Below, in pieces: positions 1 to 64,000 of a stretch of DNA of 64,000 nt. Location of the stretch: positions 2,976,001-3,040,000 of the forward strand of contig CP119753.1 of assembly GCA_029319145.1 (NCBI GenBank), read 5' to 3'. The notes below the pieces were generated by a model. It saw only the letters and a program-made list of their open reading frames with translations, had not been told where the DNA came from and did no database searches. Source of the stretch: Microbacter sp. GSS18 (GTDB taxonomy: Bacteria; Actinomycetota; Actinomycetes; Actinomycetales; Microbacteriaceae). The stretch's first letter is position 1; every line of letters starts with the position of its first letter. The translations under genes and the position numbers were made by a program.

Positions 1-99
1 GACGGCGACCGTGAGGACGGCGCCCAGCAGGCGCGGCGCCACCTCGAGGGGCAGCGCGAGCAGGTCGTCGCGCGCCGCCGGCCGCAGCGCATCGCTCAA
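1..99 (-). CDS. DNA-3-methyladenine glycosylase (Mpg/AAG family), N-terminus only
   Basis: Only the first 33 codons are in the window. They read (M)SDALRPAARDDLLALPL followed by EVAPRLLGAVLTVAV. The APRLLGA stretch resembles the N-terminus of the Mpg/AAG base-excision glycosylases, which remove 3-methyladenine from DNA. The start would be TTG at 99-97, overlapping the TGA of the upstream gene (96-98), so it is probably translationally coupled. An out-of-frame ATG at 92-90 gives an Arg/Cys-rich peptide and was not used. The identification rests on a short fragment. Confidence 0.5.
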   Translation of the reverse strand, partial: MSDALRPAARDDLLALPLEVAPRLLGAVLTVAV

Positions 100-1511
100 C
101 GCGGGGGCACCCGGCACCACGAGATGTCGGAGCCCGCCAGCGCCACGACCTCCGCGCCGTCGTCGATCTCGGTCACGCGCGTCTCGACGCGTGCCGGCAG
201 CGGCAGCAGATACCGGTCGTAGGGGTTGTCGACCGCGTCGGGGGCCACGAGCGTCGCGAGATACCGCCCGCTCGGCGACACGCACGTGCCGAGCACGGCA
301 TCGCCCGCCTCTGCCTCGGCCACGAGCCGCGCCGTCCCGTCGTCCTCGACGAAAGCGACCGCCGAGCGCTCGGGAAGACCGTCGTCACCCACGATCGACA
401 TCGTGCGAAGCGTGCCGCCGCCGGGCACCGGGGTCACGTCCCCCTGGATGCCGAACGTGGGCTCCGCCTCGACGAGCGGCTGTTCCGAGGCGTCGGCGAG
501 ATCGATCACGATCGAGCCCTCGATGCGCTCCACGATCGCCTCGGTTCCGGCGATGCCGTCGATCGAGACGGCGGTGCCGAGGGTCGTGGGATTCGCGCCC
601 TCGGCGTCGGCGAGCAGCAGCGTGCTGTCGAAGGTGAGCATCAGCACGCTGTCGGTGTCGGGCACGAACCGCCATTCGGCGACGCGCGAGTCCACGCCGT
701 CGGGCTCGATCCGGGTCGGCTCCGCATCGGCTGCGGCGTCGGAGAGCGACGCGGTGAAGAGGATCGACTCGAGCCCCGAATCGGCGGTGAGCGTGCGGTC
801 GGAGTACGTGTAGCCGATGCGCTCGCCCCGGTCGGCCGCCTGCAGGTTCGTGACGTAGCCGTCGCCGGGAAGGGGCAGCTCGCGCGCGCCCGAGCCGTCC
901 GGCGCGGTGACGATCAGCGCCGCGGTGTCGTCGGACCCCAGCACCGAGACCACGAGGTGCGAGGCGGTCGCCCGGAAGTCCTCGATGTGCTCGTGCGTGA
1001 ACACGGCCACGGCGCTCTCGCCGTCGATCCCCGACGCGAAGATCGTGTCGTCGGCGCCGTCACCGCCGCGCTGCAGCAGGAAGATCTCGGCGCCGGCGGT
1101 GCGGAACGTCTCGCTGATCGTGGTCGCGGGCCCGCCCCCGACGCCGGTCACATCGTCGATGCGGACCGTGTACTCGGTGTCCTCGCGCAGCGCGAGCCCG
1201 AACCGCACGCCGACCGTGCGGCCCGACGTGTCGACGGCGAACGGCGTCTCGGGGGTGATCGTCACCTGCGCGGGGTCGACTTCGGCGAGCGACTGCGTCG
1301 TGGTGAAGATGACGCGTGACCCGGATGCCGCGACCGCCGCCTCGGGGTCGACCGACACGTCGGTGACACGGGGCCCGAGGGCGACGCTGGTCGCGGCCGC
1401 CGCGACGCCGATGACGGCGAGGACCGCCACGACGACAGCGAACGCACCCGCGAACGCACGCCCCTGACGCTTGCGCGCGCTCGAGCGCCGCGTCGGGGCC
1501 TCAGTACTCAT
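96..1511 (-). CDS. Membrane-anchored protein with Ig-like domain and propeller-like C-terminus
   Basis: 471 residues of unknown function. A basic cytoplasmic N-terminus (residues 1-17) is followed by one hydrophobic segment (about 20-45), then an extracytoplasmic part. Residues about 50-140 look like a bacterial Ig-like (Big_5 type) domain, ending in a TxSETFRTAG strand. The remainder, about 145-465, has repeated beta-strand units in the style of a WD40/TolB-like propeller. No catalytic motif was found. Its ATG overlaps the stop of the YcgQ-like gene by 11 nt, so it sits in the distal part of the zinc operon; a role in metal homeostasis would be inference from position alone. Confidence 0.75.
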   Translation of the reverse strand: MSTEAPTRRSSARKRQGRAFAGAFAVVVAVLAVIGVAAAATSVALGPRVTDVSVDPEAAVAASGSRVIFTTTQSLAEVDPAQVTITPETPFAVDTSGRTVGVRFGLALREDTEYTVRIDDVTGVGGGPATTISETFRTAGAEIFLLQRGGDGADDTIFASGIDGESAVAVFTHEHIEDFRATASHLVVSVLGSDDTAALIVTAPDGSGARELPLPGDGYVTNLQAADRGERIGYTYSDRTLTADSGLESILFTASLSDAAADAEPTRIEPDGVDSRVAEWRFVPDTDSVLMLTFDSTLLLADAEGANPTTLGTAVSIDGIAGTEAIVERIEGSIVIDLADASEQPLVEAEPTFGIQGDVTPVPGGGTLRTMSIVGDDGLPERSAVAFVEDDGTARLVAEAEAGDAVLGTCVSPSGRYLATLVAPDAVDNPYDRYLLPLPARVETRVTEIDDGAEVVALAGSDISWCRVPPR

Positions 1512-2259
1512 ACGGGTCCTCGGGCTCGTCGATGACCTCGACGCTCGACGCGTCGATGGCGAGCCGGCCGTCCGAACTCGATCGCACCGTGCCGGTGACG
1601 GTGACCCACTGCCCGGTCTCGGACACGTCGCCGCCCACGACGGGGAGCGTCGCCGGCTGCGCGTCGATGACGCAGTGCGTGATGACCAGCCGCGTCAGAT
1701 CGAAGTCCCCGTCCTCGCCGGGCGTGACGAAGCCGGTCAGCTCCACGGGGGCGCCGTCGAAGGCCTCGGGGTTGGTGGTGCTGGCGAACACCGCCGACCA
1801 CTCCCCCACGCCGAAGGTCGCGGTGTCGCCGGTCGAGGCCAGATTCACCGCGTCCGCGCCGGCGAACAGCGGGGCCGCGCCGACGTCGCGCGCCACGGCG
1901 AGCTCCGCCGACAGGGACGTCGGCGGCAGCACCAGCATGAGCACGACGACCCCCGAGGCGATGACTCCGCCCACGCCGGTGGCGACGGCGGCCACAGGAT
2001 GCTCCCGGTGAGCCTCGCCGTGGTCGTGACCGTCGCCGTGGTCGTGACCATGGTCTTCCTCGGCCCCCAGCGGCAGCAGGAACGAGGCGACGGCGCCGAT
2101 GACGAGGACGACCGCCATCCCGACGGCGAACCACGACGATTCGGGATTGATGTAGAGCCCGAGACGCCCGGTGAGGGCCAGGGCGATGGTGACGACCGCG
2201 AGGACCGTCGACAGCCCGACGCCCAGCCAGCGCGTCGCGAGCGCGTGGGTTCTAGACAA
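1501..2259 (-). CDS. YcgQ/TIGR03943-like membrane protein (DUF1980 family)
   Basis: 252 residues. Hydrophobic segments at about 10-30, 40-62 and 92-112 flank a His-rich loop with repeated HGHDHG-type units (about residues 68-85), a plausible metal-binding segment. The C-terminal half is a soluble beta-rich domain with a VITHCVIDAQP segment at the place where this family has a Cys motif. These proteins are usually encoded next to YcgR-type permeases, as here: the genes overlap by 8 nt. The linkage to zur and znuABC suggests a role in zinc limitation. In Bacillus this gene pair belongs to the Zur regulon (family knowledge); the transported substrate is not shown by the sequence. Confidence 0.8.
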   Translation of the reverse strand: MSRTHALATRWLGVGLSTVLAVVTIALALTGRLGLYINPESSWFAVGMAVVLVIGAVASFLLPLGAEEDHGHDHGDGHDHGEAHREHPVAAVATGVGGVIASGVVVLMLVLPPTSLSAELAVARDVGAAPLFAGADAVNLASTGDTATFGVGEWSAVFASTTNPEAFDGAPVELTGFVTPGEDGDFDLTRLVITHCVIDAQPATLPVVGGDVSETGQWVTVTGTVRSSSDGRLAIDASSVEVIDEPEDPYEY

Positions 2260-3280
2260 GGAGGTTCACCCCCGCTCCGATGGCGAAGCCGGTCAGCACG
2301 ACCACGATGACGATTCCGGTCAGCGTGCGGGTCGTGAAGGTCGTGCGCAGCAGGGCCAGCATCTTCACGTCCACGAGCGGTCCCACCAGCAGGAAGGCCA
2401 CGATCGATCCGGGTGTGAACGTCGAGGCGAACGACAGCGCGAAGAACGAGTCGACGTTCGAGCAGATCGACACCACCATCGCCAGGGCGATCATGGCCAC
2501 GATCGAAAGCGCCGGGTTCGATCCGATCTCGAGCAGGACCTGACGCGGCACGAGCACCTGCACGGCGCCGGCGATGGCGGAGCCGATCACGAGGGCCGGC
2601 ATGACGGCCCTCAGCTCGATGACGAACTGCGCGAGGCTGCGACGCCAGCGGCCGCCCGGCTCATGGGTGACGATGTCGCACGTGTCGCGGAACCGCTCGG
2701 TCAGCAGCGCGTCCGGCGACGGGTGCCGGCTGTACAGCCAGCCGATCAGGTTGGCGATGAGCCAGCCGCCGACGATGCGCGCGACGAGGATGCCGTCGTC
2801 GAAGCCGAACGCCGCGTGCGTGGTGATGATGACGATCGGGTTCACGATCGGCGCCGCGATCAGGAACGTCAGCGTCTCGGGCACGCTGAAGCCGCGCATC
2901 AGGAGGCCGCGCGCGAAGGGGACGTTTCCGCACTCGCACACCGGGATCAGCATGCCGAGCATCGACAGCACCGCGCGGCGCCCCCACCCCGACCGCGGCA
3001 GCCATCGCTCGAGGACCCCGGGGGGCACCCAGACCTGGACGACGATCGACAGCACGACGCCGAGCGCGATGAAGGGCAGCGACTCGATCAGAACGCTGAT
3101 GGCGAGCGTGAGCCCGTCCTGGGCGCGCGTGGGCAGAGCCTCGGGGAACAGCGTTGGGGCGAGCCAGTCGATCAGGAACAGCGCCGCGATGACCGCCGCC
3201 CCGACCCCGAGCCACAGCGTCGCCCGCGCGCTCCGCGACGGCTCGAGACGCGCGGTGCGGTACGGGTCAGTCTTCGTCAC
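2252..3280 (-). CDS. YcgR/UPF0718-type permease
   Basis: About 342 residues, a polytopic membrane protein with eight or more hydrophobic segments. The motif PVCECGNVPFARGL near the middle and a second copy-like segment ending in ICSNVDSFFALSFA are typical of the ArsP_1/DUF318 permease family. The GTG start at 3280-3278 is preferred: it follows GGCGAGA and overlaps zur by 14 nt. An upstream GTG at 3313 would overlap zur by 47 nt and lacks a clear ribosome binding site. It lies between zur and its YcgQ-like partner, so it is probably expressed under zinc limitation. Confidence 0.85.
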   Translation of the reverse strand: MTKTDPYRTARLEPSRSARATLWLGVGAAVIAALFLIDWLAPTLFPEALPTRAQDGLTLAISVLIESLPFIALGVVLSIVVQVWVPPGVLERWLPRSGWGRRAVLSMLGMLIPVCECGNVPFARGLLMRGFSVPETLTFLIAAPIVNPIVIITTHAAFGFDDGILVARIVGGWLIANLIGWLYSRHPSPDALLTERFRDTCDIVTHEPGGRWRRSLAQFVIELRAVMPALVIGSAIAGAVQVLVPRQVLLEIGSNPALSIVAMIALAMVVSICSNVDSFFALSFASTFTPGSIVAFLLVGPLVDVKMLALLRTTFTTRTLTGIVIVVVLTGFAIGAGVNLLV

Positions 3281-3680
3281 TCTCGCCGTCCTGGATCTGT
3301 GCGCAGCGCTCACACAAACCGAAGATGTCCACGACGTGCTCGGCGTCGCGGAAGCCGTGGGTCGCGGCGGTGCGTCGCGCCCACTCCTCGACGTCGGTGG
3401 CCGCGATCTCGACGGTCAGCCCGCACGACCGGCAGATGAGGTGATGGTGGTGTCCCGTACTCTGGCACGCGCGGTACAGCGATTCGCCCTCGGGGCTCTG
3501 CAGCGAGTCGGCCTCGCCCTGTGCGGCGAGCCCCGCGAGGGCCCGGTAGACCGTCGCCAGTCCGATGCCGGTGTTCTCGCCGCGCAGCGTCGCGTGCAGC
3601 GACTGCGCGCTGACGAACCCGCGTGCGTCGGCGAGGGCTTCGCGCACGCGCTCGCGCTGCCACGTGTTCCGCTGGGCCAT
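3267..3680 (-). CDS. zur: Fur-family zinc uptake regulator Zur
   Basis: 137 residues, normal for Fur/Zur. The N-terminal winged helix (residues 1-75) carries the recognition-helix region GIGLATVYRALAGL. Metal ligands are visible as HHHH at 77-80, C83-x2-C86 and C123-x2-C126, the latter two forming the structural zinc site. Family role: zinc-loaded repressor of znu genes. It follows znuB by 53 nt and overlaps the YcgR-like gene. The assignment as Zur rather than Fur or PerR comes from the znu context and the Zur-type palindrome upstream of znuA. Confidence 0.9.
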   Translation of the reverse strand: MAQRNTWQRERVREALADARGFVSAQSLHATLRGENTGIGLATVYRALAGLAAQGEADSLQSPEGESLYRACQSTGHHHHLICRSCGLTVEIAATDVEEWARRTAATHGFRDAEHVVDIFGLCERCAQIQDGESDED

Positions 3681-3733
3681 GCGCGGGAGTCTACCCGCGC
3701 GCTCCCCACCGGTCCCTGGGAACCCCCGCGCGC

Positions 3734-4603
3734 TCACGCGCTCTCGGCGACGGGGGCGAACCGGCCGCGCCGCGACCCGATGCCCCGGCAGACCAGGTAG
3801 ATCACGAACGAGATCGTCGTGATGTACGGGCTCACCGGCAGCGTGCCGGCGATCGCGAGCAGGATGCCGCCGACCGCCGACACCAGCCCGAAGACCGCCG
3901 CGAGCAGCGGCACCGTCACCGGCCCCGTGGCCACGCGCATCGCGGCGGCGGCCGGCGTCACCACGAGCGCCATCACCAGGAGCGCCCCGATGATGTGGAC
4001 GGCGACGGCGACGATGAGGCCGAGCAGCAGCATGAAGGTCAGCGACACCGCGGTGGTGGGCACCCCGCGGGCGGCCGCTGCCTGCGGGTCGAGCGAGTCG
4101 AACCGGAGCGGGCGCCAGATGACGACGAGGCCCGCCAGGACGAAGGCTCCGATCGCGATGAGCCACCCGAGCTGGTCGGACTGGACCGACACGATCTGTC
4201 CGGTCAGCAGACTGAATCGGTTGGCGCTGCGCCCGCTGTACAGCGAGAGGAACAGGATGCCCAGGCCCAGGCCGAAGGGCATCAGCACGCCGATGATCGA
4301 GTTGCGCTCGCGCGCTCGCGCGCCGAGCCAGCCGATCAGCCCCGCCGCGATGACCGAGCCGATGATCGAACCGGTGACGACGTCGAAGCCCAGCAGCAGC
4401 GCCGCAGCGGCTCCCGCGAACGACAGCTCGCTGATCCCGTGCACGGCGAAGGCCATGTCGCGCTGCATGACGAAGACCCCGATCAACCCGCCCACCAGAC
4501 CCAGCACGGCGCCCGCCCACACCGAGTTCGACACGAGCGCGAGGATCTGCCCGTAGACCGGGATCCCGCCGAACATCGCGTCGGCGATGTCGCTCCAGTT
4601 CAT
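3734..4603 (-). CDS. znuB: Zinc ABC transporter permease ZnuB
   Basis: 289 residues, an ABC-3 family integral membrane permease with about eight hydrophobic segments. The start MNWSDIADAMFGG is the family-typical N-terminus, and residues about 44-56 read RDMAFAVHGISEL, a conserved cytoplasmic loop. The ATG overlaps the znuC stop (ATGA). Together with ZnuC and ZnuA it forms a complete high-affinity Zn(II) importer; manganese is an alternative substrate for the family, but the zur linkage favours zinc. Confidence 0.92.
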   Translation of the reverse strand: MNWSDIADAMFGGIPVYGQILALVSNSVWAGAVLGLVGGLIGVFVMQRDMAFAVHGISELSFAGAAAALLLGFDVVTGSIIGSVIAAGLIGWLGARARERNSIIGVLMPFGLGLGILFLSLYSGRSANRFSLLTGQIVSVQSDQLGWLIAIGAFVLAGLVVIWRPLRFDSLDPQAAAARGVPTTAVSLTFMLLLGLIVAVAVHIIGALLVMALVVTPAAAAMRVATGPVTVPLLAAVFGLVSAVGGILLAIAGTLPVSPYITTISFVIYLVCRGIGSRRGRFAPVAESA

Positions 4604-5412
4604 GCCGGGTCCTCGTCGTGGTGGTGATGGGATTCCTCGGCATCCGGCGCGCCGACGACCACGAGCCGGCCGCCCGCCTCGAGGACGTAGACCGGAGCGC
4701 CGTACAGATCGCTGAGCACCGCCGACGTGAGCACCTCGTGGGGCCTGCCCAGGGTGAAGCGGCCGCCGGCGAGGTAGAGGATGCGGTCGACCATGCCGAG
4801 CACCGGGTTGATGTCGTGGGTGACCAGCAGGACGCCCGCTTTGGCATGACGACGATGCTGGTCGATGACGTTCATCACCGCGCGCTGATTCGCCAGGTCC
4901 AGGCTCGTCAGCGGCTCGTCGCACAGCAGCAGGCGCGGGTTGTCGGCGAGGGCCTGCCCGACCCGCAGTCGCTGCTGCTCGCCGCCCGAGAGGAGCCCCA
5001 CGGGCCGGTCGGCGTAGTCGGTCGCGCCGACGGCGGCGATCAGCCGGTCGACGCGCTCGGCGTCGTCGCGGCGCGGGATCGGCAGACCGAACCGGTGACC
5101 CGAGACGCCGAGGGTGACGAGGTCGCGGCCGCGCAGCGCGGTCTCCCGCGGCAGCGGTCGCTGCTGCGGGATGTATCCGACGCGCCGGCTGCCGCGGCGG
5201 CGCACGGGCTCCCCGAGCGCGGTGACCGTGCCCGAGCTCAACGGCTCCAGACCGAGGATCGCTCGCAGCAGCGTGGTCTTGCCCGAGCCGCTCGGGCCGA
5301 GCACGGCGATCAGCTCACCGGGCGCGACGTCGAGGTCCAGCCCGCTCCACAGCTCGCGGTCGCCGCGGTGGAGTCCGGCGCCGCTGATCTGCAGAACGGG
5401 CTCGTCGGTCAC
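4600..5412 (-). CDS. znuC: Zinc ABC transporter ATP-binding protein ZnuC
   Basis: 270 residues. Walker A is GPSGSGKTT at residues 39-47, the ABC signature LSGGEQQR at 141-148, Walker B LLLCDEPL at 161-168, and the H-loop His is at 199. The protein ends in a short His/acid tail (SHHHHDEDPA) that could bind metal. The GTG start at 5412 overlaps the znuA stop as GTGA, so translation is probably coupled; the longer open frame upstream is out-of-frame shadow over znuA. It supplies the ATPase for the ZnuB permease. Confidence 0.93.
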   Translation of the reverse strand: MTDEPVLQISGAGLHRGDRELWSGLDLDVAPGELIAVLGPSGSGKTTLLRAILGLEPLSSGTVTALGEPVRRRGSRRVGYIPQQRPLPRETALRGRDLVTLGVSGHRFGLPIPRRDDAERVDRLIAAVGATDYADRPVGLLSGGEQQRLRVGQALADNPRLLLCDEPLTSLDLANQRAVMNVIDQHRRHAKAGVLLVTHDINPVLGMVDRILYLAGGRFTLGRPHEVLTSAVLSDLYGAPVYVLEAGGRLVVVGAPDAEESHHHHDEDPA

Positions 5413-6377
5413 GCTGCGAGCGCCTCGCTCATCGCGTCGATGTTCGCCTGCATCCACGAGATGTAAGTCTGGCCGTCCGGCAGGGTCTCTGTGAACTCCA
5501 CGACCGGGATGTCTCCGGCATCCGCTTCGTCGATGACCTGGTTCGTCTCGGCCCCGCCGGTCTGGCTGTTGGCCACGACGAGCGCGACATCGCCGGAGCG
5601 CAGGATCGTCAGGGCCTCCAGCAGCGTGGCCGGGGGAACGTCCTGCCCCTCCTCGACGGCCTCGCTGAACGCGTCCGGCGTCAGGTTCACCAGGCCCGCC
5701 GCCTCGAGCAGGTAGAGCCCCACCGGCTCGGTCGCGAAGACGCCGGAACCGGCGTGCGCAGCCGAGATCGCGTCGAGGTCGCCCTCGAGGCCCGCGAGCT
5801 CGGCGGCGAACGCGTCGGCGTTGGCGGCGAAGGCGTCGGCGTTCTCGGGCTGCAGCTCGCCGAGCTCGGCGGCGACCGCCTCGGCGACCGCCTCGATCGT
5901 GTGGGGGTCGTACCAGACGTGCTCGTTGAAGCCCTCGACGTGGTCGTGGTCGTCCGCGGATGTCTCGTCGGCGTGGTCGTCCCCGGACTCCGCTCCGGGC
6001 CACGCGTGCGAGAGCTCGGACGCGGTGATGACGTGCGCCTCGGTGCCGGTGGACTCGATCATGGCGTCCATGAAGCTGTCGTAGCCCCCGCCGTTGGCGA
6101 CGATCAGGTCGGCCTGCGAGACCGTCAGCTGATCGGCGGCGCTGGCCTCGAAGGAGTGCGGGTCCATCGATGCGGACTCGATGATGCTCGTCACCTCGAC
6201 GAGACCGCCCGCGACCTGCTCCGCGATGTCGCCGTAGACGTTGGTCGAGGTCACGACGGTGATGCCGTCGTCGGCACCGCCCGCGTCCGCGCCCTCCCCT
6301 CCGGCGCAGCCGGCGAGGACGATGGCGGATGCCGCGGCGAGGCCGAGCACGGGAAGAGCACGTCGAGCGAAGGTCAT
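5409..6377 (-). CDS. znuA: Zinc-binding lipoprotein ZnuA (cluster 9 substrate-binding protein)
   Basis: 322 residues. The N-terminus MTFARRALPVLGLAAAS leads into a lipobox with C24 (VLAGC), so it is probably lipid-anchored outside the membrane. An acidic His-rich loop at about residues 125-150 (HADE, DDHDHVE) followed by NEHVWYDPH is characteristic of zinc-specific A-I binding proteins and argues for zinc over manganese. The ATG at 6377 is chosen because the lipobox spacing then fits; an upstream extension would cross the promoter. First gene of the operon, with a Zur-type site at the promoter. Confidence 0.93.
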   Translation of the reverse strand: MTFARRALPVLGLAAASAIVLAGCAGGEGADAGGADDGITVVTSTNVYGDIAEQVAGGLVEVTSIIESASMDPHSFEASAADQLTVSQADLIVANGGGYDSFMDAMIESTGTEAHVITASELSHAWPGAESGDDHADETSADDHDHVEGFNEHVWYDPHTIEAVAEAVAAELGELQPENADAFAANADAFAAELAGLEGDLDAISAAHAGSGVFATEPVGLYLLEAAGLVNLTPDAFSEAVEEGQDVPPATLLEALTILRSGDVALVVANSQTGGAETNQVIDEADAGDIPVVEFTETLPDGQTYISWMQANIDAMSEALAA

Positions 6378-6383
6378 GCATCC

Positions 6384-6413
6384 ATCGTACGTGTTATCGA
6401 TAATGATTCTCAA
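6384..6413 (-). promoter_or_regulatory. znuA promoter with overlapping Zur box
   Basis: On the minus strand a -35 TTGAGA (6413-6408), an 18-nt spacer and a -10 TACGAT (6389-6384) lie directly before the znuA ATG at 6377, placing the transcript start at or next to the start codon. The 13-mer at 6399-6411, GATAATGATTCTC, is a near-palindrome of the form GAnAATsATTnTC, matching the actinobacterial Zur/Fur box style. A bound repressor would cover the -35 element and spacer. Confidence 0.8.
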
Positions 6414-6498
6414 CTTCACGACATGCTCCGGTGATCTCGCGTGCACCCGGAGCGGGCACGCGTCCGGCCCGGGCATGGAACCGGTGTCGCACCCCCGC

Positions 6499-6504
6499 TA
6501 TGGT
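6499..6504 (+). promoter_or_regulatory. Leaderless-type -10 for the YjdF-like gene
   Basis: TATGGT, six nucleotides before the ATG at 6511. No Shine-Dalgarno sequence is seen, so the transcript may start at the ATG. A good -35 is not evident. Confidence 0.5.
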
Positions 6505-6510
6505 GTGCGC

Positions 6511-7161
6511 ATGACCCGCGCGGACGCGTCGAGCGCGCTCCCCCCGGCCGCGCATCTGGGCCGGTCGGCGCTGCGGGCCCTGCCGTTGCAGATCGGCTAC
6601 GTGGTGGCTGCCGCCGTCCTGGGGCTCGCCGGCGCCCCCGTCCAGCCGTGGCTCGTCGCACTGCTCGTGATCGCGCTGTGGACGCCCACCCTCGCCGAGC
6701 TCGTCTTCCGCACGACGCTGCCGCTGGTCTTCCAGGTGCACTTCCTGATCTTCCTCACGGCGGGCGCCTTCGCCGGCAGCGCTCTGAGCCTCTATCGCGC
6801 GTTCCCGAACTGGGACACCATCGTGCACGCCGACTCGGGCGTGCTGCTTGCCTGGCTCGGGCTGCTGCTCGTCCGCCGGGCCGAGGAGCGCAGCGAAGCG
6901 CCTTCGCCGCGATGGTTCGCCTTGACCGTGACCGCGATGACCCCGATGGCCTTCGCCGCCGCGTGGGAGATCTGCGAGTACGCCAGCGACGCCCTCGTCG
7001 GCACCGTCGCGCAGGGCGGACTGCACGACACGATGACAGACATGCTCGCCGGCACGCTCGGGGGCCTCGCGACCGTCGCCGTCGTCATGGTCGTTCCGCG
7101 GCCACGCAGCATCGTCCCCGACTCGCTCGCGCAGCGCCGCGCGGAGGCACCGCCGGTCTGA
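6511..7161 (+). CDS. YjdF-like (DUF2238) integral membrane protein
   Basis: 216 residues with about six hydrophobic segments (roughly 25-45, 47-65, 75-95, 110-125, 140-160 and 180-198). Conserved family features are the segment LYRAFPNWDTIVHADSG, the WEICEYASD motif and the HDTMTDMLAGTLGG motif in the C-terminal third. The function of the family is not known. ATG 6511 is preferred because of the -10 hexamer immediately upstream. It is divergent from znuA and converges on the E2 gene, with only 28 nt between the stops. Confidence 0.75.
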   Translation: MTRADASSALPPAAHLGRSALRALPLQIGYVVAAAVLGLAGAPVQPWLVALLVIALWTPTLAELVFRTTLPLVFQVHFLIFLTAGAFAGSALSLYRAFPNWDTIVHADSGVLLAWLGLLLVRRAEERSEAPSPRWFALTVTAMTPMAFAAAWEICEYASDALVGTVAQGGLHDTMTDMLAGTLGGLATVAVVMVVPRPRSIVPDSLAQRRAEAPPV

Positions 7162-7189
7162 CGCTGCGCGATCGGCCGGGGCCCGGACC

Positions 7190-8560
7190 TCAATCGAGCA
7201 GCAGCGCAGGCTCTTCGAGCACCGAGGCGACGTCGGCCACGAAACGGCTCATGCCGTCGCCGTCGATGACGCGGTGGTCGAACGAGCCCGACACCGTCGT
7301 CACCCAGCGGGGCCGAACCTCGCCGTCGACGACCCACGGCTTCTGCCGGATCGCGCCCATCGCGACGATGCCGGCCTCGCCCGGGTTGATGATCGGCGTC
7401 CCTGCGTCCATCCCGAACACCCCGATGTTGGTGATCGTGATGGTGCCGCCCTGCTGGTCGGCCGGCGGTGTCTTGCCGTCACGGGCCGTGCGGGTGAGGT
7501 TCTCGAGGGCCTTGGCCAGCTCACGTGTCGACAGCGTGTGGGCGTCCTTGATGTTCGGCACGAGCAGGCCGCGCGGCGTCGCCGCCGCGATGCCCAGGTT
7601 GACGAAGTGGCGCACGCGGATCTCTGCGCCGTCCTCGGTGTCGATCCAGGCCGCGTTGACCTGCGGCGTGCGACGCACCGCCCAGATGACGGCGCGGGCC
7701 ATGATCAGCAGGGGCGAGATGCGGATGTCGGCGAAGTCCGGCGACGCCTTCAGGCGCTTGACCAGCTCCATCGTGCGCGTGGCGTCGACATCCGTCCACA
7801 CCGACACATGCGGCGCCGTGTAGGCGCTCTTGACCATGCCGCTGGCGACGGCCTTGCGCACGCCCTTGACCGGGATCGTCTCCTCGCGGCCCGACGCCGC
7901 CAGCTGCGACGGCGCCTCGGCCTGGACGGGGGCGACGGCGGTCGCGGCGACGTCGGGCGCGACCGGGATGCGCTCCTCGCGCACCTCGCTCCACGCCGGC
8001 GTCTCGATATTGCGGAACACCGACGCCTGCTGCGCGTGCCGCAGCACGTCCTCGCGGATGACCTCTCCGGCCGGGCCGCTCGCAGCGACCGCGCCGAGGT
8101 CGACGCCGAGGTCGCGCGCGAGCTTGCGGATCGGCGGCTTGGCGACCACGCCGACCGACTTCGCGACGCGCTCGACGGGCGAGGCCGCCGGCTTCTTCCG
8201 CCGCGAGGCGACGGCCCCGGCGTTGCCGTAGCCGACGAGGACGGCGCCCTCACCCGCCGCCGGCTCGGGGGGCGCGCCGTGCTCGCTCTGCCCGACGGTC
8301 GCGGGAGCGGACGCCGTCGCCGCGGACTCGATCGTGATGATCGGGGCGCCGACGTTGACCGTGGTGCCCTCGGCCGCGATGAGCTCGCCGACGACGCCGG
8401 CGAACGGCGAGGGAAGCTCGACCAGCGACTTCGCGGTCTCGATCTCGACGAGGACGTCGTTGACCGCGACGGTGTCGCCGGGGGCGACCCGCCAGGACAC
8501 GACCTCGGCCTCGGTCAGGCCCTCGCCGACGTCGGGGAGGACGAATGTCTGCGTGCTCAT
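7190..8560 (-). CDS. bkdC: Branched-chain 2-oxoacid dehydrogenase E2 (dihydrolipoyl acyltransferase)
   Basis: 456 residues in the classical order: lipoyl domain (1-77, lipoylated K44 in the ETAKS motif), linker, peripheral subunit-binding domain (about 125-160, [14 protein letters not shown]), and C-terminal acyltransferase domain with the catalytic [12 protein letters not shown] motif (H429, D433). It transfers the acyl group from E1 to CoA inside the complex. The next genes are E1beta and E1alpha; no E3 lipoamide dehydrogenase is in the window. Branched-chain specificity is inferred from E1 similarity. Confidence 0.9.
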
Positions 8561-8573
8561 GGGATCTCCCGGA

Positions 8574-9563
8574 TCAGTAGGCGAGGGCGCGGTCGACGGC
8601 CTCGAGGATGCGGTCGGGGTCGGGCAGGTAGACGCCCTCGAGCTTGGCGGGCGGGAACGGCACGTCGAAGCCCGACACCCGCAGCACCGGAGCCTCGAGC
8701 GCATAGAACGCCTGCTCCATGACGGTCGCCGAGACCTCGCTGCCCACCGAGACGTTGCCGGGGGCCTCCTGCGCGTAGACCATGCGGCCGGTGCGGCGCA
8801 CCGACTCGAGGATCGGCCCGTAATCCACCGGCGACAGCGAGCGCAGGTCCACGACCTCGCAGCTGGTGCCCTCGGACTCGGCGAGCGCGGCCGCCTGCAG
8901 CAGCGTATGCACCATCGCGCCGTGCCCGACGAGCGTGACGTCGGTGCCGCGGCGCACGATGCGGCTCGCGTGCAGCGGCAGGGCGCGGGCGGCGGTGTCG
9001 ACCTCGCCCTTCATCCAGTACTTCGCCTTCGGCTCGAGGAAGATGATCGGGTCGTCCGAGGCGATCGCGTCCTGGATCATCCAGTAGCCGTCGTTCGGGG
9101 TCGAGGGGCTCACGACACGCAGACCCGGTGTGTGGGCGAAGTACGCCTCGGGGCTCTCCTGGTGGTGCTCGACCGCGCCGATGTGACCGCCGTAGGGGAT
9201 GCGGATGACGACGGGCATCGACACCGCGCCCTCGTGACGGTTGGTGAACTTCGCCAGCTGAGAGGTGATCTGGTCGAAGGCGGGGAAGACGAACCCGTCG
9301 AACTGGATCTCGATGACGGGCCGGAAGCCGGCCATCGCCAGCCCGATCGCCGTCCCGACGATGCCCGACTCGGCCAGCGGCGTGTCGAGCACGCGCTGCT
9401 CGCCGAACTCGGCCTGCAGCCCCTCGGTGACGCGGAAGACACCGCCGAGGCGGCCGATGTCCTCGCCCATGAGCAGGACCCGGTCGCTGTCGGTCATGGC
9501 CTTGCGCATCCCGGCGTTGAGCGCGCGGGAGAAGGGCATCGTCGTCACGGTCGTGGCGGTCAT
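8574..9563 (-). CDS. bkdB: 2-oxoacid dehydrogenase E1 beta subunit
   Basis: 329 residues starting [18 protein letters not shown]. The ATG at 9563 overlaps the E1alpha stop (ATGA), so the longer open frame is not used. The segment [20 protein letters not shown] contains the conserved glutamate that interacts with thiamine diphosphate, and the C-terminal transketolase domain holds the usual [13 protein letters not shown] stretch. With E1alpha it decarboxylates the 2-oxoacid and acylates the E2 lipoyl group. The E2 ATG follows 13 nt downstream. Confidence 0.9.
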
Positions 9564-10702
9564 GCCGCACCCCCCCCGTCGAAGGACGCCTCGTAGTCGG
9601 CGAGCCACGCCCGCTGCTCATCGACGCGCGGGTGCGGCTCGGAGTAGGCGTGGGCGAACATCGTGTCGCGCTCGAGGCCGTCGAGCTCGTTGGTGCGCAT
9701 GCGTATGTCGTCGGCGACCGCGGCCGCCTCGGCGTCCACGCCGGCGAAGAAATCGTCCCCGGCGCCGCGCGAGCGGAGATACGCGGCCATGCGGTCGATC
9801 GGATCGCGCCCGGCCCAGCCGGCCTCCTCGTCGGACGTGCGGTACTTCGTCGGGTCGTCGCTGGTGGTGTGGGCGCCCATGCGATAGGTCATCGCCTCGA
9901 TCGCCCGGGGGCCGTCGCCGGCGCGGGCCTCGTCGAGCGCGAGCCGCGTCACGGCGTAGCTGGCCAGCACGTCGTTGCCGTCGACCGGGATCGACTCCAT
10001 GCCGTAGCCGTCGCCGCGCCGGTACAGCGGCGAACGCGACTGCGTCTCCACCGGCACCGAGATCGCCCACTGGTTGTTCTGCAGGAAGAAGACCTCAGGC
10101 GTGCGGTAGCTCGCGGCGAAGACCATCGCCTCATGGACGTCACCCTGGCTCGACGCGCCGTCGCCGTAGTAGACCATGACAGCCTCGTCGCGCTCGGGGT
10201 CGCCGGTCCCGCAGCGCCCGTCGAACACGAGCCCCATGCCGAGCCCGGTCGCGTGCAGCGTCTGCGCGCCGAGCACGAGCGTATAGATGTGCGTGTTGCC
10301 GTTCTTGGGATCGGTCGGGTCCCACCCGCCGTGCGTCAGGCCGCGCATCAGGCGGATGATGTCGATCCCGTCGACACCGCGGATGCGGGTGACGACGTGC
10401 TCGCGGTACGACGGGAACAGGTGGTCCTGCGGCCGCGCGGCGCGGGCGGATCCGACCTGAGCCGCCTCCTGGCCGAGGCTCGGCGGCCACAGCGCAAGCT
10501 GGCCCTGCCGCTGCAGATTGGTGGCCTGCCGGTCATAGGCGCGGATGACCGCCATATCGCGGTACAGACCCCCGAGTTCGGCCTCGCCGAGGCCGTCGAT
10601 GAGGTCGAGATATCGCTCGGCGGCGGGCGTCGGCGCGAACGATCCGTCCGCGGCGAGCACGCGCACCAGGCGCGGGTCTTCAATGGGAGCCGCTGGGGTC
10701 AC
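9560..10702 (-). CDS. bkdA: 2-oxoacid dehydrogenase E1 alpha subunit
   Basis: 380 residues. The thiamine-diphosphate motif begins at GDG 180-182 and ends at NN 209-210 (YYGDGASSQGD ... FFLQNNQWA). The phosphorylation-loop region MTYRMGAHTTSDDPTKYR is as expected for branched-chain rather than pyruvate E1. The start is GTG at 10702, nine nucleotides after the stop of the Pat-like aminotransferase gene, so the four genes form one transcription unit. Confidence 0.9.
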   Translation of the reverse strand: MTPAAPIEDPRLVRVLAADGSFAPTPAAERYLDLIDGLGEAELGGLYRDMAVIRAYDRQATNLQRQGQLALWPPSLGQEAAQVGSARAARPQDHLFPSYREHVVTRIRGVDGIDIIRLMRGLTHGGWDPTDPKNGNTHIYTLVLGAQTLHATGLGMGLVFDGRCGTGDPERDEAVMVYYGDGASSQGDVHEAMVFAASYRTPEVFFLQNNQWAISVPVETQSRSPLYRRGDGYGMESIPVDGNDVLASYAVTRLALDEARAGDGPRAIEAMTYRMGAHTTSDDPTKYRTSDEEAGWAGRDPIDRMAAYLRSRGAGDDFFAGVDAEAAAVADDIRMRTNELDGLERDTMFAHAYSEPHPRVDEQRAWLADYEASFDGGGAA

Positions 10703-10711
10703 TCCTCCACG

Positions 10712-11818
10712 CTAGCCCCTCGCCGCGTGCCCCTCTGGGAGGTCTTCGACAATGGATGCTGCGACCGCTAGGACCTTCTCCACAGACTCCTCCTCGCCGA
10801 CCGACACCCGGATGCCCTCGCCGGCGAACGGCCGGACGACCAGGCCGCCGTCGTGGAAGGCATCCGCGATCTCGATGGTCTCGGCGCCCGTGGACAGCCA
10901 CACGAAGTTCCCCTGGGCCTCGGGGACGGCCCATCCCTGGGCGCGCAGGGCCGCGGCGAGCCGGTCGCGGCGCTCGGCGACGACCGCGACGCGCTCTTCC
11001 AGCTCGGCCTGGGCCTCGAGGCTCGCGAGGGCCGCGGTCTCGGCCTGCCCCGTCACCGACAGCGGGATCGCGGTGCTGCGTGCGGCGTCGAGCACGCGTG
11101 GGTGTCCGATCGCGTAGCCGACGCGGAGCCCTGCCAGCCCGAACGCCTTCGAGAAGGTTCGCAGGACCACGACGTTGTCGGGATTGGGCGCCCCGAGCTC
11201 GCGCAGCCCGCCCACGGCCTCCGGGTCGGTGACGAACTCGGCGTACGCCTCGTCGAGGATGATGAGCACGTCGGACGGCACCTTCGCCACGAACGCGTCG
11301 AACTCGGCCTGGGTGACGACGGGGCCGGTGGGATTGTTGGGGCTGCACACGATGATCGCCCGCGTGCGGTCGGTCACGGCATCCGCCATCGCATCGAGGT
11401 CGTGGCGGGCACCCTCGGCGAGCGGCACCATCACCGGCGTCGCCCCCGCGAGCACGACCAGCCACGGGTACGCCTCGAACGAGCGCCACGCGAACATCAC
11501 CTCGTCGCCGGCGCCGGCGGTGGCCTGCACCAGCTGGGTGAGGATCGACACGCTTCCCGCGCCGATGTGGACGTGGTCGATCGTCACGCCGAACCGCTCG
11601 GCGAGGGACTCGCGCAGGCGCCCCGCGGTCGCATCGGGGTACCGGTTGTAGGCGGTGGCCGCCTGCACGGCATCGACGACACCGGGGAGCGGCTCGAAGG
11701 GGTTCTCGTTGCTCGACAGCTTGAACGCGTCGGCCGCCGCCTGCCGGCCCTGCTTGTAGGGCGGGAGCGCCGCGATCTCGGGACGCACGCGGACGGGGAA
11801 ATCGGATGCCTCAGCCAC
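10712..11818 (-). CDS. pat: Aromatic-type aminotransferase (Pat/HisC-like)
   Basis: 368 residues, fold-type I PLP enzyme. SPNNPTG is at 159-165 and the PLP lysine is K224 in [11 protein letters not shown]. The stretch [22 protein letters not shown] followed by [10 protein letters not shown] resembles actinobacterial Pat (putative phenylalanine aminotransferase) more than true histidinol-phosphate transaminases. The start is GTG 11818. It lies nine nucleotides ahead of E1alpha, which suggests it could supply or drain 2-oxoacids for the complex; substrate preference cannot be read from sequence. Confidence 0.82.
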
Positions 11819-11824
11819 CCCCCG

Positions 11825-11830
11825 AGTCTA
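11825..11830 (-). promoter_or_regulatory. Leaderless-type -10 for the pat-bkd operon
   Basis: TAGACT on the minus strand, six nucleotides before the GTG at 11818. No ribosome binding site is seen between them. Confidence 0.5.
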
Positions 11831-11882
11831 TGCGCGCATCCGTTCTCGCACGCGGCGGCGATGGCGTGACAGACTTCCGGCC

Positions 11883-12272
11883 ATGGGCTTCCTCATCCGC
11901 GTCGTCATCAATGCGTTCGCCATCTGGATCGTCACCCTGATCCCCGCTCTGGGGGTGACCGTCATCGCGTTCCCCCCGGGCGAGACGCTGCAGCTGGTGC
12001 TGACCCTGCTGATCGTCGCCGCCATCTTCGCGCTGGTGAACACGATCATCGGAACGGTCATCAAGGTGCTGGCGTTCCCGCTGTACATCCTGACCCTGGG
12101 CCTGATCGGCCTCGTCATCAACGCGTTCCTGCTGTGGCTGACCGCCTGGATCACCGAGTTCTGGAACTGGGGCCTTCGGGTCGAGGACTTCTGGTGGGGC
12201 CTGGTCGCGGCGATCATCATCTCGCTGCTCAACTGGATCTTCGGCCTGATCCTGCGCCCCAAGAAGGACTGA
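11883..12272 (+). CDS. Phage holin family/YvlD-like small membrane protein
   Basis: 129 residues with four hydrophobic segments (about 5-25, 35-55, 60-82 and 98-120) and a basic RPKKD C-terminus. The pattern AFPLYILTLGLIGLVINAFLL is typical of the DUF360/Phage_holin_4_2 family, which in bacteria occurs as an ordinary membrane protein with no proven holin role. It is divergent from pat with a 64-nt gap. CAGACT lies seven nucleotides upstream of the ATG as a weak -10. Confidence 0.8.
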   Translation: MGFLIRVVINAFAIWIVTLIPALGVTVIAFPPGETLQLVLTLLIVAAIFALVNTIIGTVIKVLAFPLYILTLGLIGLVINAFLLWLTAWITEFWNWGLRVEDFWWGLVAAIIISLLNWIFGLILRPKKD

Positions 12273-12290
12273 GCCTCCGCTGACATCGGA

Positions 12291-12321
12291 CGCCTCCGCA
12301 CCGGTCCCGGGTGCGGAGGCG
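12291..12321. terminator. Bidirectional hairpin terminator
   Basis: A perfect 12-bp inverted repeat, CGCCTCCGCACC (12291-12302) with GGTGCGGAGGCG (12310-12321), separated by a 7-nt loop. It lies between the convergent stops at 12272 and 12369. The T-tract is weak, as is common in this GC range. Confidence 0.75.
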
Positions 12322-12368
12322 CGTTCTGCCTGTCCCGCCGACCCGCAGCCCATCGGCGGCGGGGCGGT

Positions 12369-13739
12369 TCACCCCATGAGCGGCGGCGCGGGCCGCACCG
12401 GCTCACCGCGCTCGGCGCCGAACTCGAAGGCCTCGACCCGCGTGGCGTGGCGAAGCTCGCCGAACACGTCGCGCAGCGCGTCGACGCGCGGATCCGTCGA
12501 TGCGTCGACGTGGGCCGCGGTGTCTGCATAGCCGACGAGATCGTGCCCGGGGGCCAGCAGATCCTCGGGCCCGACCTGGGGATGCGCCTCCCGCTCGATC
12601 ACCATCGAGCCGTCGCTGCCCACCGCCCCCATGTGACCTCCGCCCGCAAGCGCGACGACCGGGTCGTCGGTGTGACGGACCGAGACGCTGAGAGTCGTGG
12701 GACCGACATCCGCATCGACGGGTGAGCCGAACGTCACGAGGGTGCGGGTGTCGAACCCGCCCTCGAGCGCGATCCGCGAGGCGACCATGGCCCCCTGCGA
12801 GTGGCCGAACGCATGCACGACGTCCCCCGGCTGCGCACCGGCCGACTCGAGCGCCGCGACCGTCGCCTGATACGACGCCGAGCGCTGTCCGCTGTACAGC
12901 TCGACGTTCGACAGACCGTCCCACGGGTCCTGGCCGCCCATCCCCGCCGACCGCATGCCGGCGACGTACACGGCGAACTGCCTCGACCCGTCGGCCATCG
13001 TGTACTTCTCCACGCGGACGCGCGCGTCCCCGTCGCGCGGGATGCGCTCCGCCGCGCCGGCGAGGCCGAGCGGCGACGGCGAGCCCGCTGCCGTCGGCGT
13101 CGTCGGGACGAGGGTCACCGCCGGGACGGCGCCGGTCAGCCGGGCCTCACGGGGGATGATGCCCAAGCCGCCGATCCCCGTCACCGCCGTCGCGAGGATC
13201 GCGCCCCCGCCCAGCGCGACGCCGCCGATGGCGCCGCCCTCGGGCCCGAACAGCGTGCCCAGGTCCACCCCCGCCTCGGTCGCCTGGCGGACGAGGTCGC
13301 CCGGCCACATGATCGCGCGGCCGAACTCCGTTTCGCGCGCATCCCACACCGCATCGGGGTGGAGGGCGATGAGCGCCTCGCGCTGCGCGTCGATGCGCGC
13401 CATGGCGCGGTGATCGCCGGCGAAGAACGCCGCCCGGTGCTCGACGTTGAGCTCCACGAGCTCGTAGACGGCCGCCGCCTCGCGCAGCCGTTGGGCGATG
13501 AGCTCGGCCCCGGCCACCGCCTCGCGAATCCGCGCGGCGAGGGCGGACGCGGCGCACGCCGCGTCCCACGCGAACGCGTGATGCTCGAGCAGCATGTTCC
13601 CGAGCGGCCCGAGGCGCGCACCCACGGCGTCGAGCTCCCCGGCGGCGAGCGCGAAGCGCGATGCGGTGCGACGCAGGGTCCCGGTGTCGACGGCGACGGC
13701 ACCGCCCCCGGTGATCTGGAGCGGATCCCCTGCGCTCAC
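12369..13739 (-). CDS. Alpha/beta hydrolase with helical WXG-like N-terminal domain
   Basis: 456 residues. The first 150 residues are Ala-rich and helical, with W58 in an AFAWDAA turn and a YELVE sequence at 92-96 that fits the YxxxD/E type VII export signal. A Gly-rich hydrophobic stretch spans about 165-195. The catalytic domain follows: nucleophile elbow GHSQG with S314, an aspartate in HTDDP (358-359) and H399 in APGHDLVGY. The GTG start at 13739 overlaps the stop of a small WXG100-like gene (GTGA). Together they look like a partner/effector pair; secretion is inferred and no ESX machinery lies in the window. Confidence 0.75.
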   Translation of the reverse strand: MSAGDPLQITGGGAVAVDTGTLRRTASRFALAAGELDAVGARLGPLGNMLLEHHAFAWDAACAASALAARIREAVAGAELIAQRLREAAAVYELVELNVEHRAAFFAGDHRAMARIDAQREALIALHPDAVWDARETEFGRAIMWPGDLVRQATEAGVDLGTLFGPEGGAIGGVALGGGAILATAVTGIGGLGIIPREARLTGAVPAVTLVPTTPTAAGSPSPLGLAGAAERIPRDGDARVRVEKYTMADGSRQFAVYVAGMRSAGMGGQDPWDGLSNVELYSGQRSASYQATVAALESAGAQPGDVVHAFGHSQGAMVASRIALEGGFDTRTLVTFGSPVDADVGPTTLSVSVRHTDDPVVALAGGGHMGAVGSDGSMVIEREAHPQVGPEDLLAPGHDLVGYADTAAHVDASTDPRVDALRDVFGELRHATRVEAFEFGAERGEPVRPAPPLMG

Positions 13740-14029
13740 CGACACCACGCCCCGCCCGCGGCGGCGCGATCGCGGGCGATCCTCACGTCGGTGCGCAGGT
13801 CGAGCGCCGCATCCTCCAGGGCACGGACCTCGACGGCCCACGTCTCGGCAGCCTCGTGGAAGGCGCGCGCCGCCTTGGCCGACCAGTCCGTGCCGGCCGA
13901 CAGGCTTCCTGCCTCGAGGCCCGCGTCGGCCAGCCGGACCAGGACCGCGTCGAGGTCTCGCAGCACGACGTCGAGACGGTGCGCGGCGAACGCCGCCGCC
14001 GCGGTGTCCGAGCACAGGTTGAGAGTCAT
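13736..14029 (-). CDS. Small WXG100-like helical protein
   Basis: 97 residues beginning MTLNLCSDTAAAAF, fully helical in character, with a central turn TDWSAKAARAFHEAAETW that resembles the WXG hairpin turn of WXG100 proteins, although the WxG itself is W-S-A. No signal peptide. ATG 14029 was chosen; an ATG three codons upstream is an alternative. It is coupled to the downstream hydrolase by a 4-nt overlap. Possible role: cognate partner for that protein. Confidence 0.65.
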   Translation of the reverse strand: MTLNLCSDTAAAAFAAHRLDVVLRDLDAVLVRLADAGLEAGSLSAGTDWSAKAARAFHEAAETWAVEVRALEDAALDLRTDVRIARDRAAAGGAWCR

Positions 14030-14177
14030 GCCGGCCATCGTCCTGCCGCTCCACAGGCGCCTCGCAGCCGGGCGGCGGACCTGTGAGCATGCGCTGCGCG
14101 GTCGCTCCTGGGGAGGAAACGAGCCGGCGGGCGGGATTCGGTAAACCTCGGACTGTTCACCGGGGCCTCGGCGTGCA

Positions 14178-14183
14178 CACAAT
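14178..14183 (+). promoter_or_regulatory. Leaderless-type -10 for the phosphatase gene
   Basis: CACAAT, seven nucleotides before the ATG at 14191, with TTCACC at 14156-14161 as a possible -35 (16-nt spacer). GGAGG lies only two nucleotides from the ATG, too close for a normal ribosome binding site. Confidence 0.45.
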
Positions 14184-14190
14184 GGAGGTC

Positions 14191-14697
14191 ATGACCGCCA
14201 GCGCCGCCGACCCGTTTCGTGTGGTGTTCGTGTGTACGGGCAATATCTGCCGGTCCCCGATGGCCGACGTCGTCTTCCGGGGCTACGCCGACGCCGCTGG
14301 GCTCGGTTCGCGGGTGTCCTCCACGAGCGCCGGCACGGGCGACTGGCACGTGGGCGAGCAGGCCGACCAGCGCACGCTCGACTCGCTTGCGCGCCGCGGA
14401 TTCGACGGCTCGCACCACCGTGCCCGCCAGTTCACGCAGCAGGACTTCGCCCGCAGCGACCTCGTCGTCGCACTCGACCGCACGCACGAGCGGATCCTGC
14501 GGGGCTGGGCGCGCCGGGAGTCGGATGCCGACAAGATCGCGCTGCTGATGTCGTTCGACCCCAACCCGCCGACGCTGGACATCCCCGACCCCTACTACGC
14601 CGGACCCGGGATGTTCGACGAGGTGCTCGGTATGATCGAGGGTGCGTGCCGGGCGCTCTTCCGGCAGCTCGAACCCGCGATCCGTCCGGCGGTGTGA
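14191..14697 (+). CDS. Low-molecular-weight protein tyrosine phosphatase
   Basis: 168 residues. The P-loop CTGNICRS lies near the N-terminus after a VVFV strand, and the general acid loop is present near the C-terminus as DIPDPYY. Both catalytic elements (Cys, Arg, Asp) are intact. Family role: dephosphorylation of phosphotyrosine in proteins, often in polysaccharide or stress control. ATG 14191 is preferred from the -10 position; ATG 14182 would add three residues. It precedes purB by 46 nt. Confidence 0.9.
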   Translation: MTASAADPFRVVFVCTGNICRSPMADVVFRGYADAAGLGSRVSSTSAGTGDWHVGEQADQRTLDSLARRGFDGSHHRARQFTQQDFARSDLVVALDRTHERILRGWARRESDADKIALLMSFDPNPPTLDIPDPYYAGPGMFDEVLGMIEGACRALFRQLEPAIRPAV

Positions 14698-14743
14698 CGC
14701 CGGGCGATCGCCGCGCCGCGACGCGAATCACGACGGGAGTCCC

Positions 14744-16126
14744 GTGACCTCTCTCCCCCCTCAGCCCCTGAGCCCCCTCGACGGCCGCTACCGCGCTGCG
14801 GTCGCGCCCCTCGCCGACTACCTGTCCGAGGCGGGCCTGAACCGCGCCCGCGTCGAGGTCGAGGTCGAATGGCTCATCACCCTCACCGACCGCTCGCTGT
14901 TCGGCACGTCGCCGCTGTCGGACGACGACAAGGCGCGGCTGCGCGCGCTCTACCTCGAGTTCGGGCAGGCCGAGATCGACTGGCTCGCCGACAAGGAGGC
15001 GGTCACCCGCCATGACGTCAAGGCCGTCGAGTATCTCGTGCGCGATCGCCTGTCGACGCTGGGCCTGGACGCGATCGCGGAGCTCACCCACTTCGCATGC
15101 ACGAGCGAGGACATCAACTCCACCGCCTACGCGCTGACCGTCCGCCGCGCCGTCGAGCAGGTGTGGCTCCCGAAGCTCCGCGACGTCATCGAGGCCATCA
15201 AGGACCTGGCGGTGAACCACCGCGACGCCGCGATGCTCTCGCGCACGCACGGCCAGCCCGCGACGCCGTCGACGATGGGCAAGGAGCTCGCCGTGTTCGC
15301 GTGGCGCCTCGCCCGCGTCGCCGACCAGATCGCCACCGGAGCCTTCCTCGCGAAGTTCTCGGGTGCCACCGGCACCTGGTCGGCGCACCTGGCCGCCGCC
15401 CCCGACGTCGACTGGCCCGAGGTGTCGCGGACGTTCATCGAGGGCCTGGGGCTGGACTTCAACATCCTCACGACGCAGATCGAGTCGCACGACTGGCAGG
15501 TCGAGCTGTACGACCGCGTGCGGCACGCCGGCGGCATCCTGCACAACCTCGCGACCGACGTGTGGACCTACATCTCGCTGGGCTTCTTCTCCCAGATCCC
15601 CGTCGCGGGCGCCACCGGGTCCTCGACGATGCCGCACAAGATCAACCCCATCCGCTTCGAGAACGCCGAGGCGAACCTCGAGATCTCCGGCGGCATCCTG
15701 TCGACGCTGTCGCAGACGCTCGTGACCTCGCGCATGCAGCGCGACCTGACGGACTCGACCACGCAGCGCAACATCGGCGTCGCGTTCGGCCACTCGCTGC
15801 TGGCACTGGACAACCTGCTGCGCGGCCTCGGCGAGATCGCTCTCGCGCAGTCGGTGCTGGACGCCGATCTCGATGCGAACTGGGAGGTCCTCGCCGAGGC
15901 GATCCAGACCGTCGTCCGCGCGGAGATCGCCGCGGGACGCTCGCAGATCAGCGACCCGTACGCCCTGCTGAAGGACCTCACGCGCGGCCGCCGCGTCGGC
16001 GGACCCGAGCTCGCCGAGTTCGTCCAGGGTCTCGACATCGGCGACGCCGCCAAGGAGCGCCTGCTCTCCCTCACGCCCGCGACGTACGCGGGCCTGGCCT
16101 CCGCCCTGGTCGACGAGCTGGACTGA
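14744..16126 (+). CDS. purB: Adenylosuccinate lyase PurB
   Basis: 460 residues. The start is GTG 14744, preceded by GGGAG at suitable spacing. The fumarase/aspartase superfamily signature SSTMPHKINP is at residues 293-302 and the catalytic histidine region SRTHGQPATPSTMGKE is near residue 165. It catalyses two steps of purine synthesis: SAICAR to AICAR plus fumarate, and adenylosuccinate to AMP plus fumarate. The sequence is close to proteobacterial-style PurB of about 460 residues. A hairpin follows at 16177. Confidence 0.95.
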   Translation: MTSLPPQPLSPLDGRYRAAVAPLADYLSEAGLNRARVEVEVEWLITLTDRSLFGTSPLSDDDKARLRALYLEFGQAEIDWLADKEAVTRHDVKAVEYLVRDRLSTLGLDAIAELTHFACTSEDINSTAYALTVRRAVEQVWLPKLRDVIEAIKDLAVNHRDAAMLSRTHGQPATPSTMGKELAVFAWRLARVADQIATGAFLAKFSGATGTWSAHLAAAPDVDWPEVSRTFIEGLGLDFNILTTQIESHDWQVELYDRVRHAGGILHNLATDVWTYISLGFFSQIPVAGATGSSTMPHKINPIRFENAEANLEISGGILSTLSQTLVTSRMQRDLTDSTTQRNIGVAFGHSLLALDNLLRGLGEIALAQSVLDADLDANWEVLAEAIQTVVRAEIAAGRSQISDPYALLKDLTRGRRVGGPELAEFVQGLDIGDAAKERLLSLTPATYAGLASALVDELD

Positions 16127-16176
16127 GCCGCGGCGTCGCGAAGCCCCGCTCCGCCTCGGAGCCGGAGCATCCGGCT

Positions 16177-16203
16177 GCGGCGCGCCCTCATGGCGCGCGC
16201 CGC
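16177..16203. terminator. Hairpin after purB
   Basis: GCGGCGCGCC (16177-16186) pairs with GGCGCGCGCCGC (16192-16203) apart from a two-base insertion, leaving a 5-nt loop. It starts 50 nt after the purB stop. No T-run. Confidence 0.5.
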
Positions 16204-16204
16204 A

Positions 16205-16334
16205 AAGGTGGCGATCGTGGTCATCTCGCCCAGCCGGATACGACCATTCGCGCCACCTTCTTCCACGCCCACGCAGAAGAGGTGGCGCGTGTGGTCGCTT
16301 GGGCAGATGCGAGACCACCATTCCTGCCACCTTC
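16205..16334. repeat. Two head-to-head REP-like palindromic elements
   Basis: Element 1 (16205-16259) has outer arms AAGGTGGCG/CGCCACCTT and inner TGGTC/GACCA. Element 2 (16276-16334) has outer arms GAAGaGGTGGC/GCCACCTTC and inner GTGGTC/GACCAC. The minus strand of element 1 aligns with the plus strand of element 2, including the loop text GCTGGGCGAGAT versus GCTTGGGCAGAT, so they form an inverted pair like a bacterial interspersed mosaic element. The 287 nt between purB and the next gene hold only this and the hairpin above. Confidence 0.7.
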
Positions 16335-16413
16335 ACGCGGGTGTCGCGGCGGCCCGGTGCGGCTGCGCGCCGAAGAGGCCCGGTGCGGGCTGAGGGCCGA
16401 GGAGCCTCGGGGC

Positions 16414-16740
16414 TCAGCCCTTGTCGGAGCCCTTCGCGTCGCCGGAGGCGTCGGTGCCCTCGTCCTCGTCGGGCAGCAGCACGGGCTTGTCGACGGACTT
16501 CGACAGCTGCGAGGGGTCGATCGCGAGCAGCAGCAGCGAGACGATGACGAGCACGGCGATGAACGAGACGCCCGCGATGATCAGCGCGACGACGATCGCG
16601 TTCATCGCGTCGCCGCGCTGCTGGAAGAACCCCATCGAGATGAGCGTGATGACGCCCGCGAAGATCGCCGCGCCGAAGGCGAGCCCGAGCAGCTGGACGG
16701 GCTTGAGGAGGTCGCGGCGGGAGGGACGTTCTTCAGTCAC
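16414..16740 (-). CDS. Small two-TM membrane protein
   Basis: 108 residues beginning (GTG) VTEERPSRRDLLKP. Two hydrophobic segments at about 16-38 and 47-70 are followed by an acidic cytoplasmic-type tail rich in Asp and Ser. Not recognised beyond this; similar small amino acid transport/permease-like annotations occur in actinobacteria without experimental support. The GTG overlaps the stop of the upstream six-TM gene, so the two are coupled and may act together. Confidence 0.7.
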   Translation of the reverse strand: MTEERPSRRDLLKPVQLLGLAFGAAIFAGVITLISMGFFQQRGDAMNAIVVALIIAGVSFIAVLVIVSLLLLAIDPSQLSKSVDKPVLLPDEDEGTDASGDAKGSDKG

Positions 16741-17453
16741 GGGTGTTCCTTGCGGTCGGCGGCGGGCAGTGCCGCCGCCTCGTCGGTGAGCGGTTCGGTG
16801 GGGCGCGGCGAGAAGCCGGCGATGGCGAAGTAGACGGCGGCGATCGCGGCGTAGCCGCCGAAGATCCCGACGCCGATCGTGACGCCGGTGAGCGTGAACG
16901 ACTGTCCCGCCTCGGCGATCGTGTAGTCGAGCGAGTAGTCCCACGGGACGAGCGCGAGCGCGATCCCGAGCACGAGAGTCAGGATGCCGATCGTCGCGCC
17001 GTCGCGCGCTTCGCCGCGGGGAACGGCCGACGCCGCGGCGACGGCATCCTGCTCCCACGGTCGTGCGGGGTCGATGCTTCGGCCCGAAAGGCGCAGCGTG
17101 CGGATGCCCGACACCGCCTCGATCGCTCCGGTGACGAGAGCCCACGCGATCACGATCACGAAGTACCCGGTCACGGTGCGCAGCGGCTCGAGCCCGCCCG
17201 CCATTCCGGCGATGAGCGTCGCGGCGCCCAGGAGCGCCGGCGTCATGCGGCGGCCGGCGGGATAGACCAGCCACAGCGAGATGATCAGGACGAGTCCCGT
17301 CGCGATCGCGAAGCCCGAGAAGACGGCGAGGCCGACGGCGGCCGAGTGATCGGGCGAGAACGTGATCATGACGGCCGCGAGCGCGAGGAACGCCGCGCGG
17401 GCGAACTGCACGTGGCGCACGTCGAAGCTGCGGCTGGCGGGGGTGGAGGTCAC
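16737..17453 (-). CDS. Six-TM membrane protein (HdeD/DUF308-like)
   Basis: 238 residues with hydrophobic segments at about 18-35, 38-60, 70-88, 93-113, 152-172 and 185-208, arranged as two sets of three with a hydrophilic loop containing RPWEQDA between them. This topology recalls HdeD-like DUF308 proteins; family membership is tentative. The start is GTG 17453. A TAGACT hexamer about 45 nt upstream with AGGACCC before the start suggests a short leader. Confidence 0.7.
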   Translation of the reverse strand: MTSTPASRSFDVRHVQFARAAFLALAAVMITFSPDHSAAVGLAVFSGFAIATGLVLIISLWLVYPAGRRMTPALLGAATLIAGMAGGLEPLRTVTGYFVIVIAWALVTGAIEAVSGIRTLRLSGRSIDPARPWEQDAVAAASAVPRGEARDGATIGILTLVLGIALALVPWDYSLDYTIAEAGQSFTLTGVTIGVGIFGGYAAIAAVYFAIAGFSPRPTEPLTDEAAALPAADRKEHP

Positions 17454-17552
17454 GAGGGTCCTGATGGAGCGAGCGGATGCCGGACGGCACGGACCCCTCC
17501 AGTCTACGTCGCGCCGAGGAAGCGCCGGTCAGACCGCGAACCCCGGTGCGGG

Positions 17553-18551
17553 TCAGGCCGCCGGTTCGTCGACCGCGGCGTGCGCGGCATCCCACCACTC
17601 CAGCGCCCGCAGCGCATGGAACGTGAGCCACTTCGAAGGCTCGCCGGCGGGGACGTCGATCTCGAACCACACGCGGCCCGGATGCCGCCGCTCCTGTTCC
17701 CACGTGCCGTCCGCGCGCCGGGCCGCGCGGATCACCGCGACGGCGTCGGCGATGCGCTCATCGGGCGCCGTGCCATCGTGCAGCGACGCCGCGCGGAAGT
17801 AGTCGACGGCGTGCAGCGCGCTGTAGAACGAGCGGAACGGGTAGGCGAACCGCTTCGCCCACGGTGCGAACATCTCGCCGGTCGATTCGCGGTACAGCAG
17901 TCGGCGGCGCAGCAGGTACTCCTCGCCCGCCCTCCGCGCCGCGCGCAGCTCGGGCGTGCCTCCCGTCTCCTGCTCGTAGAAGAGGATCCCCTCGATCGAG
18001 TTCAGCGTCGACGTGAACGACGCGCGCGTCGACCCCTCGACCCATTCGCAGTTCCAGCCGCCCTCGGGCATCCGGTGGTCAACGAACCACTGCGCGATTC
18101 CCGTGACATCGGCGCCGAGCCACGCACCGGCCGCGAGCGTCCACGCGTTGATGCACGCGTCGACCTCGCCGTCCCAGAACGGCAGGTCGTCGTACTCCCA
18201 TGTGCAGTTCGCGCGCAGCTTCTCGACCGTTCCGGCGAGGCGGTCGGGCTCGACGCCCCACTCGCGCAGCGACTTCAGGGACCACGTCGTCGCCGTCCAC
18301 GGCTGGCCGGCGCCGGGGACTGCCTCAGGGCCGTGGAAGTCGAAATCGGCGGGGAAGAACGCGCCGCCCGCCCACTGCCCGTCAGGATCCTGCTTCGACA
18401 GCAGCGCCGCGCCGAACCCCTCGTCGGGCACGCGGGCGCGTGTCGCCCGCCACATCACGGGCGGCTCGTGGGCGAGATCCCGCTCGACCTGCCACCGCAG
18501 TGCGGGGTCGGAGTCGAGCATCCACTCCAGGAGCTCTCGGTCGATCGGCAT
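17553..18551 (-). CDS. Prenyltransferase/squalene-cyclase-fold protein
   Basis: 332 residues composed of alpha-alpha hairpin repeats. QW-like motifs occur as DPDGQWAGGAFF (about 55-66), PEGGWNCEW (about 160-168) and RADGTWEQERRHPG (near 283). There is no DxDD protonation motif of true squalene-hopene cyclases, so cyclase activity is doubtful; many actinobacterial proteins of this type are annotated only as squalene cyclase-like. Monocistronic in appearance, with a leaderless-type -10 directly before the ATG. Confidence 0.75.
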   Translation of the reverse strand: MPIDRELLEWMLDSDPALRWQVERDLAHEPPVMWRATRARVPDEGFGAALLSKQDPDGQWAGGAFFPADFDFHGPEAVPGAGQPWTATTWSLKSLREWGVEPDRLAGTVEKLRANCTWEYDDLPFWDGEVDACINAWTLAAGAWLGADVTGIAQWFVDHRMPEGGWNCEWVEGSTRASFTSTLNSIEGILFYEQETGGTPELRAARRAGEEYLLRRRLLYRESTGEMFAPWAKRFAYPFRSFYSALHAVDYFRAASLHDGTAPDERIADAVAVIRAARRADGTWEQERRHPGRVWFEIDVPAGEPSKWLTFHALRALEWWDAAHAAVDEPAA

Positions 18552-18557
18552 GGTGGA

Positions 18558-18563
18558 ACGCTA
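18558..18563 (-). promoter_or_regulatory. Leaderless-type -10 for the prenyltransferase-fold gene
   Basis: TAGCGT on the minus strand, six nucleotides (TCCACC) before the ATG at 18551. Confidence 0.5.
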
Positions 18564-18950
18564 CTCGCGGGCTCCGACGCGCTCCCACCCCGGCCACCCG
18601 GTCGCGTCGATGACACAGAACCGGTTGCCCTCGGGGTCCTCCATGATCACGTAGTCGGCGTCGGGAGGCATCCGGCTCCACTCCACGCGCGCAGCGCCGA
18701 GGCGAAGAAGTCGCGCGACCTCGGCGTCGTGGTCTTCGGCGTACAGATCGAGATGGATGCGCGGGGGCAGCACGCGCTCGGCGGGCGCGGCGTCCAGCGA
18801 CACGTTCGGCCCCGACCCCGACCTCGGCTTCAGGAGGGCGAAGTCGTCGCCGCGCGGCTCGCGGACGACGTAGTCGAGGGCGCTCGTCCAGAACGCGAGC
18901 TGGCGCTCGAGGTCGTCGACCCTGATGACGATGGCGCCGACGACGAGCAT
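18561..18950 (-). CDS. VOC/glyoxalase-fold protein
   Basis: 129 residues with the paired beta-alpha-beta-beta-beta modules of the vicinal oxygen chelate fold: IVIRVDDLERQLAFWTSALDY in the first half and VIMEDPEGNRFCVID at the end. The DPEGNRFC motif is typical of the glyoxalase/bleomycin-resistance dioxygenase-like subgroup. Substrate unknown. Its stop lies nine nucleotides upstream of the next ATG and overlaps that gene's -10. Confidence 0.85.
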   Translation of the reverse strand: MLVVGAIVIRVDDLERQLAFWTSALDYVVREPRGDDFALLKPRSGSGPNVSLDAAPAERVLPPRIHLDLYAEDHDAEVARLLRLGAARVEWSRMPPDADYVIMEDPEGNRFCVIDATGWPGWERVGARE

Positions 18951-18956
18951 GAGGCC

Positions 18957-18962
18957 AGGCTA
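18957..18962 (-). promoter_or_regulatory. Leaderless-type -10 for the VOC gene
   Basis: TAGCCT on the minus strand, six nucleotides (GGCCTC) before the ATG at 18950. Confidence 0.5.
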
Positions 18963-19018
18963 CGGCGCGACCGGCGCTTCGTCACCCGCCGACGCTCCCC
19001 GCGACCGGATGCCGCCGA

Positions 19019-19816
19019 TCACTCGCTGCCGAGGAACGACACCGCCATGCGCCGGAAGTCGCGCGACCCGGGCGCGTTGAAGTGGTGACGCCCGGGGATC
19101 TCGGCGAACGTCCCGCGCGGGGTGGCCGCGGCAAGGCCCCGGGACCGCTCGATGATGGCGTCGTCGGTGCCGGTGGCGAACAGGATCCGCTGGCGCGGCG
19201 GCATGTCGGGGTCGGGATCGGCGTCGCCGCGGCGCATCCCCTCGGCGAGCGCCACCAGCGCGCGCAGGTCGTTGTGCGGCACACGCTCGGCCAGGGTGAC
19301 GTAGTTGCGGGTGACGGGATCGTGGACCGGCTCGCCGTGGAGGGCGTAGGCGCGGGCCTGCTCGATCTGCAGCCGCGCCAGGGGGCGGCCGTCGGGGATG
19401 CCGCCCAGCACGGCCCGTTCGACGCGCATCGGGGCGTCGACGGCGAACTGCCAGCCGACGCGGGCGCCCAGCGAGTAGCCGACGTACCGCACCGTGTCGA
19501 GCAGATACGTGTCGAGCACGATGAGCAGGTCCGAGACGAACGCGTCCATCGAGTACTCGTTCGGTGCGTGCGGCTTGTCGCTCGCACCGTGGCCGCGCTG
19601 GTCCACGCCGATCACGCGGTAGCCGGCGCGCATGAGGTCGCGCACCCAGCCGGTGGCGACCCAGTTGTCCCGGCAGCTCGACGCGAAGCCGTGCACGCAC
19701 AGCACCGGCTCGGCGTCGGGGTCGCCCCACGTGTAGGTGGCGATGCGGTGGCCCTCGGCCGACATCACGAACTGCGGCGACGGCATCTGGGTCATCGCGG
19801 GCACGGCGGAGTTCAT
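19019..19816 (-). CDS. Alpha/beta hydrolase
   Basis: 265 residues. The oxyanion region VLCVHGFASS lies near residue 40, the nucleophile elbow is YSLGARVG (GYSLG), and the C-terminal histidine is in IPGRHHFNAPGS. DQRGHGASD follows the second strand, as in lipases and epoxide hydrolases. The ATG at 19816 is used because a -10 hexamer sits six nucleotides upstream; upstream codons are Arg/Thr-rich shadow. Substrate unknown. Confidence 0.85.
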   Translation of the reverse strand: MNSAVPAMTQMPSPQFVMSAEGHRIATYTWGDPDAEPVLCVHGFASSCRDNWVATGWVRDLMRAGYRVIGVDQRGHGASDKPHAPNEYSMDAFVSDLLIVLDTYLLDTVRYVGYSLGARVGWQFAVDAPMRVERAVLGGIPDGRPLARLQIEQARAYALHGEPVHDPVTRNYVTLAERVPHNDLRALVALAEGMRRGDADPDPDMPPRQRILFATGTDDAIIERSRGLAAATPRGTFAEIPGRHHFNAPGSRDFRRMAVSFLGSE

Positions 19817-19822
19817 CGTCCC

Positions 19823-19828
19823 ATTGTG
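19823..19828 (-). promoter_or_regulatory. Leaderless-type -10 for the hydrolase gene
   Basis: CACAAT on the minus strand, six nucleotides (GGGACG) before the ATG at 19816. Confidence 0.45.
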
Positions 19829-19889
19829 GCGGTTCGCCCGGATTGCGGCGCATCGGGCTCGCGCGGCGGTCCGACGCGGGCGCCCTGCC

Positions 19890-20621
19890 TCACTCCGCCG
19901 TGTCGACCTCGCGCAGCACGTCCGCGAGCGCCGTTCGGGCGTCGGCGCCGAATCCGATGCCGTCGAGGTACACCTCGAGCCCGCCGTGCGTGTCATCGAT
20001 GAGGGTGAACACGTGCTCGATCGCCGGCGCCGGGCTCCCGACGAGGATCTCGGTCAGCTCGACGCTCGGCTCGACACCGTACCCTCGCACCCGCGCGATC
20101 ATCGCCTCGGCCCATTCCCCGGCGAGGAACCCCTCGGTGCTGGCGTAGTCCGCGACGATCACGTCGCGGTCGACTCCGGCCACGGCCAGAGCCAGAGCGA
20201 CGACGATGCCGGTGCGGTCCTTGCCGGCCGTGCAGTGGACGAGCACGGCGCCGTCGGCGTCCACGATGCGGTGCAGCGCCTCGGCGATGGCGAGTCCGGT
20301 GTCTTCGATCAGCAGGCGGTAGAGGTCCCGCAGACCGAACCCGGGCTGCAGCATCGACGACAGCGACCCGGCGAACAGCGGGTTCGCGATGACCTCGACG
20401 ACCTCGGCGTCGACGTCATCGGGGTGCTGCGTGACCTCCTCCTCGGTGCGCAGATCGAGGATCCGGCGGATGCCCAGGCCCGCCAGCTGCGCGCGGCCGC
20501 TGTCGCCCAGGCGCGCGATGGCGTCGGAGCGGTACAGGCGCCCGGGGCGGATGCCGGCGGGCGCGACCTGCCGGAAGTTGTAGGTGCCCGAGATGTCGAG
20601 GCGCTCGACGAGAGCGGTCAT
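19890..20621 (-). CDS. Tyrosine-protein phosphatase (MptpB/DSP-like)
   Basis: 243 residues. The active-site loop HCTAGKDRTG (near residue 133) matches the C-x-x-G-K-D-R signature of the MptpB/Tyr_phosphatase_3 family, and NFRQV near the N-terminus is also conserved. The GKDR form suggests broad activity on phosphoamino acids and possibly phosphoinositides (family knowledge). ATG 20621 is preceded by AGGGACACC. The amidohydrolase gene is 37 nt upstream and might be co-transcribed. Confidence 0.88.
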   Translation of the reverse strand: MTALVERLDISGTYNFRQVAPAGIRPGRLYRSDAIARLGDSGRAQLAGLGIRRILDLRTEEEVTQHPDDVDAEVVEVIANPLFAGSLSSMLQPGFGLRDLYRLLIEDTGLAIAEALHRIVDADGAVLVHCTAGKDRTGIVVALALAVAGVDRDVIVADYASTEGFLAGEWAEAMIARVRGYGVEPSVELTEILVGSPAPAIEHVFTLIDDTHGGLEVYLDGIGFGADARTALADVLREVDTAE

Positions 20622-20658
20622 GGTGTCCCTTCGCGGATCGCGGATGGTTGCCGGAAGC

Positions 20659-21900
20659 TCAGACGAGCCACGACGTGCGGCCGAAGCGCTCCCAGCGCTC
20701 GACGACGCGGGGAGTCGGGTCGTCGACGGCGGTGGGCTGAACCACCGGCATCCCCTCGATCCACACGCGCTCGACACGGGCGCCGACGGTGAGCGGGTCG
20801 CCCGACCACACCACGAGGTCGCCGTGGCGGCCCGGCTCGAGCGCGCCGACGCGGTCGCCGAGACGCAGCATCCGGGCCGGGTTGACGGTGAGCGCCTCAA
20901 GGGCGACGGATGCCGGCAGCCCCTCGCCGACGGCGAGGATCGCCTGCAGGCGCAGCTGGTCGATCGGGACGACCGGGTGGTCGGTCGTGATCGCGACCTC
21001 GACGCCCGCGGCGGCGATGAGCGCGAGGTTGCCGATGGCACGGTCGCGCAGCTCGACCTTGGAGCGCGACGTGAGCATGGGCCCGAAGATCACCGGGATC
21101 CCCTTCTCGGCGAGCACATCGGCGATCTTGTGGGCCTCGGTGCCGTGGTTGACGATCAGCGTGTAACCGAACTCCTCGGCGATGCGGATCGCGGTGGCGA
21201 TGTCGTCGTGGCGATGGCAGTGCTGGTCCCACAGCAGGTCTCCGTCGAGGACGGCGGCGAGCGTCTCCTTGCCGAGGTCGCGCTCGAACGGCTCGCCCTT
21301 CTCGGCCGCGGCGTCGCGCCTGCGGGCGTAGGCGTGCGCGGCGACGAACGCCTCGCGCAGCACGGCGGCGACCCCGAGGCGCGTCGACGGGGTCTGCTTC
21401 TTGTCTCCGTACACGCGCTTCGGGTTCTCGCCGAGCGCGGACTTGACCGACACGTCGCGCGCGAGCACCTGCTCGTCGACGGTGCGCCCGCCCCAGGTCT
21501 TGAGGGCGACGGTGCGCCCGCCGATGGGGTTGCCCGAGCCGGGCTTGACGACCGCGGTGGTGACGCCGCCGCGGAGCGCATCGCGGAAGCCCACATCTTC
21601 GATGTCGATCCCGTCGAGCGCTCGGAAGCGGGCGCCGTTCGGGTCGGTCATCTCGTTGGTGTCCTCCCCTGACCATCCCTCGCCGTCCTCGTGCACTCCC
21701 AGGTGGCCGTGGGCCTCCACGAAGCCGGGGAGCACCCAGCTGCCGGTCGCGTCGACGATCTCGGCTCCGTCCGGGATCGGCGTCTCGGGCCCGCCGACGG
21801 CGGCGATCACCCCGTCCGTGACGATGACCGTCCCTCCCTCGATCGGATCGGCGCTGACGGGGACGACGCGGCCGCCGGTGACGGCGAGGGTACGGCTCAT
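20659..21900 (-). CDS. Amidohydrolase (imidazolonepropionase-like)
   Basis: 413 residues, metal-dependent amidohydrolase superfamily. The first metal-binding motif is GFVEAHGHLGVHEDG (HxH near residue 65), further ligands appear in DQHCHRHDD and VNHGTEAHK, and TTDHPV supplies the late aspartate. The C-terminus has the usual ALTVNPARMLRLGDRVGALEPGRHGDLVVW segment. Substrate not predictable; such proteins include hydantoinase-like and proline dipeptidase-like enzymes. Confidence 0.85.
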   Translation of the reverse strand: MSRTLAVTGGRVVPVSADPIEGGTVIVTDGVIAAVGGPETPIPDGAEIVDATGSWVLPGFVEAHGHLGVHEDGEGWSGEDTNEMTDPNGARFRALDGIDIEDVGFRDALRGGVTTAVVKPGSGNPIGGRTVALKTWGGRTVDEQVLARDVSVKSALGENPKRVYGDKKQTPSTRLGVAAVLREAFVAAHAYARRRDAAAEKGEPFERDLGKETLAAVLDGDLLWDQHCHRHDDIATAIRIAEEFGYTLIVNHGTEAHKIADVLAEKGIPVIFGPMLTSRSKVELRDRAIGNLALIAAAGVEVAITTDHPVVPIDQLRLQAILAVGEGLPASVALEALTVNPARMLRLGDRVGALEPGRHGDLVVWSGDPLTVGARVERVWIEGMPVVQPTAVDDPTPRVVERWERFGRTSWLV

Positions 21901-21906
21901 GGGTCC

Positions 21907-21912
21907 AGCCTA
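21907..21912 (-). promoter_or_regulatory. Leaderless-type -10 for the amidohydrolase gene
   Basis: TAGGCT on the minus strand, six nucleotides (GGACCC) before the ATG at 21900. Confidence 0.5.
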
Positions 21913-21935
21913 GGTCGGCGACCCGAGGGGCCCGC

Positions 21936-22409
21936 TCAGGCCGGAGGGAGCTTCAGCGTGCCGGTCGCGGGGTGCTCGCGCGGCATCCGATCGCGGTCGT
22001 ACGTGATGGCGCTGTACCCGTGCGGCTTGGGCTTTCCGTCCTCGCCGAGGCTCACGAAAACGATGCGCTCGATCGTGAGGATCCGGTCCCGCGTGATCAT
22101 GTTCCGCACAACGGCGCGCATCGTCAGCGACGTGCGGCCGAAGTGCGTCGCGGTCAGGCCCATCTCGATGAGATCCCCCTGCAGCGCCGACGCCTCGAAG
22201 TTGATCTCGGAGATGAGCTTGGTGACGACGCGGTGGTTGCCGAGCTGGATGATGGCGTAGATCGCCGCCTCTTCGTCGATCCAGCGCAGAAGGCTCCCGC
22301 CGAAGAGCGAGCCGTTGGCGTTGAGGTCCTCGGGCCGCACCCACTTGCGGGTGTGGAAGTTCACGCCCTCGTCGGACCAGTACCACTCCGCGTCGCTTCG
22401 ACTCGCCAT
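21936..22409 (-). CDS. Acyl-CoA thioesterase (hotdog fold, YciA/BFIT-like)
   Basis: 157 residues. The hotdog helix reads NANGSLFGGSLLRWIDEEAAI with the catalytic aspartate in the WIDEEA turn, and residues 95-100 carry RTSLTMRAVV typical of acyl-CoA hydrolases. It would hydrolyse acyl-CoA to free acid and CoA; chain length unknown. Single gene with its own -10 and a 27-nt gap to the amidohydrolase transcript. Confidence 0.85.
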   Translation of the reverse strand: MASRSDAEWYWSDEGVNFHTRKWVRPEDLNANGSLFGGSLLRWIDEEAAIYAIIQLGNHRVVTKLISEINFEASALQGDLIEMGLTATHFGRTSLTMRAVVRNMITRDRILTIERIVFVSLGEDGKPKPHGYSAITYDRDRMPREHPATGTLKLPPA

Positions 22410-22416
22410 GCGATCG

Positions 22417-22422
22417 AGCGTA
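22417..22422 (-). promoter_or_regulatory. Leaderless-type -10 for the thioesterase gene
   Basis: TACGCT on the minus strand, seven nucleotides (CGATCGC) before the ATG at 22409. Confidence 0.45.
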
Positions 22423-22427
22423 GCGAT

Positions 22428-23276
22428 TCAGAGATCGGCGGTTCCCGACAGCGCGACGTGCGTGGATCCGCCGATCCACAGTTCGCCGTCACCCTCGGTG
22501 ATGCGGATGAGCCCGCGGCGCCCGAGCGCCGTCCCCTGCCGCGTCGTGTACGGCGCGGTCGCACGGCCGCTGGCGATCATCCACTGGGCGGCGCCGGCGT
22601 TGAGACTGCCGGTGACGGGATCCTCGATGAGCGGTCCGCTGCCGTCGGTGAAGAACCCGCGCACCTCGAACGCCGGCGAGCCGGCATCCGCCCCCGTGAT
22701 CGGCGCGATGACGCCGATGTCCCACGGACCGGGGTGCCGCGAAACGTCCGGCGTGAGCGCGAGGGCGGTCTCGTGGTCCGCGAGCAGGATGCCGATCCAC
22801 CATGGCCCGTTGTCGAGCCACTCGGCGGCGACGATCTCGTCGACGCGGATGCCGAGGATGTCGGCGACCTTTCCGACGAGGTCGGCCTCGACCGGACCGG
22901 AGCGGATGCGGGGCGGTGCCGCGAAGGCGAGCACGTCGTCGTCGATGCGCACCGGCACGAGACCGACGCCGCACTCCTGCACGACGACGCCCGGGGTGGC
23001 AGGCACACCGCCGGCGTCCAGCCACGCGCGCGCCGTCCCCAGCGTCGGGTGTCCGGCGAACGGGAGCTCGGTGGCGAGGTTGAAGATGCGCACCCGGTAG
23101 TCGGCGGCGGGGTCCGTCGGCGGCAGCACGAAGGTGCACTCCGACAGGTTCGACCACACCGAGAACCGCCGCAGGTCCTCCGTGTCGACGCCGTCGGCGT
23201 CGAGCACCACGGCGACGGGGTTGCCCGTGTACGGGTCCTGCCCGAACACGTCGATCTGACGGAACTCTCGCTTCAT
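22428..23276 (-). CDS. PhzF-family isomerase-like protein
   Basis: 282 residues, the normal length of PhzF/YddE proteins. The N-terminal motif VFGQDPYTGNPVAVVLDA and the segment LPFAGHPTLGTARAWL are diagnostic for the diaminopimelate epimerase-like fold, and the C-terminal half holds DPVTGSLNAGAAQW. The conserved catalytic glutamate of PhzF is expected in SECTFVLPP (near residue 45) and is present. Physiological substrate unknown. ATG 23276 is preferred over a GTG three codons earlier because of a TACCGT -10 seven nucleotides upstream. Confidence 0.85.
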   Translation of the reverse strand: MKREFRQIDVFGQDPYTGNPVAVVLDADGVDTEDLRRFSVWSNLSECTFVLPPTDPAADYRVRIFNLATELPFAGHPTLGTARAWLDAGGVPATPGVVVQECGVGLVPVRIDDDVLAFAAPPRIRSGPVEADLVGKVADILGIRVDEIVAAEWLDNGPWWIGILLADHETALALTPDVSRHPGPWDIGVIAPITGADAGSPAFEVRGFFTDGSGPLIEDPVTGSLNAGAAQWMIASGRATAPYTTRQGTALGRRGLIRITEGDGELWIGGSTHVALSGTADL

Positions 23277-23283
23277 GCCCACC

Positions 23284-23289
23284 ACGGTA
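23284..23289 (-). promoter_or_regulatory. Leaderless-type -10 for the phzF-like gene
   Basis: TACCGT on the minus strand, seven nucleotides (GGTGGGC) before the ATG at 23276. Confidence 0.4.
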
Positions 23290-23339
23290 TGCGATGCGGA
23301 TGCGGGTCGTCGCGGGCCAATGGCACCCGCGTGGACGCC

Positions 23340-23774
23340 TCAGCCCGCGGCGCGCGCGACCTGGTCGCGCAGGGTCTTCTCGACGGCGGCGTCCCAGCCG
23401 ACGATGGCGTAGGACGTCACCCACAGCGCGCCGTCGTCGAGATTCGCGGCCTCTTCGAACCCGACCGACGCGTAGCGGCTCTTGAACTTCGACGCGGGCT
23501 TGAAGAAGACCACGACCTTTCCGTCTCGGGCGTAGGCCGGAAAGCCGTACCAGGTCTTCGGATCGAGGTCGGGTGCGACCTCGGTGACGAGCTCGTGCAG
23601 ATGCTCGGCGAGGGCCTGGTCCTCCGGCGGCAGTCCGGCGATCGTCTTCTCGACGTCGGCGAGCCCCGCCGCGCGGTTCCTGCCCCGCTTCTCCTCGGCG
23701 CGCAGCTCGGCCGCGCGCTGCTTCATCGCTGCCTTCTCGTCGGCGGAGAAGCCTCCGCGGGAATCCTCGGCCAT
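23340..23774 (-). CDS. DUF1801/YdhG-like protein
   Basis: 144 residues. A charged helical N-terminus (1-45) is followed by the DUF1801-type core: LHELVTEVAPDLDPKTWYGFPAY, then KVVVFFKPASKFKSRYASVGF. Function unknown; the fold is related to the SRPBCC/YdhG group. A ribosome binding site AAGGTGAC precedes the ATG, so this gene has a normal leader, unlike several of its neighbours. Confidence 0.75.
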   Translation of the reverse strand: MAEDSRGGFSADEKAAMKQRAAELRAEEKRGRNRAAGLADVEKTIAGLPPEDQALAEHLHELVTEVAPDLDPKTWYGFPAYARDGKVVVFFKPASKFKSRYASVGFEEAANLDDGALWVTSYAIVGWDAAVEKTLRDQVARAAG

Positions 23775-23853
23775 GTCGTCACCTTCCGTGCTCCGGCGTT
23801 CACTCTCGTCGCCTCATACGGTACGTCTCCCGGTCGCCGATGTCTCGCCCGGT

Positions 23854-24855
23854 TCACCGGTCGGCGCGATGGCGCCTCAGGTACGTGGCGATGAGCGCCA
23901 CTCGGCGATCGTCGTCGCCGACGAGCTCGTCGAGGACGTGGCTCACGGCATCGGCCGGCAGCTCGGCCAGCGCCTGCGCGAGGCGCACTCTCGCCTCGCT
24001 TGCGACACCGAAACGGGACAGCTCGCCGTGGATGTCAGCGACGATCCGGTGTGCGGTGCCGTGACGGCGCGCCAATCCCCCGAGCGCCTCCGCCGCGTCC
24101 ACGTCGTCGATGCCGGCGACGATCATCCGCACGAGTTCCGGCATGGCCGCCTCGCTCCCACGGCCGCCGACGGCGAGCGCCGCGGCGGCGCGCACGTCAT
24201 CGTCGGGATGCCGCAGCGCATGCGTGAGCACGCCTTCGGCGTCGCGGGTGTCGAGCTTCGCCAGCGCGCGCACGGCGCGCGTTCGCACGACGGGATCCGG
24301 GGATCGCAGTCCTCGCGCGAGGATCGGGACGGCACCGTCACCCGCTCGCGCGAGCGCCCACTGCAGCGCCCCGGCCACGTTCGGGTCGGACTCGTCGAGC
24401 ACGGCTTCGGCGAGCGCCGCTGCCGGCAGTCGCAGCCGTTCGTCGCTCAGCGCGGCCCGCTGCCGCTCTTCGGGGCTGCTTGCCTCGAGCCCGCGCAGCA
24501 GGGCGACGAGCTCGAGCACGTCGTCCCACGCCGCCGGCTCGCCGGCGCGCACCCCGGCGAGCCGCGCAAGCAGTCGCTCATCCCGCTCGATGCGCTCCCG
24601 TGTGCTCGCGACGAGCTCGTCCACGAGCGCAGCAGGCGCGAAGGCGGGGTCGTCGAGCGCGCGCCCGACGTCGGCGAGCGACAGTCCGAGCGACCGGAGG
24701 GATTCCACGTGGAAGAGCCGACGCAGATCGGCGTCGGAGTACTCGCGGTACCCTCCGGTCGTCCGGCCGCTCGGCTCGACCAGGCCGATCGCGTTGTAGT
24801 GCCGCAGCATCCGGGCGCTGATGCCCGTGCGCTTCGACACCTCGCCGATCAGCAC
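23854..24855 (-). CDS. MerR-family regulator with C-terminal HEAT repeats
   Basis: 333 residues. Residues 1-70 are a MerR DNA-binding domain (VLIGEVSKRTGISARMLRHY, then GLVEPSGRTTGGYREYS). A coiled dimerisation helix spans about 75-105 (ALVDELVASTRERIERDERLLARL). The rest (about 115-330) is a series of HEAT-type helical repeats, for example SPDPVVRTRAVRALAKLD and HPDDDVRAAAALAVGG, in place of a small-ligand domain. No metal-ligand cysteines are seen. The GTG start is one nucleotide after the stop of a second HEAT protein. Probably autoregulated from the 19-bp-spacer promoter at 25561-25591. Confidence 0.85.
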   Translation of the reverse strand: MLIGEVSKRTGISARMLRHYNAIGLVEPSGRTTGGYREYSDADLRRLFHVESLRSLGLSLADVGRALDDPAFAPAALVDELVASTRERIERDERLLARLAGVRAGEPAAWDDVLELVALLRGLEASSPEERQRAALSDERLRLPAAALAEAVLDESDPNVAGALQWALARAGDGAVPILARGLRSPDPVVRTRAVRALAKLDTRDAEGVLTHALRHPDDDVRAAAALAVGGRGSEAAMPELVRMIVAGIDDVDAAEALGGLARRHGTAHRIVADIHGELSRFGVASEARVRLAQALAELPADAVSHVLDELVGDDDRRVALIATYLRRHRADR

Positions 24856-24856
24856 G

Positions 24857-25540
24857 TCAGTCCCGCGGGGTCGGGGCGTTCGCCAGGGCGACGTGGCGCT
24901 TGGCCTCGTCGATCGCGGCGTCGAAGGCCTCGTCGGGGTTCTCGCGAAGTCGCCGCGTGGCCATGGCGTGGGCGCGTATGCGCGGGTCTGCATGCACTGC
25001 GGCCGTGTCCAGCGCGGCGTCGCCGGCATCCCCCAGCTCGACAAGCGCGCGGCTGAGGCTCAGGTGCACGTCGCGGTCGCCGCGACCCAGCTGCGCGGCG
25101 AGCGCTGCGGCGAGCGCCGACTCCGCGCCCGAGGGCACCAGACGCACCGCGGCGCGCCAGGCCGTCGTCGCCACCACGTCATCAGGATCGGCGATTGCGC
25201 CGGACGTGATCGCCGCCCATCCCCGAGCGTCGCCGATCTTCGACAGCGTGTGCAGCGCCTGGCTGCGCGCCTGCGGGCTCGCCGATGCCGCCTCGTCGAC
25301 GAGCCGGGTCACGGTCCCGTCGGACGGATGCCGCAGCAGAGCCCAGGTCAGCATGTCGCGCACGAAGAAGTCCGGCTCGACGGCGCAGCGCTCCACGAGC
25401 GCGTCGACGTACGCGGGGTCCGGTGCGGTCCCTGCGGCGAGCGCAGCCTGCAGGCGTGCGGATGGCGCCTCGTGCGCGAGCGCGGCTCGCAGCCGGTCGG
25501 GCGCGGCCGGGGCGGACGAGGTCATGGTGTTCGTGGTCAC
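24857..25540 (-). CDS. HEAT-repeat protein, partner of the MerR regulator
   Basis: 227 residues made of helical HEAT-like repeats (HPSDGTVTRLVDEAAS, SPQARSQALHTLSKIGDARGW, HADPRIRAHAMATRRL). No enzyme motif or membrane segment. GTG 25540 follows AGGAGG with an 8-nt gap; an ATG at 25525 is an alternative. First gene after the MerR-type promoter and essentially contiguous with the regulator gene, so it is likely a target and possible ligand or co-factor of it. Confidence 0.8.
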   Translation of the reverse strand: MTTNTMTSSAPAAPDRLRAALAHEAPSARLQAALAAGTAPDPAYVDALVERCAVEPDFFVRDMLTWALLRHPSDGTVTRLVDEAASASPQARSQALHTLSKIGDARGWAAITSGAIADPDDVVATTAWRAAVRLVPSGAESALAAALAAQLGRGDRDVHLSLSRALVELGDAGDAALDTAAVHADPRIRAHAMATRRLRENPDEAFDAAIDEAKRHVALANAPTPRD

Positions 25541-25560
25541 GGTGGACACCTCCTGCCTCC

Positions 25561-25591
25561 ACTCAAGACCTTGACACCGTGTGAAGGTCAA
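25561..25591 (-). promoter_or_regulatory. MerR-type promoter with 23-bp palindromic operator
   Basis: Minus strand: -35 TTGACC (25591-25586), a 19-bp spacer, then -10 TTGAGT (25566-25561). The spacer and flanks form a 23-bp near-perfect palindrome at 25567-25589 of pattern GACCTTsACACsGTGTsAAGGTC. The 19-bp spacing is the hallmark of promoters activated by MerR-family DNA distortion, and the site precedes the HEAT/MerR pair. Confidence 0.85.
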
Positions 25592-25722
25592 GTCCAGCAT
25601 CCGGGGAATCGAGCGGCAGGCGCGACCGCCATCACCCGCAGTCACCGGCACGCCGACCCTCTGGCTGACGACCTCGCCCGGTGGGAAACTGAGGCTGTTC
25701 ATCCGCTGACGAGGAGGTCACG

Positions 25723-26148
25723 ATGAGTACGACAGCTGTCGACGAGGTGGAGCAACTGATCGCGGAATGGTCGGACGCCTACCGAGCACGGGATATCGAC
25801 GCGCTGCTGCGAACGGCGATCGGCGACGATCTGCAGCTCGTCGGAACGGGCGCCGACGAGGTCCGGTTCGGGCTCGACGAGTTCCGCACCCAGGCGCTGC
25901 GGGACTTCTCGCAGGCCGATGAGGCCGCGTTCACGTTCACCAACATGCGCGTCACGACGGTCGGCGACGCCGCCTTCGCCTACTGCGACGTGGCGGTCGC
26001 CGGTTCCGCGGGCGGTCAGTCCTTCGAAATGTCGGGGCTCCGGATGACGGCGGGGCTCGTCCGAACGGACGACGGCTGGCGCTTCGTCCAGACGCACCTG
26101 TCCGCACCCGACAGCGCGCAGGCAGACGGGCAGTCGTTCGAAGGCTGA
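25723..26148 (+). CDS. SnoaL-like/NTF2-fold protein
   Basis: 141 residues in one NTF2-like domain: helical start VEQLIAEWSDAYRARDIDALL, then strands ending LVRTDDGWRFVQTHLS, the standard SnoaL_3 closing strand. Strong ribosome binding site GAGGAGGT four nucleotides before the ATG. It may be an enzyme or a small-molecule binding protein; no catalytic residues can be assigned. Divergent from the MerR/HEAT operon, with about 130 nt between that operon's -35 and this start. Confidence 0.8.
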   Translation: MSTTAVDEVEQLIAEWSDAYRARDIDALLRTAIGDDLQLVGTGADEVRFGLDEFRTQALRDFSQADEAAFTFTNMRVTTVGDAAFAYCDVAVAGSAGGQSFEMSGLRMTAGLVRTDDGWRFVQTHLSAPDSAQADGQSFEG

Positions 26149-26352
26149 CACGCCGGAGTGCCACCGGCGGATGGGGGCGTGCGCTACCGGTCGGCGAGAG
26201 CCACGTGACTCGCGCCGCGCTCCGCGTCCGCACGAGGGTCCGCCCGCATCCTTCGCCTTCCCGGCGCCCGTCTCGTCCACGCTAGCCCTGCCCCACCGAT
26301 CCGGAGGTGAAAGCGAGCCCCGCCCCACGAGCCGCTGTGAGAGTGTTCCCCC

Positions 26353-27054
26353 ATGGTTGTCACCGACGCTTCATCCGCGCACGAGCGGACCCGCGTCATC
26401 CGTCAAGAAGACCGGCCCGATGCAGACGCCGACCTCGCCCGCTCGGTCGAGCTGCTGCGCGCCGTGGCTGCGGGAGCGATCGCCGAGGACCGTGTCGTGC
26501 GCCTGTCGACGCCGGTGGCGACCGTCGCGATGAGCCGTCGCGAGAGTCGGCTCCCCGGGTTCGAGACCGCCGAGCGCCTGGCTCGCCTCCACGGCTTCGC
26601 CCCGGCGATCCGCCCCACCGGGGGGCGCGCCGTCGCCTATGACGAGACGTGCGTCGTCTTCGACATCGTCACGCGCGAGCACGGCGATGCGATCGACCAG
26701 GCGCGGTTCTTCCGCGAGATCGGCGATGCGCTCGCGCGGGCTCTGCGCAGTCTGGGCGTCGACGCCCGGGTCGGCGACGTGCCCGGCGAGTACTGCCCCG
26801 GCGAGTTCAGCATCAACGCACGCGGCGTCGTGAAGCTGATCGGCACGTCCCAGCGCGCCGTCCGCGGCGCGCGCCTGCTCAGCGGGATGGTGCCCCTCGG
26901 CGACGTGACGCGCTTCGCGGACGTCCTCACCCAGGTCAACGCGGCGCTCGACCTCGACTGGGATCCGGCGACGTTCGGCACCCTCGCCACCGAGGTGCCG
27001 GGCATCGACCGTCACGCGGTCGAGAACGCCATCGCCGCGGCGCTCGCGCACTAG
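26353..27054 (+). CDS. Lipoate-protein ligase A-like protein
   Basis: 233 residues with the BPL/LplA/LipB fold: VVRLSTPVATVAMSRRES near residue 50, RPTGGRAVAYDETCVVFDI near 90 (RRxGGGxxxHD equivalent, with Tyr in place of the usual His) and SINARGVVKLIGTSQRAVRGARLLSG near 150, where the lysine matches the ligase lysine. It would attach or transfer lipoyl groups; the E2 protein at 7190-8560 is a possible acceptor. The stop overlaps that of the convergent DUF2255 gene by 4 nt. The 204 nt upstream show no other gene. Confidence 0.78.
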   Translation: MVVTDASSAHERTRVIRQEDRPDADADLARSVELLRAVAAGAIAEDRVVRLSTPVATVAMSRRESRLPGFETAERLARLHGFAPAIRPTGGRAVAYDETCVVFDIVTREHGDAIDQARFFREIGDALARALRSLGVDARVGDVPGEYCPGEFSINARGVVKLIGTSQRAVRGARLLSGMVPLGDVTRFADVLTQVNAALDLDWDPATFGTLATEVPGIDRHAVENAIAAALAH

Positions 27055-27482
27055 CCGAGCGACGACTGCGGGCGGTCGCCCCCTGCCGCACCGGCCGGCG
27101 CGAGCCGCAGCGTCGTCGCCACCGCCTCCGCGGTCACCATCGACCGCGCGCCCGCCGCGCCGTACTTGCCCAGATAGGCCTCGTTCACGGCATCGGAGCG
27201 ATCGCCGGCCACCGCGGTCACGCTCACGTCGAGCGGAACGCCCGACACCCGGATGCGGGCGCTGGACGAGCGCCGCGCCTGCCCGTACCAGCCGGTCTCT
27301 CGTCGGCGCCACGTGCGCACGTAGACACCGGCGTCGACGACGACGACCCAGATCGGCGTCCAGGGCCCGCACCCCCCGGCTGCGCGCAGCACGCAGATCT
27401 GCAGCTCGCGAAGGCCCGACAGGTGACGCAGCTCCTCGTCACTCCAGCGCCTCTCGGATGCATCGTCGCCCATGGTGGCCAT
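27051..27482 (-). CDS. DUF2255-family protein
   Basis: 143 residues. The pattern WSDEELRHLSGLRELQICVL, then TPIWVVVVDAGVYVRTWRRRETGWYGQA, is that of DUF2255 (split-barrel-like) proteins of unknown function. ATG 27482 is supported by GGAG five nucleotides upstream; ATG 27473 is also possible. Confidence 0.75.
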   Translation of the reverse strand: MATMGDDASERRWSDEELRHLSGLRELQICVLRAAGGCGPWTPIWVVVVDAGVYVRTWRRRETGWYGQARRSSSARIRVSGVPLDVSVTAVAGDRSDAVNEAYLGKYGAAGARSMVTAEAVATTLRLAPAGAAGGDRPQSSLG

Positions 27483-27551
27483 TCTGCTCCGCCGCCCCGC
27501 GAAAGCTCCTCCGTGAGCGCGCTGGATTGCGGGCATGTAAAGCCCTTGTTT

Positions 27552-27576
27552 CTAATGTCTGATTTTCGGACATTAG
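27552..27576. promoter_or_regulatory. Operator-like palindrome before the sugar operon
   Basis: Perfect 8-bp inverted repeat CTAATGTC/GACATTAG with a 9-nt spacer, 26 nt before the ATG at 27603. TTGTTT at 27546-27551 could be a -35 with the -10 inside the right arm. AT-rich compared with its surroundings, as expected for a repressor site; the ROK protein at 32867-34069 is the obvious local candidate. Confidence 0.65.
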
Positions 27577-27602
27577 CTGTCGAGGACTGCTAGAAAGTCC
27601 TC

Positions 27603-28763
27603 ATGCAATCAGACCAGGGACGCCTCACCGGACTCGGCAGCGCCGAGCCGGCGGGCATCGGAATCATCGGCTGCGGCAACATCGCCGATCGCTACGTGAC
27701 GGGTATGCGCCGCTTCGACACCCTCGAGATCGTCGGATGCGCCGACATCTTCCCGGCCGCAGCCGCCGCGCTCGCGGAGCGCTCCGGCATCCGCGCCTAC
27801 GCATCGCCGGAGGAGCTGCTGGCCGACCCCGCGATCGACATCGTCGTCAACATCACGACACCGAATGCCCACGAGCAGGTCACGCTGGAGATCCTGCGCG
27901 CGGGCAAGCACGTGTACGTCGAGAAGCCGATCACCGTCGACCCGGCATCCGCTGCCGGAGTCCTCGACGCCGCCGCGGCCGCGGGCCTGCGCGTCGGCGC
28001 CGCTCCCGACACGTTCCTCGGCAGCACGTCGCAGACGGCGCGCGCGGCGATCGACGAGGGCCTCATCGGTGACGTCATCGGCGCCGTGGCCTGCATCCGC
28101 TACTCCCGTGCCGAGGAATGGCACCCGGACCCCACCTTCCTCTTCCAGGAGGGCGGTGGACCGTCGCTCGACCTCGGGCCCTACTACGTCTCGGCGCTCG
28201 TGAACCTCCTCGGCCCCGTCTCCGAGGTCAGCGCGTTCAGCCGCATCGGCGCCCCGACGCGCACCGTGACGGCTTCGGAGCGGCGCGTGGACTCGGTGGA
28301 GGTCACCGTGCCCACGCACGCATCCGCCTCGCTGCGCTTCGCCGGCGGCGCCGTCGTCACCCTGATCTCGAGCTTCGACATCTGGGACACCGACATCCCG
28401 TTCATCGAGCTGCACGGCACGAAGGGCGCCCTGCAGATGGGCGACCCGAACGAGTACGACACCGAGGTGCGCGTGCGCCTGCACTCCGACGACGACTGGC
28501 GCACGCTGCCGCCGGCCTTCCCCCTCACGGGCGAGCCGGGCACGCCCGAGCAGATCCTCCGCGGCATCGGCGTGGACGACCTCGTCGGCGCGCTGCGCGG
28601 CGGCCCGCACCGCGCGAGCGGCGAGCTGGCGCTCCACGTGCTCGAGGTGCTCGCCGCGATCGACCGCTCCAGCGCCGAGCACAGCGTGATCAGCATCGCC
28701 TCGTCCGCAGAGCGCCCCGCCCCCGTCCGTGACACCACCCTCGCAGAGGAGCTCGCATTTTGA
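27603..28763 (+). CDS. Gfo/Idh/MocA-family oxidoreductase
   Basis: 386 residues. N-terminal Rossmann fold with GIIGCGNIADRYVTGM near residue 20, and the family motif HVYVEKPITVDPASA near residue 105 (EKP). The C-terminal alpha/beta domain contains PSLDLGPYY. It should oxidise a sugar or polyol hydroxyl with NAD(P). First gene of a five-gene operon with an isomerase and an ABC importer, so it acts on the imported sugar. The stop overlaps the next TTG start. Confidence 0.88.
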   Translation: MQSDQGRLTGLGSAEPAGIGIIGCGNIADRYVTGMRRFDTLEIVGCADIFPAAAAALAERSGIRAYASPEELLADPAIDIVVNITTPNAHEQVTLEILRAGKHVYVEKPITVDPASAAGVLDAAAAAGLRVGAAPDTFLGSTSQTARAAIDEGLIGDVIGAVACIRYSRAEEWHPDPTFLFQEGGGPSLDLGPYYVSALVNLLGPVSEVSAFSRIGAPTRTVTASERRVDSVEVTVPTHASASLRFAGGAVVTLISSFDIWDTDIPFIELHGTKGALQMGDPNEYDTEVRVRLHSDDDWRTLPPAFPLTGEPGTPEQILRGIGVDDLVGALRGGPHRASGELALHVLEVLAAIDRSSAEHSVISIASSAERPAPVRDTTLAEELAF

Positions 28764-29647
28764 CCGTCAACATCGGCCTTCAGCTGTTCTCGGTCCGGCA
28801 GTCCCTCGCCGCCGACCCGTGGGGCACGCTCGAGAAGCTCGCCGCCCTCGGCTTCCGCACCCTCGAGGCGGCAAACCACTCCGCACGCACCGACCCGGGC
28901 GTCGGCTTCGGCGTCGACGCGGCGAGCCTGCGCGATCGCCTCGCCGACCTCGGCATGAGCATCGTGGGCTGCCACATCAACCCGCTCGACGTCGACATCC
29001 TCCCGCGCGCGCTGGACTACCAGGCCGAGCTCGGGAACCTCCAGTTCGGCTGCGACATCGAGTTCTACCCGTACGGCGACCGGGACTACGTGCTGCGCCG
29101 CGCCGAGATCTTCAATCAGGTGGGCGCCCTCGCCGCCGAGCGTGGCATGCGGTTCTACTACCACAACCACTTCCAGGAGTTCCAGCGGTTCGGCGACGAC
29201 CTCGTCTACGACCTGATCCTCGAGAACACCGATCCCGACCTGGTCAAGCTCGAGCTCGACACGTACTGGATCTACCGGGGCGGACACGACCCGATCGAGT
29301 GGATGCGCAAGTGCGCCGACCGAGTGGTGCTGTCGCACCAGAAGGATTTCCCGGCCGACGCGCCGCAGCCCCTCAACCTCTTCGACGGCGTCATCTCCCC
29401 GACGGAGAACATCACGCAGGAGGTCTTCGAGGGCCGGAAGGATCCGCTCTGCTTCACCGAGATCGGCACCGGCATCCTCCCCATCCAGGACATCCTCGAC
29501 GAGGTCGCGACCCTCCCCTCGTTCGACTACATGTTCCTCGAGCAGGACCACACGCAGCTCTCCGAACTCGACTCCGTCGCGCAGAGTCGCACCGCCTTCA
29601 CGTCCCGCTTCAGCGGCGTGACCTGGGAGCCCCGGGCCGACGGCTAG
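28760..29647 (+). CDS. Sugar phosphate isomerase/epimerase (xylose isomerase-like TIM barrel)
   Basis: 295 residues. It begins (TTG) TVNIGLQLFSVRQSLAADP and keeps AP endonuclease 2-type metal motifs: IVGCHINPLD, FYYHNHFQEF and KLELDTYWIYRGG, with a late FTEIGTG glutamate. The TTG start overlaps the preceding TGA. Likely isomerises a keto- or inosose-type product of the Gfo/Idh/MocA enzyme; the substrate is not identifiable. Confidence 0.87.
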   Translation: MTVNIGLQLFSVRQSLAADPWGTLEKLAALGFRTLEAANHSARTDPGVGFGVDAASLRDRLADLGMSIVGCHINPLDVDILPRALDYQAELGNLQFGCDIEFYPYGDRDYVLRRAEIFNQVGALAAERGMRFYYHNHFQEFQRFGDDLVYDLILENTDPDLVKLELDTYWIYRGGHDPIEWMRKCADRVVLSHQKDFPADAPQPLNLFDGVISPTENITQEVFEGRKDPLCFTEIGTGILPIQDILDEVATLPSFDYMFLEQDHTQLSELDSVAQSRTAFTSRFSGVTWEPRADG

Positions 29648-29732
29648 CACCCCCGTGCGTCCGCGCACCCCTCCGACCACGCGGGTATCCCGCCGCGTGC
29701 CCCAGAAGTACCATCCAAGAAAGGACACCATC

Positions 29733-31034
29733 ATGCACAGCAGGTCCCCCCGGCCGCGCACCTTCATGGCCGCCACGGCCGGAATCGCCGCCCTGACCGT
29801 GGTCCTCGCCGGCTGCGGTCGCGCCGATGCCCCTGAAGACGCCGCCTCGCCTCAGGCGATCGACGACGCCCCCGCGACGGGCACGATCGAGATCTGGGCC
29901 GCCGGCGGCGACGGCGAGCAGCTCCCCGAGATGTTCGACCTGTTCCAGGAGCAGAACCCGGACGTCGAGATCAACATGACCCAGGTTCCCGAGGACGACT
30001 TCGTGGCGAAGATGACCGCCGCGATCTCGGGCGGATCCGTGCCCGACCTCGTGTACCTGTTCACCGAGTTCCAGCCGACGCTTCTGGACACCGGCGGCTT
30101 CAGCCCCGTTCCCAGCGGTCTCGTCGACGATGCGGCGTTCTTCGACACCGCCTGGGATGCCTCGGTCGTCGACGGCGTCGCCTACGGCGTGCCGTGGTAC
30201 ACCTACGCCCGCCCGTTCATCATCCGCACGGACCTGACCGAGGCGGCCGGCGCCGAGGTTCCCACCGACTGGGACGGCCTGCGCGCGTGGGCCGAGACGC
30301 TGCAGGACTCGGGTGTGGAGACCCCGCTCGACCTCGTCATCCCCTTCAACCAGTACACGTCGCTGCAGTTCGACATGTTCGCCCACCAGGCCGGCGGCGG
30401 ACTCATCAGCGACGACCTCAGCGCGTGGACGATCAACGACCCCGCCAACGTCGAGGCGCTCGAGTTCTGGGGCTCCCTGTACGCCGACGGCCTCGCGTCG
30501 CCCGATGAGCCGGTCACGATGGACTGGGTGTCGTACCTGTCCAGCGGGCGATCGGCCGGCCTCTACAACGGACCGTGGTTCCGCGGCTGGCTCGTCGACG
30601 CGAACAGCGCCGAGTGGGTGGACGAGAACATCGCCCTCATCGAGCCGCCCGCCGGCCCCGACGGCGGGCGTGCCGCGCAGGTCGGTGGCGGCAACTGGGC
30701 GGTCCCCGTCGACGCGGCCAACCCCGACGCCGCGTGGAAGTTCGCGCGCTTCATGTCCGAGCCCGAGAACCAGCTGCACTGGTACGAGATCTTCGGCAAC
30801 CTCCCCGCCGTCGAGAGCGTGTGGGACGAGCCCGAGATCGCGGACAACGCCGTTCTCGCACCGATCCGCGACTCGATCTCGGTGGGCGTGACCGTGCCGA
30901 AGGTCCCGACGTGGGGCGAGGTCGGCGAGGTCGTCGCCGAGGCGATGGAGCGCGTGGCCCGCGGCCAGGCGGAGCCCCAGGAAGCCCTCGACCAGGCCCA
31001 GGCGCAGGCCGAGGCGATCGGGGTCGGAGACTGA
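29733..31034 (+). CDS. ABC sugar transporter, substrate-binding lipoprotein
   Basis: 433 residues, cluster B (family 1) solute-binding protein. Signal peptide with lipobox VVLAGC (Cys near residue 27), then EIWAAGGDGEQLPEMFDLFQ and the conserved AYGVPWYTYARPFI segment. ATG 29733 has AAGGA upstream. It binds a sugar or oligosaccharide and delivers it to the two permeases encoded next. Confidence 0.92.
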   Translation: MHSRSPRPRTFMAATAGIAALTVVLAGCGRADAPEDAASPQAIDDAPATGTIEIWAAGGDGEQLPEMFDLFQEQNPDVEINMTQVPEDDFVAKMTAAISGGSVPDLVYLFTEFQPTLLDTGGFSPVPSGLVDDAAFFDTAWDASVVDGVAYGVPWYTYARPFIIRTDLTEAAGAEVPTDWDGLRAWAETLQDSGVETPLDLVIPFNQYTSLQFDMFAHQAGGGLISDDLSAWTINDPANVEALEFWGSLYADGLASPDEPVTMDWVSYLSSGRSAGLYNGPWFRGWLVDANSAEWVDENIALIEPPAGPDGGRAAQVGGGNWAVPVDAANPDAAWKFARFMSEPENQLHWYEIFGNLPAVESVWDEPEIADNAVLAPIRDSISVGVTVPKVPTWGEVGEVVAEAMERVARGQAEPQEALDQAQAQAEAIGVGD

Positions 31035-31035
31035 C

Positions 31036-32010
31036 GTGTCTCTCACCCTCACTCGCACCACAGGGGGAGCCGGCCAGGCCGGCTCCCCCCGGCCCCCCGT
31101 CGTGCGGGCCACCTCCCGCCGCCGGTCGTGGCACAGTGCGGGCGCGGTTCAGAGCCGGACCGGGTGGCTGTTCGTCGCGCCGTTCCTGATCCTGTTCGCA
31201 CTCTTCACCGCCATCCCCGTCGCGACCTCGTTCGCGATGAGCTTCACCGACATCCGCTCACGCGAGATCCGAAACCCTCTCGCGGTCGACTTCGTCGGGT
31301 TCGACAACTTCATCGACGTCCTCTCGGACCCGACCTTCCAGCGCGCGCTCCTGACGACCCTCGTCTTCGTCGCGCTGTGCGTGCCTCTCAGCCTCGTGAT
31401 CGGCTTCGTGCTGGCTCTCGCTCTGGACACCGGGATCCGTCGCCTCCGCAGCACGTTCCGCGCGGTGATCTACGTCCCCGTCATCGCGAACATCGTCGCC
31501 GCGGCGGTCATCTGGCAGTACGCCTTCACACCATCAGGTCCGGTGAACACCGCCATCGAGTCCCTGGGGGTCGCAGGACCGAACTGGTTCGGCGATCCCG
31601 CGTGGGCCGTCGCGAACGTCGTCATCCTGAGCGTGTGGCGCAACATCGGCACGTGCATGGTCCTGTTCCTCGCCGGCCTCCAGGCCGTCCCGAACGAACT
31701 GTACGAGGCCTCATCCCTCGACGGCGCCGGCGGTCTGCGCTCGGCGTGGTCGATCACGCTGCCGCTCCTGCGGCCCACCACGCTCCTGGTGAGCGTGCTC
31801 ATGACCGTGGCGTTCCTCAACATCTTCGAGGAGCCGTATCTCCTCACCGGCGGGGGACCGCTGGGCTCGACGCGGTCGATCGCCCTGTGGGTCTACGAGC
31901 AGTTCGGATTCGGGAACGTGGCGGGCTCGATGGCCGGCTCGTTCATCCTGCTCCTGCTCGTGGGAATCGTCGCACTTGTTCAGTTCCGCGTTCTAAGGCC
32001 GAAGCATTGA
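31036..32010 (+). CDS. ABC sugar transporter permease 1 (MalF-type)
   Basis: 324 residues with six hydrophobic segments after a basic 40-residue N-terminus. The EAA loop is visible as ELYEASSLDGAGGLRSAWSITLPLL. GTG start one nucleotide after the binding-protein stop. Forms a heterodimeric channel with the following permease. Confidence 0.92.
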   Translation: MSLTLTRTTGGAGQAGSPRPPVVRATSRRRSWHSAGAVQSRTGWLFVAPFLILFALFTAIPVATSFAMSFTDIRSREIRNPLAVDFVGFDNFIDVLSDPTFQRALLTTLVFVALCVPLSLVIGFVLALALDTGIRRLRSTFRAVIYVPVIANIVAAAVIWQYAFTPSGPVNTAIESLGVAGPNWFGDPAWAVANVVILSVWRNIGTCMVLFLAGLQAVPNELYEASSLDGAGGLRSAWSITLPLLRPTTLLVSVLMTVAFLNIFEEPYLLTGGGPLGSTRSIALWVYEQFGFGNVAGSMAGSFILLLLVGIVALVQFRVLRPKH

Positions 32011-32837
32011 CCTCCTCCTCCTCCCGCGTCCGCACCGCGCTGTCCTACGGCGCGCTCACGATCGTCGCGGTCTTCATGCTGCTGCCGTTCGTCTGGGTGC
32101 TCTCCGGTTCCCTCAAGAGCCAGGCGGAGTTCATGTCGAACCCGGGCGGATGGCTGCCCGAGAGCTTCGAGTGGCAGAACTACGTCGCCCTGTTCACCGA
32201 GAAGGGCTTCAGCACCTACTTCGCCAACAGCGGGATCGTCGTCGCGATCGCGGTCCTGGCGAACATCGTGCTCAGCGCGATGGCCGGATACGCCCTCGCC
32301 AAGCTCGAGTTCCGCGGCAAGCCGCTCGTCATGGCCGGCGTGATCATCGCGATGGCGGTCCCCTACGTCGCGGTGTTCGTGCCGCAGTTCGTGGTGGTCG
32401 TTCAGCTCGGCGCGGTGGACACGCTCCTCGGAATCGTGCTTCCGATCCTCGTGCTGCCGATCAGCGTCTTCGTCATGCGCCAGTTCGCGTACTCCATCCC
32501 CGGCGAACTGCTCGAAGCGGCCCGCGTCGACGGCGCCGGGGAGTGGCGGATCTTCGCCCGCATCTTCATGCCTCTCGCGGGGCCGGCTCTGGCGACCGTC
32601 GGCATCCTGTCGTTCCTCGCCGCGTGGAACGCGTTCCTCTGGCCGCTGATCGTCGCCCAGTCGCAGGACACGTACACGCTCCCCGTGGGACTGGCGTCCG
32701 CAGCGCAGGGGTCCAACACCCTCGATTACGGCATCCTCCTGGCCGGAGCCGTCGTGATCCTCCTGCCGGTGCTCATCCTGTTCCTGTTCCTGCAGCGCTA
32801 CTTCATCCAGGGCGTTGCGACGGCAGGCCTGAAGTAG
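32007..32837 (+). CDS. ABC sugar transporter permease 2 (MalG-type)
   Basis: 276 residues with six hydrophobic segments and the EAA loop ELLEAARVDGAGEWRIFARIFMPLA. TTG start at 32007 overlaps the previous stop (TTGA). No ATP-binding protein follows, so energy must come from a shared MsiK-like ATPase encoded elsewhere, as is usual for this class in actinobacteria. Confidence 0.92.
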   Translation: MTSSSSRVRTALSYGALTIVAVFMLLPFVWVLSGSLKSQAEFMSNPGGWLPESFEWQNYVALFTEKGFSTYFANSGIVVAIAVLANIVLSAMAGYALAKLEFRGKPLVMAGVIIAMAVPYVAVFVPQFVVVVQLGAVDTLLGIVLPILVLPISVFVMRQFAYSIPGELLEAARVDGAGEWRIFARIFMPLAGPALATVGILSFLAAWNAFLWPLIVAQSQDTYTLPVGLASAAQGSNTLDYGILLAGAVVILLPVLILFLFLQRYFIQGVATAGLK

Positions 32838-32850
32838 TGCCGCTGCGGCA
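32838..32850. terminator. Short hairpin between convergent genes
   Basis: TGCCG-ctg-CGGCA directly after the permease stop and 17 nt before the ROK gene stop. Small, so only a weak terminator candidate. Confidence 0.3.
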
Positions 32851-32866
32851 AGGGGCGGTGGGGCGC

Positions 32867-34069
32867 TCAGTTCGCGCTCGACGTCCCCAGAAGGTCGAAG
32901 AGCGCCCGCCCGGCGAGCACGCCGTCGGCGGCGAGCCGAAGCGCCCCGAGGGTCCCTGCGCCGGCCGATCGGCTGGAGCGGGTGACGTGGAGGCCGTCGG
33001 TGAGCGCGGGGGCGCCGCGGCGGAACAGCGACTCCTTGACGCCCGCGACGAAGTGATCGCCGACGGCGGACAGCTCGCCGCCGACGACGAGCAGACCCGG
33101 GTTGGTCGTCGCGATCGCGTACGCGACGACGTCGCCGACGTCACGTCCGGCCTGACGCACCGCGCGTCCGGCGCGAGCGTCTCCGGCCGCGACGGCGGAG
33201 GTGAGCCCCTCGATCGAGTCGATGTCCACCCCTTCGCCCCTCAGCATCTTCAGGATGGCGGGGAGCGTGGCCACGGCGCCCAGACACCCTATGTTGCCGC
33301 ACAGACACTGCTCGTCGTTGTCGCGAAGCGCGGGAACGTGCGCGATCTCGCCCGCCTGTCCCGCTGCGCCGCGGATCAGAGCTCCGTCGGCCATGACGCC
33401 GAGCCCGATGCCGTCTCCTGCGTGCAGGAGGATCAGGTCGCGCGCATCGGGGAACACCTCGAGCTGCTCGCCCAGCACCATCAGGTTGACGTCGTTCTCG
33501 ACGTGGACGGGCACTCCGAGCTCTTCTTGCAGCCATTCCTGCGCGGGAAAGCTGGCCCAGCCCGTCTGACCGGAGGGGTTGCGCATCCCGACCGCTCCGA
33601 CCTTGGCCGACAACGGCACACCGAGCGTGACGCCGCTGAGCGGACCGAGGCGCTCCGCCTGCTCGCGCAAGAGGGTGCGCAGGCCCTCGGAGGCGGCGCG
33701 AAGGATCTGCTCGAAGCCGTCGGTCTGAGCGACCGGCAGCTCCACCGTGCCGCGGGGGCAGGCGCCGAGGTCGGCGAGACTGACCCTGCTCGAGGAGTGG
33801 CCGAGCTCGATCGCGGCGACACTGCGCACGGCGTCGTTCAGCGCGATCTTCGTCGTCGGCCGACCGCCCTCGGGGGCGAGCCGGCCCGCGTCGCGGAGCA
33901 AACCCGCATCGCGGAGCGCGTCCAGTCGCAGCGCGATCGTCGATCGAGACAGCGACAGGGTTCGCGCGATGTCCGACCGCGTCCACTCGCCCCGGTCCAG
34001 CAGAAGCCGAAGGACGTCGCTCGCATCGCCCCACGAGCTCGCGCGCGGTCTGCGGGACGTATCGGTCAC
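32867..34069 (-). CDS. ROK-family transcriptional regulator
   Basis: 400 residues. N-terminal winged helix-turn-helix (TRSDIARTLSLSRSTIALRLDALRDAGLL, about 29-57). The ROK domain contains the sugar-kinase-like region LLHAGDGIGLGVMADG, and the zinc motif is present as CLCGNIGCLGAV with the preceding GQAGEIAHVPA. GTG start 34069. It converges on the sugar transport operon and diverges from a racemase gene; most likely represses one or both and senses a sugar or its derivative. Confidence 0.9.
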   Translation of the reverse strand: MTDTSRRPRASSWGDASDVLRLLLDRGEWTRSDIARTLSLSRSTIALRLDALRDAGLLRDAGRLAPEGGRPTTKIALNDAVRSVAAIELGHSSSRVSLADLGACPRGTVELPVAQTDGFEQILRAASEGLRTLLREQAERLGPLSGVTLGVPLSAKVGAVGMRNPSGQTGWASFPAQEWLQEELGVPVHVENDVNLMVLGEQLEVFPDARDLILLHAGDGIGLGVMADGALIRGAAGQAGEIAHVPALRDNDEQCLCGNIGCLGAVATLPAILKMLRGEGVDIDSIEGLTSAVAAGDARAGRAVRQAGRDVGDVVAYAIATTNPGLLVVGGELSAVGDHFVAGVKESLFRRGAPALTDGLHVTRSSRSAGAGTLGALRLAADGVLAGRALFDLLGTSSAN

Positions 34070-34087
34070 CCGTTCTTTATCTCACAC

Positions 34088-34105
34088 TTCGTTCAGCAGA
34101 ACGAA
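34088..34105. promoter_or_regulatory. Palindromic operator in the ROK/racemase intergenic region
   Basis: TTCGTTC-agca-GAACGAA, a perfect 7-bp inverted repeat 19 nt upstream of the ROK GTG. AT-richer than its surroundings; a likely autoregulatory site. Confidence 0.6.
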
Positions 34106-34191
34106 TTTCGACAGCTTCAGTACGATTCCCGGACATAACTCGGGATTCGCGACGCACACACGCGCGACCTCCACCCCGGAAAGGCCCACCG

Positions 34192-34923
34192 ATGAGACTT
34201 CTCGTCGTCAACTGCAACACGTCCGAGGACGTCACCGCCTCCATCGACGCGGGTGCGCGTGCCGCCGCGTCGCCGGACACCGAGGTGATCACCATCCAGC
34301 CCTCGTGGGGCCCGGCGTCGGCCGAGGGATATCTGGAGAGCTTCATGACGGCCGCGGCCGTCATCGATGCGATCTCGCGCCGAGACGACTACGACGCGAT
34401 CGTGATGGCAGGGTACGGGGAGCATGGCCGAGAAGGCGTGCGCCAGCTGGTCGACGTCCCCGTCGTCGACGTCACCGAGGCGTCCGCGTATCTCGCGACT
34501 CTCGTGGCCGACCGGTTCGCGGTCGTCACCACCGTCAGCTCGACCCTCTCGGGCATCCGCCAGAGTCTGGAGGGCGCGGGCATCCTGTCCCGGTGCAGTG
34601 CGGTCGCCGCAGCCGAGACGCCCGTGCTCTCGATCCACGTCGACTCCCCGGCGGCCGTCGACGCCCTCGCGGCCACGGCGCAGCCTCTCATCGCGCAGGG
34701 GGCGGATGCGATCGTCCTCGGCTGCGCCGGCTTCGCCGGACTCGACCGCGCTCTGGAAGAACGTCTCGGCGTCCCCGTGCTCGACGGGGTCGCCTCGGCG
34801 GTCGTCCTGGCGGAGAGCCTCGTGCGGCTCGGCAAGACGACGAGCAAGAAGGGCCCGTTCGCGCCGGTCGATCGCGACAAGCGCTGGGCCGGCTGGTCGC
34901 CGTTCGCCGCCCGGTCGAGCTAG
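34192..34923 (+). CDS. Asp/Glu/hydantoin racemase family protein
   Basis: 243 residues. The start MRLLVVNCNTSEDVTASI and the late cysteine in VLGCAGFAG are typical of the HyuE-type racemase family, but the first catalytic cysteine position reads VMAGYGEHG (Gly/Tyr rather than Cys), so racemisation by the usual two-cysteine mechanism is uncertain. Divergent from the ROK regulator and perhaps under its control. Confidence 0.78.
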   Translation: MRLLVVNCNTSEDVTASIDAGARAAASPDTEVITIQPSWGPASAEGYLESFMTAAAVIDAISRRDDYDAIVMAGYGEHGREGVRQLVDVPVVDVTEASAYLATLVADRFAVVTTVSSTLSGIRQSLEGAGILSRCSAVAAAETPVLSIHVDSPAAVDALAATAQPLIAQGADAIVLGCAGFAGLDRALEERLGVPVLDGVASAVVLAESLVRLGKTTSKKGPFAPVDRDKRWAGWSPFAARSS

Positions 34924-34968
34924 CCGAGCTAGCCGCCGGCAGCGTGCGCCCCGGTCGGGCGTTCGTCG

Positions 34969-34974
34969 TACACT
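34969..34974 (+). promoter_or_regulatory. Leaderless-type -10 for the LLM oxidoreductase gene
   Basis: TACACT, six nucleotides (CCGAGC) before the ATG at 34981. Confidence 0.5.
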
Positions 34975-34980
34975 CCGAGC

Positions 34981-35868
34981 ATGCGTTTCGGCCTCGTGAT
35001 CCTGCCGCAGTTCGACTGGCCCGAGGCGGGCCGCCTCTGGCGGCAGGCCGAGAACCTCGGCTTCGACCACGCCTGGACCTACGATCACCTGTCGTGGCGG
35101 GGGCTCGCGGGCGAGCTCTGGCACGCCACCGTGCCGACGCTGACCGCAGCGGCGATGGTCACAGAGCGCATCCGGCTCGGCACGTTCGTCGCGAGTCCGA
35201 ACTTCCGCCACCCCGTGCCCTTCGCGAAGGACATCGCGTCCGTCGATCAGATCTCGGGTGGTCGGATGCTGCTGGGCCTGGGGTCCGGCGGCACGGGCTT
35301 CGACGCGTTCGTGCTCGGCCAGGACGCGCTGTCGCCCCGGGAGCGCTTCGAGCGCTTCCGCGAGTTCACCGAGGCCCTCGACGCGCTGCTGCGATTCGAG
35401 CGGGGTTCGGGTGACGGCATCTCCTACGCCGGCGAGCGGTTCACGTCGGTCTCGGCTCGCATGGTCGGCGAGCCGGCACAGCATCCGCGCATGCCGTTCG
35501 TGATGGCCGGCCAAGGCCCGCGGGCTCTGCGGCTCGCCGCACGCCACGGGTCGGGATGGGTCACCACCGGCGGGAACGAGGAGTCGCACGACCAGTGGTG
35601 GGCGGGCGTCGCCGACCTCGTGGCCCGGTTCGAGGACGCGTGCGCGGCCGAAGGCCGGGACCCCGGCGAGCTCGACCGCTTCCTGTCGCTCGACGGCGAG
35701 GCCCGCTACTCGATGGCGAGCGCCGCCGCGTTCGAGGATGCCGTGGGCCGCGCGCGGCGGCTGGGCTTCACCGACGTCGTGTCGCACCGGCCGCGAGCCC
35801 ACGGGCTCTACGCCGGGAGCGAGGCGGTGCTCGAGGAGGTCGCCGAACTGCTTCCCTCGCTGCGCTGA
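34981..35868 (+). CDS. LLM-class flavin-dependent oxidoreductase
   Basis: 295 residues, luciferase-like TIM barrel. Typical segments are HAWTYDHLSWRG near residue 30, RIRLGTFVASPNFRHPV near 62, FAKDIASVDQISGGRMLLGLGSGG near 85 and MAGQGPRALRLAARHGSGWVTTGG near 180. Cofactor may be FMN or F420; the sequence does not settle it. It has its own -10, so it is not obviously part of the racemase transcript. Confidence 0.85.
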   Translation: MRFGLVILPQFDWPEAGRLWRQAENLGFDHAWTYDHLSWRGLAGELWHATVPTLTAAAMVTERIRLGTFVASPNFRHPVPFAKDIASVDQISGGRMLLGLGSGGTGFDAFVLGQDALSPRERFERFREFTEALDALLRFERGSGDGISYAGERFTSVSARMVGEPAQHPRMPFVMAGQGPRALRLAARHGSGWVTTGGNEESHDQWWAGVADLVARFEDACAAEGRDPGELDRFLSLDGEARYSMASAAAFEDAVGRARRLGFTDVVSHRPRAHGLYAGSEAVLEEVAELLPSLR

Positions 35869-35904
35869 CGCGACCGGCCGCCCGACCGTCGGCCGCAGTG
35901 CCCG

Positions 35905-36045
35905 CTACGCCGGCTCGGTGGTGCGGATCAGACCGCAGTTCATGCACGACCAAGCCACGAGGAATCGCTCATCGTCGAGGATCTCGAACGTCAGAGCATC
36001 GCCGCAGGTCGGGCAGCCACGCGGATCCCCCGCACGCACCGTCAT
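35905..36045 (-). CDS. 46-residue zinc-ribbon protein
   Basis: Short gene with ATG 36045 and TAG at 35905-35907. It encodes MTVRAGDPRGCPTCGD, a short strand-rich middle (ALTFEILDDERFLVAWS) and CMNCGLIRTTEPA. The two CxxC pairs, 21 residues apart, form a rubredoxin-like zinc ribbon. A TAGGCT -10 six nucleotides before the ATG supports expression. Function unknown. Confidence 0.75.
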   Translation of the reverse strand: MTVRAGDPRGCPTCGDALTFEILDDERFLVAWSCMNCGLIRTTEPA

Positions 36046-36051
36046 GGTGAG

Positions 36052-36057
36052 AGCCTA
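36052..36057 (-). promoter_or_regulatory. Leaderless-type -10 for the zinc-ribbon gene
   Basis: TAGGCT on the minus strand, six nucleotides (CTCACC) before the ATG at 36045. Confidence 0.5.
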
Positions 36058-36145
36058 CGGATCCCGTGCGACGTCGAGACGGGTTCATCGGCTTCTCCCA
36101 GGTCGCGACGGCGCGCCTGAACCCGACCGACTCGAGGGCGGCCCG

Positions 36146-36841
36146 TCACCCGGGGCGCAGGGCGACGTCGATCGCGCCCACGACGTGCAGGGCGGTCGTC
36201 GGGAAGACGGGGACCGCGCTGTCGTCCTGCGAGACGAGCAGTTCGATCTCGGTGCACCCGAGGATGATTCCCTCGGCCCCGGCCTCGACCAGTCGCGCCA
36301 TCACGTCGCGATACCGCTCGCGGGAGAGCGGGTTCACCACGCCGTGGACGAGCTCCGAGTAGATGACGCCGTGCACGGTCTCGCGGTCATCGGCACCCGG
36401 AACGAGAGTGCGGATGCCCTGACGGGCGAGGCGATCCCGGTAGAAGGACTGCTCCATCGTGAAGGCCGTCCCGAGGAGCCCGACGGTGCGGATGCCTGCC
36501 GTCGTGATCGCTGCGGCCGTGGTGTCGGCGATGTGGAGGAACGGCACGTCGATGGCCGCCTCGATGTCGTCCGCAACGATGTGCATGGTGTTCGTGCACA
36601 GCACGATGACGTCCGCCCCGGCGGTCTCGAGCCTGCTCGCGTGGGTCGCGAGGATGCGTCCTGCCGCAGACCACTCCCCTGACGCCTGCAGCTGCTCGAT
36701 CTCGGCGAAGTCGAGAGAGTCCAGCAGGATGCGCGCCGAGTGATAGCCGCCGAGCCGATCGCGCACGGCCTCGTTCGCGCGGCGATACCACTCGAGGGAC
36801 GACTCCCAGCTCATACCGCCGAGCACGCCGATCGTCTTCAT
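36146..36841 (-). CDS. Aspartate/glutamate racemase family protein
   Basis: 231 residues. It starts MKTIGVLGGMSWESSLEWYRRANEAV, the aspartate racemase signature. Both catalytic cysteines are visible: VLCTNTMH near residue 80 and ILGCTEIELL near residue 193. It should racemise aspartate or glutamate, or a related substrate. ATG 36841 is preferred over the GTG one codon upstream because TAGGCT lies seven nucleotides before it. Independent of the HyuE-like racemase at 34192. Confidence 0.87.
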   Translation of the reverse strand: MKTIGVLGGMSWESSLEWYRRANEAVRDRLGGYHSARILLDSLDFAEIEQLQASGEWSAAGRILATHASRLETAGADVIVLCTNTMHIVADDIEAAIDVPFLHIADTTAAAITTAGIRTVGLLGTAFTMEQSFYRDRLARQGIRTLVPGADDRETVHGVIYSELVHGVVNPLSRERYRDVMARLVEAGAEGIILGCTEIELLVSQDDSAVPVFPTTALHVVGAIDVALRPG

Positions 36842-36848
36842 CACGGTG

Positions 36849-36854
36849 AGCCTA
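36849..36854 (-). promoter_or_regulatory. Leaderless-type -10 for the Asp/Glu racemase gene
   Basis: TAGGCT on the minus strand, seven nucleotides before the ATG at 36841. Confidence 0.45.
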
Positions 36855-36937
36855 TGACGGGTAGCGCGGAGTTCATGCCCGCCTCGCGGGGCGCACGCGC
36901 GGCGGATGATCCCGCGGGTGCGTTTTATGCGCGGAAA

Positions 36938-36943
36938 TACAAT
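36938..36943 (+). promoter_or_regulatory. -10 element for the DsbA/FrnE gene
   Basis: TACAAT in a locally AT-rich stretch, 26 nt before the ATG at 36970. No convincing -35 at standard spacing. Confidence 0.45.
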
Positions 36944-36969
36944 CGCCTCCTCCGCGGTTGGCCTCTCCC

Positions 36970-37632
36970 ATGAGCGAGACGTCCCGAACCCCCGTCAAGG
37001 TCGACATCTGGTCCGATGTTCAGTGCCCGTGGTGCTACATCGGCAAGCGGCGCTTCGAGAGCGCGGTGACGGCCTCGGGCGTCGACGTCGAGATCGAGTA
37101 CCACTCGTTCGAGCTCTCCCCCGACACGCCCATCGGCTACGACGGCACGCCCGCCGACTACCTCATGCAGCGTCGCGGCCTCGCCCGCCCGCAGGTCGAG
37201 CAGATGCTCGCGCACGTCACGAAGCTCGCCGCCGACGAGGGCCTCGCGTACGACTTCGACCACACGCACCAGACCAACACCGTCAAGGCGCACGAACTGC
37301 TCCACTACGCCAAGGCGCAGGGGCGCCAGGCCGAGATGAAGGAGGCGCTGCTCAAGGCCTACTTCGTCGACGGCGGGCACGTCGGCCGGATCCCCGACCT
37401 CGCCGACCTCGCCGCCTCGATCGGCTTCGATCGCGACGATGTCGTGCGCTCCCTCGAGTCCGAGGAGCACCTCCCCGCGGTGAAGGCGGATGTCGCACAG
37501 GCGCGGGCCTACGGCATCCAGGGCGTGCCGTTCTTCGTCTTCGACGGCAAGTACGGGGTGTCGGGCGCTCAGCCCAGCAGCACCTTCGCGGATGTCCTGA
37601 CCACGGTCAAGGCCGAGACCGAGGCGGCGTGA
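36970..37632 (+). CDS. DsbA family oxidoreductase (FrnE-like)
   Basis: 220 residues, thioredoxin fold with a helical insertion. The CxxC is SDVQCPWCYIGKRRF near residue 20 and the cis-proline region is GIQGVPFFVFDGKYGVSGAQ near 180. No signal peptide, so a cytoplasmic polyketoacyl/FrnE-type thiol oxidoreductase. ATG 36970 is chosen; an upstream ATG at 36958 adds four residues. Its stop overlaps a small downstream gene. Confidence 0.88.
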   Translation: MSETSRTPVKVDIWSDVQCPWCYIGKRRFESAVTASGVDVEIEYHSFELSPDTPIGYDGTPADYLMQRRGLARPQVEQMLAHVTKLAADEGLAYDFDHTHQTNTVKAHELLHYAKAQGRQAEMKEALLKAYFVDGGHVGRIPDLADLAASIGFDRDDVVRSLESEEHLPAVKADVAQARAYGIQGVPFFVFDGKYGVSGAQPSSTFADVLTTVKAETEAA

Positions 37633-37802
37633 GCGAGGGCACCGCGTCGTCCACGCCCGACACGTTCCAGCCGCTCATGATGGTCGGGACCGGCGCGTAT
37701 GTCTGCGAGGGCGACGTGTGCTTCGTGCCCACCACCGCCCCCTCCACGCCGTCGGAGGCCGGAGGTGAAGCGCCGGCTCCGCCGGCCGCCCCCGCCGCGT
37801 GA
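37629..37802 (+). CDS. 57-residue Cys-containing protein coupled to the DsbA-like gene
   Basis: GTG at 37629 overlaps the preceding TGA (GTGA). The product has a short core FQPLMMVGTGAYVCEGDVCFVP with a C-x4-C pair, then a Pro/Ala-rich tail. No membrane segment. The strict coupling to a thiol oxidoreductase and the paired cysteines suggest a redox substrate or partner, but this is inference; the family was not recognised. Confidence 0.6.
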   Translation: MSEGTASSTPDTFQPLMMVGTGAYVCEGDVCFVPTTAPSTPSEAGGEAPAPPAAPAA

Positions 37803-37812
37803 CCGTGCCCGC

Positions 37813-38517
37813 TCAGCGCGCGGGGACCTCGAAGCTGTGCTCGAGCACGATCGGTGCGGCTTCGTTCGAGGAGAGGAAGTCGAGCACCGCGCGGGCGTCC
37901 GTCGGGACCGGGGATACCGCTGCGACCGCGCCGCTGAACACGGTGACGATCGCGCAGTCGGGCGGGAGCGAGCCGAGGATGCGCACGCCGGGCTGGCCGA
38001 CGAGCTCGCTCAGCTGCTGGAACCCGAGGTCCACCTCGCCGTCGGCGAGCAGCTTCGCGACCGGGATGCCGGGGCGCGCCTGCACGAGCCGGTCGCCCAC
38101 CTCGTCGCTCAGGCCCCAGTCCTCGATCATCCGGATCAGCGCCGTGCCGCTCGGGCCCGTCGAATAGCCGATCCTCTCGGCGCGCCGGATGGCGTCGCGC
38201 ATCGCGCCCGCGTCCGCGAACGCAGCGGCAGAGGGGTCGGCCGCCGGCCCGGCGTCCGACGAGGGCACCGCCGCCGCGACGCTCGAGACGACGAGCGGGG
38301 TCAGCGTCGCGGCGTCGACGTGACCGTCGGCCGCGAGCTTCGCGAGTGCGCCATCGGCCAGGAACACCAGGTCGAACAGCTCCCCCGCGCGCACGCGCGT
38401 CGCGGCATCCACACCGCCGACCGACTCGACGTCGACGGCCGGCAGCCCGGCGTTCTCGGCCGCGGCGAGCAGGTCGGCGAGCACGTGGCGCGTCGCCATC
38501 GAGGAGATGCCCCTCAC
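37813..38517 (-). CDS. ModA-like substrate-binding-domain protein without signal peptide
   Basis: 234 residues. It begins VRGISSMATRHVLADLL, with VESVGGVDAATRVRAGELFDLVFLADGALAKL, the layout of class II molybdate/sulfate-type binding proteins; SGTALIRMIEDWG and FQQLSELVGQPG occur later. No signal peptide or lipobox, unlike true periplasmic binding proteins. GTG start overlaps the aldo-keto reductase stop (GTGA). Last gene of the lig operon; it may bind an aromatic acid or pathway intermediate, which is inference from position. Confidence 0.75.
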   Translation of the reverse strand: MRGISSMATRHVLADLLAAAENAGLPAVDVESVGGVDAATRVRAGELFDLVFLADGALAKLAADGHVDAATLTPLVVSSVAAAVPSSDAGPAADPSAAAFADAGAMRDAIRRAERIGYSTGPSGTALIRMIEDWGLSDEVGDRLVQARPGIPVAKLLADGEVDLGFQQLSELVGQPGVRILGSLPPDCAIVTVFSGAVAAVSPVPTDARAVLDFLSSNEAAPIVLEHSFEVPAR

Positions 38518-39488
38518 GCGGCATCCTCGAACGTCTCGGCGAACACTTCGCGCGACTGGGCCTCGTTGTACCGCGGACCCGACACCGTCGCGGTGCTGAT
38601 CAGCTCGCCCGCCCGCGCGAGGATCGCCGGGTCCACGACGATCTCGGCAGCGGCGAGATCCTCGCGCAGGTGCTCGACGCGTGTGGTGCCGGGGATCGCG
38701 ACGACATGCTCGCCGCGCGAGAGCACCCACGCCAGAGCGAGCTGTGCCGGCGTGCATCCCGCCTCGGCCACGAGGGAGCGCCAGCCGGGCAGCAGCGCGG
38801 CATTGGCCGGCCAGTTGGCGGGCTGGAACCGCGGGTGAGACCGTCGGATGTCCTTCGGAGCGAACGCATCCGGATCGGCGACGGCGTCGGCGAGGAATCC
38901 CCGGGCGACGGGCGAGAAGGCGACGAAGGCTGCTCCCGCCTCGCGCGTGGCCTCCAGCATCCCGAGCTCCGCGTTGCGGGTCCACAGCGAGTACTCGTTC
39001 TGAACGGCCGCGATCGGCGCGACGGCGAGCGCCTCGTGCAGCAGCGCCACCGAGATCTCGGACAGCCCGATGCCGCCGATCTTGCCCGACGCGACGGCGT
39101 CCGCGAGCGCGCCGACGCTGTCTCCGATCGGGACGTTCGGATCCCACCGGTGCAGGTAGTACAGGTCGATGTGGTCGACGCCGAGGCGCTCGAGCGACGC
39201 GTCGACCTGGGCGCTGAGGGTCTCGGGGCGGCCGTCGATGGTCTTGACCCCGTCGACGGGGGCCATGCCGCCCTTGCTGGCGAGCACGATCTCGTCACGC
39301 CGCCCGGCGATCGCCGCCCCGACCAGTTCCTCGTTGCGCCCGGCCCCGTAGAGCGTGGCGGTGTCGAGGAACGTCACGCCCGCGTCGAGCGATTCACGCA
39401 GCATCCGCACCCCGTCCTCGAACGAGGGCGGAACGCCGTAGGCGTGGCTGAGCTCCATGCATCCGAGTCCGATGCGGGGCAGGTTCAC
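38514..39488 (-). CDS. Aldo-keto reductase
   Basis: 324 residues. Start (GTG) VNLPRIGLGCMELSHAYG, then the catalytic set: D in TFLDTATLYG, Y in the same motif, K in VLASKGGMAP and H in LYYLHRWD. It ends with the usual ATVSGPRYNEAQ tail. NADPH-dependent reductase by family. Coupled by 4-nt overlaps to ligC upstream and the ModA-like gene downstream. Its role in protocatechuate catabolism is unknown; detoxifying an aldehyde intermediate is one possibility. Confidence 0.88.
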   Translation of the reverse strand: MNLPRIGLGCMELSHAYGVPPSFEDGVRMLRESLDAGVTFLDTATLYGAGRNEELVGAAIAGRRDEIVLASKGGMAPVDGVKTIDGRPETLSAQVDASLERLGVDHIDLYYLHRWDPNVPIGDSVGALADAVASGKIGGIGLSEISVALLHEALAVAPIAAVQNEYSLWTRNAELGMLEATREAGAAFVAFSPVARGFLADAVADPDAFAPKDIRRSHPRFQPANWPANAALLPGWRSLVAEAGCTPAQLALAWVLSRGEHVVAIPGTTRVEHLREDLAAAEIVVDPAILARAGELISTATVSGPRYNEAQSREVFAETFEDAA

Positions 39489-40441
39489 GCGAGCTGCTCC
39501 TCCAGGGCGCCGAGCACGCGGTAGCAGTCGATCACCTGACGCAGCGACGAGTTGGGCTCGCGGCCCTCGCGGATCGCCGCGACGAACTCGCGGTCCTGCA
39601 GCTCGATGCCGTTCATGCTGACGGCCACGTGCGACACGTCGATCGGCTCCTCCTTGCCGTTGACGAGGTCGTCGTAGCGGGCGATGTAGGTGCCGGTGTC
39701 TCCGATGTAGCGGAAGAACGTGCCGAACGGTCCCTCGTTGTTGAACGACAGCGAGAGCGTGCAGATCGCGCCCGACTCGGCCTTCAGCTGGATCGACATG
39801 TCCATCGCGATCCCGAGGTCGGGGTTGATCGGGCCCTGGATCGCGTTGGCCTGGACGATCTTTCCCGCCTGGTAGCCGAACAGGTCGACCGTGTGCGCGG
39901 CGTGATGCCACAGCAGGTGGTCGGTCCATGAGCGGGGCTCGCCCTTGGCGTTGGTGTTCGTGCGACGAAAGAAGTAGGTCTGCACATCCATCTGCTGGAT
40001 GTTGAAGTCGCCGTCGGTGATCTTGTTGTGGATCCACTGGTGCGACGGGTTGAAGCGCCGGGTGTGACCGACCATCGCGACGCGATCGGATGCCTCGGCC
40101 GCGGCCAACGTGGCCTCGGCATCCGCGAGCGAATCCGCCAGCGGGATCTCGACCTGAACGTGCTTGCCCGCGGCGAGCGCCGCCTGGGTCTGCGCGGCGT
40201 GCAGGCCGGTGGGCGTCGCGAGGATCACCGCATCGACGTCATCGCGCTCGAGCACGGCGTCGTAGCCGACGACCGCGTTCGGAACGCCGTACTTCTCGGC
40301 GACGGCCTGTGTGGGCTCGGGCTTCGTGCCGCTGACGACGGTGACCTCGGCGTCGGCGATGTTCGCCAGGCCGTCGAGGTGCTTCATGCCGAAGGCGCCG
40401 GCGGCGCCGACGACCGCGACGCGGACCTTGTCACTGCTCAT
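39485..40441 (-). CDS. ligC: 4-carboxy-2-hydroxymuconate-6-semialdehyde dehydrogenase LigC
   Basis: 318 residues, Gfo/Idh/MocA fold: VRVAVVGAAGAFGMKHLDGL at the N-terminus, HVQVEIPLADSLADAE near residue 100 (E-I-P in place of EKP) and MVGHTRRFNPSHQWIHNKI as in LigC. The pathway enzyme oxidises the protocatechuate ring-cleavage product, as its cyclic hemiacetal, to 2-pyrone-4,6-dicarboxylate with NADP. Context with ligAB, I, J and K makes the assignment firm. Confidence 0.9.
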   Translation of the reverse strand: MSSDKVRVAVVGAAGAFGMKHLDGLANIADAEVTVVSGTKPEPTQAVAEKYGVPNAVVGYDAVLERDDVDAVILATPTGLHAAQTQAALAAGKHVQVEIPLADSLADAEATLAAAEASDRVAMVGHTRRFNPSHQWIHNKITDGDFNIQQMDVQTYFFRRTNTNAKGEPRSWTDHLLWHHAAHTVDLFGYQAGKIVQANAIQGPINPDLGIAMDMSIQLKAESGAICTLSLSFNNEGPFGTFFRYIGDTGTYIARYDDLVNGKEEPIDVSHVAVSMNGIELQDREFVAAIREGREPNSSLRQVIDCYRVLGALEEQLA

Positions 40442-40513
40442 CTTCGTATCTCCTTCGCGGGGAGCGGACGGCCGCGTGAGCCGCCCACTCCCTCCACTCA
40501 GCGATTATGGTGC

Positions 40514-41929
40514 TCAGGCCAGGGAGCCGACGGGGTCCCACGAGGGCTTCACCGTCTCACCTTCGGCGGGGGTGGTCCCGTCGTCGGAGGTCTGCGTTTC
40601 GTCGGCCTGCTCGGCGACACCGTCTGTGGCGGCGACAGGGTTCGAGATCACCAGGTGGCCGACCGCGGTGTTGGAGGCGGGCACGTGGTAGAAGCGGTGG
40701 TTGACCTCGGGAGCGCCGCCGCCGAACTGGTCGTCCATGGCGCCGCGCGCGATGAGCCAGTCGACGAGCTCGATGCCCTCGGAGCCCGCCTCGTCGACGT
40801 ACTCCATGTGCGGCCACTCGGTCAGGCCCAGCGGGTCTGCGATCAGGTGGTCGAGGAACGCGTTGTCCCATTCCTTGTTGATGAGACCGGCGCGCGGACC
40901 CTGGAGCTGGTGGCTCATGCCGCCGGTGCCCCAGATCTGGATGTTGAGCTCGGGGCCGTCCCACTTGTCGAGGGCGCGACGCAGCGCCTTGCCGAGCTCG
41001 TAGCAGCGGCGTCCGGAGGGGACCGGGTACTGCACCACGTTCACGGCGAGCGGGATCACCCGGACCGGCCACTCCTCGGGCTTGCCGTAGACGAGCGACA
41101 GCGGCACGGTGAGTCCGTGGTCCACGACCATCTCGTTGACGAGGGTCAGGTCGAAGTCGTCCTGGATGACCGACTGCGCGATGTGCGCCGCGAGCTCGGG
41201 GTATCCCTTCACGTCCGGCACCGGACGGCGACCGTAGCCCTCGTCGGCGACGGGGTACTCCGCGCCCGTGCCGAGCACGAACGTCGGGATGATCGAGGAG
41301 TCGAACGCGGTCGCGTGGTCGTTGTAGACGATGATGACGACGTCGGGGGTGTTCTCCTTGGCCCACTGGCGCGTCCACTCGTACCCGGCGAAGACCTTCT
41401 GCCAGTACGGCTCGTGGTCCTTGCCGAGGTCCATCGCGGCGCCGATCGCCGGGACGTGGGGCGTGAACAGCGCCGAGGTGTACTTCGCCGGCGCGTTCGG
41501 GCGCATGGTCTCGGCCTTCTCGCCCTTGGCGGGAGGCGTCCACCCGTCGAGGTCCTTCAGCCGCACGCCCTCCGGGTTGCGGCCACCCGCGATCATCATG
41601 TCGCGGTAGGCCGCCTCGGACATGCCGGTCATCGAACCGGCCATCTGCTGGAAGCTCAGGCCGTGGGTCGCGCCGAGCTTGGCGAGGAAGTAGATGTTCC
41701 CGCCCTCGGCCATCGCCGCGTTGAGGTCGATGTCGAGCACCGCCTGGCGCTGCTTGGGGTTCAGCGGCCACTCGTCGAGGTAGGCCTCCTGATCCGCGAG
41801 GAACCGCTCGCGGTTCTCGGGCTTCATCAGCGACATGCAGAACTGATTCAGGTGGTAGCCCTTTCGGGCCTGTTCTGCATCGAAGATGATCGTGCCGGGG
41901 ATGTCCTTGTACGGCTTCTCGAGTCCCAT
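40514..41929 (-). CDS. ligAB: Protocatechuate 4,5-dioxygenase, fused alpha-beta (LigA-LigB)
   Basis: 471 residues combining two normally separate subunits. Residues 1-120 are LigA-like (HLNQFCMSLMKPENRERF); residues about 145-430 are the extradiol LigB domain with iron ligands H158 (FTPHVPAIGAA) and H205 (VYNDHATAFD), the catalytic D270-H271 (VDHGLTVPL) and GTGGMSHQLQGPRAG later. A Thr/Asp/Glu-rich tail of about 40 residues is extra. The alpha-then-beta order is opposite to that of the gallate dioxygenases GalA/DesB. Preceded by GGAG, one nucleotide after the ligI stop. Confidence 0.92.
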   Translation of the reverse strand: MGLEKPYKDIPGTIIFDAEQARKGYHLNQFCMSLMKPENRERFLADQEAYLDEWPLNPKQRQAVLDIDLNAAMAEGGNIYFLAKLGATHGLSFQQMAGSMTGMSEAAYRDMMIAGGRNPEGVRLKDLDGWTPPAKGEKAETMRPNAPAKYTSALFTPHVPAIGAAMDLGKDHEPYWQKVFAGYEWTRQWAKENTPDVVIIVYNDHATAFDSSIIPTFVLGTGAEYPVADEGYGRRPVPDVKGYPELAAHIAQSVIQDDFDLTLVNEMVVDHGLTVPLSLVYGKPEEWPVRVIPLAVNVVQYPVPSGRRCYELGKALRRALDKWDGPELNIQIWGTGGMSHQLQGPRAGLINKEWDNAFLDHLIADPLGLTEWPHMEYVDEAGSEGIELVDWLIARGAMDDQFGGGAPEVNHRFYHVPASNTAVGHLVISNPVAATDGVAEQADETQTSDDGTTPAEGETVKPSWDPVGSLA

Positions 41930-41930
41930 G

Positions 41931-42884
41931 TCATTCTCCTTCGGGCCAGTACAGCCGCCGCGGGTTGTCGACGAGCAGCTTGTGCTGCAGCGCCGGCGTC
42001 GTGGCGATCTGCGGGATGTAATCGACCAGCAGCCCGTCGTCGGGCATGTGGTCCTTGAGGTTGGGGTGGGGCCAATCCGTTCCCCACAGCACGCGGTCGG
42101 GGAACTCCTCGACCACGCGACGGGCGAACGGCACGACGTCGGTGTACGCGTGCTGTTCGCCATCGAGGGCGCGCGGGCCGGTGACGCTGAGCCGCTCGGG
42201 GCACGACACCTTGGTCCACACGTTCGGGTTCTCGCGCATGAAGCGAAGGAACAGCCCGAACTCGGGTCCGTCCGGGTCCTTCGTGACGTCGGGCCGGCCC
42301 ATGTGGTCGACGACGACGTCGGTCGGGATGCTCGAGAAGAATTCGTAGAGGTCGGGAAGGTCCTCGGCCTCGAAGTAGATGACGACGTGCCAGCCGAGCG
42401 GGGCGATCTTCTCGACGATCTCGCCGAGGGACTCGGTGGGCACGCGGTCGACGAGGCGCTTGACGAAGTTGAACCGCACACCGCGGACGCCGGCCTCGTG
42501 GAGCTCGGCGAGCTGCTCGGCGGAGACGTCTCGGCGGACGGTCGCGACGCCGCGTGCCCGACCTTCGCTGCGCCGCAGAACATCGACCAATGCGCGGTTG
42601 TCGGCGCCGTGGCACGTGGCCTGCACGACCACGTTGCGGTCGAAGCCGAGCGTGTCGCGCAGCGCGAACAGCTGGTCGGCGGATGCGTCGCACGGCGTGT
42701 ACTTGCGCTCGGGCGCGTAGGGGAACTGCGCCCCGGGGCCGAAGACGTGGCAGTGCGCGTCGACGGCGCCGGCCGGCACCTGGAACGTCGGCGTCGTGGG
42801 CCCGTCGTACCAGTCGAGCCAGCCGGGCGTCTTCTCGAAGCCGCCGCTGGTCTCGCCGTGTGCGATCGTGAGCTCTTCGGTCAT
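41931..42884 (-). CDS. ligI: 2-pyrone-4,6-dicarboxylate lactonase LigI
   Basis: 317 residues, amidohydrolase_2 family. The N-terminal HxH is in AVDAHCHVFGPG, a later VVDHMGRPD carries the usual histidine, and the late aspartate is in LWGTDWPHPN. It opens the pyrone ring of PDC to 4-oxalomesaconate. ATG 42884, two nucleotides after the ligK stop. Confidence 0.9.
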   Translation of the reverse strand: MTEELTIAHGETSGGFEKTPGWLDWYDGPTTPTFQVPAGAVDAHCHVFGPGAQFPYAPERKYTPCDASADQLFALRDTLGFDRNVVVQATCHGADNRALVDVLRRSEGRARGVATVRRDVSAEQLAELHEAGVRGVRFNFVKRLVDRVPTESLGEIVEKIAPLGWHVVIYFEAEDLPDLYEFFSSIPTDVVVDHMGRPDVTKDPDGPEFGLFLRFMRENPNVWTKVSCPERLSVTGPRALDGEQHAYTDVVPFARRVVEEFPDRVLWGTDWPHPNLKDHMPDDGLLVDYIPQIATTPALQHKLLVDNPRRLYWPEGE

Positions 42885-42886
42885 CG

Positions 42887-43579
42887 TCAGTCCTCCACGT
42901 ACTCGAGGCCGGCGGCGGCGAGCGGCTCGCGCATGCCGTAGATGTCGAGGCCCAGGACGCCCTCGCGGAACTTCTGGCGCTTGGCCTCCTCGTTGTCCTC
43001 GCGCTTCTGGCTGGCATCCGCCACCGCTCCGACGAGCTCGCGCGGGACGACCACGACGCCGTCCACATCGGCGACGACCACATCGCCGGGGTTGACGAGC
43101 GCGTTGGCGACGACGACGGGGATGTTCACCGAGCCGAGGGTCGCCTTGACGGTGCCCTTGGAGTTGATCGCGCGCGAGAAGACGGGGAAGTCCATCTTCT
43201 CCAGGTCGGCGACGTCGCGGACGCCGCCGTCGATGACCAGGCCCTTGCAGCCGCGCGCCGTGAGCGAGGTGGCGAGCAGTTCGCCGAAGAAGCCGTCCTC
43301 GCTCTCGGTGGTGCAGCCGGCGACGATGACGTCGCCTTCCTGCACCTGCTCGGCGGCGACGTGGAACATCCAGTTGTCGCCGGGCTGCAGCAGCACCGTG
43401 ACGGCCGGGCCGCACAGCTTCGCGCCGGTGTAGGCCGGGCGGATGTAGGGGCGCAGCAGGCCGACGCGGCCCATGGCCTCGTGGATGGTCGCGACGCCGA
43501 ACTGCGACAGCCTTTCGACGTCGGCGGGGTCGGGACGTTCGATCTTGGTGTGGACGATGCCGAGGTTGTTCAGTCGCAT
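42887..43579 (-). CDS. ligK: 4-carboxy-4-hydroxy-2-oxoadipate aldolase LigK
   Basis: 230 residues, RraA/HMG aldolase family. Typical motifs are FGVATIHEAMGRVGLL, CTTESEDGFFGELLATS and GLVIDGGVRDVADLEKMDFPVF with the metal and substrate-binding Arg-Asp pair. It cleaves the last pathway intermediate to pyruvate and oxaloacetate. Ten nucleotides separate it from ligJ upstream. Confidence 0.92.
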   Translation of the reverse strand: MRLNNLGIVHTKIERPDPADVERLSQFGVATIHEAMGRVGLLRPYIRPAYTGAKLCGPAVTVLLQPGDNWMFHVAAEQVQEGDVIVAGCTTESEDGFFGELLATSLTARGCKGLVIDGGVRDVADLEKMDFPVFSRAINSKGTVKATLGSVNIPVVVANALVNPGDVVVADVDGVVVVPRELVGAVADASQKREDNEEAKRQKFREGVLGLDIYGMREPLAAAGLEYVED

Positions 43580-43589
43580 GTTCTCTTCC

Positions 43590-44618
43590 TCACAGTCCTC
43601 GGGCGATCAGGGCTCGGTCGACGCGCGGGTAGACCCGGCGGGCGTTGCCCTCGAACACCTGCGCGCGCTCGGGGCCTGTCAGGTTCGGGGTCGCGTCGAC
43701 GTAGCGCTTGGTGTCGTCGAAGTAGTGGTCGGTGCGCGGGTCGACGTCGCGCACGGCCCCGATCATCTCGCTCGCGAACAGGATGTTGTCGGTCGGGATG
43801 ACGTTCGTCAGCAGGTCGATGCCCGGCTGGTGGTAGACGCAGGTGTCGAAGAACACGTTGTTCAGCAGGTGCTCCTCGAGTTCGGGCTTCTTCAGCGCCA
43901 TCGCGAGGCCCCGGAACCGTCCCCAGTGGTACGGCACCGCCCCGCCGCCGTGCGGGATGACGAACTTCAGGTCGGGGAAGTCGCGGAAGAGGTCCCCCTT
44001 GAGCAGCTGCATGAACGCTGTCGTGTCGGCGCCGAGGTAGTGGTCGCCGGTGGTGTGGAACTGCGGCTTGCACGACGTCGAGACGTGGATCATCGCGGGG
44101 ATCTCGTACTCGACGAGCTTCTCGTAGATCGGATACCACGAGCGGTCGGTGAGCGCCGGCGCCGTCCACAGGCCGCCGGACGGGTCGGGGTTGAGGTTGA
44201 TCTCGACGGCGCCGAGCTCTTCGACGGCGCGCGTGAGCTCGTCCACGGCGGTCGCGGGGTCCTCGCCCGGCGACTGCGGCAGCATGGCGCCCATGAGGAA
44301 GCGGTCGGGGAAGAGCTCGCTGACGCGGGCCACGAGGTCGTTGCAGATGCGGGCCCACGTCTTGCTGACCGCGAGGTCGCCGATGTGGTGGGCCATGAAC
44401 GAGGCACGTGGGCTGAAGACGGTGAAGTCGGTGCCGCGGTCGTTCATGAGCCGCAGCTGATTGGCCTCGATGGTCTCGCGGATGTCGTCATCGCTGATCT
44501 TCAGCGTCGCGGGATCGGGAGCCTCGCCCTGACCCTCGGTGAAGGCGATCTGCAGGTCACGCCACGCGCCCAGCTGAGCGGGTGCGGTCGTGTAGTGGCC
44601 GTGGATGTCGATGATCAC
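43590..44618 (-). CDS. ligJ: 4-oxalomesaconate hydratase LigJ
   Basis: 342 residues, amidohydrolase-type hydratase: MIIDIHGHYTTAPAQLGAW at the start, INLNPDPSGGLW near residue 150, and PAMIHVSTSC and VIPHGGGAVPYHWGRFRG near 180-225. It hydrates 4-oxalomesaconate to 4-carboxy-4-hydroxy-2-oxoadipate. GTG 44618 with AAGGA nine nucleotides upstream. First gene of the lig operon. No LigU-type tautomerase is seen in the cluster. Confidence 0.9.
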   Translation of the reverse strand: MIIDIHGHYTTAPAQLGAWRDLQIAFTEGQGEAPDPATLKISDDDIRETIEANQLRLMNDRGTDFTVFSPRASFMAHHIGDLAVSKTWARICNDLVARVSELFPDRFLMGAMLPQSPGEDPATAVDELTRAVEELGAVEINLNPDPSGGLWTAPALTDRSWYPIYEKLVEYEIPAMIHVSTSCKPQFHTTGDHYLGADTTAFMQLLKGDLFRDFPDLKFVIPHGGGAVPYHWGRFRGLAMALKKPELEEHLLNNVFFDTCVYHQPGIDLLTNVIPTDNILFASEMIGAVRDVDPRTDHYFDDTKRYVDATPNLTGPERAQVFEGNARRVYPRVDRALIARGL

Positions 44619-44661
44619 CGAGTGTCGTCCTTGTCACTGGATGGGGCGGTCCGTTACGCCG

Positions 44662-44718
44662 ACTGTACGGCGGCCGTTTCTCATGGTCCAATAGATTCTG
44701 GTAGGCACTTCCATAGAT
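44662..44718. promoter_or_regulatory. lig promoter and LysR-type binding region
   Basis: Minus strand: -35 TTGGAC (44691-44686), an 18-nt spacer and -10 TACAGT (44667-44662) before ligJ. Two direct ATAGAT repeats at 44691-44696 and 44713-44718, exactly 22 nt apart (two helical turns) and each with CC nearby, overlap and precede the -35. The layout fits a LysR activator binding between the divergent genes. Confidence 0.65.
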
Positions 44719-44729
44719 GGGATCAATGG

Positions 44730-45635
44730 ATGTCAATACCCGACCTCAACCAGCTGCGGACCTTCGTCGTGCTCTACGAGCTGCGCAGTCTCACCGCCAC
44801 GGCGGACTTCCTGCATGTCACCCAGCCGACCGTGAGCTACACGCTCGCACGCCTGCGTGAGAGGTTCGCGGACGACCTCTTCCGCCGCGAGGGCCACGTG
44901 ATGGTGCCGACGACGCGGGCCACGCAGCTGTTCGGCCCTCTGCACGAAGCGCTCGCCCAGATCGAATCGACCGTGAGCAATGTCGCCGACTTCGACCCGA
45001 GGGGCTTCACGGGCGAGCTCTCGCTCGGACTGACGTCGATCGGCGAGCAGACGTTCCTCCCCCCGATCATGGCCGCGCTCGCCCGCGAGAACTCGAGCGC
45101 GCGGCTGGCGGTGAACCGCCTCGATGCCGACCAGGTCGAGGAGGAGCTGGTGCGCGGCACCCTGGACCTGGCGATCACGGTGTCGCTGATGGATGCCTCG
45201 CGACTGTGGCGCACACCGGTGCGCGATGTCGAGTACGTCGCGCTGTCGTCGGGCCGGCATCCGCTCCCGCCGACCTCGCCCGAGATGTTCGCCGGCCGCG
45301 GCTTCGTGCGCGTGTCGTCGCGCGGCGGGCACGTCTACCCGCTGCAGCTCCTCCTCGAGCACGGCCTCATGCCGCAGGTCTCCCTCACCGTGGAGGAGTA
45401 CGGAACCCTCCCCGCGGTCCTGCAGGACACAGACCTCGTGACATTCCTCCCCCGGCACGTGGCCGAGGTGTTCCGCGGATGGTTCCCGGTGCTGCGGATC
45501 GCGGAGCTCCCGTGGCCCGGTCACTCGACGCCCGTCGCCGTCTTCACCAGGCGCGAGTCGAGCCTGTCCCCGGCGCAACGATGGTTCCGCCGTCTCGTCC
45601 ACGGCGCGGTCGTGGAACCCGGCAGCGAGGTATGA
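44730..45635 (+). CDS. LysR-family regulator of the lig operon
   Basis: 301 residues. N-terminal helix-turn-helix (PDLNQLRTFVVLYELRSL, then TATADFLHVTQPTVSYTLARL), followed by the effector-binding domain with GELSLGLTSIGEQTF. Divergent from ligJ with a 111-nt shared region. By analogy with the Sphingobium LigR system it would activate lig genes in response to protocatechuate or gallate. ATG 44730 is in frame; a nearby ATG at 44726 is not. Confidence 0.9.
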   Translation: MSIPDLNQLRTFVVLYELRSLTATADFLHVTQPTVSYTLARLRERFADDLFRREGHVMVPTTRATQLFGPLHEALAQIESTVSNVADFDPRGFTGELSLGLTSIGEQTFLPPIMAALARENSSARLAVNRLDADQVEEELVRGTLDLAITVSLMDASRLWRTPVRDVEYVALSSGRHPLPPTSPEMFAGRGFVRVSSRGGHVYPLQLLLEHGLMPQVSLTVEEYGTLPAVLQDTDLVTFLPRHVAEVFRGWFPVLRIAELPWPGHSTPVAVFTRRESSLSPAQRWFRRLVHGAVVEPGSEV

Positions 45636-45653
45636 CCGCGGCTCGAGGACGGG

Positions 45654-46307
45654 TCAGGAGCGCCGCGAGCGATTCCAGCTGGCCTTCGCCGGCGCGAAGG
45701 GGCTGCGCACGTGGATGGACCACGTCGAGTGCGGGTGGATCGAGAGGATCGCCTTCTCCCAGAAGGTCCGCGCCTCCTCCGACAGCAGCGGCAGCACGAT
45801 GTCCTTGTCGGCCTCGTCCTCGGGTTTGGGGTGGAAGGCCTTCCAGATGAGCTGCACCTCGGGAGCACCCGTGGGGATGCCGTCGACGTCGAGCACGGCC
45901 CGTTCCCACGGCAGCTGCAGGCGGGGGTCGCGGCGATACACCCAGCGGTCGGCGGTGCCGTCCTCCATGTTCACCTGCAGCACCCACGCATCCCTCTGGG
46001 CGTCGTAGAGGCGCACGGCGAGGTAGGTGGCATCCTCGGGCAGGTCCGTCCACGGCGTCAGCTCGTCGTCGTCCGAGACCCACGCGGTGGTTCCCACCGG
46101 CAGCGCCTCGACGAGCTGGGCGACCTGAGCGTACGGCAGGCTCACGGTCGTCTTGTCGCGTTCACGCAGCGGTTCGCCCATCCACTGGTCGTAGGCGGAT
46201 CCGCCCGAGAGCCACCAGCGGACGGGGGTCGGAGCGAGCAGCTCCGCGACATCCGCGGCGTCGAGCCGCTCCCACCGCGTCGCCTGGTTCGGCGTGGATT
46301 CAGCCAT
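45654..46307 (-). CDS. Nucleotidyltransferase-like protein with altered active site
   Basis: 217 residues. RWWLSGGSAYDQWMGEPLRERDKTTVSL near residue 30 matches the GG-A-D...R segment of aminoglycoside adenylyltransferase-like proteins, but the catalytic DxD that normally follows (R-x-H-x-D-I-D-x) is replaced by DKTTVSL. YRRDPRLQLPWERAV later resembles the same family. Probably not an active nucleotidyltransferase by the standard mechanism. A leaderless-type -10 precedes it. Confidence 0.6.
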   Translation of the reverse strand: MAESTPNQATRWERLDAADVAELLAPTPVRWWLSGGSAYDQWMGEPLRERDKTTVSLPYAQVAQLVEALPVGTTAWVSDDDELTPWTDLPEDATYLAVRLYDAQRDAWVLQVNMEDGTADRWVYRRDPRLQLPWERAVLDVDGIPTGAPEVQLIWKAFHPKPEDEADKDIVLPLLSEEARTFWEKAILSIHPHSTWSIHVRSPFAPAKASWNRSRRS

Positions 46308-46313
46308 GTGATG

Positions 46314-46319
46314 AGCCTA
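46314..46319 (-). promoter_or_regulatory. Leaderless-type -10 for the nucleotidyltransferase-like gene
   Basis: TAGGCT on the minus strand, six nucleotides (CATCAC) before the ATG at 46307. Confidence 0.5.
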
Positions 46320-46338
46320 ACGCCGCCACGTCGAGTGA

Positions 46339-47070
46339 TTACCCGGCGATGCCGCCGGCGAACGCCAGCAGCTTCTCGACCAGCGCGTCGGGCTCGGTGA
46401 CCATCACGAAGTGGCCGGTCGGGATCTCGGTCACCTGCCAGCCCGGCTCCTCGCGCACACGCTGGCGACTCGGCGCGATCGTCGGGTAGGCGGGCTGGTT
46501 GCAGTCGACGAACAGCCGCGGCAGCGACTCGAGCAGCGAGGCGTCGTAATGGAGCGGCTGGCGGTACATGCCGAACGGATGCGGCACGTGCCGGCGCCGC
46601 AGCCACGCGGCATCCGCTTCGCTCAGCCCGAAGCCCTCCTCGGGGTCGGGCGGCGGAAGGCAGTTGTCGTTCTCGGCGGCGGCGGCCAGGCGCGATGCCA
46701 CGATCTCGGGCGGATGCGCGACGCCCCACCCCTCGCCGGGGGCCGGCACCATGGCATCGACGTAGACCATGCCGCCGAGGCGCCCGGGGAGCGCTGCGCC
46801 GACGCCGGTGATGACCATGCCGCCGTAGCTGTGGCCGACCAGCACGACGTCCTCGAGTTCCTCGGCCGCGATGAGACCGACCACGTCGGCGATGTGGGTG
46901 TCCAGGTCGATGTCGGGCCGCAGCAGGTGGGCCCGCTCGCCGTCTCCGGTGAGGGTGACGGCGTGCACCTCGTGGCCGGCGTCGCGGAGCGGGCCGATGA
47001 CGCGGCGCCAGATCCAGCCGCCGCCCCAGGCGCCGTGCACGAGGACGATCGGTGGCTTGGCTGCGGGCAT
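46339..47070 (-). CDS. Alpha/beta hydrolase (esterase/hydroxynitrile lyase-like)
   Basis: 243 residues. PPIVLVHGAWGGGWIWRRV at the N-terminus, the nucleophile elbow VGHSYGGMV near residue 80, and the late histidine in EIPTGHFVMVTEP. This pattern is that of the salicylate esterase/EstC-like group. Substrate unknown; single gene. Confidence 0.87.
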   Translation of the reverse strand: MPAAKPPIVLVHGAWGGGWIWRRVIGPLRDAGHEVHAVTLTGDGERAHLLRPDIDLDTHIADVVGLIAAEELEDVVLVGHSYGGMVITGVGAALPGRLGGMVYVDAMVPAPGEGWGVAHPPEIVASRLAAAAENDNCLPPPDPEEGFGLSEADAAWLRRRHVPHPFGMYRQPLHYDASLLESLPRLFVDCNQPAYPTIAPSRQRVREEPGWQVTEIPTGHFVMVTEPDALVEKLLAFAGGIAG

Positions 47071-47127
47071 GTCGGGCTCTCCTTCGAGTGGCGTCGCCTC
47101 AGAACGCCGAGCGACGTGTGGAGGCTA

Positions 47128-47832
47128 TCAGGGACGCGAGGCGGTCAGCGCCGCGGCCGACTGGACGCCGAGACGGACGAATCCGAGCCTCTGCCCGAGG
47201 CGCATCGATGCGTCGTTCCCCCGGCGGCTCCGCCACTGGGCGATCAGGCCCGCCTCGATCGCCGCCCGCACAGCCGTGGCGGCGGCCGCGCTCGCGAAGC
47301 CCGCGCGGCGGCCCTCGGCGCGGGCGATCACGCCGAGCTGGGCCAGGTGCGTGTGCCACGGGGAGAAGCCCGCGACGGCTGCCGGTCGGCCCTCTGCCGC
47401 CCACGAGACCCATGCTCGGTGCATCTCATCGAGGCCGCTCTCCTGCCATTCCGACTCGGCGACCCCGGTGCGCACCGCGCGAAGGTCTGCCGGGCCGGCT
47501 TCCGTGACCCGCACCCACGGCCGGTCGGGACGGCGTTCGGTGAAGAGCAGGTCTGCGGTGCCGATGGGCGCGGCGGGGACGGGCAGCATCCGGGCCAAGG
47601 CATGGGCGTCGATCAGCGCCTCCCACGCCGCGGCGCGCACGGTGTCCACGACGATCGGGGGCGCGGCCACCAGGCGGTGGCCGTCGACCTCGGCGACGAT
47701 GACGGCGGCGAGGTCCGGGCGCTCGACGATCGTCTCCTCGCCCCGACGAAGCTCATCCGGAGGGGTGCCGACGGCGCTCGCCCATGCCGCCAGAATGCGC
47801 TCCCGAGCCCGCGAAGACAGCTCCTCGGACAT
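47128..47832 (-). CDS. GNAT-family N-acetyltransferase
   Basis: 234 residues. The C-terminal half holds the acetyl-CoA site: QLGVIARAEGRRAGFASAAAATAV with the R/Q-x-x-G-x-G/A loop, ending SMRLGQRLGFVRLG. The N-terminal half is divergent, as in two-lobe GNAT proteins. ATG 47832 is preferred because GGGAGGG lies at suitable spacing; a GTG three codons upstream directly abuts it. Confidence 0.8.
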   Translation of the reverse strand: MSEELSSRARERILAAWASAVGTPPDELRRGEETIVERPDLAAVIVAEVDGHRLVAAPPIVVDTVRAAAWEALIDAHALARMLPVPAAPIGTADLLFTERRPDRPWVRVTEAGPADLRAVRTGVAESEWQESGLDEMHRAWVSWAAEGRPAAVAGFSPWHTHLAQLGVIARAEGRRAGFASAAAATAVRAAIEAGLIAQWRSRRGNDASMRLGQRLGFVRLGVQSAAALTASRP

Positions 47833-47901
47833 GACCGTCACCCTCCCGTTCTACCGGTTGGGATCGCCCGGGTGTTGTCGCGGCAGCGCGCCGCCGTTCG
47901 A

Positions 47902-49077
47902 TCAGGCGACGGACCGAGCGGTGCGCGGACGCAGCGCGGCGGTGATCTCGGCGACGGCCGCGCGGCCCGCTCGGTTGGCGCCGACGGTGGACTGCGAGGG
48001 CCCGTAGCCGATCAGGTGCAGCCGCGGTTCGTCCTGCACCCGCGTGCCGCTGACGGCGATGCCGCCGGCCGGGTTGCGCAGGCCGAGCGGCTCGAGGTGG
48101 GCGAGGGCGGGCCGGAAGCCGGTGGCCCAGACGATCGTGTCGATCGGCGTGAACGACCCGTCCGCCTCGCGCACCCCGTCGGGTTCGATCGCGCTGAACA
48201 TCGGGCGGCGGTCGAGCACGCCGCGCTCCTCGGCGGCGCGGGTGTACGAGGTGTGCGGGAGCCCGGTGTACGAGACCACGCTCCGCGGGGCACGCCCTGC
48301 CTCGGCGTCCGCGGTCACCCGGGCGATCACCTCGCGCCCCACCGTCTCGGGCTCGAACTCGACGTCGAGCCATCGCGGCTCGCGGCGTGTGTACCAGAAC
48401 ACGGGGGCGACCCGCGAGATCTCCTCGAGATGCTGCACCGCCGAGATGCCTCCGCCGACGATCGCGACGCGGTGGCCCGCGAACTCCTGGAGGGACGCGT
48501 AGTCGCGGGTGTGCAGCTGACGTCCGCGGAACGTCGCGGCGCCGGCGTACTCGGGGCGCAGCGGGTTGTCCCACGTGCCGGTCGCGTTGATGACGGAACC
48601 GGCCAGCCACGCCCCGCGATCGGTCTCGACGAGCAGGTCGCCGTGCGGGTCGACATCCACGCGCGCGACGCTCGTCACGTGCACGGGCCGGACGATCGGC
48701 AGATCGAACGCGCGTTCATAGTCTGCGAAGTAGTCGGGGACGGCCTGCCGACTGGCGGCGTGGGGATCCACGTCGCGCTGCGCCATCCCGGGCAGGTCGA
48801 AGATGCCGTTGACCGTCTCCATCGTCAGCGACGGCCACCGGTGCTGCCACGCACCGCCGGGCCGGCTGTTCGCGTCGAAGACGACGAAGGTGCGGTCGCC
48901 GGCCGGGTCGGCGACCGCACTGGTGAAGCCGCGCCGCTGCAGGTGGTGGGCAGCGGACAGGCCCGCTTGGCCGGCCCCGATGACCACGACCGTCGCGCGC
49001 GCGGGCTCCCCCAAGCCTCCGGTCCGCATGCCGTCGTCATCCACGCTCGAGGACAACGCCTCGCGACCGACTTCCAT
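47902..49077 (-). CDS. Flavin-containing monooxygenase-like oxidoreductase
   Basis: 391 residues. FAD site VVVIGAGQAGLSAAHHL near residue 30, an NADPH-type Rossmann site VAIVGGGISAVQHL near 205, and the closing ATG motif IVWATGFRPAL near 320. The family includes FMO/trk-type and Baeyer-Villiger enzymes; there is no full BVMO fingerprint. Start uncertain: ATG 49077 (used) or ATG 49029. It lies 38 nt after the MarR-GNAT-dehydrogenase fusion gene and is probably co-transcribed with it. Confidence 0.82.
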   Translation of the reverse strand: MEVGREALSSSVDDDGMRTGGLGEPARATVVVIGAGQAGLSAAHHLQRRGFTSAVADPAGDRTFVVFDANSRPGGAWQHRWPSLTMETVNGIFDLPGMAQRDVDPHAASRQAVPDYFADYERAFDLPIVRPVHVTSVARVDVDPHGDLLVETDRGAWLAGSVINATGTWDNPLRPEYAGAATFRGRQLHTRDYASLQEFAGHRVAIVGGGISAVQHLEEISRVAPVFWYTRREPRWLDVEFEPETVGREVIARVTADAEAGRAPRSVVSYTGLPHTSYTRAAEERGVLDRRPMFSAIEPDGVREADGSFTPIDTIVWATGFRPALAHLEPLGLRNPAGGIAVSGTRVQDEPRLHLIGYGPSQSTVGANRAGRAAVAEITAALRPRTARSVA

Positions 49078-49115
49078 TCCTATGCATGAAGATCGCCGGA
49101 CCGCACCGTCGCGCT

Positions 49116-50894
49116 CTACGCCTGCGCGTTCAGGTCGCTCATCGTCTCGATGACCGCGATGGCGTCGAGGTGCCCATCGCCCCGCGCGACACCGTCGGCG
49201 AAGAGCTGCGCGCACACGTCGATCACGGGTGTCGCGATCCCCGCGGCGCGGGCCGCCCCGAGGATCAGGCCGGCGTTGGCGGCCCCGTCCGCGACGGACG
49301 CCTGCGCGGACATGTCCGCCCGCACGAGCTTGTCGGTCTTGACGCGTGAGATCGGCGACGACATCTGCCCGGCATCGAGGATCTGACGAAGCACGGCGAG
49401 GTCGACCCCGTGCTCCCGCCCGAAGTGGAACGACTCGGCCAGGCCGGTCAGCAGCGACACGAGGAAGACGTTGACGCTGAGCTTCATCGTGAGGGCGCCG
49501 GGCACCTCGCCGCACGGTGTGACCTGCGCGCACAGGGGGGTCATGAGGGGACGGACGCGGGAGACCGCGTCCTCCGGCCCCGCGATCATCGCGAGGAGCT
49601 CGCCGTTCTGCGCAGGCACGCGCGAGCCCGACACCGGCGCTTCGACGTAGGTGCCGCCGGCGGCGCGGATGTCCTCGTCGAGCCGCCGAGATGCCTCCGG
49701 CGCGATCGTCCCCATGTTCACGAGGGTCCGGCCCGCGACGAAGGAGCCGATCGCCCCGGTGTCGTCGCGGATCACGGCGTCGATGGCCTGCTCGTTGCGG
49801 AGCATCATGATGACCGTGTCGGATGCCGCGAACACATCGGCGGGTGTCGGTGCCGCGACCGCGCCCGCGCTCTCGAGGTCGCGCAGGGCGGCATCCGAGC
49901 GATTCCAGACCGTGAGCGGCACGCCGGCCCCGACGAGCCGCCGCGCCATGATCGACCCCATCAGCCCGAGCCCGAGGAATCCGGCCCGGCCGTGCGTCAG
50001 ATGCTTCTCGAACCAGTGATGCGCGTACGGCTCGTCGTTGAACGCGGGGATCTCGGTGTAGCCGGCCGTGCGGTACAGCCGGATCGCCTCGGTGAGGTTG
50101 CGGTTGGTGTCGAGCCGCACGACCGTCGCCTCGGCGTCGCGGGCGACGTCCTCGATCGCGTTGAGCAGGCGTCGCCCGAGCCCCGTTCCACGCACCTGCC
50201 GCGCCACCCACAGGCGCTTGATCTCACCGACGCCGTCGTGATGCAGCTTCACCCCGACGCATCCGACGGGCACGCCCTTGAGGGTCGCGAGCAGGAACCG
50301 TCCGGCCGGCGGGCGCATCGAGTCGCCGGGAGTGGGCCGCGTGACAGCCGGGTCGAAGGTGACGTCGAACCGCTCGGCGAGCACGGCGAAGTACTCGCCG
50401 ATGGCGAACCGTCCCTCGACGGAGTCCGGGTCGGCCTCGCCGACCTCGACGGCGGATGCCGTGAAGAGCCGTTGCACGGTCGACGCGGCGTCGACGAGCT
50501 CCTGCTGCTGGCTCTCGGTGAGCGGCGACAGGATGGCGTCGGCGAGCTCGTCCGAGCGGTCGTCCAGGACGTCGATCTCGGCCCGGCCCGCGGGTGTCGG
50601 CACGGCGCGGCGGACCCGGCTGTCGTCGCCGGAGGCGACCGTCTCCACCAGTCCCTCGGTCTCGAGCGACCGCAGCAGGCGGCTGAGGTATCCGGAGTCG
50701 AGGTCCAGCCGCGCGCGGAGCTCGCGCACGTCCGCGCCGTCCCTGCCGATCTCCCACAGCAGGCGGTCGAGGGCGAGCGAGCGCCCGCGGTCGAGGTAGT
50801 GATCTTCGAGGACGCCGATGCGCTCGGTCACCGTGCGGTTGAAGGCGCGCAGAATGCTGATGCGGTCTGTTCCACGAGGGGGGCTGTCCGACAT
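49116..50894 (-). CDS. Fusion protein: MarR regulator, GNAT acetyltransferase and beta-hydroxyacid dehydrogenase
   Basis: 592 residues in one uninterrupted frame. Residues 1-145 are a MarR winged helix (LDLDSGYLSRLLRSLETEGL, then SRVRRAVPTPAGR). Residues about 150-298 are a GNAT domain (GEIKRLWVARQVRGTGLGRRLL, ending TEAIRLYRTAGYTEI). Residues about 303-592 are a 3-hydroxyisobutyrate dehydrogenase-type enzyme with GFLGLGLMGSIMARRL, the PVSGSRVPAQNGEL motif and catalytic K471 in GALTMKLSVN. MarR-GNAT fusions are known; the third domain joined in frame is unusual. Seam near 49985-50000. Confidence 0.85.
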   Translation of the reverse strand: MSDSPPRGTDRISILRAFNRTVTERIGVLEDHYLDRGRSLALDRLLWEIGRDGADVRELRARLDLDSGYLSRLLRSLETEGLVETVASGDDSRVRRAVPTPAGRAEIDVLDDRSDELADAILSPLTESQQQELVDAASTVQRLFTASAVEVGEADPDSVEGRFAIGEYFAVLAERFDVTFDPAVTRPTPGDSMRPPAGRFLLATLKGVPVGCVGVKLHHDGVGEIKRLWVARQVRGTGLGRRLLNAIEDVARDAEATVVRLDTNRNLTEAIRLYRTAGYTEIPAFNDEPYAHHWFEKHLTHGRAGFLGLGLMGSIMARRLVGAGVPLTVWNRSDAALRDLESAGAVAAPTPADVFAASDTVIMMLRNEQAIDAVIRDDTGAIGSFVAGRTLVNMGTIAPEASRRLDEDIRAAGGTYVEAPVSGSRVPAQNGELLAMIAGPEDAVSRVRPLMTPLCAQVTPCGEVPGALTMKLSVNVFLVSLLTGLAESFHFGREHGVDLAVLRQILDAGQMSSPISRVKTDKLVRADMSAQASVADGAANAGLILGAARAAGIATPVIDVCAQLFADGVARGDGHLDAIAVIETMSDLNAQA

Positions 50895-50898
50895 ACCT

Positions 50899-50916
50899 CT
50901 GACTTTAGTCAGCTAA
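50899..50916. promoter_or_regulatory. MarR-type operator and leaderless -10
   Basis: CTGAC-TTTA-GTCAG (50899-50912) overlaps a second inverted pair TTAG/CTAA ending at 50916. On the minus strand TAAAGT (50907-50902) sits seven nucleotides before the ATG at 50894, so the palindrome covers the presumed -10. A position expected for autorepression. Confidence 0.6.
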
Positions 50917-50953
50917 TCTCCTCCACGCATCCTCGCCGGGCCGCGCCGACAGC

Positions 50954-51003
50954 GATGCGGGGGCGGATCCGCTCGGAGGACCGAGGTGGATCCGCCCCGC
51001 ATC
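50954..51003. terminator. Long hairpin after the M14 peptidase gene
   Basis: GATGCGGGGGCGGATCC (50954-50970) pairs with GGATCCGCCCCGCATC (50988-51003) with a single bulge, 17-nt loop. It lies 18 nt beyond the peptidase stop in its direction of transcription. Confidence 0.75.
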
Positions 51004-51021
51004 AGGCGGTGGATTCGACCG

Positions 51022-54000
51022 TCAGCCGAGCAGGTGCTCCAGCGAGCGGGCCATGACCTCGTTGCGCTCGTCCGCCGTCGAGATGCCCTCGAAGCCGAAG
51101 CCGAACAGCAGCGTGTCGTCGGTGGCGACGATCGCGGCGACCTCGAAGAGGACGCCCACGCGCTCCCAGTCGTTGGCGTTGCCGGCGCTGCCCTCGGGCG
51201 CTCCGGGCACCGACCACGCGCCGAGACCATCCTCGAAGCTCTCTGTCGTCGCGCTGCCGTCGATGTCGACCACGACGTCATCGATGAAGACACCGAGATC
51301 GCCCGTCGCCCAGTCGGTGGCGTAGCTGATCGACACCTCGATCTCGCTGCCCGCGTAGGCGGACAGATCGATCGACCACTCCTCGACGCCGTCCGACGCA
51401 CCGGTGGCGGCGTTCCACGCGCCGGTCGAGCCGCTCGGGTTGCAGTCGGCATCCTGGTAGCGGAACAGGAACGGATGCAGCTCGTCGGCCCAACCGGAAT
51501 CACACGAGTCGCCGGTGCCGGTGCCGGTGTGGCCGTTGGCGTCCGGCAGCGTGGTCCAGTCATCCTGGCCCACCGTGTGGACCTCGACGAACATGTAGTC
51601 CCAGTTGGCCTCGATGGCGTACGACGTCGAGAACTCCAGGCTCGCGGCGGTCGCTCCCGTCAGGTCGATCGTGCGCGCCAGCCGCTTGTAGGCGGCATCC
51701 GCGTGATCGGTCGCCATCTGCCATTCACCGGTGACCGGCTCGTATGGGGTGAGGCCCCCGACGTCCCAGCTGGCGAACCGCTCCGAGGCGAACTGCGGGA
51801 ACTCGTCCTCGGGCAGCACGCTCGACGTCACGATGAACGATGCCGTTCCCGTGCCGCCGGTGGGGTTCGGGGCACCGTCGCCCGCGCCCTGGTTGTTGGC
51901 GCTGTCCCCTCCGTCGAGACCGAACGTGAAGCCGTCGAAGACTCCGCCGTTGCCGCGGACGTCGAGCGCCGTCAGGTCGGCCGCGAGGCCACCGCGGCGG
52001 GCCCTGCTGTTCGCGCCGAACCAGTACTGGTAGACGTCGTCGGTCATCACGAGGCAGTCACCGCCGTGGCACACCTGATCGGGCGCGCCGTTGGTGCCGT
52101 AATCCAACGGGAAGAACTCCTCGAAGCCGTGGTTCTTGCCGGTCGCAAGGATCTTGCCGCCCTCGTTGAGGTAGTCGCGCATGACCATGTTCATCTCGTG
52201 CGCGACGAGGGTGGTGTCGAGTCCGCCCTGGTAGTCGGTGACGAGCTTGTCGCCTTCGTACCAGATCACGGCGTCGTAGTGACTGAGGACGCCGGTGGCG
52301 TTGGGCGCCGGCCCGGTGACCCCCACGTCGTACACGTCGTAGCTCACGCCGTTGGCGTCAAGCGCATCGGTGTAGTAGTCGAGGTACTGCAGCGGGGCGC
52401 CGCCGCCGAGCCCGGTGCCCGGGCTGTTGTCCGAGACGATCAGCACGTCGGCTCCGGTGCCCTCGGCCGACACGTCGAAGGCGAATCGATCGCTCTCGAC
52501 CTTGGTCGCCTTCGCGCCCCCGCCGCCGGAGGGCGTGTCGACCGCGCTGAACCACACCTCCACGGAGTCACCCGGAGCGAGCCCCGACACCGTCCCCCGG
52601 TACTCGCCGTACCAGAGGTTGCCCTCATTGCCGTAGACCTCGCCGCCGGCCCATTCGCTGACCGCCTGGCTGGTCGCCGTGCCGCCGTTGATGGAGCTGT
52701 GCATGCGCAGCTGCTTGAACTCGCGCTTGGCCCATACGGCGACCTCCTGCGAGCTGCCCCAGCTCTCGTCGAACTCCTGGATCTCGAAGTCGGCCGCTTC
52801 GAGGCCGAGCGACGAGATCGGGTTGGCGGGGTCTTCCGCCGACTCGGCGAGCGAGAGGGCGTAATCCAGGTTGCGTTCGAACTCCGCCTGGACGAGCGCC
52901 TCGTCGTCGGGGAACTCGAACTGCGAACGGCCGACGCAGTAGTCGCCGGGGAGCGTGCTCTCGGGGTAGGTCAGCGCCGTCTGGCACGTCGCCAGTTCGG
53001 GCGTGTACGCCATGATCCCGTGAGCGTCACCGGCGTGATCGGTCGTGTCGCCGTTCGTGATGTACAACTCGGCCGACAGGTCGGGGTCGTACCCCGGGAT
53101 CGCCGGATCGGCATCGTCACCCGCGAGCGCGATGTTGATGATGTCATCCGGGCTCGGCGAGTCCACCTGCCAGCCCGTGCCGTAGAGGATCAGCTCGGCG
53201 GCCGAGTGGTAGTTGACCATGAACGAGAAGTCGATCGACCCCATCAAGGCGTCCATCGCCTGCGTCTCGGGCTCGGACTGCGGTGCCGTGCCGCGGTAGG
53301 TCTGGCCACTCGGATTGTCGCTGGACCCCTCGTTGTCGTAGCCCCAGTTGGTCGCGAAGTTGCGGTTGAGGTCGACGCCGTCGATCGTCGTGATCTCGCC
53401 GTCGCCGTTGTTGTCGGCGAGGTTCTTGCGCCACAGGCGCTGGCCGTCCTCGAACGTCCAGTCGTACCCGTCGGGGTTCGCCGAGATGACGAACCACAGC
53501 TCGGTCGAGTCGACGATGTCGGTCACCTGCTGGTCGCTGCCGTAGTTCGACAGGATGTACTTCAGCAGGCGGCTGTTCACCTCGGGCGTGATCCACTCGC
53601 GTGCATGCTGGCTCGCGATGTACAGCACGGCGGGGCGCGAGCCCGCGGCCTTCGTGTCGGCCTTCTCGGTCACACGCATGGCGTAGATGTCCTGGCCCTG
53701 CACCGACTGGCCGATCGTGATCAGCTCGGTGAGGTCGTCGTACTTCTGCGCGAGGAACTCCATCTCCTCTTTGTGGCCGCCGGGGCTCGACCACTTGCGG
53801 AAGACGTCGTAGCCGTCGTCGCCCTCCTCGAAGGCGGCGTCGACCGTCGGCACCCCGTCCTTGTTGCGCTTCAGGTCGATGTCGAGGTCGTACGCCTTGT
53901 TCGCCTTGTTGGCCTCGGCGGGCGACATGACCACCTCGACGTGCAGGGTGTCGTCGCCGTTCGGCTCCGTGGAGACGACGTCGTATCCCTCGGCGATCAT

Positions 54001-54180
54001 CGCGGCGAGCACATCGGCGGTGGCGTCGAACTCGTAGAGGTCGAGGCGCCCACCCGCATCCGAATGCTCGGGCGGTGACGTGTCCGGCGGGTCGGCGTGA
54101 GCGGTGGTCGGCAGCAGGGCCAGGCCGAGAGCGGCTGTAGCTGCAAGGGCAAGATACTTCACCCGCGAACGCGTGATCAT
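51022..54180 (-). CDS. Secreted M14 zinc carboxypeptidase with long C-terminal region
   Basis: 1052 residues. Signal peptide with AHA cleavage at A29. M14 catalytic core: zinc ligands H192 and E195 (SQHAREWI), substrate-binding N272-R273 (LNRNF) and third zinc ligand H325 (NYHSAAEL). Residues about 570-720 have an amidotransferase-like fold (VLIVSDNSP, then a VIWYEGDKL stretch), and about 800-1000 a MAM/immune-inhibitor-A-like beta region ending SAYAGSEIEVSISYATDW. Likely degrades extracellular peptides; the function of the C-terminal modules is not known. AAGGGGG precedes the ATG. Confidence 0.9.
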   Translation of the reverse strand: MITRSRVKYLALAATAALGLALLPTTAHADPPDTSPPEHSDAGGRLDLYEFDATADVLAAMIAEGYDVVSTEPNGDDTLHVEVVMSPAEANKANKAYDLDIDLKRNKDGVPTVDAAFEEGDDGYDVFRKWSSPGGHKEEMEFLAQKYDDLTELITIGQSVQGQDIYAMRVTEKADTKAAGSRPAVLYIASQHAREWITPEVNSRLLKYILSNYGSDQQVTDIVDSTELWFVISANPDGYDWTFEDGQRLWRKNLADNNGDGEITTIDGVDLNRNFATNWGYDNEGSSDNPSGQTYRGTAPQSEPETQAMDALMGSIDFSFMVNYHSAAELILYGTGWQVDSPSPDDIINIALAGDDADPAIPGYDPDLSAELYITNGDTTDHAGDAHGIMAYTPELATCQTALTYPESTLPGDYCVGRSQFEFPDDEALVQAEFERNLDYALSLAESAEDPANPISSLGLEAADFEIQEFDESWGSSQEVAVWAKREFKQLRMHSSINGGTATSQAVSEWAGGEVYGNEGNLWYGEYRGTVSGLAPGDSVEVWFSAVDTPSGGGGAKATKVESDRFAFDVSAEGTGADVLIVSDNSPGTGLGGGAPLQYLDYYTDALDANGVSYDVYDVGVTGPAPNATGVLSHYDAVIWYEGDKLVTDYQGGLDTTLVAHEMNMVMRDYLNEGGKILATGKNHGFEEFFPLDYGTNGAPDQVCHGGDCLVMTDDVYQYWFGANSRARRGGLAADLTALDVRGNGGVFDGFTFGLDGGDSANNQGAGDGAPNPTGGTGTASFIVTSSVLPEDEFPQFASERFASWDVGGLTPYEPVTGEWQMATDHADAAYKRLARTIDLTGATAASLEFSTSYAIEANWDYMFVEVHTVGQDDWTTLPDANGHTGTGTGDSCDSGWADELHPFLFRYQDADCNPSGSTGAWNAATGASDGVEEWSIDLSAYAGSEIEVSISYATDWATGDLGVFIDDVVVDIDGSATTESFEDGLGAWSVPGAPEGSAGNANDWERVGVLFEVAAIVATDDTLLFGFGFEGISTADERNEVMARSLEHLLG

Positions 54181-54344
54181 TGGTGCTTTCCCCCTTCGGC
54201 CGCTTCCTTGCGGCCACCGGTCCCGCAGTCGGATCGTGCACGTGGGCATGACCGTACCGGATCTTTCGGTCCGGCGAAACGGGGTCACTGATCAGGCACG
54301 TCACTCGTCGACGGCGGGCATGCGCCCGCGGCTCCGCCGGGCGT

Positions 54345-54368
54345 CGGCCGTTCCGGTCAGAACGGCCG
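54345..54368. terminator. Hairpin after the small SHOCT gene
   Basis: CGGCCGTTC-cggtca-GAACGGCCG, perfect 9-bp stem, 41 nt beyond the SHOCT gene stop and between it and the peptidase start. Confidence 0.6.
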
Positions 54369-54408
54369 CGGCCCAGCCGGAGGCCGTTCGATCACGACAT
54401 GACGTCGC

Positions 54409-54561
54409 TCAGGCGGCTCGGAAGGGGTCGGACATCCGCGCGTCGAACTCGTCGAGGCTGATCACGCCGGCGTCGTACAGCTGAGCGAGCTTGGCGAACT
54501 CGTATACCGGTGTGCGCTCGGCCGCGGGTGGCGGCCGGAAAATGCGCGCAGCGTCCTCCAT
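54409..54561 (-). CDS. 50-residue SHOCT-domain protein
   Basis: It starts MEDAARIFRPPPAAERTPVY and ends with a SHOCT motif, KLAQLYDAGVISLDEFDARM. The ATG at 54561 is chosen because GGAGG lies six nucleotides upstream; a longer form from 54597 adds 12 residues. SHOCT modules are oligomerisation or anchoring motifs. Function unknown. Confidence 0.7.
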   Translation of the reverse strand: MEDAARIFRPPPAAERTPVYEFAKLAQLYDAGVISLDEFDARMSDPFRAA

Positions 54562-54752
54562 GGGATGCCTCCATGTCTCGGGCAGACGCTTGAGCATACC
54601 CGTCGGCGATGCACCGCGCCTGTGTTCATCCACAGCGCGACAGCGACCTCGCGAGAGGCGGCGCTCGTTCGCCTCGCGGGGTCGCCGCGGCCGGTCGGGT
54701 GGAATAGCCTCGTGCCGCGCGCGTTATATGCGTGCGAATGAAAGAGGGCGTA

Positions 54753-55790
54753 ATGGGTGACGTGGAATTCGGGCTGGATACCTTCGGCGACGTGACGGCG
54801 GACGAGAACGGCGAGCTTCTCTCGGACGCTCAGACGATCCGCAACGTGGTCGAGCAGGCGGAGCTCGCCGACGCCGTCGGGCTGTCGTTCTTCGGGGTGG
54901 GCGAGCATCATCGACGAGAATTCGCCGTCTCGAGCCCCGAGATCGTGCTGGCCGCAGCGGCGGCGCGAACGCAGAGCATCCATCTGGGCACGGCGGTGAC
55001 GGTCCTCTCGTCCGATGACCCGGTGCGCCTGTACGAACGCTTCGCCACACTGGACGCCGTGTCCCGCGGTCGCGCCGAGGTGATCCTCGGTCGCGGATCG
55101 TTCATCGAGTCGTTCCCCCTGTTCGGCTACTCGCTGTCGGACTACGAGGCGCTCTTCGAGGAGAAGCTCGAGCTGTTCAGCGAGCTGCTGAAGGAGCAGC
55201 CGGTGAGCTGGCAGGGGCGCACTCGGGCCCCGCTCCAGGATGCCGACGTGTTCCCCAAGACCGAGGGCGACGGCATCCGCGCATGGGTGGGCGTGGGCGG
55301 TTCGCCCGAATCGGTGGTGCGCACCGCGCGCTACGGGTACGGGCTCATGCTCGCGATCATCGGAGGTCCCGCGGCGGCCTTCCGCCCGTACGTCGACCTG
55401 TTCCACCGGCAGTCCGCCGGGTTCGGCCATGGAAGCCTCCCGGTGGGCGTGCACTCCCCCGGACATGTCGCCGACACCGACGAGGAGGCCTGGGAAGCGC
55501 TCTTCCCTCCTCTCAAGGTGAACCGCGACAACATCGGCGCCGAGCGCGGTTGGCCGCCCTACAGCCGTCTCGCCTTCCAGCGCGATCTGGGTCCGGAGGG
55601 CGCGGTCTACGCAGGATCGCCCGAGACCGTCGCACGCAAGATCGCGGACACGGTGCGCTTGCTGGGCCTGAACCGATTCGACCTGAAGTTCTCGAACGGC
55701 CCGCTCTCGCACGCGCACCTGATGCGCTCGATCGAGCTGTACGGCACGCAGGTGGTGCCTCGCGTGCGCGAGCTGCTCGCGACCGCCTGA
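54753..55790 (+). CDS. LLM-class flavin-dependent oxidoreductase
   Basis: 345 residues, luciferase-like. Segments VGLSFFGVGEHHRREFAVSSP near residue 42, SIHLGTAVTVLSSDDPVRLYERFATLDAVSRGRAEVILGRGSF near 75-115, and a late YAGSPETVARKIADTVRLLGLNRFDLKF. ATG 54753 follows AGAGGG. TTATAT at 54724-54729 is a possible -10. It lies between the two SHOCT-domain genes but on the opposite strand. Confidence 0.86.
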   Translation: MGDVEFGLDTFGDVTADENGELLSDAQTIRNVVEQAELADAVGLSFFGVGEHHRREFAVSSPEIVLAAAAARTQSIHLGTAVTVLSSDDPVRLYERFATLDAVSRGRAEVILGRGSFIESFPLFGYSLSDYEALFEEKLELFSELLKEQPVSWQGRTRAPLQDADVFPKTEGDGIRAWVGVGGSPESVVRTARYGYGLMLAIIGGPAAAFRPYVDLFHRQSAGFGHGSLPVGVHSPGHVADTDEEAWEALFPPLKVNRDNIGAERGWPPYSRLAFQRDLGPEGAVYAGSPETVARKIADTVRLLGLNRFDLKFSNGPLSHAHLMRSIELYGTQVVPRVRELLATA

Positions 55791-55833
55791 CCGACTCGTC
55801 CAGGTGCGCGCGGGATCCTCGCGTCCACCCGCA

Positions 55834-56139
55834 TCACCGGTCGGTCAGCGCACGCATCCGTTCTGTGAACTCATCGGTGTCGATCTCTCCCCGTGCGTAT
55901 CGCTCCTCGAGGATCTGCCGCGCTGAGCCGCCGGGCGCGCCTGCTTCCGATCCGGTCGTGGTCGGTGTCGCCGGGGGATTCTGCCCGCTCTTGGATCGCA
56001 TACTCAGACGGATCGCGACGAACACCAGCAGACCGATCCCGATGAGCAGCAGGATGAGCCACAGAATGCCCCACCAGCCCCCGCCCATGCCGAATCCCAT
56101 CCCGCAAAAGCCTCCATCGTCGTCCCAGTCCCACATCAT
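55834..56139 (-). CDS. Single-TM SHOCT-domain protein
   Basis: 101 residues. Gly/Trp-rich start MMWDWDDDGGFCGMG, one hydrophobic segment at about 20-45, a Pro/Thr-rich linker and a C-terminal SHOCT motif ILEERYARGEIDTDEFTERM. ATG 56139 with GAGGAG upstream. Proteins of this plan often sit in heavy-metal or cell-envelope stress operons; here the only hint is the CsoR-like palindrome upstream. Confidence 0.8.
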   Translation of the reverse strand: MMWDWDDDGGFCGMGFGMGGGWWGILWLILLLIGIGLLVFVAIRLSMRSKSGQNPPATPTTTGSEAGAPGGSARQILEERYARGEIDTDEFTERMRALTDR

Positions 56140-56184
56140 CTGGACTCACTCCTCGCCGTCGGCGCAGCCGTCGACCGATTCGGC

Positions 56185-56207
56185 CAGATACCCCCTGCGG
56201 GTATCTG
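56185..56207. promoter_or_regulatory. CsoR-like operator palindrome
   Basis: CAGATACCC-cctgc-GGGTATCTG, a perfect 9-bp inverted repeat. The ATACCC...GGGTAT form matches the style of CsoR/CstR-family copper or persulfide operators. It is 46 nt upstream of the SHOCT-TM gene. No CsoR gene is in the window. The 278 nt between 56140 and 56417 contain nothing else I can support. Confidence 0.6.
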
Positions 56208-56417
56208 CGGCCGAGTCCAGGCTACGTCGCTCGACGACTGCCGGCGTGGGACGAAGGTCCCGACCTCGAACGACGTCATGGCGCAGGATCCATGCTCGGA
56301 GCGGCGAGATCTCCCGCGGCTCTGTCGCACCCTCGTGTGGCGCCGCGCGGGCGCGCGTGGGCACGGCTCGCGGCGCCGAACCGCGACGCCACGCGTGTCG
56401 GGCTGCGGCAGGTCGGC

Positions 56418-56624
56418 CTACTCGGGCACGTACTTGAAGGAGAGCTGGATCCGCGACCTGAACAGCAGCGTCCCGTCTTCAGCGACGACGATGTCCTGCT
56501 TCGCCACCTCTGCGACGCGGAGGTCATGCAGCGATCCTCCGGCGGTGGTGATGGCTTCTCGGGCCGCTTCCTCCCACGACGACTCACTCGTGCCGACGAC
56601 GTCGATTACTCGATAGACGCTCAT
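56418..56624 (-). CDS. Dodecin (flavin-storage protein)
   Basis: 68 residues, the typical dodecin size: MSVYRVIDVVGTSESSWEEA, then LHDLRVAEVAKQDIVVAEDG and RSRIQLSFKYVPE. Dodecamers bind FMN, riboflavin or CoA and buffer free flavin in the cytoplasm (family knowledge). ATG 56624 is preceded by AAAGGAGTCAAG. Confidence 0.92.
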   Translation of the reverse strand: MSVYRVIDVVGTSESSWEEAAREAITTAGGSLHDLRVAEVAKQDIVVAEDGTLLFRSRIQLSFKYVPE

Positions 56625-56763
56625 CTTGACTCCTTTGTCGCTCGACGCTGACTCCTCCATCCTTCTCTTTCGCTCGCCCCTGCGGAAGGGCTTCCGTTGC
56701 GGCTTCGATCCCTGCGCCGGAGACGCGGGGTCTCGGCGCACGGGGCGTTCATCGCCGAGCGGC

Positions 56764-57474
56764 TCAGTCGCGCGAGGTCGCGTTGACGCTGCCCGAGCGT
56801 TCCTGTCCGCTCAGCCGTGAGATGGCGGCCATCATGCGCTCGGTGATCTCGCGACGGGCCTTGCCGTCCGGCACGCCGTCGAGGTCCGCGAGGTCGAGCG
56901 GCCGGCCGAAGTGAACTTCGAGCCGCGGCCGCCCCGGCAGCAGATGGCTCAGCGGCTTGACGGTGCCGGTCCCGATCAGCCCGACGGGCACGACCGCGGC
57001 GCCCGTGTCGCGCGCCATCCACGCCGCGCCACCGTGACCGGCGTGGAGCTTGCCGTCGCGTGAGCGGGTTCCCTCGGGGAACACCGCGAAGACGCTCCCT
57101 GCCCGCAGGATGCTGCTGCCCGCGTCGAGCGCCGCGCGGGCATCGCGACCGGTCGCGCGGTACACCGGGACACCGCCGATCGAGGTGAAGAACCAGCGCT
57201 TGAAGCGGCCCAGCGTCCCGGTACCCGTGAAGTACGACGACTTGATGAGGAACTGCACAGGACGGGTCGCGGATGTCGGGATGATGACGGTGTCGAGCGA
57301 CGCAAGATGGTTGCTGGCCAGCAGCACGGGCCCACGTTCAGGCACGTTCCCGCGACCTTCGATGCGCGGGCGGTACATCAGCCAGAACAGCGGCCGCAGG
57401 ATCACGCGGCCGAGAAAGTAGATGGCACCCGGCCGCGGTACCGGGCTGGGACTCTGCGGGGCGGACGCTGTCAC
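56764..57474 (-). CDS. 1-acyl-glycerol-3-phosphate acyltransferase (PlsC family)
   Basis: 236 residues. The acyltransferase box HLASLD (Hx4D) is at NHLASLDTV near residue 56, and the substrate motif FPEGTRSRDGKL near 131. A hydrophobic N-terminal segment (about 17-33) probably anchors it to the membrane. It makes phosphatidic acid or acylates a related lipid. GTG start 57474, with TAGGGT six nucleotides upstream. Confidence 0.9.
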   Translation of the reverse strand: MTASAPQSPSPVPRPGAIYFLGRVILRPLFWLMYRPRIEGRGNVPERGPVLLASNHLASLDTVIIPTSATRPVQFLIKSSYFTGTGTLGRFKRWFFTSIGGVPVYRATGRDARAALDAGSSILRAGSVFAVFPEGTRSRDGKLHAGHGGAAWMARDTGAAVVPVGLIGTGTVKPLSHLLPGRPRLEVHFGRPLDLADLDGVPDGKARREITERMMAAISRLSGQERSGSVNATSRD

Positions 57475-57480
57475 CTCGCC

Positions 57481-57486
57481 ACCCTA
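57481..57486 (-). promoter_or_regulatory. Leaderless-type -10 for the plsC-like gene
   Basis: TAGGGT on the minus strand, six nucleotides (GGCGAG) before the GTG at 57474. Confidence 0.5.
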
Positions 57487-57580
57487 TCCGTCGTCGTCGC
57501 GTTCGATTTCCAAGCCCTGTCTGCCTGCGCTCACGGGGACCGGATCGACGGGTCAGCGCCTGGTGATCGTCACCTCGACA

Positions 57581-58951
57581 TCAGCCGAACTCCCCGACCG
57601 CCATGTCGGCGAACCTCGAGAAGTGGCCCTGGAAGGCGATCTCGATGGTGGCGGTGGGGCCGTTGCGGTGCTTGGCGACGATCAGGTCGGCCTCGCCGGG
57701 TCGGGTGTCCTTGTCGTAGACCGAATCGCGGTGGAGCAGGACGACCATGTCGGCATCCTGCTCGATCGAACCCGACTCGCGAAGGTCGCTGACCTGGGGG
57801 CGCTTGTCGGTGCGCTGCTCGGGACCACGGTTCAGCTGCGACAGCGCGATCACCGGCACCTGCAGCTCCTTCGCGAGCAGCTTGAGCGCACGCGAGAATT
57901 CGCTGACCTCCTGCTGGCGCGACTCGACCTTCTTGCCGCTCGACATCAGCTGCAGGTAGTCGATGATCACCATCTTCAGGCCCGCGCGCTGCTTGAGCCG
58001 ACGGCACTTGGCGCGGATCTCGACGAGCGTCATGTTGGGGCTGTCGTCGATGTACAGAGGTGCGTCGTTGATCCGGCCGCGCGTGGAGGCGATGGTCGTC
58101 CAGTCGCGCGAGTCCAGCGTGCCCTTGCGCATGTTCTGCAGCGGAACCGACGCCTCGGCGCTCATGAGGCGCATCGCGATCTCGCTGCGGCCCATCTCGA
58201 GAGAGAAGAAGATCGTGGGCATCTTGTGCTTGATCGACGCGGCCCGGGCGAAGTCGAGCGCGAGCGTCGACTTGCCCATCGCAGGTCGGGCCGCCACGAC
58301 GATCATCTGGCCCGGGTGCAGACCGTTGGTGAGCTCGTCGAACTGCTGGAACCCCGTCGGGATGCCGGTCATCTGACCGTCGCGGCCGCGAGCGGCCTCG
58401 ATCTCGTCGACGGCGGCGCTGACGGCGACCTCGAGCGGAACGTAGTCCTCGGCGGCCTCCGCGCCGGTGACGCCGTAGATCTCGGCCTGCGCGTTGTTGA
58501 CCAGTTCGACCGCATCGCCCTGGCCCTGGTAGCCGAGCTGCACGATGCGCGTGCCGGCGTCGACCAGGCGGCGCAGCAGCGCGCGCTCGGACACGATCGA
58601 GGCGTAGTAGCCGGCGTTGGCGGCGGTCGGGACGATGGAGGTGAGCGTGTGCAGGTAGTCCGCGCCGCCGGCGCGCTGCAGGTCGCCGGTCTTGATCAGC
58701 TCGTCCGTGACGGCGACGACGTCGGTCGGCTCGCCGTGCGAGTAGAGCGTGAGGATCGCCTCGAAGATGACCTCGTGCTTGGGGATGTAGAAGTCGGTTC
58801 CCCGCAGGGTCTCGATGACGTCGGCGACGGCGTCCTTCGACAGGAGCATGCCGCCCAGGGCGCTCTGCTCGGCGAGCAGATCGTGCGGGGGCGTCCGTTC
58901 CTGCTCGCGCGGAGCACCGAGCCGGTCGTCCGAGATGTCAGCGATCGCCAT
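57581..58951 (-). CDS. dnaB: Replicative DNA helicase DnaB
   Basis: 456 residues without an intein. N-terminal domain (about 20-125), linker, RecA-like C-terminal domain with Walker A ARPAMGKST (221-229), Walker B MVIIDYLQLM (327-336) and the late arginine-finger region RESGSIEQDADMVVLLHRD. It unwinds DNA ahead of the replisome. ATG 58951 with GAGGAAC upstream. A 531-nt non-coding region with DnaA boxes separates it from rplI. Confidence 0.96.
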   Translation of the reverse strand: MAIADISDDRLGAPREQERTPPHDLLAEQSALGGMLLSKDAVADVIETLRGTDFYIPKHEVIFEAILTLYSHGEPTDVVAVTDELIKTGDLQRAGGADYLHTLTSIVPTAANAGYYASIVSERALLRRLVDAGTRIVQLGYQGQGDAVELVNNAQAEIYGVTGAEAAEDYVPLEVAVSAAVDEIEAARGRDGQMTGIPTGFQQFDELTNGLHPGQMIVVAARPAMGKSTLALDFARAASIKHKMPTIFFSLEMGRSEIAMRLMSAEASVPLQNMRKGTLDSRDWTTIASTRGRINDAPLYIDDSPNMTLVEIRAKCRRLKQRAGLKMVIIDYLQLMSSGKKVESRQQEVSEFSRALKLLAKELQVPVIALSQLNRGPEQRTDKRPQVSDLRESGSIEQDADMVVLLHRDSVYDKDTRPGEADLIVAKHRNGPTATIEIAFQGHFSRFADMAVGEFG

Positions 58952-59042
58952 AGATGGCAGTTCCTCTCGAAATGACGCAGGGGCCCTCCCCCCGAGGGCC
59001 GAGTCCAAGCTATGGAGGGCCTCCGACACCCGCAACACGCCC

Positions 59043-59240
59043 TGTGGATAACTCTGTGGACATCCTGCGTGAAACGCCGAGTGTCATGTGGACAGGGCCT
59101 GTGGACAATTTCCATTCACACCCGGGTTCTCTCGGACTTTACCCACCTTGACCAGGGGTTTGTGTTTCCACACACTGTGGATAACGTTGCGGTTGAAGTG
59201 GTGGTTGAAGGTTGGTGGGTGAGGGTTCACCTGTGCACAA
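59043..59240 (+). promoter_or_regulatory. Cluster of DnaA-box-like sites upstream of dnaB
   Basis: Six co-oriented 9-mers: TGTGGATAA at 59043-59051 and 59176-59184 (perfect complements of TTATCCACA), TGTGGACAT 59055-59063, TGTGGACAG 59087-59095, TGTGGACAA 59100-59108 and TGTGCACAA 59232-59240. All lie within 200 nt between rplI and dnaB, so the region may titrate DnaA or let it control dnaB. Confidence 0.75.
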
Positions 59241-59410
59241 CTTCGCCGTTCGCGCAAGTCGGCCTTTTGGCCGACGTCGCCCCGAGAATCAGGTCTGGCG
59301 CGCGGCCCGAGTGAGGTCTAGAGTTCGGATCCCGAGCGCTCAGATGCCGATTCGCGGAGTATTCCCGCGGCGGTATGCAGCCGCCGCGCGCTCACCGCGC
59401 CGGAAACGCC

Positions 59411-59455
59411 GGATGCCGCAGCCCACTGCTCCGAAGAGCGGGGGCTGCGGCATCC
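59411..59455. terminator. Terminator of the rpsF-ssb-rpsR-rplI operon
   Basis: Perfect 14-bp stem GGATGCCGCAGCCC (59411-59424) with GGGCTGCGGCATCC (59442-59455), 17-nt loop, 27 nt beyond the rplI stop. Short T-run (TTT) after it on the transcribed strand. Confidence 0.85.
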
Positions 59456-59482
59456 GTCGATGTCGCAGAGGGCGCGCGTGCC

Positions 59483-59935
59483 TTACTTGGCGGCGACGAC
59501 CTGCAGCGTGATCACAGCGGTCAGGTCGTCGCGCAGACGGACCGTGGCCTCGTGCTCGCCGACCGACTTGATCGGTGCGGTGATGTGGATCTTGCGCTTG
59601 TCGAGGTCACCCAGGCCCGCGGTCTTGACCGCGTCGGCGACGTCGGCCGGCTTGACCGAACCGAACAGACGACCCTCGCCACCGGCCTTGACCGAGAGGC
59701 GGACGGTGTTCGACTCGAGGGTGTTCTTCAGCGCCACGGCCTCTTCGTGGTCGTGGATCGCGCGGGCGTCGCGAGCGGCGCGGATCGACGCGACCTGCTT
59801 CTCGCCACCGCGGGTCCACGCCACAGCGAAGCCCTGGGGGATGAGGTAGTTGCGGGCGTACCCGTTCTTGACCTCGACCACGTCACCGGCGCTCCCGAGC
59901 CCGGCGACCTCATTCGTGAGAATCAGCTTTGCCAT
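59483..59935 (-). CDS. rplI: 50S ribosomal protein bL9
   Basis: 150 residues, normal for bL9. N-terminal rRNA-binding domain [20 protein letters not shown] with [14 protein letters not shown], central helix (about 45-75) and C-terminal domain with [22 protein letters not shown] 59935, eleven nucleotides after the rpsR stop. Confidence 0.97.
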
Positions 59936-59946
59936 TCCGGTACTCC

Positions 59947-60201
59947 TCAACGGCCAGCGCCGGCGTAAGGCAGGAGCGCCATCTCGCGCGCGTTCTTGAT
60001 CGCCTTGGCGATCAGACGCTGCTCCTGCACCGAGACACCGGTGATACGACGGGCGCGGATCTTGCCGCGCTCCGAGATGAACTTGCGAAGCGTGGCGACG
60101 TCCTTGTAGTCAATGACGCCCACGCGGATCGACTTCGCGGGAGCGGCGTTCTTCGCGCCCTTCCGCGGCTTGCGGCGGTCGCCGCTCGACTTTCCAGCCA
60201 T
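59947..60201 (-). CDS. rpsR: 30S ribosomal protein bS18
   Basis: 84 residues: basic N-terminal tail ([15 protein letters not shown]), then [18 protein letters not shown] and [29 protein letters not shown], the universal S18 core. No zinc-binding CxxC at the N-terminus, so it is the zinc-independent (C-minus) form, consistent in style with a zinc-responsive lifestyle but not proof of it. Confidence 0.97.
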
Positions 60202-60223
60202 GGTCTTCCTTCGTGTGAGGTGA

Positions 60224-60271
60224 ATGCTTCGTCTCGCTGCGCTCGCTCAACGGACCGAGCGGATGAAGCAT
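60224..60271. repeat. REP-like hairpin between ssb and rpsR
   Basis: Outer arms ATGCTTC (60224-60230)/GAAGCAT (60265-60271) and inner arms CGCTCG (60240-60245)/CGAGCG (60256-60261). On the minus strand it contains GTTGAGCGAGCGCAGCGAGA, a motif I recall as recurrent between genes in Microbacterium-like genomes. It lies inside the ribosomal operon. Confidence 0.55.
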
Positions 60272-60294
60272 CCGGAGTTTGTGTGTGAGATCTC

Positions 60295-60789
60295 TTAGAA
60301 CGGAGTGTCGTCGCCGTAGGAGCCCGGAGTGCTCCAGGCGTCTGCGCCGCTGTTCGACGAACCGGGGGTCGACCACGGCTCGTCGGCGACCTGCGCCTGC
60401 TGGCGCGGGGCACCGCCGCCGCCACCGGCGGCACGGGTGACCTGCGCGGTCGCGTAGCGCAGCGACGGGCCGATCTCGTCGACCTCGAGCTCGATCGAAA
60501 CGCGGTTGTTGCCCTCGCGGTCCTGGTAGGAGCGCTGCTTCAGGCGACCCTGAGCGACGACGCGCATGCCCTTGGTGAGGGAGCCTGCGACGTGCTCGGC
60601 GAAGTCGCGCCAGCAGCTCGCGCGGAGGAACAGCGCCTCGCCGTCCTTCCACTCGTTCGCCTGGCGGTCGAACGTGCGGGGGGTCGACGCGATGGTGAAG
60701 TTCGCGACGGGCAGACCGTTCTGCGTGTAGCGCAGCTCGGGATCAGCCGTGAGGTTTCCCACGACGGTGATGATCGTCTCGCCGGCCAT
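60295..60789 (-). CDS. ssb: Single-stranded DNA-binding protein
   Basis: 164 residues. OB-fold (1-110): [20 protein letters not shown], then [30 protein letters not shown]. Gly/Pro/Ser-rich linker and the acidic tip GDDTPF that recruits replication and repair partners. Located between rpsF and rpsR, the usual actinobacterial arrangement. Confidence 0.97.
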
Positions 60790-60793
60790 CGAC

Positions 60794-61168
60794 TCAGGCC
60801 TTCGCAGCCTTGGCGGTCTTGCGGGCAGCCTTCTCCTCGGCGCGCTTGGCCTCGGCGGCGACCTGGGCGATGGCCTCCTCGGCGCGCAGCACCTTGGTGC
60901 GCATGATCTGCTCGCTCAGCTTCAGCTGGCGGTCGAGCTCCTGCGTGGCGTCGGCGGTCGCGGTGAAGTTGACGACGGCGTAGATGCCCTCGGTCTTCTT
61001 CTGGATCTCGTAGGCGAGACGGCGGCGGCCCCAGATGTCGACCTTGTCGATCGAGCCACCGTCGTTCGTGATGACTGCGAGGAACTTGTCGAGGTTGGCG
61101 CCGACCTGGCGCTCGTCGATCTCAGGGTTCAGGATGACCATGAGTTCGTACTCGTGCGTGTGCGTCAC
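60794..61168 (-). CDS. rpsF: 30S ribosomal protein bS6
   Basis: 124 residues. Ferredoxin-like S6 fold: [19 protein letters not shown], then [26 protein letters not shown], with a charged Ala/Lys-rich C-terminal extension (about 95-124). GTG start 61168 with AAGGAGG seven nucleotides upstream. First gene of rpsF-ssb-rpsR-rplI. Confidence 0.97.
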
Positions 61169-61194
61169 TAACCCACCTCCTTCGGACTAGAACG

Positions 61195-61217
61195 GCTCGC
61201 GGGCATTTCCCGTGAGC
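61195..61217 (-). promoter_or_regulatory. Hairpin in the rpsF leader and -10 element
   Basis: Minus-strand GCTCACGGG-aaatg-CCCGCGAGC (61217-61195), one internal mismatch, between a possible -10 TACCAT (61287-61282) and the rpsF ribosome binding site. S6:S18 autoregulation through a leader hairpin is known in several bacteria; I cannot confirm the CCG loop motif here. Confidence 0.4.
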
Positions 61218-61325
61218 AGGAGGGTGTGTTGCACGTCGTCCGGCAGGCGCACGGGCGTGCGCATGCGCAGACAACCCTCCTATGGTACCGGATGCCGTAG
61301 CGCACCGCACATCGGGGCCACCGGG

Positions 61326-62519
61326 TCAGGCGAAGGCGGGGATGCCGGTCAGGTGTCGGCCGAGGACGAGGGTGTGCACCTCGTCGGTGCCCTCGTACGT
61401 GCGCACCGACTCGAGGTTCGCCGCGTGGCGGATCGGTGGGTTCTCCAGCAGCACGCCGTCGCCGCCGAGGATCGTGCGGGCCTCACGCGCGATCTGGATC
61501 GCCGCGCGCACGTTCGCGAGCTTGCCCAGCGAGATCTGCTCGGGCGTGAGTGCGCCCACCTCCTTGCGCCGCCCGAGGTGCAGCGCGAGCAGCGCGCCCT
61601 TCTGCAGCTCGACGACCATGTCGGCGAGCTTGCGCTGGGTCAGCTGGAACCCTGCGATCGGCCGGCCGAACTGCTCTCGGCGCAGCGCATGCCGCAGCGC
61701 GGCCTCGTAGCTGTCGCGGGCGGCACCGAGCGCGCCCCACGCGATGCCGTACCTCGCCTCGTTGAGCGCCGAGAAGGGCCCGCGCAGCCCCCGCGCGCCG
61801 GGCAGCACGGCGTCCGCCGGCAGCCGCACACCTTCGAAGGTCAGCTCGGTCTGGATCGATGCCCGCATCGACCCCTTCGGCTCGAGCACGCGCGCGGCGA
61901 ACCCGTCGGCATCCGTCGGCACGATGAACCCGCGAACGCCCTCATCGGTCTGCGCCCACACGATCGCGATGTGCGCGATCGTCCCCATGCCGATCCAGCG
62001 CTTGGACCCGCTGAGCACCCAGTCGGCACCCTCGCGCCGGGCGCGGGTCGTCATGCTCGCCGGGTCCGAGCCCGACCCCGGCTCGGTCAGCCCGAAGCAT
62101 CCGATCACCTCGCCGCGCGCCATCGGAGGCAGCCACCGCGCCTTCTGCGACTCGGATCCCCAGCGGTGGATCGAGCTCATCGCGAGCGACCCCTGCACCG
62201 AGACGAACGTGCGCACGCCCGAGTCGCCGGCCTCGAGTTCGAGGGCGGCGAGACCGTACTCCACCGCGCCGCGACCGGGACATCCGTAGCCGTCCAGACT
62301 CATTCCGAGGACACCGAGTTCGCCCAGCTTCGGCGCCAGCTCGGCCGGGAAGACGGCGCGATCGAACCAGTCGGCGATGTGCGGCCGGATCTCGGCGTCC
62401 ACGAACCCGCGGACGCGATCGCGCACCGCCCGCTCGTCGTCCGTCAGCAGCGCGTCGATGTCCAGGACGTCCGATGCCGTGCGCAGCATCGCGATGTCGT
62501 CGGGATCCCTGGGCTCCAC
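61326..62519 (-). CDS. Acyl-CoA dehydrogenase (glutaryl-CoA dehydrogenase-like)
   Basis: 397 residues. ERAVRDRVRGFVDAEIRPHI near the start, CFGLTEPGSGSDPASMTTRARREG near residue 145 and the late ARTILGGDGVLLENPPIRHAANLESVRTYEGTDEVHTLVLGRHLTG, whose YEGT glutamate is the catalytic base of glutaryl-CoA-type dehydrogenases. The GTG at 62519 has GAGGAGG five nucleotides upstream; longer in-frame extensions exist but lack this. Substrate may be glutaryl-CoA or another short acyl-CoA. Confidence 0.88.
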   Translation of the reverse strand: MEPRDPDDIAMLRTASDVLDIDALLTDDERAVRDRVRGFVDAEIRPHIADWFDRAVFPAELAPKLGELGVLGMSLDGYGCPGRGAVEYGLAALELEAGDSGVRTFVSVQGSLAMSSIHRWGSESQKARWLPPMARGEVIGCFGLTEPGSGSDPASMTTRARREGADWVLSGSKRWIGMGTIAHIAIVWAQTDEGVRGFIVPTDADGFAARVLEPKGSMRASIQTELTFEGVRLPADAVLPGARGLRGPFSALNEARYGIAWGALGAARDSYEAALRHALRREQFGRPIAGFQLTQRKLADMVVELQKGALLALHLGRRKEVGALTPEQISLGKLANVRAAIQIAREARTILGGDGVLLENPPIRHAANLESVRTYEGTDEVHTLVLGRHLTGIPAFA

Positions 62520-62697
62520 TGCCGCCTCCTCGCCGCCGCGCCACCGTGGCGCGTGCTCCTCCAGTGTGGGCGACCGGCCGGCGGGACGCATCCACGATGA
62601 GGCCACGGGGGGACTTTCGCCCTTCGCCAGGGCGCGTCTATCGTGAAGCATGTGAACCGGACCATGATGTCCGGTAGTCCTGCCCGAGGAGATGATC

Positions 62698-64000
62698 GTG
62701 ACCACGTTCGACCACACATACGACGTCGTCGTCGTCGGCTCGGGAGCCGGCGCCTTCGCCACCGCGCTCGGCGCTGCAGACGCCGGGCTGTCGGTGCTCA
62801 TGCTCGAGTCCACCGAGAAGTGGGGTGGGAACTCCGCCATGTCGGGCGGCGGCATGTGGCTGCCGAACAACCCGCTCATGCAGCGCGCCGGTGCGGGCGA
62901 TTCGCGCGAGGAGGCGTTGACCTATCTCGAGGCCACCGTCGGCGAAACCGGACGCAGCACCTCCCGCGCACGCAAGGAGGCGTTCGTCGACGGCGTGGCG
63001 GACCTCGTGCTGACCAGCGAGAAGCACGGCATCCGCTTCTCGCGCGCCACCGACTACCCCGACTACTACCCGGAGCTCCCCGGCGGCAAGATCGGCCGCG
63101 CGATCGAGCCGACCCCGTATGACCGCCGGAAGATCGGCGACTGGTGGGGCTCGAGCACCGCACTGATACCGTTCCCGGCCAAGACCGACGACTTCTGGCT
63201 CCTCGGCCGCGCCTGGTCGACGTCGAGCGGGTTCGCGCGCGGTGTGCAGCTGGCCGGCCGCACCGCCCTGGGCCTGGCGCGCGGAAAGCTGCTGGTGGGG
63301 ATGGGCGCGGCCCTGGGCACCGCGTACCTCGACGCCGTCGTCCAGCGCCTGGGGGTGCCGCTGTGGCTCGAGTCCCCCGTCGAGGACCTCATCATCGAGG
63401 ACGGCCGCGTCGTCGGCATCCGCGCGACGCACGAGGGCCGGCCGGTCGCGATCGGCGCGACCCATGGCGTCATGCTGGCGGCGGGCGGCTTCGACCGCAA
63501 CGTCGAGTGGCGGCAGAAGTACCAGGGCGTCGACGGCTCGCCGTCCGGGTGCGCGGGCGCCCTCGGTCATCCGATCGCGATGGCCGAGGCGGCCGGCGCG
63601 GCTCTCGAGCTCATGGACGACGCGTGGTGGGGCGCCTCGACGATGGCGCCCGCCGGCGGGGAGCCGACGTTCCTGGTGTCGGAGCGGTCGCTGCCGTTCT
63701 CGATCATCGTCGACGCGCAGGGCGACCGGTTCGCGAACGAGTCGGAGTCCTACGTCGACATCGGCCACCGCATGCTCGAGCACGACCGCGACGGTGCCTA
63801 CTGGCTCGTCGCCGACGCGCGGCACGCACGGCGGTACCTGCGCGCGTGGGCCATGGATCCGCGGGCGAACAAGGCGCTCGCCGACCAGGGCATCACGCGG
63901 CAGGCTCGATCGATCGAAGAGCTCGCGACCGCGATCGGCGTCGCCCCGCAGCGCCTGCGGTCGACGGTCGAACGCTTCAACGGCTTCGCGCGAGCGGGCG
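62698..64000 (+). CDS. 3-ketosteroid dehydrogenase-like FAD oxidoreductase, truncated by window end
   Basis: 434 residues visible; the frame is open to the last base. FAD site YDVVVVGSGAGAFATALGAA, then GGNSAMSGGGMWLPNNPLMQRAG as in 3-oxosteroid 1-dehydrogenases and FAD-binding fumarate reductase-like proteins. Later GVMLAAGGFDRNVEWRQKY and IIVDAQGDRFANES. GTG 62698 follows GAGGAG with six nucleotides; an ATG at 62692 overlaps that site. Divergent from the acyl-CoA dehydrogenase. Steroid specificity is not certain. Confidence 0.85.
   Translation, partial: MTTFDHTYDVVVVGSGAGAFATALGAADAGLSVLMLESTEKWGGNSAMSGGGMWLPNNPLMQRAGAGDSREEALTYLEATVGETGRSTSRARKEAFVDGVADLVLTSEKHGIRFSRATDYPDYYPELPGGKIGRAIEPTPYDRRKIGDWWGSSTALIPFPAKTDDFWLLGRAWSTSSGFARGVQLAGRTALGLARGKLLVGMGAALGTAYLDAVVQRLGVPLWLESPVEDLIIEDGRVVGIRATHEGRPVAIGATHGVMLAAGGFDRNVEWRQKYQGVDGSPSGCAGALGHPIAMAEAAGAALELMDDAWWGASTMAPAGGEPTFLVSERSLPFSIIVDAQGDRFANESESYVDIGHRMLEHDRDGAYWLVADARHARRYLRAWAMDPRANKALADQGITRQARSIEELATAIGVAPQRLRSTVERFNGFARAG

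Follow-up and report, generated by a model that had tools for sequence, protein, structure and literature searches.

We found that a MarR-type winged helix-turn-helix (wHTH), a GNAT acetyltransferase and a beta-hydroxyacid dehydrogenase are joined in one 592-residue chain in the window, i.e. the whole stretch of 64,000 nucleotides that was analysed. This three-module, single-chain architecture is real, and it recurs in seven other genomes. The function that we propose for it, with a probability of roughly 0.55, is a one-gene self-regulating enzyme unit resembling PutA and NadR. The architecture and a palindrome found at the start codon throughout the MarR-GNAT family are solid at the level of sequence, and from these we infer the function.

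The fused gene and its three modules

The frame starts with ATG at 50894 on the minus strand and continues for 592 codons to a stop codon ending at 49116, and a plus-strand reading of the same interval contains a stop (Table 1). The coordinates had been given correctly in an earlier note on this DNA, which had also described one frame with three modules and intact key residues; Pfam and the seven fused homologues agree with that description.

Table 1. Features of the fused gene and its immediate surroundings in the window.
Feature	Position	Strand	Basis or remark
Fusion gene, 592 aa: MarR wHTH, GNAT acetyltransferase, beta-hydroxyacid dehydrogenase	49116..50894	-	Pfam; seven fused homologues
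MarR module, residues 1-145	50460..50894	-	Pfam MarR_2 at 44-93; outer limits are a choice
GNAT module, residues 146-297	50004..50459	-	Pfam Acetyltransf_1; outer limits are a choice
Seam, residues 298-304	49983..50003	-	No in-frame ATG/GTG/TTG ahead of the Rossmann glycines
Beta-hydroxyacid dehydrogenase module, residues 305-592	49119..49982	-	NAD_binding_2, NAD_binding_11; catalytic-type Lys 471
Candidate operator palindrome CTGACTAAAGTCAG	50899..50912	-	4 nt before the ATG of the fusion
TAAAGT, probable -10 element in the operator	50902..50907	-	Inferred from asymmetric conservation of the second-position A
ArsO-like flavin monooxygenase gene, downstream of the fusion	47902..49032	-	Neighbour, not a conserved part

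In the fusion protein, Pfam matched MarR_2 at residues 44-93 (E 4.7e-8), GNAT at residues 194-281 with the model Acetyltransf_1 at 194-279 (E 1.2e-16), NAD_binding_2 at residues 305-461 (E 1.8e-39, 135.8 bits against a cut-off of 21) and NAD_binding_11 at residues 469-583 (E 2.8e-11, 44.2 bits against a cut-off of 30). The first two modules have the order by which we recognised the MarR-GNAT family, a MarR wHTH and then a GNAT domain within about 300 residues, and the window protein showed 74% identity over 299 residues with an unfused MarR-GNAT protein (L027). The catalytic lysine claimed in the earlier note, K471, is common to all eight fused proteins. Together with N475 it forms a KxxxN motif in the window protein, and one fused relative (L024) has Ser at 475.

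The nearest solved relatives of the dehydrogenase module were 3pdu, 3doj and 3pef, which we take to be glyoxylate/succinic-semialdehyde-reductase-like enzymes. Residues 303-592 share with them GxGxxG, EAPVSGS, K471 and N475; unlike these relatives, the window module is fused to a predicted repressor. Near the C-terminus, 3doj and 3pef have K-D, the motif of classical beta-hydroxyacid dehydrogenases, whereas the window protein has A-N and its subfamily mostly [K/M]-N, which indicates a divergent subfamily and not a classical member. The module scored 153.8 bits with the tartronate semialdehyde reductase model TIGR01505 and 118.6 bits with the HIBADH model TIGR01692, far below the NCBIfam cut-offs of 340.75 and 291.6, respectively. 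After its second strand we found WNRS and not an acidic residue; residues of this type in place of the acidic one follow the NADPH rule, and this suggests that the module uses NADPH.

The seam had been described as very tight, and the alignment agrees: five residues (T300-A304) lie between L299 and G305 in the window protein, versus 10-14 residues in the seven other fused proteins. Seam identity was 3/12, 4/13 and 2/7 in three of four compared fused pairs, and 5/7 between the window protein and L176. An in-frame ATG, GTG or TTG between the GNAT domain and GxGxxG was absent from five of the eight fused genes (the window gene, L026, L106, L177 and L178), so that the dehydrogenase would not easily be made alone there. 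The other three (L024, L025 and L176) have a GTG at the seam, where a separate dehydrogenase start is possible.

All three modules of the fused genes look constrained. Between the window gene and its nearest fused relative, L176, the NG86 method gave dN 0.172 and dS 0.895 for the MarR module (dN/dS about 0.19), dN 0.196 and dS 1.123 for GNAT (about 0.17), and dN 0.269 and dS 0.842 for the dehydrogenase (about 0.32). Four pairs of fused genes gave dN/dS values of 0.13 to 0.61 over their modules, ratios that are rough because dS is near saturation. The window fusion keeps 55 of the 59 MarR-GNAT positions that are near-invariant among 110 unfused rows, and 55 of the 60 dehydrogenase positions near-invariant among 45 unfused rows. 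The eight fused proteins missed 1-5 of the former, against 0-6 (mostly 0-2) in unfused rows, and 3-8 of the latter, against 0-7 (mostly 0-2). The fused proteins are thus somewhat more divergent than the unfused ones, partly because the near-invariant positions were defined on unfused rows.

Occurrence and history of the fusion

Seven other genomes encode these three modules within a single open frame, with 54-69% identity to the window protein, giving eight fused genes in total. The GTDB genome collection was scanned with six short peptide patterns, and among the best 80 of the 196 relatives obtained, three proteins spanned the seam in one frame: those of Mycolicibacterium palauense (L024, 60% identity to the window fusion), Phycicoccus endophyticus (L025, 55%) and Myceligenerans indicum (L026, 56%). 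The order sample contained the fusion in 2 of 396 genomes, the window's own and G338 (57%), and the genus sample in 4 of 295, the window's own, G1377 (69%), G1255 (54%) and G1360 (55%). Further fusions were absent from 394 class genomes (E 1e-72) and 398 family genomes (E 1e-50), and 326 phylum-wide genomes at E 1e-110 gave a fusion-level match in the window's own genome only, these samples overlapping one another and having few candidates scored per genome in each search. The phylum-wide result implies that the fusion is not broadly maintained. None of the 30 plasmid records with a match carried a fused copy. The fusion is therefore rare, with four of 295 genus genomes fused, and the arrangement, which the earlier note did not recognise as a known one, is unusual; we found no publication on it.

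Homologues spanning the seam had been set beforehand as the test on which the fusion could fail, and the seven that we found speak for a real fusion. Two genes joined by a sequencing or assembly error might still be suspected, since the nearest MarR-GNAT genes (L027 and L028) end at the seam and a split pair exists in another genome (L029). However, the window genome is a single contig (4.03 Mb, completeness given as 100%), and the open frame is the same in the seven other genomes, several of them without a start codon at the seam. Because of these seven homologues an artefact is very improbable and was rejected; the fusion is no sequencing accident.

In the usual state the MarR-GNAT and dehydrogenase genes are separate, and the other loci examined had no partner gene in their flanks. 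Two loci showed intermediate states. In L029 the MarR-GNAT gene ends at the TGA within a GTGA overlap with the dehydrogenase start; this is a metagenome-assembled genome whose contig name gives a coverage of 1.0, and a frameshift error is possible there. In G208 a MarR-GNAT gene and a dehydrogenase gene form a tandem pair, their matches 53 nt apart.

In the trees, the fused proteins grouped with L029 and a few unfused rows and fell into two sub-clades, one with the window protein and G1377 and one with the remaining six. The window's genus is represented in both (G1377 in the first; G1255 and G1360 in the second), and Phycicoccus, Myceligenerans, G338 and Mycolicibacterium are further members of the second; this distribution suggests horizontal transfer of the fusion. 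A single fused clade was not rejected in the dehydrogenase trees (AU p 0.16 and 0.131), and it was rejected in the MarR-GNAT tree (AU p 0.011; 0.017 with L029 added) because L027 and L028, which have no dehydrogenase, nest inside. No dehydrogenase remnant was found within 12 kb around the L027 gene or within 3.2 kb around the L028 gene. Either loss of the dehydrogenase in some relatives or repeated fusion would explain the conflict between trees. We might picture an evolution in which a MarR-GNAT gene was placed before a dehydrogenase gene and the pair passed from tandem through overlapping to fused. Such a fusion would bring the dehydrogenase under an existing autorepressed promoter, with later loss in some relatives or fusion on more than one occasion.

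Neighbouring genes and the start-codon palindrome

The flavin monooxygenase (FMO) gene downstream of the fusion scored 293.6 bits with the ArsO model NF040505, below the NCBIfam cut-off of 425. The earlier suggestion that this gene may act in the same pathway found little backing. At E 1e-40 its family was found in 57 of the 77 genomes that encode the dehydrogenase, counting that of the window, and by the listed positions it adjoins the dehydrogenase only in the window and in none of the 56 other genomes with both; there it is encoded on a different contig or no less than 98 kb from the dehydrogenase. Nor was an FMO found in 4-6 kb on either side of the seven other fused loci. As a fixed partner it was therefore rejected. 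On plasmid pT1293c of Phyllobacterium sp. T1293 (L196:4992-7065), a stand-alone dehydrogenase gene is directly followed by a gene of the same FMO family (50% identity), with a divergent LysR gene; this pair is one among the 13 plasmid dehydrogenase loci examined, of 17 records found. Given this pair, a link between FMO and dehydrogenase is possible, though not a general one.

With a rough gene caller we detected no neighbour common to the fused genes. Just upstream of the fusion and on the same strand, the window contains a large M14 zinc carboxypeptidase with an InhA-like MAM domain (51022-54288, minus strand), and it also has a frame of 217 aa (45654-46307, minus strand) without a Pfam match at E 1e-5.

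Around unfused dehydrogenases of the same subfamily, 50 open reading frames (ORFs) at 45 loci included 11 TetR, 3 AraC-type and 3 GntR genes, a biased count, since 8 of the 50 ORFs entered it on the strength of an earlier clustering and 8 of the 11 TetR loci came from family code f37. A regulator stood directly beside the dehydrogenase at four of nine annotated plasmid loci (LysR in two Phyllobacterium, PcaQ in Sinorhizobium and TetR in Sphingomonas); at the other five the adjacent gene was none of these. The fusion looks like an extreme form of this habit of unfused dehydrogenases to adjoin a local regulator.

Two further arrangements were observed on plasmids. In Streptomyces sp. NBC_01176 (L212:1915-3912), a GNAT protein of another kind (292 aa, without a MarR match) is encoded directly before a subfamily dehydrogenase. 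In an Agrobacterium plasmid (L213:1222-4856) and in L214, a branched-chain aminotransferase gene is followed by the dehydrogenase gene, with a divergent Lrp/AsnC gene, and the aminotransferase context is a possible substrate clue for that dehydrogenase branch.

The palindrome before the fusion start, CTGACTAAAGTCAG, has no mismatch to the consensus CTGACTNNAGTCAG and is the only exact copy of it in the window genome. We found CTGACTNNAGTCAG within two mismatches at 114 of 116 MarR-GNAT loci, nearly all of them unfused, the two exceptions (L124 and L126) having three mismatches. After removal of two repeats the count was 112 of 114 loci, 78 of them exact, against 16 of 2320 shuffled start regions in the control. 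The first in-frame start codon lies 3-6 nt past the palindrome in 113 of 114 loci. Seven of the eight fused genes were within one mismatch, five of the eight having been in the 116-locus set and the other three scored separately; in L176 the left half of the palindrome has decayed, with 3 mismatches. By record title, the MarR-GNAT loci come from at least four phyla, among them Actinomycetota, Chloroflexota, Acidobacteria and Proteobacteria.

A longer form of the consensus is TTCTCTGACTNNAGTCAGAGAA. In it the A after CTGACT is 100% conserved while its palindromic partner is variable, and this A, the preceding T and the T four bases on form the motif TANAGT. The spacing to the start codon is 3 nt in 68 of 114 loci, and with the A of the ATG as transcription start the last T of TANAGT would then be at -7. 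TANAGT is thus probably the -10 element of a leaderless or near-leaderless promoter inside the operator; the assignment is drawn from conservation, since a sigma-70 consensus scan found no match at the fusion promoter.

Three patterns were searched in the window genome for a wider regulon. For CTGACTNNAGTCAG there was one exact site and one with one mismatch (C1:2541194), not above the reversed-pattern control. Another of the patterns gave no site. The 16-base form TCTGACTANAGTCAGA had no site with fewer than three mismatches in that genome besides the fusion's own, and its sites with three mismatches were fewer than in the control. Extra sites being absent or not above control, a wider regulon was rejected. 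The palindrome is unique in the window genome, so the fusion protein most likely controls only its own gene and thereby its two enzyme modules.

Proposed function and its alternatives

PutA and NadR are autoregulating enzyme-repressors, in which a DNA-binding repressor and two enzyme activities occupy one chain. In the self-regulating unit proposed here, the MarR half, as a dimer, would bind CTGACTNNAGTCAG on the -10 element at the start codon and repress its own transcription. A small molecule, probably one that an enzyme module uses as its substrate or a compound closely related to it, would loosen the repressor, and the chain would be made when needed. The GNAT module would acetylate an amine-type substrate, and the C-terminal dehydrogenase, probably using NADPH, would reduce or oxidise a small hydroxyacid or its aldehyde. 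The two enzymes may serve one shared pathway; we know of no pathway common to GNAT and this dehydrogenase. The folds and substrates of PutA and NadR are unrelated to those of the fusion, whose regulation would resemble theirs in function and not by homology. The earlier note had imagined one polypeptide coupling oxidation, acetylation and transcription control. Such coupling is plausible; the sequence evidence on the last part points to self-regulation and not to wider transcription control.

The MarR-GNAT proteins resemble residues 1-300 of the fusion (40-74% identity) and share its start-codon palindrome; they stop at the seam, beyond which the fusion continues with a dehydrogenase about 290 residues long. 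They are annotated as 'bifunctional helix-turn-helix transcriptional regulator/GNAT family N-acetyltransferase' or 'helix-turn-helix domain-containing GNAT family N-acetyltransferase'. MocR/PdxR proteins, two-module fusions of GntR and an aminotransferase in which the enzyme fold is the ligand sensor, also join a regulator to an enzyme fold, and proteins with GntR and aminotransferase matches adjoin a few unfused dehydrogenases of the window subfamily. By title and abstract we found no paper on the MarR-GNAT family, the palindrome or a regulator-dehydrogenase fusion, with most subscription papers outside the scope of the search, and the exact palindrome strings led to no relevant paper. The MarR-GNAT protein name occurs once in the text of PMC13295564.

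The dehydrogenase might merely ride a regulated promoter, the enzymes having separate jobs and a fused overlap having fixed nothing beyond equal dosage. The GTGA-overlap and tandem intermediates fit such a fusion by convenience, as do a seam of variable length (5-14 residues) whose sequence is also variable in three of the four compared pairs, and the nesting within the fused clade of L027 and L028, with no remnant in the flanks examined. However, the fusion was found in both sub-clades and in four or more families, every module looks constrained, and we regard convenience as unlikely.

Another idea makes the dehydrogenase mainly a sensor or an oligomerisation scaffold, with NADPH/NADP+ or a substrate tuning the repressor. 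MarR proteins and such dehydrogenases self-associate, which favours this idea. So does N-PAC (2uyy), found among the solved relatives, which joins the same dehydrogenase superfamily to DNA-binding modules. According to PMC13144531, the human protein N-PAC/GLYR1 has this combination, with its catalytic lysine replaced by methionine and its dehydrogenase domain forming a scaffold tetramer. It differs from the fusion in having PWWP/AT-hook in place of MarR, no GNAT and a role as a chromatin scaffold, and it is the nearest precedent that we found in print for a dehydrogenase fold on a DNA-binding protein. Unlike N-PAC, all eight fused proteins keep the catalytic-type K471, and the close MarR-GNAT relative L027 keeps the same palindrome without having a dehydrogenase; a scaffold or sensor as the main role is thus rather improbable. 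In a specific form of the idea, residues 303-592 would bind NADP(H) or a hydroxyacid and so alter the DNA binding of the MarR dimer, and GNAT would modify the same metabolite. We hold this form, too, to be quite doubtful. If true, the protein would be a catalytically competent, three-module bacterial counterpart of N-PAC that reads and consumes its own signal.

The fused gene illustrates how a repressor and two enzymes could plausibly have come to share one chain, by way of tandem and then overlapping genes. As the palindrome is single in the window genome, one reporter could serve in a search for the ligand. We found no study of the widespread MarR-GNAT family, for which the family-wide palindrome is new here. 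For this family, a common start-codon palindrome that overlies a likely -10 element, conserved in several phyla, provides a testable handle.
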